Below the pieces are notes generated by a model. That model was not told where the DNA came from. It searched no databases and worked only from the letters and a program-made list of their open reading frames with translations. A DNA stretch of 44,520 nucleotides. It comes from Saccoglossus kowalevskii. Lineage: Eukaryota; Hemichordata; Enteropneusta; Harrimaniidae. Where the stretch lies: positions 145,746 through 190,265 of the forward strand of contig NW_003112472.1 in assembly GCF_000003605.2 (NCBI RefSeq), written 5' to 3'. Below are positions 1 to 44,520 of the stretch, one piece after another. How positions within the stretch are numbered: the stretch's first letter is position 1; every line of letters starts with the position of its first letter. Made by a program: the position numbers and the translations under genes.

Positions 1-656
1 AAAAAGTGATATTTTCAACTTCTTGTTAAAAACCGCATGTCCAATTGCTTTGATATTACATATATAGGTACTACATGTGAACCTCTCTCAGATTTGTACA
101 TTTTGTAATGATATCTTTAATTCTCTAATTTTGGTGAATATTTTTGTCATTTTTGGTAAAAAGTGATATTTTCGACTTCTTGTTGAAAACCGCAAGTCCA
201 ATTGCTTTGGTATTACATATATATGTACTACATGTGGACCTCTCTCAGATTTGTTCATTTCATAATGATATCTTCAATTCTCTAATTTTGGTAAATATTT
301 TTGTCATTTTTGATAAAAAGTGATATTTTCAACTTGTTAAAAACCGCAAGTCCAATTGTTTTGATATTACATATATAGGTACTACATGTGGACCTCTCTC
401 AGATTTGTTCATTTTGTAATGATATCTTTAATTCTCTAATTTTGGTGAATATTTTTGTAATTTTTGGTAAAAAGTGATATTTTCGACTTCTTGTTGAAAA
501 CCGCAAGTCCAATTGCTTTGACATTACATATATAGGTACTACATGTGGACCTCTCTCAGATTTGTTCATTTTCTAATGATATCTTCTGTTCTTTAATTGC
601 CATGTGCATTGCTAACAGAGGAGCTATCTCAGCCGACAGGCTGCTTGTTTTTTTTT
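1..656 (+). repeat. Tandem-repeat element family 1, right part (157-bp unit, 3' hairpin)
   Basis: Four units start near 1, 158, 315 and 469 (periods 157, 157 and 154), each beginning aaaaagtgatatttt and containing ctacatgtggacctctctca. After the last unit comes a unique tail with gctaacagaggagct, then the hairpin CAGCC-GACA-GGCTG (630-643) and CTTGTTTTT. The tail is shared with the copy at 13163-13826, so the right boundary is well supported; the left end is outside the window. No protein is encoded, so it is non-autonomous. Confidence 0.85.
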
Positions 657-3407
657 AACTCTGGGAGCTTTTTAACTTGGTTCTGTGTTTACATGAACTA
701 ACACCACTGGAAAGTGAGAGGGTCTGTTATTTTATGCTTTAAACAACTTTGTCAGACTCAGAACTGTAAAAACATTGTCTTGATATGTCTAGCATGTCTC
801 ACAACAGGCGTCTGTTACCAGTGACCTCACCTAATTAGCACACTGAACAAATGTGATATGAAAGCAGTGATTGGAAGAGCGCCCCCACACGAATATCTTT
901 TGAATTTAGGCTCCTTTTGTTTTTTGTAATACTGTCTAAATTGAACTTGTAGAAATGTTAGTGACTGACCATTTAACTTATTTATTTTATAACTAAACTC
1001 ATAGTTGAATGAATGAATGTGTCAGTCCAGATAACACTAGTCTTATACAAATTTGGAAGCTATAGAAAAGTAAGGAATATAACTGTTAAAACAAATTGTG
1101 TGTTTTGGGGAGATGGCTGGTTGGTTAATATAAATATATATTCAAAGTAAAAATAAAGAATTTACAGTACTATTTTCACCTGATGCAGCATGTTCAAATA
1201 TAAATGAAAACTGATCTAAATAAATAAAGTGTTCTCATGGATTAAACACTTATCCATTACAATACCATATTTGCCCTATTAAAAATCCATGCGTTTAAGT
1301 AAATCACAGATACATGTAATAATAATAACAACTTACATTGTTTCTATCAGTTTACTGTAAAATACTAAGATACTTTATTTTAGCTGGAATTAATTTTTGC
1401 TGAAAAGAATTTTTACGAGTTGAATGTAAAATATAGGAAAAAAGGTATATTCGCTGGATTTTATATTCACTGAAAACAGCGAAAATTATTTCCAAGCGAA
1501 ATTAGTGTATTTTACAGTTTAGCAACAAAGTTGAAATACAAACAACAAATAATGATTTAAAAAAAAATATGTACCGGGTATCTATGGTCAGAGAAAGGCA
1601 TATTTCAAAGAATTAGCATTCACACCAACTTTGGTGTGAATTCCCTTACATTTCCCTTAAAACATCAGTCAATGCTTCACTGTTTGATTTCACTTGGTAC
1701 TCAACAATATCAATAAAATATCCTGTGGAAGTTAATCTAAAATGTACACATGAAACCAATTGAAAAAACAAATAATTGAGTTACATGATGACGAAAAATC
1801 AGGCTTTTGAAAAGTTTTGTTTTTTACTCTGATCCGCTAAGACTCTTACATAGCTGTACAAGTTGTGTTTGCTAAATTGGAACCTCAATGCAGACTATAG
1901 CAATTACTATTCATAGCTATTCAATAGTTACACTCAATACTCAATACATAGCTACTTGTGAATCTATCAACTCACTAGGTTCCTTTGTTCTGCTGAAGAA
2001 CAAAATAGACAAAAGGCAGTTTGTAACAATGGAATCAGCACCCTATTGTTGTTGTTTCTTGTTTTGTTTCTTTGTTGACAAGTTGGTACTTCCCAGTGAC
2101 AAATCAGTCAATTAGATCTGACTAATATGATCACGTTGTTTCATCGACATCCAATATCTGTGTCTTCTCATCACTAGTAAATGGTTTGTCCCAAATAGTG
2201 GCAGAAGTCTCCTTTACTGAGGATTGCGAGTTGAGGTTGTGATTTCTGTTCTCTGCTTTTGTGGGAATGATTTTTCACCTCCACACATTATTGAAAACTT
2301 TTTTTTTCTTACTACTACTCATTAAATTTCTAACTATACAAATAGTTTGTGAGAAAGTGTCTTTTGAGTGCAGTGTCAACTTTTTTCAACATTCATAAAA
2401 TGAAAATGTGGATTTTGATCAAGCTCTGTAACTACCGGGGTAATAGAAAATACATGAAATTGTGCAAATTCTGCAATAAAATTAAACTTTTTAATACTTT
2501 TAATTTGAAAATGAAGTGAAATGCCAAACCCAGTGAGATAATATTAAACTCTACAAAAATGTATGAAGTTATGTCTTTCATGAAACTAATTAATTAAAAG
2601 AAAATTGCTTTTAAAACAACAAGAGAGAAAAGTAAAATAATAAATATAAAAATTTATTTGAGTTCCCTGTGTTTATTATTGTCTGAGAGACATGGTTACT
2701 ATTAAGGAACGGTGACTAATGCAACAAGAACATTGTGTGTATGGTGTTGTTATCTGCACCTTCATCTACCTTAAAAAGACATGGGAAAAAAATAGATTTA
2801 GAAGGTTTTTCGCAAAGCATCAAACAACAAAATTGAGCATTTAGTGTGAAATCACTTCACCCCATGACAACTGAGAGGGCCCGTGACAAAGGAGTAAATA
2901 ATGGACACGTTGGTTAGAGTTTGGTGGAATTGTTACTTTAACCTGCGTGTGAATGGTTTTATTTACACGGTTCAATGATATCTATACATGTGTTTTCAGA
3001 ATTGAATTAGAATTACCACTATAAGCTGAATTTCTTAAGTTAAAATAAAATATTAGCTCTGTGACTATGTATCTCTTGTTGCTTTCTGGCTTTTGTTCAC
3101 AGTTGAGTTTAATAGATTATCCTTAGGTACATGAAGATGCTGCTCACCCCTCTACATATAATGGTATGTTCCGTGAGCTTTGCACCAATGAGACATAAAA
3201 GATGAGTTTTTCATTGCCCAGAAGCCATCTCTTTTCAGTAGCAAGGTTTGGATTGTTTAGTAATAGCTTTATACATGTGGCGTACATTCAGGGCAGTAAT
3301 CAGTCACGCTACTGAACTCTCAGGGAAACTTTCCAATGCACAGTCAAGCAGACCTTCTCAGGCTTGTAAGCTCAGGGAGAAATTACTAGCAGCAGTCGTC
3401 ATGAACA
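657..3407. other. Upstream region of the ARHGAP29-like gene
   Basis: No convincing exon. Contains one palindromic repeat (1353-1520) and otherwise AT-rich unique sequence. The promoter and any 5' UTR exon of the ARHGAP29-like gene should lie here, but I see no clear TATA box or initiator. Confidence 0.5.
1353..1520. mobile_element. MITE-like palindromic repeat, copy 1
   Basis: Starts TACTGTAAAATAC, then tactttattttagctggaa, and ends gtattttacagtt, so the ends are inverted copies. The same terminal sequence recurs at 12777-12925, 20444-20600, 30357-30524 and 39537-39740. Flanking TA would suit a Tc1/mariner-type element. Confidence 0.75.
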
Positions 3408-3424
3408 ATGTCCGGAGACTCTGA
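3401..3424 (+). promoter_or_regulatory. Overlapping out-of-frame upstream ORF at the ARHGAP29-like start
   Basis: An ATG at 3401, 7 nt before the main ATG and with G at -3, opens a 7-codon frame that ends at TGA 3422-3424, inside the coding sequence. If transcribed, it would compete with the main start by leaky scanning. Function is inference. Confidence 0.4.
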
Positions 3425-3573
3425 CCTTGTTATTGTGGAGGTATCTGAGGATGCAAACCACAATTACCTCAATACGAGTCGACGAAAGGATATCGAATTC
3501 TGGTCAGAGGATGAGGAAGAAGAAGATGATATGGTTTTCACTAAGTCAAAATTATCACAGTGTTATCTGTGCG
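3408..3573 (+). CDS. ARHGAP29: ARHGAP29-like exon 1 (start codon)
   Basis: Encodes residues 1-55, starting MSGDSDLVIVEV and including an acidic run (EDEEEEDD). The ATG at 3408 has A at -3, and an in-frame TGA at 3402-3404 two codons upstream, so no longer N-terminus is possible unless an acceptor lies in the 3 bases between. The exon ends TGC G|gtaggt (phase 1), which joins the next exon in frame. It sits 11 kb from exon 2, and the N-terminal sequence is not conserved enough for me to recognise. Its membership therefore rests on phase, strand and the absence of any other candidate. Confidence 0.72.
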
Positions 3574-6500
3574 GTAGGTTATATTGGCATTCCGCCAGTT
3601 TTGTTTATTTTTTATTTTCTTTCCCTCACATTGGTCAGTGAAAGTATTGATAAGTGTTATAACTATGAAATGATTTGTATTTCTACATTATGTGTCTTTT
3701 TATACTCGCTATTGTGGTGGTTGTTGCAGCTTATCCCAACTCACATTAGAGGTGAAAAATTGTGTCAAATTCTTTAGCAGGATTATTTTAAATAAATCCC
3801 ACAGCTGTTCCATTTGTAAAAAAAAAAAAAAAACTTGCTCATTCCGAGAGTGATTGTGTACAGGTATATTGCCAAAATTGTTTTTATTTACCTTTTTTAT
3901 CAATAAAAACTAGACATTAAATTTGAATTTTTGCATTGATGTTTTCCGAAAAGTTAGTCAGGAACAGTGATCAGTTTATGTATGTATTTTTCTGCGGTAA
4001 GACAGTTAATGTGATACTAATACTAAACTGTATGCATAAAGACATTGTCAAAGCTTAGTTGAAACACATGTTGTTTTTAATCCATTGATTTTGGCTAATA
4101 ATTAGTTCCCCACGAGTAATTATATTCAATTCATATACCATCACTATTCATTTTTGCTTATTTTTTAAAATCAAAGAATCGTTTTCAATCAATACTAAAT
4201 GAAACTACTCGGTGAAATGAATAAAAGTAACTTTTGTTTATGTCTTGATGCTGTGAATTAGCTAAACAACAGTGATTATACACATGTCCTGCTACGACCC
4301 TGTGTCAACTCTGTATCCCCCCTCACCATATGTTCCTACCCGGTATATATGTGCTAGCCAACAGTCTATTACTCCGCTGTCATGCTACAGTTGGTTTTGT
4401 TTGACATTTTATGTCCTACAGCTAAGCATATGTATTCGTCATAATACCTGAACTCTGGGTCTTAAAGGATTGTCCCATTAAAGCTGCTAATGTCTTGAAG
4501 CAGGTGCCAACGATTATCAATAGCCAGGTTTTATTTCTTCATGCATTTCACTGATTTGACATTCGTGTCCATTCACTGAGACCAAGCAAATTAATGACTA
4601 TAGCAATGAGAGATTTATCTGATATGTGTACACATAATTTGTGTTCGTCCAAAGTGGACATTGTTGTATATTGGATTTACAATTAGTTTACTAGAGTATG
4701 AATGATTTGTTACTGGAAAAAAAAAATCAATTCATAATACACTGGCTACATATGAGAGGGACGGTGTAGTTTATCCATATAAAAGAAAGAAACAACTCTC
4801 ATGATATGGAGATAAGGTCGGATGAGGTCTTGGACAAATTCGTGATTAATTATTAGTATGGATAAAGTGCTGTGTATGTCTTTATCTCATGTAGTCGGTT
4901 GTTTTTGTTATAAAAGTAAAAAATGTACAGTTATTTGATGCTGGTTATTTGTTTATTTCAATACATTTTGTGCAACAGGTGTTGGTTTTAAACTTAAAGT
5001 TGTGAATAATCCTGATTATAAAATAAAAAAAAGTGGAGAAAAAATGTAATTTACCGTAATACTGTTCATTCACGGAGATGCTAAAATTGTGATACCGCAA
5101 TTGTTAAACCACTCTAAAACTCAATGCACTTGCTTATATTGATAAACCTCCTGTAATCTAGGCTTTGGATTCACAGCATCAGTTCATTGTGTGTTCAGTT
5201 TAGACAGGTGAGGTTGTTTCTGTACGAGTTCATCAGTGTATCAGTTCATTGTGTGTTCAGTTTAGACAGGTGAGGTTGTTTCTGTACGAGTTCATCAGTG
5301 TATCAGTTCATTGTGTGTTCAGTTTAGACAGGTGAGGTTGTTTCTGTACGAGTTCATCAGTGTATCAGTTCATTGTGTGTTCAGTTTAGACAGGTGAGGT
5401 TGTTTCTGTACGAGTTCATCAGTGTATCAGTTCATTGTGTGTTCAGTTTAGACAGATGAGGTTGTTTCTGTACAAGTTCATCAGTGTATCAGTTCATTTA
5501 GGTTTTTGGTTTAAGCAGATTGTGTAATTTTGTAAATTATTTTCCTAGGTCTGCATGGAATATATATAGTCAGGATTCTAACACCTAAGTGACTTTTATT
5601 TTTCTATGTATGCCAACTGAATTCTGTTATACCAGTTAGTTATGTGAAAATCAGATGAACCATGTTGTTACAGGCACATTGTAACACTCTCTATCTAATA
5701 TATATATACGTTTGAGTTCTTTCTTCTGTAATAGTAAAAAGTTGTGTACATTCAGTAAAGAAATCATCACAATGGAATACCCCATTGAGATTACTTACAT
5801 GCCATTGTATTGCTTGTAATGACGTCGTTGAATAAACTGGATTTAACCCTTCCTTCATGTCTTGGTTTCAATGTACAAGCAATTTCATGCAACCGTTTAA
5901 GATCACAACAACCTCTTATAAGGCTCTTTAGATTGACATTTCTGTTTTCCAGATCTCTAAAGTGTTTTCTTTTGCTTTTCGGAATGTTAAATCAGTCTAG
6001 GTATTGTCTGTTTTCCTGTGCGTCATTTCTGGGGACATCTCCATTTTAGTATCACTGTTCTACATAATAATTCATTCCACTTGCATAGGTACCTGACTAC
6101 AATGCTAATTACATTGGTATTGTTTTGTTTACTGGATCACAGTGGCCATAAAGATCGCAGTGTGATAAATGTCTTTTAATTACCTGTTTTAATTGTACTT
6201 TGATTGCCCAGCTTCTGATAATTGTGGCTAGAAACAAAAACTAACATAAGCCCTTTAGCTTGGGAATGCTATGTTACATGTAAATTAATGGTAGCAAACA
6301 GTGTATAGGTATGGTAAATATCTTATTTTCGCTTAGAATTTATTTTCGCTGAAAGGATGATTCAGTGAAAATAAAATTTAGCGTTCAACTCATAAAAAAT
6401 CAGTGGAAATAAACTTCATACAAAAGACCCAAAATGTTTTTTCAGCAAAAATTAATTCCAGCTAAGGATGTATGTGTAAATCTTTGCTTTGTAATGTGTA

Positions 6501-9500
6501 GGTCTCAAAATAAAAGTGGAAATGTTTGTGTTTCTAAACTGAAATGTGATTTCGTCCAACTTGCACAATGGTGTCATGTTCACTTCAGTATAAAACAACA
6601 TCTTCTACTTTATATTACTGATTTTTAACAATTTTTAAAAATGACAATAGAGAAAAATAGCAAAACAGAATGCAAAGCAGTTTCTTGGCACAAAACAATT
6701 ACATGTAATATCTGAATAATGTATTTCTCTCATGTCCATTCCCAGGTAATGTCACTTTCAATAAAAGCATTACCATTTTCATATATATTAATGCCTCTGA
6801 TTTGTAACATGTGTTTGGTATTGTTTTAATAAAGCAGGAAAAACTAAAATCAGTTTTTATGAAAACTACTGATGGTTCAGTTTATGAGAATACATATTAC
6901 ATATATAAAATAAAAAAAAACTGTTTATAAGTTATTTTTAGTTTTGAGAAAATCAAATACCTATACTAGTGCAAATTTACCTGGGTCTCTTGCATGTAAG
7001 TCGAGAATTTGTGTGACTTATATAAAATTTCGGCCTCACATGATCAACATATTGCTAATTTTTCAGCAACGAAAATTAATTATGAGTAAGATTCGTTACA
7101 TAGAACAGGTTAATGACCATCAGTGAATACCTCACAGGAGTCAATTTACAAATATACCCTTTGTTGGTGAATGACTTCCATCCTTGACAATAATTTTGTT
7201 TTCATTTTAGTCAGCCATGCAAAAGAGTTAAAGCAAAGCCTTCCTTCTATTGTTATTTGTATTTCACTTCAACATTATATACTCTACAACTAGTTTGCAC
7301 TGCAACAATTTTCAAACCAAATTTGGACTGAAAACATAAATATATGGCAACCTGTTTTACTGTGTCTGTTTGTAGTAACCCAGTGTTTTATTGATATTTG
7401 TAGTGTAAGAAAAAAAAAATGTTTGGCCTTCTTCTCAAGGGACTGGATAAGAGCAGTTGTATCCCAGCAACGCTTGGCAGTGAGCCAGAGTACAAATAGA
7501 GGGGGGGGGGTGTTCTTGTAATATTTGTCCTTAGAAGTTTGTTGCTTGAAGAAGCAGAATAATATAAACTAAAAGTCTTACTATAATTGTATATTATAAA
7601 TAATTTATGGTTCATTGTGATGCAGCCATTGAAAATGAAAGTAAACTGTACATCATCCACTTATTTCTAAGTTATCCATTGCACCCGGCCTATGGAACCA
7701 ATTTGGGAAAATCTGACAAGTTGTACCCCTGTGATATTTCTTCAATGTACAAAACTCAGGCAAAAATAGAAGACGCGCATCTGTGCAGTTAGAAGTAGAT
7801 TAAAAAATTTTTTTTTATTCTTTGCTGCTATCTACTGATCTAGTGTATTTCTGAAGATGCAATAAAGTTATTGTAATTACAAGTTTAACTGACTACCAAC
7901 CAAATCCTTGTTAATAATTTACCAGAAACTGTCCAGAAACAGAACAGCATTTATTGTCAAACTTGGTACTTTGCAAGGGTTTGCTGAAAAAATAAATAAA
8001 TAAGACACCTTTTCTGTTCTCTGCACCAATGTAAATAGTACACATCCGACACAGAGCTGACCACCGAGTCGACAAAACTGGTGGTCCACAAGCTCCCTAA
8101 TTTAATGCGCTCTCACATGTACTTGATGCATTTCCATTTGTTAGAGTCCAAAACGGGCTCCTATTTATGGTAGTAAGTAATACACCAGTCATTAAAACGA
8201 TCCACTACGCTAAGAATATCCTCCGTAGTAATGAAAATCTTTTGTACTTTTAATGTTGCTAACCTTTTAAGTTTTATGGTTGAAGGAATCTTTTCTCCTA
8301 AGTTTCATCTAATAAGTCAGGGTTCAATGTTTCTTTTAGGTGAGGTCTCTTGTTGAATGGAAACCAAATGTTTTTATTTTTGGTTACAGCTATAAATGTC
8401 ACTCTGTTTCCTTTTCCTGACAACATGTACCAGGACAGTGGATTTGTTTGTGTTATTTTTCAGAGAGAATAAAGTATTTTACTTTTCACTTTTCTATTTT
8501 CGATGAAAGGATAAATCTGTGAAAATCCGGTGAAAATATCTATTTTTCTATGTTCAACTCATCAAAACTCAGCGAAAATAAAATGTATGAATGTTACTCA
8601 GTTATTATAAAATGAAGTAATAGTTTTAATACAATAATACAACCTGGACATGCTTACAGTTTGTTTGTTTTTTGAAAATTTCATAAAACTACAAACAATA
8701 TTTTTTTTTTTTTCTTGAGTATTTTTATGAAAATTGTATTTCATTGTATTTGTTACAATTTATCATTAATTACCGAAAAAGTATGCAAAATAATTTGTGC
8801 AATCTAGAGATCTAAATTATCTAATTGCGATCTTCAAGCAGTAGAATTTAGTGGTTCAGTTATTTTCTTTTTCTGATGTCCAAAATGAATCGTCTACGGT
8901 CTGCTTGTTGGCTGCAGTTAAGGTATGCCACAATCCAAGATAATAAACTGTGGTATGTGCTTTGCTTCTGCAGCAAGATGAATGAACCCCCTCCCCGACT
9001 CTATTGTGCTGAACTATTTGTAATTCAATTTCATGGTTACATTTTGTTATATCATTTAGTGGGTATTAAAAGTATCGCATGGAATGTAGTTTGATCATTT
9101 CTTTAGAATTTTCATATCATTAATCTTGTGTTCAATCATTAATGATGTCATTTAGTGGGACATTTACATTTGATATTGGTATGAGGTTATTGATCAATGT
9201 TATACCAATGTTTGCTTGCTATTTGGAGTAGTGTTTGGTGAACAAAATATCAATGGAATATGCCCTCCAGTAAAGTGAAATCTTGAATAAGGATTGAAAT
9301 CAAAGAAAATGTTACGGGTCATTGAACGCAGTATTGAACAAGTTTTTTTTTCAACCATCCAATTCGTCTCCTGACCTTAATACAAATGCAAGTCGTTAAA
9401 AATGTTTCGATGTGTTCTCTGATTTGTACAAGATTTGCTAATGATTTAAATAAACGAGTGATTTGATGATTAAGATAATTGATTCAGATAAAGATAATTG

Positions 9501-12500
9501 TTGCTTTGATGATAAGCATATTTACTTCAACTTTTTGTGTCCTATTACACTGGCATAACGGAAAAGATGTGAACGTGTTATCCCCATGTGTATTAATAGA
9601 GGCTTAAATCACATCACAGCTCTCGGAAAGACAGCAGCGACAAGATTTCAGTATTTCTGAGTGCTCCGTGTGGCGTGATAATCAGAATGCATGGAGTACT
9701 TAATCTTGAATATAAAAAGAAAACAATTTTGATGTAACTATTATGTATAGTTTATGTTGGCATAAAAACAGATGTGAACCAGCAATACTGGTCATCAATG
9801 CCATCATTTGGTGACAAATTTTATAAAAGGTTTATAAGTGAATTTGAGTCCTGAACTGCATTTGATTGGCATGATCAATTGTATTCCCACTTACTGTGTT
9901 CACATATTACATTGCCACATTATGTGTTTAGGTTGAAATATCATCCTGTATACATTGTTAAACTTGAGAACTTTTATTCATATGACATTTAATATGACCA
10001 ATATTGATGCTTGATTGCATTGAATACATTAATAAATGAAATAGTGGACAAAAGACAGATATATCGTCAACCGAATCATTCCCTGTCTGTGGATCAGCAC
10101 CATTGTATGCATTGAGATCTTTATCTTTTTAATTACTATGCAGAACTTGTCCTAGCTGGGGTAACCTTCTTTGGTATTAAAGAAGTTGAGGTTTAGTAAG
10201 AGTGAATGATGAAGATGATGAAATGATTCTTAAATTTTCTTAGCATTACACTGAATTTCACATGGGCATGGAATTTATTCCAGAATACCTTTGCATTACA
10301 TTAAAACCAGAATTACCCATTCAAAAGGGCCGACTGGTGGCCATAAATCTCTAAATCATTTCCTCCAGTCATGCAATTGATCAAGTTATTTTTAATACAC
10401 TATTTGAAATTTATAAAAGTTTTATAGATGTTTGATATGAAAACTGTTACCGGTAATGCCTTTAAGTTAGTGAAACTCGACGTACAACTTTCGCTACTGG
10501 TAGAACTAAATATTTTGTCATGAGTTGTTTTTCTGCTGCATGATTCGGGTCAATGAAATCTGTGAAAACTAAATGTTTATTACATGTATATATGTATCCC
10601 GGAATTTTCTCTGTCTGGCAACCATCACTGGCGGTAACAAAAGCCAAAACTCACGGGAAACTGTGAATCTCTTCTGAACAGTGTAATGAGATTACCCCTA
10701 CATGTATAACATATATCAATTTGGTTGCTCAGGATTACTTTAAAGTTGAGTTTGTGTTAGTTTCTTGACTTTAGCTGTTTTCACTGGCTTATCGACAGCG
10801 GCTCACGTATAGCCCATAGAAATACAAGTTACAGTGGTGTGCGTCTAAGCAACATAGAACATTCTGTGACATAGCTCCGCCCCTGAGAATATGCCGCTGT
10901 TCATGTTTGCTGTGCTTCGTTACCGATACTCATTAGACAATCCTGGGGGAAAACTAAAAATCATTGTTCCTGGTACAAATAATAATACTTCAACATAGTT
11001 TGCATGTTTACTGTGAATGTTCTATACATTCTATTGAAAAGTTTGTTTCATCATTGATCAGCCTGTTTTGTACAATACACCCCAAGGCACACATCTGCTG
11101 GTTCTTTCTTTTATTTAGGTCAAATCTTGCATTCAAAGAAATGGCAACAGTTGGTTGAAAATATTCATTATCCTCTTCATTATGAGTACATATTTAGTGT
11201 TAAATATTGATATTTAGAAACACTGTTTCCTGTTCAGATCATTCCAATAGTTTAATATTTTGTAGACCTAAAGACTATTAGAAAATCTAGAAGGCGTGGT
11301 GGTAGAAAAACTTTTTTTTTGTTTACTTAGTTTTGAGATAAGCATAGGGATGATGTTGCAATAAATGTTTTTTTTGTTGTTGTTTTTTGCGGAAATGTCT
11401 CTATCATATGTTTTTTATTTTATTTTACGGTATATACATATAGAATATATGTTCACAAAAATGTCCTGCACTTTTTTCACCCCTAGTGTGGTGAATCCTT
11501 TCTAACATGCATGTCAGTAGGGTAATTTGAACAAAGGTACTCACTTCACTCTGGTTATAATGGCTATGACAGTGAACGGTTTACACATGTCTGTTTTACA
11601 CTTCTATCATCACAAATCCCTCAGTTGTAGGGATTTAAAATTATCATGGTGTGGTCACATAACAGAATAAGCTTATTTTTTGAAGTATACCGACATTTTA
11701 GTAGTACACTTCATTAATTTACACATGCTTTGCTGGTTCACACACATTCAGACCAGGCGGTGAGCCGTGATGGAGGGAGAAACGTCAGAGTTCGAGGGAC
11801 AGTGCTGCAAGGTTTATTAATGGCTTTTAACTATATACTTGCTTTCAAAGTAATAATTAATCAAAGAATCATGTATGTTTGTTCTGTAAGTTTTTACCGT
11901 GACGATCCACCCAGAAAATCACCTTCCACCCATCGACACCCCCAGATTCAGCCAGAAACAAAGTAACACAAACCCATGACAAGATTTGCTTCTCACCTCT
12001 CAACACAGATTCAGTCTGACGAATTGAAATACACAAAACCATAACTATCATTCCTTCCTTTTGACTAAATGTACAAACAAATCGTTTTTTCAAAACGTAC
12101 CCTATTGCCATTCATCAGTGATGGCCGGTCTCGTTCATTACAAACATTAAAATATTTCATTTTAGGGGCATTATTCAAGAAACACAACGTTATAAACTTC
12201 ACCCATGATTCAACCTAATATGTCCCTTTATCTAGACATGTGTTAAATAAAGTTGAAGTAGTTTCTGGAGTTCGTGTTTGGGCGTAAGTACATCTATGAT
12301 TTACAGACCTGTAAGTACCTGGTTGCTAGTACGATCTATAAAAGTGCACAATATACTCATAGGACGATTGCTTGATTTGTCCTCATCCTTGAGTACAGTC
12401 AACAATGGTGTCATTGAGTCAATGCATTATTAACACCCCATAGCATCCTATTAAAAATACGCCACTATTGTTCTATGTATCTCCGCTATACTATAGCATT

Positions 12501-15500
12501 TAGGGTGCGGTAGCTAGCATGTACGTATTTATAAATGTTTTTTTTTATTATATTATTAAAGGACAATAAAAGTGTTTTTGTTAGTGAGTCTCTTGGTCAT
12601 GAACAGATAGAGGTTGTGTATTGTCTTGATTTGTTTGTGGAAACAGACCCTGTATTTTGTTGTCAGTATCACACATGATCCAAATGATGAAATGCTAATG
12701 ACAACTGCATCTCATAGGAAACTTTGAAAGCTACCTAATTTTTTTTTTCCTTAAAAAAATATATTCATGATAACATTGTAATTTTGCTGAAAAGACTTTT
12801 TGGGTGTTTATTTTTACTGATTTTTGATGAGTTGGATGTAAAATAAGGTATATTTGCTGGATTAAATTTTCACTGAAATTGTGAAAATAATTCCTATTCA
12901 AGCGAAAATAAAGTATTTTACAGTACCCCGGTATACCATATTGAAGAATTGCTCACAAAATGGAAAGGTGTTTTGTATTATCACATGCAATTTACAAATT
13001 CAAGACTTCATGTACAAATACAAACTATTCAACATATGGTTTTAGGTATTTTTAAGAGAATACAAAATACATAGATTGTTAAAATGGAAAGTATATAATC
13101 TGCTGAATTCCTGTATATCAGTTACCAAATCACACCACACAACAGCATTGCCGATTTATGTCTTTTTTAGCTCCGCTGTCGACTTTGTCGAGCGGAGCTT
13201 ATCATATGAGTGATTGTCCGTCGTCGTCGTCGTCCATCGTCCGTGTCAATGTTTTACTTTTTCGACTTCTTCTTGAAAACTACAAGCCTAAATGCTTTGA
13301 TACTTGGTGTATAATGTACCTTGGGTAGNNNNNNNNNNNNNNNNNNNNNNNNNNNNNNNNNNNNNNNNNNNNNNNNNNNNNNNNNNNNNNNNNNNNNNNN
13401 NNNNNNNNNNNNNNNNNNNNNNNNNNNNNNNNNNNNNNNNNNNNNNNNNNNNNNNNNNNNNNNNNNNNNNNNNNNNNNNNNNNNNNNNNNNNNNNNNNNN
13501 NNNNNNNNNNNNNNNNNNNNNNNNNNNNNNNNNNNNNNNNNNNNNNNNNNNNNNNNNNNNNNNNNNNNNNNNNNNNNNNNNNNNNNNNNNNNNNNNNNNN
13601 NNNNNNNNNNNNNNNNNNNNNNNNNNNNNNNNNNNNNNNNNNNNNNNNNNNNNNNNNNNNNNNNNNNNNNNNNNNNNNNNNNNNNNNNNNNNNNNNNNNN
13701 NNNNAAACTGTAAGTCCGATGCTTTGATACTATTCATATTGTTCATTTTCTAATGATGTCTTCAGTTCTTTAATTGAAATGTGCATTGCTAACAGCGGAG
13801 CTATCTCAGCCAATAGGCTGCTTGTTCGTAAAATAATCTTAAATTATTGATCAAGATCTATAGCCAATAGAAAATTGTGATCGTTGCGCACAAATTTATG
13901 AAGAAATCATAAAATAATACATAAAGATGTGCAAATTAATAGATTGAAAAAAATCTGGTTTTCAGTGTGTTAAAGCAGAATTGCTTGTCCCAGTGTTGAT
14001 TCCGGGAAACAAAAAAATGATGTTAGTTCAATAAAAAACCATCTTCATGTATATTTTAAAATGACATAACTTTCAATAGTAATGTTTATTAGGTAAATTT
14101 GTTGTACAGAAAATCTTTTGTAGTTTCTTTAACTTTCCTAAAAAAGGAAATGCATATTAAGTAGAGTTCAAACTACGTATAGTGAGGTAATTAAACTTTT
14201 ATGGAATTTTACATTTGTATACTTGTATAATTTATTTATTTCAGATTTATCCAGCTTCACTGCATAGAATCTACTGTAAACTGCTTTTATTTTGCAAGTC
14301 AAATTTTTGAGTCAATTAAAAATTGCAAAATTGTTTAGCATTTTGTCTACACAAATGCCAAAAATGATCAAATCACAAGCATTTTAGCAGCGAAAATTAA
14401 ACAGTTTACATTATTTTGATGGTACATTTGACATAATGCCAATCTATCTACAATTACACCTGATTTTCTGGGAAGACAAAGTATTGATGATTGTCTTCAT
14501 AGCAACAGCTTCTTTTATATATAACTGAATCCTATTGTTACTCTAGGTTTATTCGTACAAAGTTTGATCTTGTGTAGAGATAACTGATTTAATACTCAAT
14601 ATTTTTTTTTCAGAGCGAGCCGAAACTCCTCGTGTAGCTGCCCATGAGAGATTGAAGGAGCTGCTTCACATACTACGCAATGTACTTAATAAATATCCGG
14701 CGTTACATTCAACGGATATCCACACCGCTGCAGTTATACTTATCAGCCAAATCAAAGGTATACAATTCAATTTTTGAAGATCAAAAAGTTTATGTTGTTT
14801 CATAAAATACTACCATACTTGGTTTATTTAGTAATATAATACTATTGGAGGAATGAAACCACCAACTGTAAATAGCTCAACAAAGATGAATACAAATACG
14901 ATAAAATAACAAGCAATAGAATTTGACCGATTCAGCATTTTGTATACTTGATAAAAACTCTTGGAAATAAATGGTAAATGATGTATGATAATTTAGGTGG
15001 AAGTAAAATGACGTTCAATTGGTGAAAAGAGCACAGTCACCAGAACTGTTTTTTACTACACATGTACTACCGGTACAGACTACACGCAGTTCTAAACATA
15101 AACCTCACAGCTGAGGCTCACATTTGTAATGCCACTTCTTCATCGCCAAAAATTCTTAACTATGACAAAGCATGACACAAAATGGTTTTCAGCATTTCTC
15201 TCAGTACAGAATGCTAATAATATTTAAATATTTATTGTTGTGTGCACCTCCCACTACGGTATGAAGTATGGTCTACAGAATTCACTATTTACAGTATCTG
15301 ATTCATACTATTCTCTCTGTAGGGTTTACAAGCGAATATGACAGCGAGGACCATACCGAGTTTTACAACGCCATTGATCAGTTGGCATTGGCGTTCAGTA
15401 GTAGGTGAGTTTATCAGATTTGTAAATGTATAAATCTTATTTTGCTTATTTTGTACTTATATTTGGTAAAAAAGATTATGCATATATCTTGCTGAAAGCT

Positions 15501-18500
15501 TTTACAGACGAGCCAAATCAATGGCAAACTAGGATTTAGCAGGCATTGTGTCAATGTCATGCATTAAAGTGTAGAGAATGTTACGTACCTGTGATTTAAA
15601 TCAGAACTAGAAAATCACTCCAGAGAAAGCACAGTACTACATGCAGTAAGTCATAGGAGTCAGATAATGATGTGTGAACATCAACATTCATTTTGGTTAT
15701 GAATTGATATGAAAGTCAGAATATTATTATTAAATATTTTTAAAACGATCATACAGTATCTCTAATATTGCCACTATTATTTTTCAGTGTATCTGAATAC
15801 TTAATGGGTGATTTGGACCAATCACCAACACCGACAGCGAGCATATCTCAGACACGATCTTATGATAATTTATCTTCTCCTAGTCTCAGTTCTGATGGAG
15901 GTTATTTAGCTCTCGATGGCAAAGAACCTGGTGAGTGTTATATTGTAAAACATTGTACAGATTCTTATCCACTAACTTGTCTGGAGGCTTTATTATATCG
16001 TGGACACTCCATAATATTAAAAATTTATTTAAAAACAACAAATTGTTAGTGTATAGTTAGTGTATAATAAAATTAGAAATGCCTAAATCGGTGGTCACTT
16101 TTCATAAAATAAACCTGTACGAAATTTTACCATATTTTTGAAAAATATTGATCAAAACATGATGGTATATTCATTTGGTTAAAAATTATCAAACAAATAA
16201 TAGAAAATACATAAAAATGTGTCAGAAAAATGTGAGTTAATTTTGCATGTCACAAATAATTTCCTTGTACCTCTTAAATAGGTCAAAACCTGTCGTGCAT
16301 GACAAATTTAGTTTTTCAGATATAAATTATACTACTACAGGGAGCTAAATGTACAAGTTCATTTGTCTTTTCATTTTGATTTACGTACTCTCTGTTCACA
16401 GTATGTATGTCGCCAGAGGAAATCGACAACACTCTTTTAGCAAATGAATTAGGTGTGGATCTAGCGTTACAACGAGCCAAAGCATGGTCTAAATATGCCA
16501 AAGATGTCATGTCATATGTGGAGAAAAGAATTCATATTGGTAAGTAAATCAGGTGACCTGATCAGGTGATAGTCATGTGACTTGAGATGTAGTGATAGTA
16601 GATGTTATAATTAATTATAACTGTGATAAGATTGTATTTTTTTTCTTCTTCTTCAGAAACTGAGTTTTCAAAGAGTCTTGCCAAATTGGCTCATACGACT
16701 ATACCAGTATTGGCAGAGGAGGTGAGATTCTACTTTTAATCAAATATATTTTTGATAAATTAATGTCAAGTTTCAGATAAAACAACCTAGTTTGTTTAAA
16801 CAACCATGTTGTGCCTTGGTACTTTTCTATAATTTCTTTTAAAACATAGATGGCTGATAAAATTATAGTAAGGACAATAAAATATGAACATTAAGTGAAT
16901 ATTGTGCAATTTTCATAAAATGTTTAACCAGTGTTTATATTGGATTACAGAGTTATTTGCCATTACAGTCCATATACTGTACAGCGTTACAACAAGACAT
17001 TGAATACGCCCGCAATTGTGAGGTTACGTACAGTCAGATACAAGCGCATAAATTCTTAGAGGTGAGAAACGAATAATCGTCACAGCAATTGTCTAGACAA
17101 TGACGCTATAAACTGACATGGTATAGTTATGCTGCCAATGTTTGTTGAAATTAAATAATTTCAGCCCTTTGACTATGTTCTGTATCCAGAGAGCAAAACT
17201 GCTTTGGTTTTACTATGTTATCTTATCGTTATTCGCATCACTGATTCTTACTGTGTGACAATAGACTGCAGGATATCATTTGTTCATCTGAATGAAAATA
17301 CAGATTGCGTGTTCCGAAACAATAGTTGTACACAGTAATAACATACATTGAACAATAGAACCAAAGGCAATAACACCCAGTCAGAATTCCCATGATGCAT
17401 CACTTCACAGTTTTTTGAAATCAAGTTGAGTATTGACTGTTATTTATTTGATTGTTGTTCGACAGCCTTTGTGTGTGAGGAGAACTGAACATGAAAAGAG
17501 AAGAAAAGAGCTAAAGCAAACGTGGATTCGAACAAAGAAAGAAATGGTGAGTTGGAGTGTTGAACTTCTTCACTGGGTTAAAATACTATTCACCACGATT
17601 CTCAGTTTTTGACGCTTTGTCAATACCCTCACTGGAGGACAGTCCAAAATATTCTTCTTTTTCTATCCATCGTTTTGTTCAAATCTTATAAGTACTGGTA
17701 ATGTCTGTCAAAGTTGATATAGCAAATAAAAAAAAATTTTTTATTTTTTTTTGTGGAAAAACCCATACAAAAGTTTGAGTGTGATTCATTTTTTGATTTA
17801 TTCTAAATTGGAAAACTGGCTGTTCATTTGTAAAAAAAAAAATGCGTAAATTTATGACAGTGATAATATAAGAAATAAGAAAAATTAAAATTTCATTCTA
17901 TTTTGTTGCTGGTTACATTTGTTACCTCTTATCTTATTTTCGATTTGTATTCTAATAAAAACTTTTTTTTTTTACAAGTTGGATTGTAAAGCCAATTTAG
18001 AGAAAGCAAGGCTGTTGTATGTGCAGAAGCAGCAGGATTATGAGAAGGCAAGAGATATGGCTATAAAAACAGAGTCAGATACACTGGGTTCTAGTTCAGG
18101 GCATGCTAAATTAGAGAAAAAGAAGAAAGCAGAAGAAGAGGCACAAAGAAAGGTGAGAAATGAATGTGATATTCATTCCCATTTTATCCGTATCTCTATC
18201 TATCCATCTATATATACTATGTTGTTATATTCATTAGATGTTCATGATTTGAAGATGTTCACAACAAATTCCTCACTGAGGAGATTTTCTGAAATTCGTG
18301 CTGTTATAATTTGTGATATAAAGTTTGGATGATATTACTTGAATATTTGCATTATTTTGATTAGGCCTTATTCTTTTATCATACAGGCAGATGATGCTGC
18401 CACAATGTATAAAGCATGTGTTTTTGAAGCAAATAGGAAACAGGGAGAGATGGAAGATACAAAGGTAAATGGCCGCTTAATATATTCTGAAAATCCAACC

Positions 18501-21500
18501 TCGTCAACTTATATTTAGGCACTTCACATGTTTTTTTGAATGTCTGTACAAATGTATACAAAAATGTCTGTTACGGTACATTAAAAGATGGCTGACCAGT
18601 GTATTTTTGCTTTGTTTGTCTTTTCTGTTGAATTAGTTGACTTGCTTGTATAATTTAAATTAAATACATGCAATACCTTCAGTACTGCTGAACTTTTTAC
18701 CCCCTCATAATAACTGTAAACATAAATTTCTCATTTTTTTTACCACCAACAGAGAGATTTAATCGTCCAACTTCGTGAGTTAATCTATCAATGTGATCAG
18801 ACGATGAAGGCTGTTACTGTTGGATATTTTCAGCTTATGAATTCGTTATCAGCTCCTGCCCCAGTACAGGTAAGTTATAGGGTAGAGATGATGATATCGT
18901 ATTTGCTCTCTTTGAAGCTCTTTTACGACTGGATCATTAAAATACAACTTATTTTGACCATAGACACACCCTTGTGGTTAAGTTAAGCATATGCACTACT
19001 AATAGAACAAATATAGTACATAGATATACATGCCATCCTTCATGGCAATTGTTGTTGCTGAAGAGTAATTAATTATTTTATTGATCTGACCATCAATGTA
19101 GCAACTAAATAATTCACTATGCCAGCAGAAATGCTTTGGTGATTTTAAAATCATAGACAGCACCATTGTGTTGTCTTACACAGCTGACTTGACCACTTGA
19201 AAGTGAAAATGCATGCAACTGTTGCTAGGTGCTATAACACTTCATCACTGGGACATCTTTTGATAGCATTCTAGCTTGTTACCTACTTACGCTCTTTGTT
19301 TTCCGTTTCAGTTTCAAGCACTCAGTGGGCCATGTAGAGAATATGAACCGGGTGCACAGTTTAGTGAATTTATTAGACATCAGCCTGTTGCCCCAAACAA
19401 TAAACCTTCTGAAGCATTTACTTTTGAACCTTATGTTAGTCATGCCAAGGAAAGCCCGTAAGTAGTAACATGTTGTTTTGGCCATTGTTGTTTCCCAGAA
19501 TACATTGCTGCATTCCTCCATCTTCAACTTCCTGAATCTCTGAATTTGCATAACCTCAGAAAAACTTGTATTGAATGTAAATTTTTTTTATATATATTTT
19601 CAGCAGACCTGGTCTTAATCATAGAAGTAGTAGTCATTCAATGAGCAGTACGGGTAGCGGTGAATTATCAGAAGACTGGTTAGCCCGATCAACTCTCAAT
19701 GCTAAGCCTAATCATAGTGGTACAGGTAAGCTACAATATATTTTATAAATTTATGGCAATTAAAAAAAATGTTGAAAAGGTACATGTGCAGGTCTTTTAA
19801 AATTGGGAAGTGTTTATTTGAATGATAACCAGTTTATGAAGATTAAGTCATTTCTTTTGCGAATGAGTCAACTGGCCCATGCATAGCGCCATCTTGTGAC
19901 AGTATTTTTAAATGCTTTTGTTTTCTCAATCTGAACAATATATTAATTATTGTGACATGACAATTATTAGTGTATAAATGATATATTGTCATAATTTCCT
20001 CTTGTCAACAGAGAAATCACGTAGTACATCACAGCCGATCCAGGCATGGAGTCAGCAACAAATCAGTGACAGTGAGAGTGGAAGTAGCAGCCGATCACAA
20101 GACCCATCGCCGTCAGCAAGCCCACACGACTTGAAGCGAAAACTGGATCGAGAAATTTCAAATACTACTATGTCATCAGGTGATGAACTTGGAGATGGTG
20201 AAGAACATCATCCATTGCATATAGACACACGTAAGTCGTGATCAGATTTGGAAATTGTAACGATTCCTTAGTGTTTGCAATTGTGTCTTCAGTTTTGTCC
20301 AGTTTTCTGCAGTGTGTCATCACACCATAACTATAATGAAAGCAAATACTTCACTTGGTATGAAATAAGCCCTCTATAAAACAATTTTTCTAGTTGGTCA
20401 CTAGAGGGTGCAGTTTATAAGGACAGATGAAACCGAAGTGGCATACTGTAAAATACTTTATTTTAGCTGGAATAAATTTTTACTGATAAGATATTTTGCC
20501 TAATTTGTATAAAATTTATTTTCACTAATTTTTAATGTAAAAAATAGTGAAAAAAGATTTTATTTTCACTGTTTCATCCTTTCAGTAAAAATAATGTACT
20601 TAATCAACAGTATACAGTTCAGTGGTTCTAATTTGTTTACATTTACTTTTAATGTTCAGGTCTTCTACCAAGCCATGAAGGGAAATTCAAGAATGTACCT
20701 CAGTCGAAAGCTGCACAGACCCACGTCTTTCGTAAACTGAGAGCATCCTCCAAGTGTCGTGAATGTGACAGTTACGTGTACTTTAATGGAGCCGAGTGTG
20801 AGCACTGTGGAATTGCAAGCCACAAGAAATGTCTGGAGTCTTTAGCTATTCAGTGTGGAGGCAAAAGACTTCAAGGCAAAATGAACGTGTTTGGTGTTCG
20901 GTTAAAGGAACATTTACAAGCGACTGGTAAAGAAGTGCCGTTTATCATCAGTAAATGTATATCTGAATTACAGTATCGGTCACTTTGCGTTAAGGTAGGC
21001 AGAATAAAAACATTCACTTGTAACATTTATGAATAGATATTGAATAAAATATTTACTAGTTTTATCATCATCAGTAAATGTTTGCAGTGAGTGTATAATT
21101 TAAAAAATTTTATTTCTTAAAAAACAATCTGATAATCTAACTCTCAATACCTACTGTCAATAACTTAACTTTCGTGTTTTGATGATTTCATAGCATTTCT
21201 AAAGATAACTGACATGTCATGTTGTATTATTTCAGAAAAATGTCACTGCCGCAAAATTTCACGAATTCAAAAATTTGTCTTGTTAAAGTGAAGTGGTTTA
21301 AAATTGATTGTACATACAGACTGATGTGAATGCTGTATTGTATATTACCACAATGTAACACTGGTTGCCATGGAGACTACCAGGAAATACTTTTTAGTAT
21401 GTCTGCTAATAGTTACTTGTCTTCTGCAGGAAGGGGTATTCATGACTTAGGCAGTAAAATTTGCAGGAGAAAGACCCGTTATTAGCTATTCACATGTACT

Positions 21501-24500
21501 TCTTTTTATCTAACTACTTGTTGTGTTCTGTGCTAACTCGTATACTCATTTCTATCTAGGGTCTCTATAGGGTAGCGCCTGTCAAAGCTAAAGTGGAAAA
21601 ATTGTGTCAGACTTTTGAAAATGGCGCTGATTTAGTTGATTTATCCGATACCCTGCCTCATCTGATAACTAGTGTACTTAAACTCTACTTTAGACAGGTA
21701 AGTTTTATCGTACTTTGACTGCTATCGTAATTTCTCTATGAGAAGCACGTCTTTCAAACTGTACATTCTGGCCCATCTTAACAATTGCTAGTACCCTTCT
21801 AATAGAGATAATATATTACCTATTGACACCATTTTTACATAATACATTTTGACCATCCGGGAAGGTGTTAATATTGTACCACCAAGGGTTTCATATTGCT
21901 AGTACCGGTACTGCTTCCGATACAGTGTATTACTGTAATGTTGTTGACTATGTTACATGCTTAAGGATATATACTGACCTGGGTTTTATGATCAGTCAGG
22001 TCATGTACAGTTAATAAAGTTAGTAACTTATTCTGCATTATTAGCTATAGTTAGTGATTTAAGGGACATGTAATGTATGTTGTAATGCATCATAACCAGG
22101 AAATGAAGGCAATAATTTATAACAGTGTATTAACAAATTCATTGGAAATATACATATTCATGATTATTTATTTTCTTTATTAACCAACCAACAAAACAAC
22201 AAAAGCGCAATTTCAGAAATTGTTTTTTCTTCAATTTAAACGCATTCAAACTTGATCGCATTTTAGCTCCCGGAACCTCTGCTGACATTCCACCTGTACC
22301 CAGAATTCATTGCCATCGCTAAAGAAAGTTTAACTAATTCAAAAGACATGGGGGAGGAAAGAATTGTGAATCTATTAAAAGGAACCATTTCTAAATTACC
22401 AGAAGAAAATTTCAAGACTTTAGCTGTATTGGTTCACCACTTGAAAAGGTAAGGAATAAGTAAATATGCTGCAGAAACTGTACTAATTGAGTTGGGTAGT
22501 AAATTCTACACATTAACCCATTTACCACCAGTTCCCTCATTTCATCACAAAATAGTCCCGTTTATAGTCTGCATTTTTCTTCAGAAGATTAAGACAAAAA
22601 TAGCCAAATTTTTCGAGTAAAAAACGAAAATTGATCCAAATTTTGACAGTTGGTCCAGAAATATTATGAATACAAAAGAAAAATTTGGACGAGAAAGTCT
22701 GGTGGTGAAAAGGTTAATCTTTTGACCTTTGACCACCAAAGGTGACTTTTGTCACTTCTCACAACATAAACTCACATAATTTTCTATATTTCTTCGAAAT
22801 TTGTTATCAAGCAAAATTAATACTAATACATTTTAGGAAAATGTTATACCAAAATTATGGTGGGGAATTATTATTTTAAAAGGTCAATATTGAGTGTATC
22901 TTCTGGAAATTAGTACATATATTGTGTAAAGTAGTGATAAATCTGATGATACAATAGGATTGTGTGTGACTGAAATGACATCTTGGGATAGGGAATCAGA
23001 AAAGCCACTAAAATTCATATTATTTTCTCTGTTAGGGTTTCTGACAACAGTGATTCAAACCTTATGTCTGCTAGTAATCTCGGTATTGTGTTTGGACCTA
23101 CTCTATTAAGACAAAGGTGAGTTATCTTGCACTTTGAACTGTGATGTACAGGAGCACTCTATAGAATCCGTGTTTATATCTCATTGTTTGTGTTAACAAT
23201 TGCTGTTAAAGGCTTTATTCTTTTATTTATTGCAAATTTTTGGGAAAACAAAGTTATTACGAGAATATTGCAAGGTATGCACAAAGGCAGTACGATGATT
23301 GTATCGACTATAGCGTTTAGCAGAGATTAATACATCTCCATACTGCCTGAGTGCATACTTTGCAGTATTCTTATGATAACCTTATTATTATACATCTTTT
23401 CACCACTTGTTGTAATAATTTAATGGAGATAAAGCCCAAATTGACAATGAAGAACGTTTCACATCGTGCAAACGTTTAGCAGAGATTAATGCATCTCCAT
23501 ACTGCCTGAGTGCATACGTTGCAGTATTCTTATGATAACCTTATTATTATACATCTTTTCACCACTTGTTGTAATAATTTAATGGAGATAAAGCCCAAAA
23601 TGACAATGAAGAACATTTCACATCGTGCAAACGTTTAGCAGAGATTAATGCATCTCCATACTGCCTGAGTGCATACTTTGCAGTATTCTTACGATAACCT
23701 TATTATTATACATTTTCAAATATGGATGACATTCGAACACATCCATACATCATTTTCTGAACGGATACATTCTATTGTTTTCGATATTTATTTATATAGG
23801 TAATTACAATCTATATTATTTCGGAATAGGTAGTGATAATTTGTGTTCTTAAGTCTAATGTTTATTTTGTGTATTCTGCTTCACAGCAGTGAAGGTGCGG
23901 CCACACTAGCATCCTTGGTTGACACACCACATCAAGCAAGAACTGTGGAATTACTGATTCATAACTGGCAGGTATGTGTTATTATGACTTATAACAGATT
24001 ACTGCTTTGATTTTTCAATCATTAGCATATTCTTATATAAGAATACAGAGAAATACGTATGGTTCTGATATACCGTTCGTACCTTAAATTGCTTATCCTA
24101 AACTTTTTTTGACAACTATGAAAGAATGGTGGGAAATCATGAAAAATTTCAATGAGACTTGACTTGACTCTATTATCTTGGGAAGTCTTTAGTGTGAACA
24201 TCATTAAACATGGGTTTAGTAAATTACCTGTAATGTCTGACTGATGAAAAAAAAAAAAATTTCTAATCTGAACTACGGTACCTTACCTGGTTTTGAAATG
24301 CTTGTAATCAGAACCACAATATTTGATGTTGTTGGCCTAATGTATTCCTATATGTGTTTAAGACTGCACAATGGCTGTGTTTGATATAAGTCCCATGCAA
24401 CATGTGTTTAATACCTTGTTTTTGCAACCTTTGAACACAGTGTTGACTGTGCTCCCAGGTTTTAACAAGGAATGCAGTTTACTTCAGAAAATATTTTAAT

Positions 24501-26124
24501 TTCCGAGTAAAGGAAAAAAAAAAGAAGCTTACATTATAGTCGTTCTTTTTTTTATAGATATTTGGAATGCCAGAAGAAGACATTAGCAGTAGAGGAATTG
24601 AAGTGCCAACAACCGAATCAACTGATGGTAAGTACTTATCAATGATCATGCATGTATTTTTGTTTTTACCTCAATGTAACACTGGTTGCCATGGAGACTA
24701 CCAGGAGATACCTTTAGTATATTTCCTGATTATTCTTGTCTTTTTCAGGAAGGAGTATTCATCGACTTAGGCGGTCCAATTCACAGGAAGAAGACCCCCC
24801 ATCAGCCTTCAGTAGATCACCCAAATTTTCGTTGACAGGCAGTCATGAGAATAACAATGTTGCCATGATTGCTCATGATTCTGGAGATGATGGAAGTCTT
24901 GATAACAGCTCTTTGGGTGAACCAACACCCCGGCTAACAGGTGAGAGCAGATAATCTTATTTTAATTTAGGGTTTTTTTGTAACTTGTTTTTTCTGTCCC
25001 TGATGTAATGTTTCATCAAAGCTGATATACTGTGATGCAACTACTTGTTCTAATTCTCTATTACGTCATTGAAACATTAGAGAATCATACATTGATATAG
25101 TGATCATGAAAACATCTTATTACCGGGGTATACAGAGAATCATACATTGATATAGTGATCATGAAAAACATCTTATTATACAGAGAATCATACATTGATA
25201 TAGTGATCATTAAAAACATCTTATTATAGTTATGAAATTTGGTAAAATGGAATTCATATTTTACAAACAAAATTAATGTAAAAATTAAGGAAATCAGGGG
25301 CCACAACATTTTTGTTTGTGCCTGAAATTACCTATAAAGGCACATACAATTTTATTTGTTTCTTGGGCACCCACATCCCCAGCATACAACAAGTTTTCAC
25401 AACTTGATTTAGGGGGATTCCATTGTGACTTGGGGGGGGGGAGTCCCCCAAAAAATCAGTTCTGTTAATATCGGGTACACTTTCCTGAAGCTACTGGTGA
25501 ATTATTTGTGAAATAAATGAATACTAGAGTTGCCTAAGTTCTCCTCCTTTTTGGTATTTAACTACTTTCTCAAAGCTATTGTGTATACTGCTTTTGCTTT
25601 TGTTACAATTATTGATAGATTTATTATTTTGTTCTGCAGGTGACCATGGCGATGATTCTGGTTCGGAGGATGAACATCCAACGGATTCAGATGATGATGA
25701 CGTGGTCGTGCCAGTCTCAGCCAAAAAAGTACCACCACCGAGAAGACCAAAGACAAAAAACTTTACTAGTTCACCAGAACTAAGTCATACCACTGTGTCA
25801 CAATCTAGGCCAATACAAACTGTGAAACAGACGGCCTTATCCACTGCCTGTTATGTGCCGAGTAAGACTACACAAAGTGGGAGACCATCCTCTCAATACA
25901 CTACAACAGAATCTCAGGTTATTCCAAAGTCAAGGACATCTTACATGGCAGCGGGTAACAACAGATCACGGGTATCTACAGGGTCATCTGTTGGGTCAAG
26001 TTTGGACGATGATCTGTCAGGATCAACTGGGAGTATACCCGGTGTGTCTACTACACCACCCAGACCACTGCCTCACCAGACATACAGCCCGTCTCAGACA
26101 AAACGTGAACCTAAATTTGTGTGA
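3408..26124 (+). CDS. ARHGAP29: F-BAR/C1/RhoGAP protein, ARHGAP29/ARHGAP45 (HMHA1)/GMIP family; 22 coding exons, complete
   Basis: Rho GTPase-activating protein. Joining exons 3408-3573, 14614-14757, 15323-15404, 15788-15930, 16402-16539, 16657-16721, 16951-17061, 17466-17546, 17979-18152, 18387-18464, 18753-18869, 19312-19457, 19604-19725, 20012-20230, 20660-20994, 21560-21697, 22267-22448, 23036-23116, 23887-23971, 24558-24627, 24749-24940 and 25640-26124 gives one 3354-nt frame (1117 residues), with GT-AG ends and compatible phases at every junction. Domains: F-BAR-like coiled region about 180-430; Ser-rich linker about 470-595; C1 zinc finger 617-661 (H617, C628, C631, C642, C645, H650, C653, C661); RhoGAP about 670-870 with arginine finger R711; acidic/Ser/Pro tail; C-terminal PKFV, like the PDZ ligand by which human ARHGAP29 binds PTPN13. 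The C1 and RhoGAP core resembles ARHGAP45 as closely as ARHGAP29, so it is probably the single pre-duplication gene. The family binds curved membrane and switches off RhoA; applying that here is inference. Confidence 0.94.
5180..5500. repeat. 62-bp minisatellite, five units plus a partial
   Basis: Units beginning cagttcattgtgtgttcag start at 5180, 5242, 5304, 5366 and 5428, with a partial one at 5490. The first four are identical or nearly so; the fifth has two substitutions (gacagatgag and tacaagttc). Such homogeneity means recent expansion, so copy number probably varies between individuals. Confidence 0.95.
6309..6470. mobile_element. MITE-like palindromic repeat, degenerate copy 2
   Basis: tatggtaaatatcttattttcgctt at the left and aaaattaattccagctaagg at the right resemble the two ends of the family at 1353-1520. 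Both termini are eroded. Confidence 0.55.
8468..8590. mobile_element. MITE-like palindromic repeat, fragment
   Basis: Contains gaataaagtattttac, then gatgaaaggataaatctgtg and gttcaactcatcaaaactca, internal sequence shared with the copies at 6309 and 30357. The right end is missing. Confidence 0.5.
12777..12925. mobile_element. MITE-like palindromic repeat, copy 4
   Basis: Interior sequence ctgatttttgatgagttgga and ggtatatttgctgga matches the copy at 1353. The right terminus (gcgaaaataaagtattttac, then agta) is intact; the left one is degenerate. Confidence 0.65.
13163..13826 (+). mobile_element. Tandem-repeat element family 1, complete ends, with assembly gap
   Basis: Head: an imperfect hairpin of AGCTCCGCT (13169-13177) with AGCGGAGCT (13191-13199), then a gtcgtcgtc microsatellite (about 13216-13246), then the start of a unit like that at 171-250. 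The Ns follow. The tail after the gap repeats that at 560-650: gctaacagcggagct, then hairpin CAGCC-AATA-GGCTG (13807-13820) and CTTGTT. The layout (terminal hairpin, microsatellite, core tandem repeats, 3' hairpin) is like Helentron-associated elements such as mollusc pearl elements; assignment is inference. Confidence 0.75.
13329..13704. other. Assembly gap (376 Ns)
   Basis: The gap lies inside a tandem-repeat element, so it most likely hides further core units and its true size may differ. Frames reading through it are artefacts. Confidence 0.98.
14272..14410. mobile_element. Small palindromic element, TACTGTAAAC type
   Basis: Ends TACTGTAAACTGCTTTTATTTT and aaaattaaacagtttaca are inverted relatives. 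It shares the TACTGTAAA start with the larger MITE family but differs inside. It lies about 200 bp upstream of exon 2. Confidence 0.6.
14614..14757 (+). CDS. ARHGAP29: ARHGAP29-like exon 2
   Basis: Acceptor tttttttttcag; donor gtatac. Residues about 56-103, including HERLKELLHILRNVLNKY and AAVILISQIK. This matches the N-terminal helical block of human ARHGAP29 that precedes its F-BAR region. It is the first exon with clear family similarity. Confidence 0.92.
15323..15404 (+). CDS. ARHGAP29: ARHGAP29-like exon 3
   Basis: Acceptor tctctgtag, donor gtgagt, phases 1 to 2. Encodes GFTSEYDSEDHTEFYNAIDQ followed by LALAFSS, the counterpart of the human block containing NFTEV and SSIETLAFTF. Confidence 0.93.
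15788..15930 (+). CDS. ARHGAP29: ARHGAP29-like exon 4
   Basis: Acceptor tatttttcag, donor gtgagt, phases 2 to 1. Begins VSEYLMGDLDQS, aligning with NFLMGDVGN of human ARHGAP29. The rest is a Ser-rich linker ending DGKEPG. Confidence 0.93.
16402..16539 (+). CDS. ARHGAP29: ARHGAP29-like exon 5 (start of F-BAR region)
   Basis: Acceptor ctgttcacag, donor gtaagt, phases 1 to 1. Contains SPEEIDNTLLANELGVDLAL and RAKAWSKYAKDV, aligning with the PLELDNVLL...YAKTWSKYTKNIV helix of human ARHGAP29. Confidence 0.95.
16657..16721 (+). CDS. ARHGAP29: ARHGAP29-like exon 6
   Basis: Acceptor cttcttcag, donor gtgaga. A short helical exon: ETEFSKSLAKLAHTTIPVLA then EE, the F-BAR segment equivalent to the MVKLAEATR region of the human protein. 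Confidence 0.94.
16951..17061 (+). CDS. ARHGAP29: ARHGAP29-like exon 7
   Basis: Phase 0 at both ends; acceptor ttggattacag, donor gtgaga. Begins SYLPLQSIYCTALQQDIEYA, matching EFMPLQSLFTNALLNDIE of human ARHGAP29. Confidence 0.95.
17466..17546 (+). CDS. ARHGAP29: ARHGAP29-like exon 8
   Basis: Phase 0 at both ends; acceptor ttcgacag, donor gtgagt. A 27-residue basic helix (PLCVRRTEHEKRRKELKQTW...), the counterpart of PLLGRKNEMEKQRKEIKELW. Confidence 0.95.
17979..18152 (+). CDS. ARHGAP29: ARHGAP29-like exon 9 (coiled coil)
   Basis: Acceptor ttttttttacaag, donor gtgaga, phase 0 at both ends. Strongly helical: LEKARLLYVQKQQDYEKARD, then GSSSGHAKLEKKKKAEEEAQ. This is the family's KAKLLCMQRQDEYEKAK...EKKRRLEEEA block. 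Confidence 0.96.
18387..18464 (+). CDS. ARHGAP29: ARHGAP29-like exon 10
   Basis: Phase 0 at both ends; acceptor atcatacag, donor gtaaat. Encodes 26 residues continuing the coiled coil (ADDAATMYKACVFEANRKQG...), matching EANELYKVCVTNVEERR of the human protein. Confidence 0.95.
18753..18869 (+). CDS. ARHGAP29: ARHGAP29-like exon 11
   Basis: Phase 0 at both ends; acceptor accaccaacag, donor gtaagt. Contains LRELIYQCDQTMKAVTVGYF, the counterpart of LRTLVFQCDLTLKAVTVNLF. This is the end of the F-BAR-like region. Confidence 0.96.
19312..19457 (+). CDS. ARHGAP29: ARHGAP29-like exon 12
   Basis: Acceptor ttccgtttcag, donor gtaagt, phases 0 to 2. Contains CREYEPGAQFSEFIRHQP, equivalent to KLYDPGQEYSEFVKA in the human protein. 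The remainder is linker. Confidence 0.95.
19604..19725 (+). CDS. ARHGAP29: ARHGAP29-like exon 13 (tandem NAGNAG acceptor)
   Basis: The acceptor reads ttttcagcag, so splicing after either CAG keeps the frame. The downstream choice (start 19607) would drop one Arg. Encodes a Ser-rich linker (HRSSSHSMSSTGSGELSEDW). Donor gtaagc, phase 1. Confidence 0.92.
20012..20230 (+). CDS. ARHGAP29: ARHGAP29-like exon 14 (Ser-rich linker)
   Basis: Acceptor cttgtcaacag, donor gtaagt, phases 1 to 1. Contains ISDSESGSSSRSQDPSPSAS and TMSSGDELGDGEE, the counterparts of FSDSESTGGSSESRS and TMSSADDLDE of human ARHGAP29. It is probably a phosphorylation-rich hinge (inference). Confidence 0.95.
20444..20600. mobile_element. 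MITE-like palindromic repeat, copy in intron 14
   Basis: Left end TACTGTAAAATACTTTATTT then tagctggaa is intact. The right part (cctttcagtaaaaataatgt) is eroded. Its right edge is about 60 bp upstream of the C1-encoding exon 15. Confidence 0.7.
20660..20994 (+). CDS. ARHGAP29: ARHGAP29-like exon 15 (C1 zinc finger, start of RhoGAP)
   Basis: Acceptor taatgttcag, donor gtaggc, phases 1 to 0. Holds the whole C1 domain with spacing H-X10-C-X2-C-X10-C-X2-C-X4-H-X2-C-X7-C. The first spacing is shorter than in diacylglycerol-binding C1 domains, suggesting an atypical, non-phorbol C1. It then runs into the RhoGAP N-terminus (VPFIISKCISELQYRSLCVK). Confidence 0.97.
21351..21480 (+). pseudogene. Decayed duplicate of ARHGAP29-like exon 21 and its upstream intron
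   Basis: caatgtaacactggttgcca and tggagactaccagga are identical to 24672-24706. The similarity runs through the acceptor (ctgcag, 21424-21429) into the exon (gaaggggtattcatgactta versus gaaggagtattcatcgactt). A missing base and other changes break the frame, and the copy fades after about 50 exon bases, with no donor. It lies in intron 15, so it is a dead partial exon duplication. Confidence 0.85.
21560..21697 (+). CDS. ARHGAP29: ARHGAP29-like exon 16 (RhoGAP arginine finger)
   Basis: Phase 0 at both ends; acceptor ttctatctag, donor gtaagt. Begins GLYRVAPVKAKVEKLCQTFE, with R711 as the expected arginine finger. It continues to SVLKLYFRQ, part of the conserved LKLYLRQLPEP helix. The usual Gly two residues after the V of RV is Pro here. 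Confidence 0.96.
22267..22448 (+). CDS. ARHGAP29: ARHGAP29-like exon 17 (RhoGAP core)
   Basis: Acceptor gcattttag, donor gtaagg, phases 0 to 2. LPEPLLTFHLYPEFIAIAKE and LPEENFKTLAVLVHHLKR are the standard RhoGAP helices that contact the GTPase. Confidence 0.96.
23036..23116 (+). CDS. ARHGAP29: ARHGAP29-like exon 18 (RhoGAP core)
   Basis: Acceptor tttctctgttag, donor gtgagt, phases 2 to 2. VSDNSDSNLMSASNLGIVFG then PTLLRQ holds the invariant NLGIVFGPTLLR motif, including the Asn conserved in active RhoGAPs. Confidence 0.97.
23253..23380. repeat. 40-bp inverted repeat with 48-bp loop in intron 18
   Basis: The left arm 23253-23292 and right arm 23341-23380 are reverse complements at 33 of 40 positions. 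Four of the mismatches are G-U compatible in RNA, so the transcript could form a long hairpin. Confidence 0.8.
23314..23712. repeat. 159-bp tandem repeat, about 2.5 units, in intron 18
   Basis: Units beginning cgtttagcagagattaat start at 23314, 23473 and 23632 (period 159 both times). They are almost identical. Each contains the right arm of the inverted repeat at 23341-23380; the left arm was not amplified. Confidence 0.93.
23887..23971 (+). CDS. ARHGAP29: ARHGAP29-like exon 19 (end of RhoGAP; NAGNAG acceptor)
   Basis: Acceptor ttcacagcag: two in-frame choices (start 23887 or 23890) that differ by one Ser. Encodes TLASLVDTPHQARTVELLIH, matching SLSSLVDYPHQARVIETLIV of human ARHGAP45. Donor gtatgt, phase 0. 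Confidence 0.95.
24558..24627 (+). CDS. ARHGAP29: ARHGAP29-like exon 20
   Basis: Acceptor tttttttatag, donor gtaagt, phases 0 to 1. Begins IFGMPEEDIS, directly following the RhoGAP domain, and opens the tail. Confidence 0.9.
24749..24940 (+). CDS. ARHGAP29: ARHGAP29-like exon 21 (tail)
   Basis: Acceptor gtctttttcag, donor gtgaga, phases 1 to 1. Encodes a basic stretch (RSIHRLRRSNSQEED) and an acidic/Ser-rich stretch. RRSNS resembles a basophilic kinase or 14-3-3 type site (inference). A decayed copy of this exon's start lies at 21430. Confidence 0.92.
25079..25236. repeat. Short tandem repeat, three units, in intron 21
   Basis: agagaatcatacattgatat occurs at 25079, 25134 and 25182, followed each time by agtgatcat and aacatcttatta. 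The period is 55 then 48 because an insert (ccggggtat) is present only in the first unit. Confidence 0.85.
25640..26124 (+). CDS. ARHGAP29: ARHGAP29-like exon 22 (last; PDZ ligand)
   Basis: Acceptor ttgttctgcag, phase 1, 161 codons including TGA at 26122. Low-complexity acidic start (SGSEDEHPTDSDDDD), a Pro/basic patch (VPPPRRPKTKN), a Ser/Thr-rich body, then KREPKFV at the C-terminus. The last four residues (PKFV) resemble PQFV of human ARHGAP29, the known ligand of PTPN13 PDZ4. Confidence 0.95.
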
Positions 26125-28310
26125 AAACATTCTGCTGATCTGAAATGATGAGATTTTCTTAGTTGCTATGCAACACAACTTAGTTCAAGACCAGCAAGCA
26201 TGAAGGAATGCACATTTTTACCATGAGTGTATTGTTGTAGTCATGACAACAAGAGTGATGAAGAAGACTCATGAACTGAAACATTTTATTTTGATGCCTT
26301 ATTTTTAAATCATCAGAATTCAAGGACAAGTGAAGAATTATTTTTATTTCTTTTTTTTACCTTAATAACGGTAGAATATATTTATTGCAATAATTTTAGA
26401 CAGAGTTTTAGAGGTAGTGTAATAAGGGAATGAAATTGATAATTCTCCCAATATATCAATGTGGGTCCAGAAAAGCTATAAAATTTCTCAGTTTTATTCG
26501 TTTAGGTATTTGAAGCTAATCATGTTTAAGTGATGTTTTAAAAATTCAGCCATAGCTAAGAAATTGAAGTTTGTTTAGAGTTGCTACAATTTGATTAAAA
26601 CTATAGTACTTGTTGATATAGTAGGATAAGACTGGGGTGCATTAAGTTGTGGTTGTGCAGCGTAAGAATGGATGTTACCCACTTTGCCCCACTCATGGGC
26701 ATCCCAGGAAGGGTGCCAAGATCATTTGGCATGTTGTATTATAAGATTACACTAATTTCACTTCATTTACATAATTGTTACCAGTAATGTGTCACTCTGG
26801 ACCAGGCAACTATGGCTGGCTCTATTAAAAATTCTACTGCAGAACACCAGAACTGGACTCTATTCTTGGTGAGCTTAACTGAACCAGGGCTGGTGGCCAG
26901 AGTTGATTGACCTATATTACAGTCATGTATTGGTGACAAGTTGTGGGCTCACATTAGATGTTTAGTGTGGGTTCAGATTATTATCCATTTACTTAACATA
27001 ATGACAACTGTAGAGCTAAAATCCTATGTGATTATGCTATAGTCAGTACTTAATAATTGAATCTGGTAAAACAAGATTTTACGTTTGAATACACATTTTG
27101 CCTCATTTTCAAGTCATCCATCCGTCCATGGTACTTGTAAACCAGTGCCTAAGTAACTTTATGGTACATCTGGTGTGTGAAGTTAGGCAACTGTTGTAGA
27201 GTTAGGAAGACTGTCATGTATTGAATCAAGTTAGGAGACAATCAGGAATATGGAGTGTGAAATTTGGCAACTATTGTAGAGTTAGGCAGACAAGCAATTG
27301 TTTGAATCAACTCACGAATATGGGCATTTTTGTGTGACAAGATGTTGTAAGATGATAAAAAAATTTAAAATGTTGAGTTCTACAAGAAAAAAAAACAACT
27401 TTTTTTTTCAACCCTCCTAGTAAAATATGCTTTTTTGTTGAAATGTTTTACTTTGCACAAGTTCATGAATGCAAGTTTCATCTTCAAAACATTATCTTAA
27501 AGGGCACAAAAAGGTCCCAAGACATTCTATATCTCTTCGTATTTTTTGTGATTTATTTCCTTTTTTCAAGTCAAGCAAACATTTGAAATTTCATCCACCG
27601 TTAGATTTCTATAAAGTTTTAAAAAATACCCCCTCTAGTGGTAGAAATGTCTATTCACTACAGATGATTTAAATTGTTTATTCTGATTTTCACTGATATA
27701 AATTTGTAAATCATATAAAAATTAGTATTATTCTGATAGATGGATAGTTATTTTGAATTGAATTTCTTTCTTCTTCATCTGCGTTATATTTTCAGTTTTC
27801 TTATTTTAATTGCCGGTATTTACTTTTTATTATTTTCCAAAGGTGCAACTTATTTACTATGTAGTAGCATTTTATTGGTAAAAATGATAGTTTATAGTTG
27901 AGGACAGTGCAACTTAAGTTTACTGATTTCACTCAAATAGATATATACATATATATAACTGCATCTATTGCGGACCAATGAAAATCAAAACTTTGAAAAT
28001 TAAAATCACTCATGAGCAAAGTCAAAGTGAATTTAACTTTCAAGGGTCAAAGTCTTAAAGGTAAAACAAAATATTTTTTTTTGCAATTTGTAAAAAAAGA
28101 AGTTTATTTATTATAAAAACCCTAATGTAAATATAGATATGTAGTATTGTGTAGTTTTCCTAATGGTTTGATCAACCAAAAAATACTTTTCAATCAATCA
28201 AGTTTTGTTTTGAGAATTCTAAAACCTAAAACGGACCATAATTCCCCGGAATCCAACTTCTTGGGATGAATCCCCCCCAAAGGTGTTGCAATAAATATGT
28301 GGGGGTAATT
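26125..28310 (+). other. Probable 3' UTR of the ARHGAP29-like gene
   Basis: No frame of interest after the stop. The first AATAAA that I see downstream is at 28290-28295 (gttgcaataaatatg), followed by a G/T-rich stretch, giving a UTR of about 2.2 kb. Later AATAAA copies near 28563 and 29286 are alternatives. Confidence 0.45.
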
Positions 28311-30218
28311 CAGTCCTGGTTATCTACAATCAGTCTATGTTAAATTGATTTATGGATCCGACAGATCAGAGCCTACACAAGATTATCCCAGAGTCTGAAC
28401 TACTGGCCCAAGTTCACAACATGTATAGCGCCCTCAAGAGCCTGCTTGAAATTTAAGTTGGCAGCTGTGGTCACAATATTAAATTTTAATTTCATTTTTT
28501 TATTCATTCATTTCATAACATAGTTATTATATTACAACCAATATTTATGTTACAAATGTTAATAAAAATATTTGAATACACAATATATTGTTTAAATATT
28601 CCATTTATTTTGTACATTGGAATCTGTCTAGGAAATGCACAAGCAGAATCTAAATAAATGCCTTCAATCCATTAACTACTGCAAAAAAACAATCTGGGTG
28701 CCTCTATAGACGACTTTCCCGAAAGTAGCGAGGCTGGGGTACAAAAACATGTCAGTTTGCTGAGAATCAATAGAAGGGAATTTTATTTTTGTAACATCGA
28801 TTGGTACACCCAGAAACACAATATCACACGTGCAAGTTTACATTACACCCCAAAATGACATGTGCGCGCAAGACAAAACGATGCATCTTCGACTTCCGAG
28901 AAAGTAGTTTATTGGGATATAGAGGGCACTGTTGCAGATGCTTACACTGGTTTATAGAGGGAGCTGTTCATTGTATCCTAGGCTGAACCAAAACTAGTCA
29001 TACTGAAATTTATTTGTCAAGGTTTTCAAAACTAATTCAGTATACATAATATAGATCACTCATAATCTGCTGAATGTACATGCTTTTTGTGTTCTCTTGC
29101 TGGTTATCCACTCATACATCTGACCAACTAACAGTCAAGATCTTGTTAGATTGTTTCAGAGTAAGCTTTGCAACAAATCAGAATCTTTTACTTTCACAGT
29201 ATACCAGTATCATATTGCATACAGCACGATGCTTTATTTTTAAATGAGTTTTTCTTTTTCTTTTGATGTTTTAAATTGGGTGTTCAATAAAATCTAGGGC
29301 TTGATTATTCTGGTGGTGTATTACATTCATGTGTGTCTGTGACTTTTATACAAGTTGTAAGTATAAAGTAATGCACAAGTTGAGTGCAATCATTCAGATA
29401 TTGAATGAGTGAAGTTCAAAACGAATGATGTCCAACACGAGTGCATTATCTGACCAATCACATTCACCTGATTCTGTTGCTATAAATATGTATATTACAC
29501 ACTTTATTTATAACATGTTACATATTAAAGATGAATATTTATGACTAAATGAACATGACAAGATTTGAAGAACAAAACGTTGGCTTTTGAACTTGGAGTT
29601 GGTGCCTATAATAACTTCAAAATATAGTTTATGGTCTCTAAAATTGACATGATCGTTGACTTTGTGGCATTAAGATGACAGACAATATCTAAATAATGCC
29701 CAATAGGTAGCGCATTATATAAATAATGCCCTGAACTGAGATAATCAGCCACATGTAGTGTTGTAATTGGAGTGAAACACCTACATTTCTGTGACTGTTT
29801 TTATTTTCCCAATCTAAACTCTTCAAATCTAAAATAAATTTAAAGCACTCTGAAATGAAAAGTAAATCTTTTTTACAAATTCCAGAAAATTGACTTAAGC
29901 TGCTTCCTGTAAATGGTGCTATCTGACTGAGATTATCTACTAATTATGCCATTTTCAGCTGCACTGTTTTCAAATTGTGTCATTGCCAAGTAAAAGCTTT
30001 TATCCCACGTAATCTTGAATATTCAATAAAATATGCATTAGTGTGGGAAATAAACAAGTATTCGCACATGAACCAGAATAATAAAATATGTCTGCTTGTA
30101 TGCACATATATCAGTCTCTCAAACCATACATTTATAAGGGAGGCACAGTATTGATGAGGATAATCAATTAAATATGATAAATGAACATAATTGAGCATAT
30201 TAATTAGTGACAATAATT
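28311..30218. other. Intergenic space between convergent genes
   Basis: AT-rich, with no exon, RNA gene or recognisable repeat that I can support. It separates the 3' ends of the ARHGAP29-like gene and the WD40-SOCS gene. Confidence 0.5.
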
Positions 30219-30224
30219 TTTATT
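30219..30224 (-). terminator. Candidate polyadenylation signal of the WD40-SOCS gene
   Basis: TTTATT on the + strand reads AATAAA on the - strand. It is the first such hexamer downstream of the TGA at 30669, implying a 3' UTR of about 450 nt. It is not supported by any transcript. Confidence 0.4.
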
Positions 30225-30356
30225 GTTTCGTTGAAAATTCCTGAATGGCCATAGGAAGAAAACTAAAAAATATACTTCTACCTTATTGCTGTAATGGTAA
30301 ATATTGAGGAAAAAAATGAATTGATATTTTTAGCTGTGTAGATCAGTTGTGTTTTC

Positions 30357-30524
30357 ATATATTATTTTTACTTTTTTCGCTGAAAGGAATGATTCAGTGA
30401 AAATAAAACTTAGCGAATATACCTTTTTTCTTGTATTTTGCATTCAACTCAATAATCAGTGAAAATATACTCCTTTCAAAACAGGCAAAAATATATTCCA
30501 GCTAAAATAAAGTATTTTACAGTA
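30357..30524. mobile_element. MITE-like palindromic repeat in the WD40-SOCS 3' UTR
   Basis: The right end ttccagctaaaataaagtat then tttacagta is intact; the left end is degenerate (tatttttacttttttcgctg). The interior gttcattcaactcaa-type sequence is shared with other copies. It lies between the stop codon and the candidate poly(A) signal of the minus-strand gene. Confidence 0.75.
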
Positions 30525-30668
30525 GATTAAGAGTAGACTCCATGCCAACATTCTGTGTTTCTTCATCATGTGTGGCCATGCATTACCATTAGTATTGACA
30601 TGCGGTGAGCATGGCTGTATTAGCAACAATACCATTGTTTTCACAACATTTAGCAAGGTCTAATTGCT

Positions 30669-31663
30669 TCACCTGGTTGGGTTGTAAAGGATATAACTAA
30701 CTAATTTAGATGGCAGAGGCAAAGAATATACTTTGTTAGCCGGAAAATGACGTAGAATTGTCAAACGACAGAAATGTTGCAAGTTCAAGAACCGAGGCAG
30801 CTGCCATATTCGAATGTAGCCATCTGCACTACACACTGCAAGTTGTTCACCACTGTGACTAAATGAGAGTCGGATTATACACGGGTAGCCATTAGGCATT
30901 GCTCCCATGCCATATTTTGGATCCTGTGTATCTGGATTCAGTTTGTAAGTAATGATACCACTCTCAGTGTTGTACATTAGAATCTCAGTGCTGATCGTTG
31001 CTACGGCAAGAAGATTGCCATCATGTGTGTATTTCAAGACTTCTGCTGCCCCAACATCAATCGGGAGTTCCTCATCAAGCACACACTGTTCGGTTTCCAG
31101 ATTGAATACCCTGAGATGTTTGTCTGAGGTAGAAAATGCCAGCATTTTGTAATTATACCGAGGATCAAAGTCGTACGTTCTGGCATCCTCCAATAACCCT
31201 TTACTTAGAGATACAAGACCTGGGGTGACGAGTCTATACAGTGCTAGTCCATCTCTCTTCACTACAAACAGTTTACCGAATGATGAACTAACTGCAATAA
31301 ATTTACTATTCGGTGAAAACGTACATTCCACATGATCTGAATAATTGGCGGTGCCGACAAAATTCGGGCAGATGTTGTGACAAAAGACTGCTTCATTGGA
31401 GCGTAAATCAGGCAAATATGCAGTAGCCAGCTCAAAGTTGTTTCCGACTCTCATCAGTATCGCCACAAACTGGCCATTCGGTGCAACTGCACAAAAGCGG
31501 AAATTGCCCATGCGTAGGTCTCGTCGTTTGACATCCCTGTGAGCGTCTTTCAGACTCTGTGTAACCATTTCTCCTCTTCCTATATAGCATAGATACTTTG
31601 ATTCTGGCGAAACCTGACAGTGTGGCCAGGTTGCACTTCCCCGCTGACATAGCAATGTGGAAT
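30669..31663 (-). CDS. WD40-SOCS protein, last coding exon
   Basis: Encodes 330 residues ending ...LPLPSKLVSYILYNPTR and TGA. The open frame continues past 31663 to 31814, but a good acceptor (tgctttcttctaatag, minus strand) and the loss of protein-like sequence mark the true boundary. Holds the later WD repeats and the whole SOCS box. Confidence 0.9.
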
Positions 31664-32595
31664 CTATTAGAAGAAAGCAAATGGAAAGTGTAATATAAGT
31701 GAACTGAGTTCTTATTTTATAATATATCTTCCCATTTGCAGGTACAAATGTATATTCATACATGTATGAGGCAAAAAGCCCTTGTGAAATTTTGGGATCA
31801 CTATAAATCATCAAAATTTTACCCAGAATGAATAAATTGTTAAGTGTTTGAAAGGGAGCATTTAGGGTTTGTGAGAATTATCAGTATTCTCGAGTGGAGC
31901 TACGTCACAGAAGTTTCTACATTACTAAGACATGCACCACTGTACCATGTATCTCTATAGACTCTGTGCGAGCTGCTGTGGAATGTCTGTCAAAGAGCCA
32001 GTGTAAAAGTCAAGCAAACAGCACAAACTAAACAATGAAGTAATCCTGAACAACTAAATTTATATATGTTGTTACCTTGTTCAAGGCAGTCTCAACAACT
32101 ATACCCAATTACAGTTTTCTGTGAGTTTGTTTTCACCATGATGGTTTCCAGGTGAAGAAAATGCATGGATGTCCGCCCCCAAGAAAACACATATTTCTCT
32201 ACACTCACCTGCTGGTTGTGTGCTTAGATTCCATAAACTAATCCGTCCTTGCACATGTCTATGTGCACCAGTTATTGTTCTACCTGGTCTTGGTACATAC
32301 ACGCCAACACTGGTGAGTAACTGTGAGTCATCACCAGGCATAAATTGAGCATAAGTCCACCATAACAAATCCTGAGTCTGAGACCTCCAATCAGATACGC
32401 TGGGAACTGGATCTAGTTTTAGGACTACTCTTCCGGCATCTGGAGCATAACTGGTGGTGTCATCGAGACGGCTATCATCTTCTTCTGTAATCTCTAAAGC
32501 GACAACTTCTGGAGATGCAAATTCTGGGAAAGGTTTCCAGGGAAAATTTGGTACCTGTCTTTTACATCCATCATATACAACAATATTACCCATCA
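30669..32595 (-). CDS. WD40-repeat protein with C-terminal SOCS box (WSB-like), last two coding exons
   Basis: Probable substrate receptor of a Cullin-5/Elongin BC ubiquitin ligase. Coding exons 32209-32595 and 30669-31663 join in frame across a GT-AG intron (phase 1; GCA G|gtgagt, then ttcttctaatag|AT TCC). From the ATG at 32593 the product has 459 residues. WD40-type strands are visible as GRISLWNL, KLFVVKRDG, KHLRVFNLETE, ILMYNTESG and GYIRIWQLPRF. Residues 418-459 form a SOCS box: LQHFCRLTI (Elongin BC box) and LPLPSKL (Cul5 LP-x-P box), ending as in WSB1/WSB2. The middle does not resemble WSB1, so I do not name it. MGNIVVYDG at the start looks like the inside of a WD repeat, so upstream exons are probably missing. 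The target is unknown. Confidence 0.85.
32209..32595 (-). CDS. WD40-SOCS protein, penultimate coding exon
   Basis: Encodes about 128 residues from MGNIVVYDG to NLSTQPA, with an acidic insert (EITEEDDSRLDD). The donor gtgagt is clear. The 5' boundary is uncertain. It could be an acceptor ctcctgttttttaaaag ending at 32596 (internal exon, phase 1), or ttttttttattgtag ending at 32621 with ATG 32593 as the start, since an in-frame TGA lies at 32618-32620. Confidence 0.78.
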
Positions 32596-32620
32596 CTTTT
32601 AAAAAACAGGAGCCATTTCA

Positions 32621-35600
32621 CTACAATAAAAAAAAATTGTCTTTGTTTTTACTCTTTCAGCTGCCCCCCCCCCCCCAAAGCTGTGATGTGGATAATTCAC
32701 CTTCCTGTATGTTTTGACATTTGAGCTGTATTGTTAAATTTCATAGGGATTGCATTATTTATTCAAAATGGCGTCTAGCTATGCAAACCAGGTAGCGTTT
32801 CCATGACCTCAAAACCATACAGATACTAACAAGAAAATTGGACATATCAACAAACCCCAGAAAGAAAATGTACATCACCTTAAGGAAGACCAGTCATTGT
32901 TTAAACATACACATATTTCAGTTTGATTTATTATCGGTGTCAGAAAAGATGGCTTGGAGCCAAATTGTTATTTGCATAATTTATTCCAGTTAGTCAGGGT
33001 TCATAGTTCAAATCCTATGGTTGTTGTTAGTTTTATTCGAAATCAGGCCTGATCTGAAACAAAATGTGTGAGGACATAATTCAATTACTTGTGTGAAGCT
33101 TTGTTTATTATTGACAAGTACTGGTGACCTGTGGATCTGGGCATCTGCTGACTAGACACTAATAACTGGCTGTTTTTCTGAGAATATTGACAGTCCACTA
33201 AATCTGAGTTTTGTTTATATCCATTTTGTAGGAGTTTGAGCTGGCCAGCATGTGTTTTCTATTACACACATCTGGTTTTAATCTTTGTAACCTATTTTTT
33301 TGGAGAAATTCACCCAGATGCTAACATTGTCGTCTAATTAGTGATACAAGACTTGAATAGGCATATTGTGTGGGACCATCTGAGCTTACTGTTTAGACTT
33401 CAAATTATGGCTATAGTTTAATAACAATGAGATTTTATTAAACAAAAGATTTTTTTGACCTAATTATTTTGCCCTTTGACATCTCTTGACCTTGTTTAGA
33501 CCAGATAATTATGAGACTGTTCAAGCACAACTTGACTGATAGGGCAGGTGAACTGCAAAGTGACTGGGAGGCTATTTTTATGTTATTACTGTTCTGGTTT
33601 TGTATTCAACTGTGCAGGCACAAGGCAGTTTTTTTCTATGAATGTCATATTTTGCTATGTGTTTTATCATTATAGTCAATGTTTTGTATTTTGGTTGAAT
33701 AATTTGAAAATGTTTGTTGACTGAATCTCAATAATTTGTTATATTTAAGCTGTTGTGATAAATATCACTCTATATACTCTATTTTTATGATTTCTACACT
33801 ATAATTTTATTTTTTTAAAGTTTGTTTATCTATTTTTTTTATTATTTGCAGAAATAATGTGCTAATGAATTGACACTTTTGATTTTTAAAAATTGTTTTT
33901 TCTCATGATTATACTGATAAACTACAAATTAGTATGTACTGCTTCAAAAAATTAATTAAAATTACTAATCTACGATCAGGCATTTGTTTGTTGCATAATA
34001 TCGAAACTGGTTTCACCATATGCAGGTACTATATACTCTTTCAAAGGTTCTGTCTATAGAGCGCCACCTAGTGGTAGCTTTTCATTAATTACTCTCTTGG
34101 ATCTGTTGGCATGGTAAAATATTTATCTGATGATATTGTATCAAACTTTACTTTATCACTTTGTGGTTTTCAAATCATTTTGTGGTGTAACCGTGTTAGA
34201 CAATGGTCTGAAACATGATGTGTGTGGGCTGTTAGACTTGTGTGTGAAGCTTTGTTACCATTGGGATCTGTGAATCTAGGTGACTGTTATAAGACACTAC
34301 AAAACTGCCTGTTTTCCATGATAAACTTGAAGGTAGAAAGGCTGACAAATATGTGCATTTTTCTGGCAAGAATTATATTACAAACTGGTTTGTATACATT
34401 TTTAATGGCTAAACGATGAGCAGGCATTCCACGCTCCAGTCTGTGTTCATGATGGGAGGACAGACCTCTGAGAAAATACTTAGATTATCAGCTAATTTAA
34501 ATGAGTGTGTAGCCCCTGTTTTAGAAACGTTAGATCGAAATTGGGAGTTAATCTGAATACAACAAGCCTTGTATTTACCGTATATCATCACTATGGGAGT
34601 TGAGATATGTTCTACTTCGTGAGTGAAAATGTAGGGTTGAGAAAAATAATTAATATTCATAACTCAAAACTACAATAGAGTGAATATCCACACAGGTTGT
34701 AGCTGTGCATTGATGTCCATGAAACAAAAAGTCATACTGGGGGTAGGTCCACTTCCCTACTGGCCCACTTTAGAACTTCATCTACTTCTTTCATAAGTCT
34801 ACTCAGAATTTGGTCCACTTCTTTTGTATCCCTTTCATGGGCAGGACCTTGTTACCGCACTGATTTTAAAATATGGGTAAACTGTTTTGACACAGTTTGC
34901 TGATTTCAAGGCTTTTATGCAGAATTTAACATTTTATTTGTTAGGCCACAGACAAAACAAACTGATGACACCTTAGATAAAAGTGGAAGTGATATGTCAC
35001 TTCAAAGTCTTCCACTAAGATAGTTATAATAGCCCATGCAAGTAAAATTGCCATTCAAACGACTGAATATTAACTTACTTGCCTCCCCAGCCTATGGTAC
35101 TGTAAATGCATTAATCACTGGGTTTTAATCTCACTATTTTCGCTAATGAGTAAAATCCACTAAATTAAATTTACTCATTGTTTCCTTGTCAAATTAAAAC
35201 ATAGTGAATACGCTCAAAACACCAAAGTAGTGAAATTAAATGTCAGTGAAAATAAATGGTTTACAGTATATAAACTGACAACATGCATTTCAAAGTGAAT
35301 TTAAAAGTTAATATCAAACCCACAGTCCCTCTATAGCGGAACTGAGACTTGTATGAACACTTTTTTAGTGTCTTTTAAAACAGGAAGTTGAAGCGTGGTG
35401 CACCATGGGATTAAATAGCAGCCTCCATTGCATGGCTTACTAAAATTGTTTTGTGGTGTAAAATTGAGAACACACTACTTTTATCATATACTGCCTTTTC
35501 ATACGTTTCCTCATTTCTTCAAAATTTAAAAAGAATACACAGCCCTAACTGCTCACTCACTGACATTATATTGTAAAAGTCGATCTGAAATTAAAATAAC

Positions 35601-35900
35601 GTCTTCGTGTATCTCGCACTAAGCTGCAATTTCATATAAACAACAAAGATCCAAAAATGTCACACGAGTGATAAAGGGACACGTCGATCGTGACGAAGAA
35701 GTAATTTACAAATCAGATTATTGCAACTAATGTGGAAACCTGGTGCTATTGTTAACCTGTCATGCCTGCAATGTTTACCATTATGACCTAGTCAGGGGAA
35801 CATCTGTACTATAAATAATACTACGGGAGACAATACGATACATACCATAACCTCACATGACTCGGGTCACGCAGTTTGTCCCCTTCAAAAAATGTCTTCC
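32621..35900. other. Spacer between the WD40-SOCS exons and STK11
   Basis: Probably intron and 5' region of the minus-strand gene. I find no convincing upstream WD40 exon. Contains a palindromic element at 35098-35268 and a short minus-strand open frame at 34732-34851 of unknown meaning. Confidence 0.45.
35098..35268. mobile_element. Small palindromic element, TACTGTAAAT type
   Basis: Starts TACTGTAAATGCATTAATCA and ends gtgaaaataaatggtttaca then gta; the termini are inverted relatives. It shares the TACTGTAAA start with the other MITEs but has a different interior. Confidence 0.65.
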
Positions 35901-35907
35901 GCAAACA

Positions 35908-35985
35908 AATAATTCCCATAATACCCACATATCACGTGACTTTGTGCAGACAAACAAAATGGCCGACAGTAGCAACATGGAGTAG
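35908..35985 (+). promoter_or_regulatory. Candidate STK11 promoter elements and 5' leader
   Basis: Within 80 bp: aattcccataatacc (35911-35925), close to the Staf/ZNF143 core AATTCCCATAATGC; the palindromic E-box TCACGTGA (35932-35939), as bound by USF or MiT/TFE factors; and AAAATGGCCGAC (35956-35967), close to the YY1 site AAnATGGCGGC. The ATG inside the YY1-like site opens a 9-codon uORF (MADSSNME, stop 35983-35985) in strong context, 100 nt before the main start. Use of these sites is inference. Confidence 0.5.
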
Positions 35986-36058
35986 ACAGGGGTGCAGCAA
36001 CTCGGTTGGAAATTTGCGCTTGTAGCTTCTTTTTTGTCCCATTTTCTGAACTTAGGGA

Positions 36059-36396
36059 ATGGTTGAAGGGGTGGTTATCGATGCAGGACTAAAATTTGAA
36101 GGTTTCCACAACAAGCTGATGGAAGACGTGCATGAAATAGACTGGTTAAATGATGGGGACCTTGACGACAACTTTCCGTTCATCCATCGCGTGGACTCGT
36201 CGCAGATTATATATTCCCCGAGAAAAAAGCGGGCGAAACTGATAGGAAAATACTTGATGGGGGACACTTTAGGGGAAGGATCTTATGGTAAAGTTAAAGA
36301 AGTTTTAGACACAGAAACATTATGCAGGCGAGCTGTAAAAATCTTAAAGAAGAAGAAATTACGCAAGATTCCGAACGGAGAGACGAATGTGCAGAG
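36059..36396 (+). CDS. STK11: STK11 exon 1
   Basis: Residues 1-112 plus two bases (phase 2), donor AG|gtactg. Includes [20 protein letters not shown], nearly identical to the human protein, the glycine loop and the catalytic Lys. The first 40 residues are divergent and acidic. Reading past the donor leaves the family similarity at once. Confidence 0.97.
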
Positions 36397-39300
36397 GTAC
36401 TGTCAGTGTTTGTTTATGTTGAGTTGCGTTGCGCTAAGTATATTATGTATTTATTTTACGATTTTAGAATGATTAAGATTATTAAGCTGATGCTCATGTT
36501 TGTATTGTTTACTCACTTTGCAGGTTCTAAACAAGTTGTTTCATTGAGTACATTGGGGGCGTGGTAATCTAATCTAAGCGGAACGTTTCTTTAGAGCGCA
36601 ATACTATCGAAGTCAACGATGAGAGTTTCAAATGCAATTAGCACACGTCACACACGTGGCCTTGATGTGTTTTGTTTACAATCAGTTAAGCTGTACGTGT
36701 AGGTCGTTACGTCAAACAATATCAAATAAATAAATAATGTAATGAAAACGAGGACATTTAACATAGTAGGCAGGTGTTTCAATTAAACGTTCATTATTCA
36801 TCTATGGTTGAAGCATAGCTACTAAGTTGAAGATTATAGGTGATGCAAGAAAACTGACACCAAATGTGATTTCATTCTAATGATATTTTGTCTACTGGGG
36901 TACTATGTGCAAAAATCTCATCATTCATGTTAAGTTGTCAAATTTTTTTATTTGCTTTCAGAGAAATCCGATTACTTAAGAGGCTTAAACATAAAAATAT
37001 TATTAATTTGGTAGAAGTACTTTATAATGATGAAAAACAGAAGATATATCCTTTTTTTGCGTTAAATATTGACAATGGCTGATAGGTTATCATATTTGAG
37101 ATGTGTTGACATCGCAACTTACGAATATCTCAAAGAATCTCCAAATGTTTTTGCGTTGACTATCCAACCAAAGTACACACATAAATTGTAATGTTATTTT
37201 CATGATAGTGTTCATTTGATTTGTTGTCAACAAAATAACTCCATATGCTACCCAAGCTGGTGCAGTGACCTTGCTCTTTAACAAATTGCTTGTGCTGACT
37301 TTTTTTTTTGTGGAGGAAGTCAGCGAATGTACCACACCTTTTCTTATCAGGTTACTAAATAGAAAAAAAAAATGTCATCTTTCTTACATCATACTAGTAG
37401 TCGCTCAAAGTTCAGTCACCTGACAAAACTTGATTTAGTGCCAAGTGGGACTTCCCCTATCTTTTTGGGGGGCAAATTGAATCAGTGCCAAGTGGGACTT
37501 TGCCTATCTCTTTAAGGGTCAATCTGAAAATGCTGGTGTCAGTAGAGGTGAAATGCTTATGTTCTACCTATGAAGGAAACAATAAAACTTTGTCGGAGTA
37601 GAAATGATAAATTACATGAAGTGGTTTCAAGGCTTGTTAGGATGTTGTATGATCGAGTGTCGGCCATTTTGTTTTAGAGAATGCAGTTTCAGATCCATAA
37701 ATATATCCAACGTGCCTGGACCAATCAAGTTGAAACTTTACACACACATCAGACAAACATACTTGCATTTTTGTCACAATCAAATCAAAAATAGCTGATT
37801 AGTAGAATATCTATAATACAAACTAGGACTATTTATTGACAGTGATTGTAATGAGATTTTTGGTTTGTATGTGCTTCTAAGTTCTATTGGAGAGTCGCTT
37901 ATAATAGAGCAAATATGGTAGTTGTTTTCCAGACGTACTTTTATACACCTAATGAAACTGAAAAATGAAATTGTGTTCTTTTTGGATGTTTATGGTATTT
38001 TTTTAAAATCTGCTATTTCCATTCTGCAGTAAAATTATCTGAAATTCTTCCATTAATTGGAACATAAACAAAAAAATCATCACAATTATATTTTTTGAGT
38101 GGTTTAAATTATTTGGTTTTAGTCATAACATGATTGTAGAGTTTAAGGATGTCAGTAATTTCTAACAGAAATTGTGTGAAACATGGAAACAAAACTTAGA
38201 AATACTCAAAGTTGTAATTAGTTTTTATTTCTGTCAAGAAGAAACATTAAGATGGATTGATAGCATATGAATGTGTTAATTTGCTAGAGGACAATAAAAA
38301 ATTTAACATAATCAGGTGATTAAAGTAAAAAAAGATTTAAACTAATTTGATTGTGGTGTTATGCTGCAGTCATTTAATTTTAGATGTGACAACCATTTTT
38401 TTGTGAGTCAATTCGTTTGAAATAAATGATAGAACTAAAAATCAAACAAATATTTGATATTAATATAATATTCAATTGTAAATGTTAAAAAAACATGTCA
38501 GATTAATCAATATTACATTGTATTATCGGTAGTAGTATTTAAGTTCAGAACCAGCTTACCATAAATGCAAGTTTTGTTTTGTGTGCGCTTCACTTAGAGA
38601 ATTTCTTCTAATATAACAAATGCTGCATATTAATTAAAGTGCCAGGTAGTATACATAAACATTTTAAATGTGTAATATTATGTTATGTGGGGCTAATATC
38701 GCAATGTGGTATTTTCAGCCATGGCTAGATTTGATATTGAATACACATATCGTTTATATGTTAATTGGTTTAACTGTTGTAATGTATTTGCTAGAAGACG
38801 CTCATCTGAAGCAAAATAGCTTTTTTTTCTATACTGGACCTTTAAAATAAAACTTAAATTAAATCTGTCATTTATTTTATCCGTACATGTGTATGCACTA
38901 CTAATAGTGCATATATAGACGGTAGTTGTGAATGCGGCGACAATTTGCATTAATTTTTAGATGAAGAGTATATTTATGCTATAATAATAATCCTAATTAT
39001 TGCTCATAATTGCAGTATGAATTAGAAATATCTTATTAAATTATGTGTTGAATTCTGAAAATTGATACATTATGATAAAATGCATTGTTTGTGATTGATT
39101 ATATTTTTTCGCTTTGTTGCTACATATTCTATTAACAATTATTCATTGGTGCGACTCAAAAGATATGTCTGATGTACTATCTGAGGATTTATTATTAATG
39201 AACCCATTTTGATTGATAGCAGCAGTATGACATAAACCTTTCTGATATGAAACCATTTATCTGAAACTACTCGGTTACCGGTAATGGTTATTTTTAGAAC

Positions 39301-40214
39301 TCACTGTATTTCTTTCAGTGCTCTGCAATATTGCAACAAGATTGTGTAAAATTTATTTCTCAGCGTGGCTTATCTGAAATAATAAATGTGAAAGCAATTT
39401 ATTTTATTATCTTCTTATTTAGAGTGTCTTGACATTGTGCACATGTTGTGATGCCATTTGTCATATATCTTTAAGGTAGAATGCTACACAATAGCAAAAA
39501 TAATTGCCTTTTTTTTATTACATATTACATATTTAGTATGGTAAAATGCTTTATTTTTGTTGGAATTTATTTACGCTATTTTCACTGATTCATTGAAAAT
39601 AAAATCTAGCAAATATTACTTTTTTGTCTATATTTTACATTCAACTCGTTAAAAATCAGTGAACATAAATTCAATTTAAAACACTCAAACAGTTGTTTCA
39701 ACGAAAATTAATTCCACCTAAAATAAAGTATTTTACAGTATATGTTTAATACAAAAATGAAGAAAATGTGTTATAAAAATATAGGGTCACCATACTAGTT
39801 TTAGAAAAAATTAAATATAGAAAAAATAGCATGTTTTGTCTGTTGACAAAATATAGTTGCTGCTATATGTATAAGTAATAAACTTGCGTATCATTCTACC
39901 TTGGAATGCATTGCACCATGATGATGCAGACGTTTGCTGTAATCAGTGGTGATTGAAGTGGAAATTTAATAATGACACAAAAGTGTGTTTAGTTTCTGTG
40001 TGCATTTTTTCAACAAATTTTGGAGAACAGAGATACATACATATAGTATGTGTATTTAATTGTGGAGTTTTAGTTGTGCATGAATATTGAAAATTGAATT
40101 TTTTCTTAACCTTATTTTTTTTACGTATCTTGTCATGGAATACTGTGTTGGGGGTTTGCAAGAAATGTTGGACAGTTGTCCGGACAAGAAATTTCCCATA
40201 TGGCAAGCTCATGA
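36059..40214 (+). CDS. STK11: Serine/threonine kinase STK11 (LKB1), exons 1-3, 3' end outside the window
   Basis: Master kinase upstream of AMPK and related kinases, active with STRAD and MO25. Exons 36059-36396, 36962-37045 and 40125-40214 give residues 1-170 plus two bases. The start has G at -3 and +4, with in-frame TAG at 36053-36055. Features: PRKKRAK (54-60), matching the human nuclear localisation region; glycine loop LGEGSYGKV (G72-G77); catalytic lysine in RRAVKILKK (K94); helix C Glu E114 in [13 protein letters not shown]; hinge [13 protein letters not shown]. Exons 2 and 3 are 84 and 90 nt, the same as in human. The N-terminus is about 16 residues longer than human. The HRD and DFG exons are not in the window: about 4.3 kb after exon 3 has no exon 4. 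Confidence 0.97.
36397..36961 (+). other. STK11 intron 1 (U2-type)
   Basis: 565 bp, gtactg...ttgctttcag. No repeats seen. A CACGTG lies near 36652 (acacacgtggcc). Confidence 0.85.
36962..37045 (+). CDS. STK11: STK11 exon 2 (84 nt)
   Basis: Acceptor atttgctttcag. Encodes [20 protein letters not shown] then YNDEKQK, counterpart of human [27 protein letters not shown]. It ends in the middle of the next Met codon (AT|G), exactly where human exon 2 ends. Confidence 0.96.
37604..37800. repeat. Family 2 repeat fragment in STK11 intron 2
   Basis: gtgcctggaccaatcaagtt and gaaactttacacac match 43255-43283 (atgcctggaccaatcacatt, caaacttcacacaa). gtcggccattttgttttaga is also like family 2 core sequence. 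No ends are recognisable. Confidence 0.6.
39537..39740. mobile_element. MITE-like palindromic repeat in STK11 intron 2
   Basis: Left end tatggtaaaatgctttattt then ttgttggaatt; right end ttccacctaaaataaagtat then tttacagta, inverted to each other. The interior attcaactcgttaaaaatca is shared with other copies. It ends about 360 bp before the U12 branch site. Confidence 0.75.
40125..40214 (+). CDS. STK11: STK11 exon 3 (90 nt)
   Basis: Encodes [20 protein letters not shown] then KKFPIWQAH, matching human [29 protein letters not shown]. Donor GA|gtaagt, phase 2 as in human. It follows an AC acceptor, so ordinary gene finders will tend to miss it or move its start. Confidence 0.96.
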
Positions 40215-42189
40215 GTAAGTATATCGGTACTTCAATTAGTGTTTATCTGAATGACTAATTGCAGGACTGTCTTGGGACATACACACTTATGATTACAGTG
40301 TAATGTTTGTGAAGCAGAATCCTTTTTTTTTTGTATTCACTGTAATCCAGTATTATGGACTGGCCTGCTTTCCTTCTAAAGACTCCCAAGATTTTTGTTT
40401 TTATATTAAGCAAGAACAGTGTAAAAGTATGTGATTATTTCAAGTTCACATCAGCTTCAGTTTCTACTGTTCTGTTATAAAATTTTGTAGTCTTTCTCTG
40501 TGGTTTTTCAATATTCAGCTTGCATTTTATAATAAGTCCATAGTTTTACTGACATCGGTTCTGCTTCATAAACCACCACTGTTTAACTTTTAGGTGGATA
40601 GATATTCATTCTTTTTGCATCTGTTCAATACATTGTATGTTACTGATTACATGTACATTCTGTATGTGGTTTTAGTAATATATTGCAATTATAGATATAA
40701 ATAATATGTACAGAATTTATGATTGTATGCTACCTTGAAAGGTTGTGTCATATCCATGTAAAGAACCCTATATATTTACTAAAATTGCTGGGAAAATTAG
40801 CTAATGGTATGCATCTTATGTAGGTCAATTCACTTTTTAAAGTAGGTCAAATCGATTGAATTAAAATGTTCCCAGTCCTATCAATTTTTTGAGTGAAAAT
40901 GAAAGTCAATTATTGTTTTGCGATGCATCCAACTAATTAACTACTTTATAGTCACTCATTATAATTGCGAGTCTATATTCATACTAATTTGCATAATATT
41001 GTATGTGCTATTATTAACAGTTATACATGTACCATCGTAATGATGTCATCAATTTTACCTGTAATTACAAAACATGGTGGTGTTAGTAGAGAAAGCTTAT
41101 TAACACTTGTGTAAAAGTATGCATCATGCTGTTTTATCAAAACACTTATAGTAGTACAGTAATACAGTCAGTTGATATTGTGGATCTAATGATTACACAA
41201 CTATTTAACCTTGGTTGCTTTCTACAACTACTCCCAGCTGGCTGCAATTTTGTGATGCATACAGTACATGCGTGTAGTTCAGAGCTGTAATTGCAGTGAA
41301 TGTAATACTGCTTTTAATTTTTTGAATTCAGGAAAAAAAATCAGTATGTGTTGTAGCAGTGAATATTTATTTCACTGAATTTAAGAAGTCTCATTTTTTC
41401 GTTGCTGTAAAACTCTCAAATTGCAAATATTTCACTATGAAAATGAATTGATTTATAATATTGGCCACTCAAAACACTGATCTAATAAAAACTACAATTA
41501 TGATCATACCTTCCTATATGCTTCTTGTTTCTAATAAATGATCACTGATTTATTCTATTTATATGGTGTAGTATATTAAGCTGATTTGGCTTCCTCCAGG
41601 CATTAAAAATGTATGAGATTTTAATGCTGTGGTGTGATTTATATGTCAGTTGTCTTTCCTTGTAGATGATAATGCTCTGTGAATGTTTCTTAATGTCTTA
41701 GCATATTTCCTCTATTATAGTCGTGCACATAGGGAGAGGGAAAGGTGTACATGCAGCTCTATGACAAATCTGCATAACAACAGTACATGTTAATTACCTC
41801 TATTGTATTCAATGTTATCTTTAGGTTCAGTAGGCTAGTTTATCTAGAATTGTGGAGGAGGGAGGGGGTACTGTTGTATAATATTCTGGGGCGAACCCTG
41901 AATCTACACCTCTGCTGTATTGTCTTTCATTGCATCTACGTAGATGAACCTATCGCTTCCAAGTTACAATGTCTGTAACTTGTTTTCGTTTTGTAAATAT
42001 ACACATCTTTTGATAAATAAAGAGAAGCAGACAGTGTTGAGTAATTACTGATATGATGCAGATAAATCCCTCCCTGTTTATTGCTAGTTACATGTAGTTC
42101 TATTTTATACCCCCCTTCCAACTACTGAGGCTGATCATAAGATATCCTATTTAATTAAATTTCCTTCTTTGGCTATTTTAGTCCAGGCA

Positions 42190-42330
42190 AAGCATTATTG
42201 GACCTTAATGCACATAACTTGTATAATCACACTAAAAATGGAGTACCAGTGACCATTTTGTTTAGGTGAATGCAGTTTTGGAGGTATTTCTCTGACTGTA
42301 TTTCCCTTCAAATTTTATATATATTTTAAA
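42190..42330. repeat. Family 2 repeat fragment
   Basis: ttggaccttaatgcacataa and gtgaccattttgtttaggtg, then tatttctctgactgta, follow the same order as blocks at 43449-43560 and 43744-43830. It is diverged and lacks ends. Confidence 0.55.
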
Positions 42331-43199
42331 CTTGAGAACTCATAAAGACTATGTAATGCAATTACTTATTATGATGATACATGATGATATAATAATACAT
42401 GCAAGTTATATGCATTTAACTGGATTTAATTCTGATGATTTTTGTGCCTGTGGTTAAATAATCACAAGGTACTTATTGCACGTTATAAACAGGTCCATTT
42501 TAATTTCATGGATTCTTACTCTTGTTTCTCTGGTGTATACTCTTATGTTACAGGTCTGAAGTAGAGTAGAGCTGTGACATTCCATAATTACTAGTGGTTG
42601 TAAAAAAATAAACAAGTTTGGGATGTGTAGATGTATTCATTGCATTAAAGGAGCATTAGCAGATCTCTAACGAGACTGTTGTGCCCCGTTAATTTGCTGA
42701 CTACATTGGTTTAATGGTTACATGACTGATATTATTTACATCACATGACATGACCAATTCATCAGCCCAACAACGGTGTAATCTTGTTACTGTACAACGC
42801 TGTAAATACCAGACACATTACAACATCTTGTCTGATTCTGTCATGGTGCAATAATTCCAGTTATATACCTTTATTAGCCCCCTGACTAAACTCAGTCTGA
42901 GACAGCTTAGACAAAAAAATATTAAGTCGTTCCAATACATGCACTTCAAAAACAGATAGTGTTGGTCACGTTTTTATTTTATTTGTGAAAGCCTTATAAT
43001 TACTTCACAAAACCCATGTTTAATTAATGTTTTTTTATATACAGTCTTTCCAAATTAGACAAACTTTGTATAATAAAATCAGTTTCATGCCAGTCTCATT
43101 TAAATTCTTGTGATTTGCACCATAGTTTTCATGTTTGGTAAAAAAAAGTTCAGGACAGGCAATTTAATTTTAGGTTTTTAAGTAGGGTAGGTTTACTGA

Positions 43200-44066
43200 A
43201 ACTGCATTTTTAGTCTGCGTGCGTGCGTGCGTCCAGACCTGTATCTTAGAAATGCCTGGACCAATCACATTCAAACTTCACACAATGACATACATCATAC
43301 ATGATATTATACATATGCACATCAATTTGTTTCACGATCTGATTCAAGATGGCCGAATGGCAGCCATTTTTGTTCTAAAAATCATAAAAATTTCTCGGCT
43401 GTTTACAATTGGATTTTGTTCAAACTTGGTATATATGTTGGACATTATAGGACCTTGATACACATTTTGTTTTCAGATGAGATTCAAAATGGCCAACTGG
43501 CGACCATTTTGTTTTAATAAATGTGGTTCTAGTGCCATATCTCTGACTTGCTGTGACTGATTGTGTTTAAATTTTAAATATTCATTATACATCATGTCAG
43601 ATATACAGATATATTGGTTTGACGATCCGATAAAAAATGGCCGAATGGTGGCCATTTTTGTGCTAAAAAATCATCAAAATCAAGCATTTCTTGGCTGTTT
43701 ACAGATGGATTTTGTTCAAACTTGGTATATACGTTGGACATTATAGGACCTTGATGCACATCATTTTGTTTTCAGATATTAAAGATTCAAAATGGATGAC
43801 TAGTGGCCATATCTCTGACATGCTTTGAATGATTATGTTCAAATTTTATATATTCATTATACATGTATTCAAAATGGCTGTTTTTGTTTTAATTAATGCT
43901 GTTCCAGAGCAATATCTAAATACTCGTTTGACGATCAGATACAAATGTCAATCATTTAAATGTTAAACAATCATCTTGTTTATATTTCTGCTATATTACT
44001 ATAAACAAAACTATATATCTTAAATTCGATAACTAACGAGAACTGTGCCATGCATGGCTTGTTTTT
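43200..44066 (+). mobile_element. Tandem-repeat element family 2 (about 288-bp unit, 3' palindrome)
   Basis: Head microsatellite gcgtgcgtgcgtgcgtcc near 43217-43234, then units containing atggccgaatgg (43349 and 43637, period 288), caaacttggtatata and acattataggaccttgat, and a third degenerate unit. The tail ends with the perfect palindrome GCCATGCATGGC (44047-44058) followed by TTGTTTTT. The layout is the same as family 1 (microsatellite, core repeats, 3' hairpin, TTGTT). No protein-coding frame. Confidence 0.7.
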
Positions 44067-44520
44067 GACCCCCGTGTGCGAAGCACAAAAGGGAGTCTTT
44101 GCAGTTACCCTGTCTGTATGTATGTATGTATGTATGTCACTTTTTTTGTTCCCACCGTTATCTCAAGAACCACTAATCAAATTTTCGTGAAACTTGGTAC
44201 ATAGATGCTCTGGGATGATGCCAGAGTTGATTAGGTTTTGGTAAAAATCTATGAATATTAATTACCTAATTTGCATGATAATTAGCTGATTTTTAGCTGT
44301 TCCAAGACTGTTCCACTGATATCTGAAGAACCACTCATTGGATTTTGATGAAACTTGGCACATGGATGCTCTGAACTAGTGCGCAGATTTGATTAGTTTT
44401 GGGTAAAAATCTATGAATATTAATTACCTAATTTGAATGATAATTAACTGATTTCAAGCTGTTCCATGACTGTTCCACTGATATTATGAAGAACCACTCA
44501 TTGGATTTTGATGAAACTTG
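44067..44520 (+). mobile_element. Tandem-repeat element family 3 (about 162-bp unit), left part
   Basis: Starts directly after the end of family 2: GACCCCCGTGTGCGAAGCAC, where GTGC-GAA-GCAC is a head hairpin. Then come a (TATG)n microsatellite (about 44117-44140) and units beginning aagaaccact at 44165, 44326 and 44489 (periods 161 and 163). It runs off the window. Non-autonomous as far as seen. Confidence 0.75.

Follow-up and report, generated by a model that had tools for sequence, protein, structure and literature searches.

The STK11 Locus and Its Surroundings

The window, i.e., the whole 44,520-nt stretch of Saccoglossus kowalevskii DNA analyzed here, is part of an assembly of 572 Mb in 4,830 contigs. 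On its plus strand, beginning at 36059, it carries coding exons 1 to 3 of STK11/LKB1, which together encode a joined peptide of 170 residues. The exons, the introns between them and the splice signals of intron 2 are as follows.

36059..36396, plus strand: STK11 exon 1, coding part; 338 nt counted from the first ATG, extent of the 5′ UTR not included; the joined peptide aligns to human STK11 (8vsu_C) from query residue 23
36397..36961, plus strand: intron 1, ordinary U2-type GT-AG; donor GTACTGTCAG, acceptor TTTGCTTTCAG; 5 donor mismatches to the U12 consensus
36962..37045, plus strand: STK11 exon 2; 84 nt, 3′ end AAG AT
37046..40124, plus strand: intron 2, U12-type AT-AC, phase 2; 3,079 nt
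37046..37055, plus strand: U12-type 5′ splice site ATATCCTTTT; 0 mismatches to RTATCCTTT; the only plus-strand [AG]TATCCTTT in the window
40102..40110, plus strand: U12-type branch site TTTCTTAAC; branch A at 40108 or 40109
40123..40124, plus strand: 3′ terminal AC, end of intron 2
40125..40214, plus strand: STK11 exon 3; 90 nt, starting G TAT and completing the split Met codon
40215..40223, plus strand: intron 3 donor, ordinary GTAAGTATA; 5 mismatches to the U12 donor consensus

The acceptor of intron 3 was not found within the window. Upstream of STK11, exon-like pieces of a protein with C1 and RhoGAP domains were detected at 20653-22452 on the plus strand, the C1 match being weak and below the cut-off. 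We take these pieces to resemble the ARHGAP45/ARHGAP29 family, and human ARHGAP45 and STK11 are both located at 19p13.3; the C1-RhoGAP gene upstream of STK11 may represent an old linkage. The open frames 17919-18332, 19978-20241 and 25579-26124 near these pieces matched no Pfam family, and neither did the minus-strand frame 32099-32596. Also upstream of STK11, on the opposite strand, 30669-31814 encodes a protein of WD40 repeats that ends in a SOCS box and for which a further search gave weak WD40 matches only. Rfam yielded 0 matches in the window at gathering scores. Tandem repeats were observed at 1-598 from the very first base (157-nt unit, or 311-nt), at 5178-5498 (62-nt unit, 5.2 copies, 99% matches), at 23314-23713 (159-nt unit) and at 44147-44520 (162-nt unit), the latter reaching the end of the window.

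Identity and Integrity of the Gene

The joined peptide of exons 1 to 3 was compared with the chains of the Protein Data Bank, among which human STK11 chain 8vsu_C was matched with E = 7.3e-69. Within this collection, the two STK11 chains (7.3e-69 and 3.6e-57) were clearly ahead of the next, non-STK11 kinase (2e-15), as would be the case for the N-lobe of an STK11 orthologue, and 42 of the 58 residues encoded by exons 2 and 3 are identical to human STK11. The gene had been named STK11 in a preliminary description, and the distance between the first E-value and that of the next kinase bears this out. A Pfam kinase search of the genome listed no place on the contig of the window, which is expected because the domain is cut by introns; the frame 36059-36472, comprising exon 1 and some intron, reached 21.4 bits compared to a Pfam kinase cut-off of 31.7.

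The remaining kinase domain and the C-terminal region (exons 4-9) were searched for by tblastn in the window plus 40 kb beyond it, the latter being mostly N, and no match was obtained at E up to 1; the sole match of the wider search in the same sequence was a chance one with E = 8.6. These missing exons might be explained by a decayed or partial STK11 copy, in which intron 2 would be a relic no longer spliced. Nevertheless, exons 1 to 3 are open frames that closely resemble human STK11, the splice signals are good in introns 1 and 2 as well as at the intron 3 donor, and most of the 40 kb beyond the window consists of N, so that the absence falls mainly in unread sequence. We therefore regard a decayed copy as highly unlikely.

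Position and Reading Frame of Intron 2

Intron 2 starts with ATATCCTTTT, ends with TTTCTTAACCTTATTTTTTTTAC and has a GC content of 29%. With AT and AC as its terminal dinucleotides the flanking exons are joined in frame, and the peptide across the exon 2/exon 3 join reads ...NDEKQK-M-YLVMEYC..., the conserved Met codon of KMY being split AT|G, i.e., after the second base. The exon 2/3 junctions are fixed by homology to STK11, independently of any splice consensus.

To obtain the alternative joins, donors at 36990-37119 were combined with acceptors at 40040-40169. Within these ranges, 25 joins are in frame and free of stops, namely 10 AT-AC, 7 AT-AG, 5 GT-AC, 2 GC-AC, 1 GC-AG and 0 GT-AG, and KMYLVMEYC is restored by 37046/40124 only. 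An ordinary U2-type intron with GT-AG (or GC-AG) ends at slightly shifted sites, for which the AT-AC signals would be coincidental, has on its side one GC-AG pair, 37078/40162, which is in frame and stop-free, whereas no such GT-AG pair was found. However, the GC-AG join swaps the conserved MYLVMEYC for intron-coded residues. Both kinds of shifted join were thus rejected in the ranges tested, and a U2-type intron of this sort is extremely improbable. For the intron 37046..40124, the coordinates, the flanking exons of 84 and 90 nt and the in-frame K-M-Y codon given in the preliminary description proved to be exact.

The interior of intron 2 contains a head-to-tail duplication of a 47-nt unit (37427-37520, 81% identical), and the repeat search of the intron gave only this duplication and inverted pairs of 72-86%.

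Minor-Class Splice Signals of Intron 2

Introns of the U12 class carry the donor RTATCCTTT and the branch site TTCCTTAAY, the latter 8-21 nt before the 3′ end. The donor of intron 2, ATATCCTTTTTTTGC, shows 0 mismatches to this consensus and conforms to [AG]TATCCTTT, whereas the branch motif TTTCTTAAC differs from the consensus at one position. Downstream of its second A (40109), 15 nt of the intron remain, and 14 nt separate the end of the motif from the end of the intron. Donor, branch site and AC terminus are hence all intact, in agreement with what had been noted earlier for this intron.

To estimate how often such signals arise by chance, sequences were drawn from a first-order Markov model of intron 2 itself and scored against these consensus strings. 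Donor 9-mers with 0 mismatches occurred in 8 of 300,000 draws, and 366 of 60,000 draws had a branch site with ≤1 mismatch 8-21 nt before the fixed AC end, giving a joint chance of ~1.6e-7 if both are independent. Furthermore, we scanned the 273 AC or AG dinucleotides of intron 2 whose ends lie 60 nt or more from the beginning of the intron; only one is preceded by a branch site (≤1 mismatch, 8-21 nt upstream), and this is the proposed end. A chance match as the source of the signals was rejected on these grounds. The other introns of the same gene served as controls: 5 mismatches were counted in each of the donors of intron 1 (GTACTGTCA) and intron 3, and 3 in the best intron 1 branch site. 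On the minus strand of the window, [AG]TATCCTTT is matched at 30694 and 3493, the former probably being coding sequence since it falls within the WD40-like open reading frame 30669-31814.

Terminal AT-AC dinucleotides alone do not define the class, as stated in two articles (PMC2831892, PMC3584512), and AT-AC introns of sodium-channel genes are spliced by the major spliceosome. That intron 2 belongs to this U2-type group, with which it has the terminal dinucleotides in common, would fit the T-rich tract preceding AC. Downstream of the branch site, the tail CTTATTTTTTTT is rich in pyrimidines, and U12 introns are described in PMC3584512 as lacking such a tract; this counts against the U12 class, though the whole intron has only 29% GC. 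On the other hand, U2-type AT-AC introns, including those of sodium-channel genes, have G at +5 according to PMC2831892, whereas intron 2 of STK11 has C at this position, and both its donor and its branch site fit the U12 consensus. The U2-type AT-AC class was rejected for this +5 base, and splicing of intron 2 by the major spliceosome has next to no chance of being correct. Membership in the minor class, in contrast, is well supported by the signals in the sequence.

From this class we infer that the transcript is spliced at 37046/40124, that a working minor spliceosome, as put forward in the preliminary description, is present in this species and that it removes intron 2. As is established for minor splicing in general, U11 would pair with the donor ATATCCTTTT and U12 with the branch site TTTCTTAAC, one of the two adenosines being bulged, and U6atac, U4atac and U5 would complete the complex. 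The cut would then fall 3′ of the AC at 40124, and AT|G would be joined to give Met.

Retention of intron 2 would add 12 intron-coded residues and then a stop inside the kinase N-lobe, and failed minor splicing would therefore remove the kinase domain. Slow minor splicing of this intron might in addition act as a conserved brake on LKB1. We consider this rather unlikely; if true, LKB1 levels in human and in the present species alike could be set by the rate of splicing.

Age and Spread of the Minor Intron

A survey of minor introns already covers more than 3,000 genomes, and minor-intron densities on a par with those of the richest modern organisms are reported as likely for the ancestors of animals, plants and fungi; enrichment was also noted in molluscs, Lingula and others (PMC10639083). 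The U12 class of STK11 intron 2 is thus the expected case for an animal that kept its minor introns, and it adds no new mechanism. Among the literature matches listed, general surveys were present, and no title or abstract opening dealt with intron 2 of an invertebrate STK11. Among minor introns, conversion to the major class is reported to be less frequent for the AT-AC than for the GT-AG subtype (PMC2831892). The minor intron of LKB1 seems not to have been kept in all animals: it is apparently not universal, since LKB1 is absent from the 18 row names visible in the table of 19 Drosophila melanogaster U12 introns (PMC2831892).

Comparison with Known Introns

Within the U12 introns, the GT-AG subtype has the same TATCCTT core and branch site as the AT-AC subtype and differs in its termini, which are AT-AC here. 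In human, the AT-AC subtype accounts for about 26% of the U12 introns and the GT-AG subtype for 68% (PMC7367187, Table 2).

The closest known counterpart is intron 2 of human STK11, for which the primary paper is reportedly that of Hastings et al. 2005. The human intron is called U12-type in PMC12366057, and its signals are quoted as auauccuu...ac in PMC5387049, where an A>G substitution of the first intron base is described in Peutz-Jeghers syndrome. According to the variant names given in PMC12366057, the human Met125 codon is split at c.374/375; in the present gene, the equivalent of Met125 is likewise split after base 2. Both introns thus have in common the gene, the codon Met125, the phase, the donor ATATCCTT and the AC end, and the identity with human in class, terminal dinucleotides, position and phase that had been put forward in the preliminary description was confirmed. 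On this sequence comparison, intron 2 is almost certainly the orthologue of human STK11/LKB1 intron 2, inherited as a minor-class AT-AC intron at the same codon and phase.

The basis for conservation is two genomes, the present one compared with published statements on human. It represents one clean data point for dating a minor intron relevant to disease, for which class, subtype, codon and phase agree with human. An ancient dependence of LKB1 on the minor spliceosome had also been suggested; the old position of one conserved intron stands, whereas a functional need for minor splicing is not implied by it.

The two introns differ in length, with 3,079 nt here compared to 823 bp given for the retained human intron in PMC12366057. 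There, c.375-10A>G is described to block splicing and to result in intron retention and a frameshift, which suggests that the human branch A is located 10 nt from the exon, whereas the candidate branch adenosines of the hemichordate intron are found at -16 and -17.
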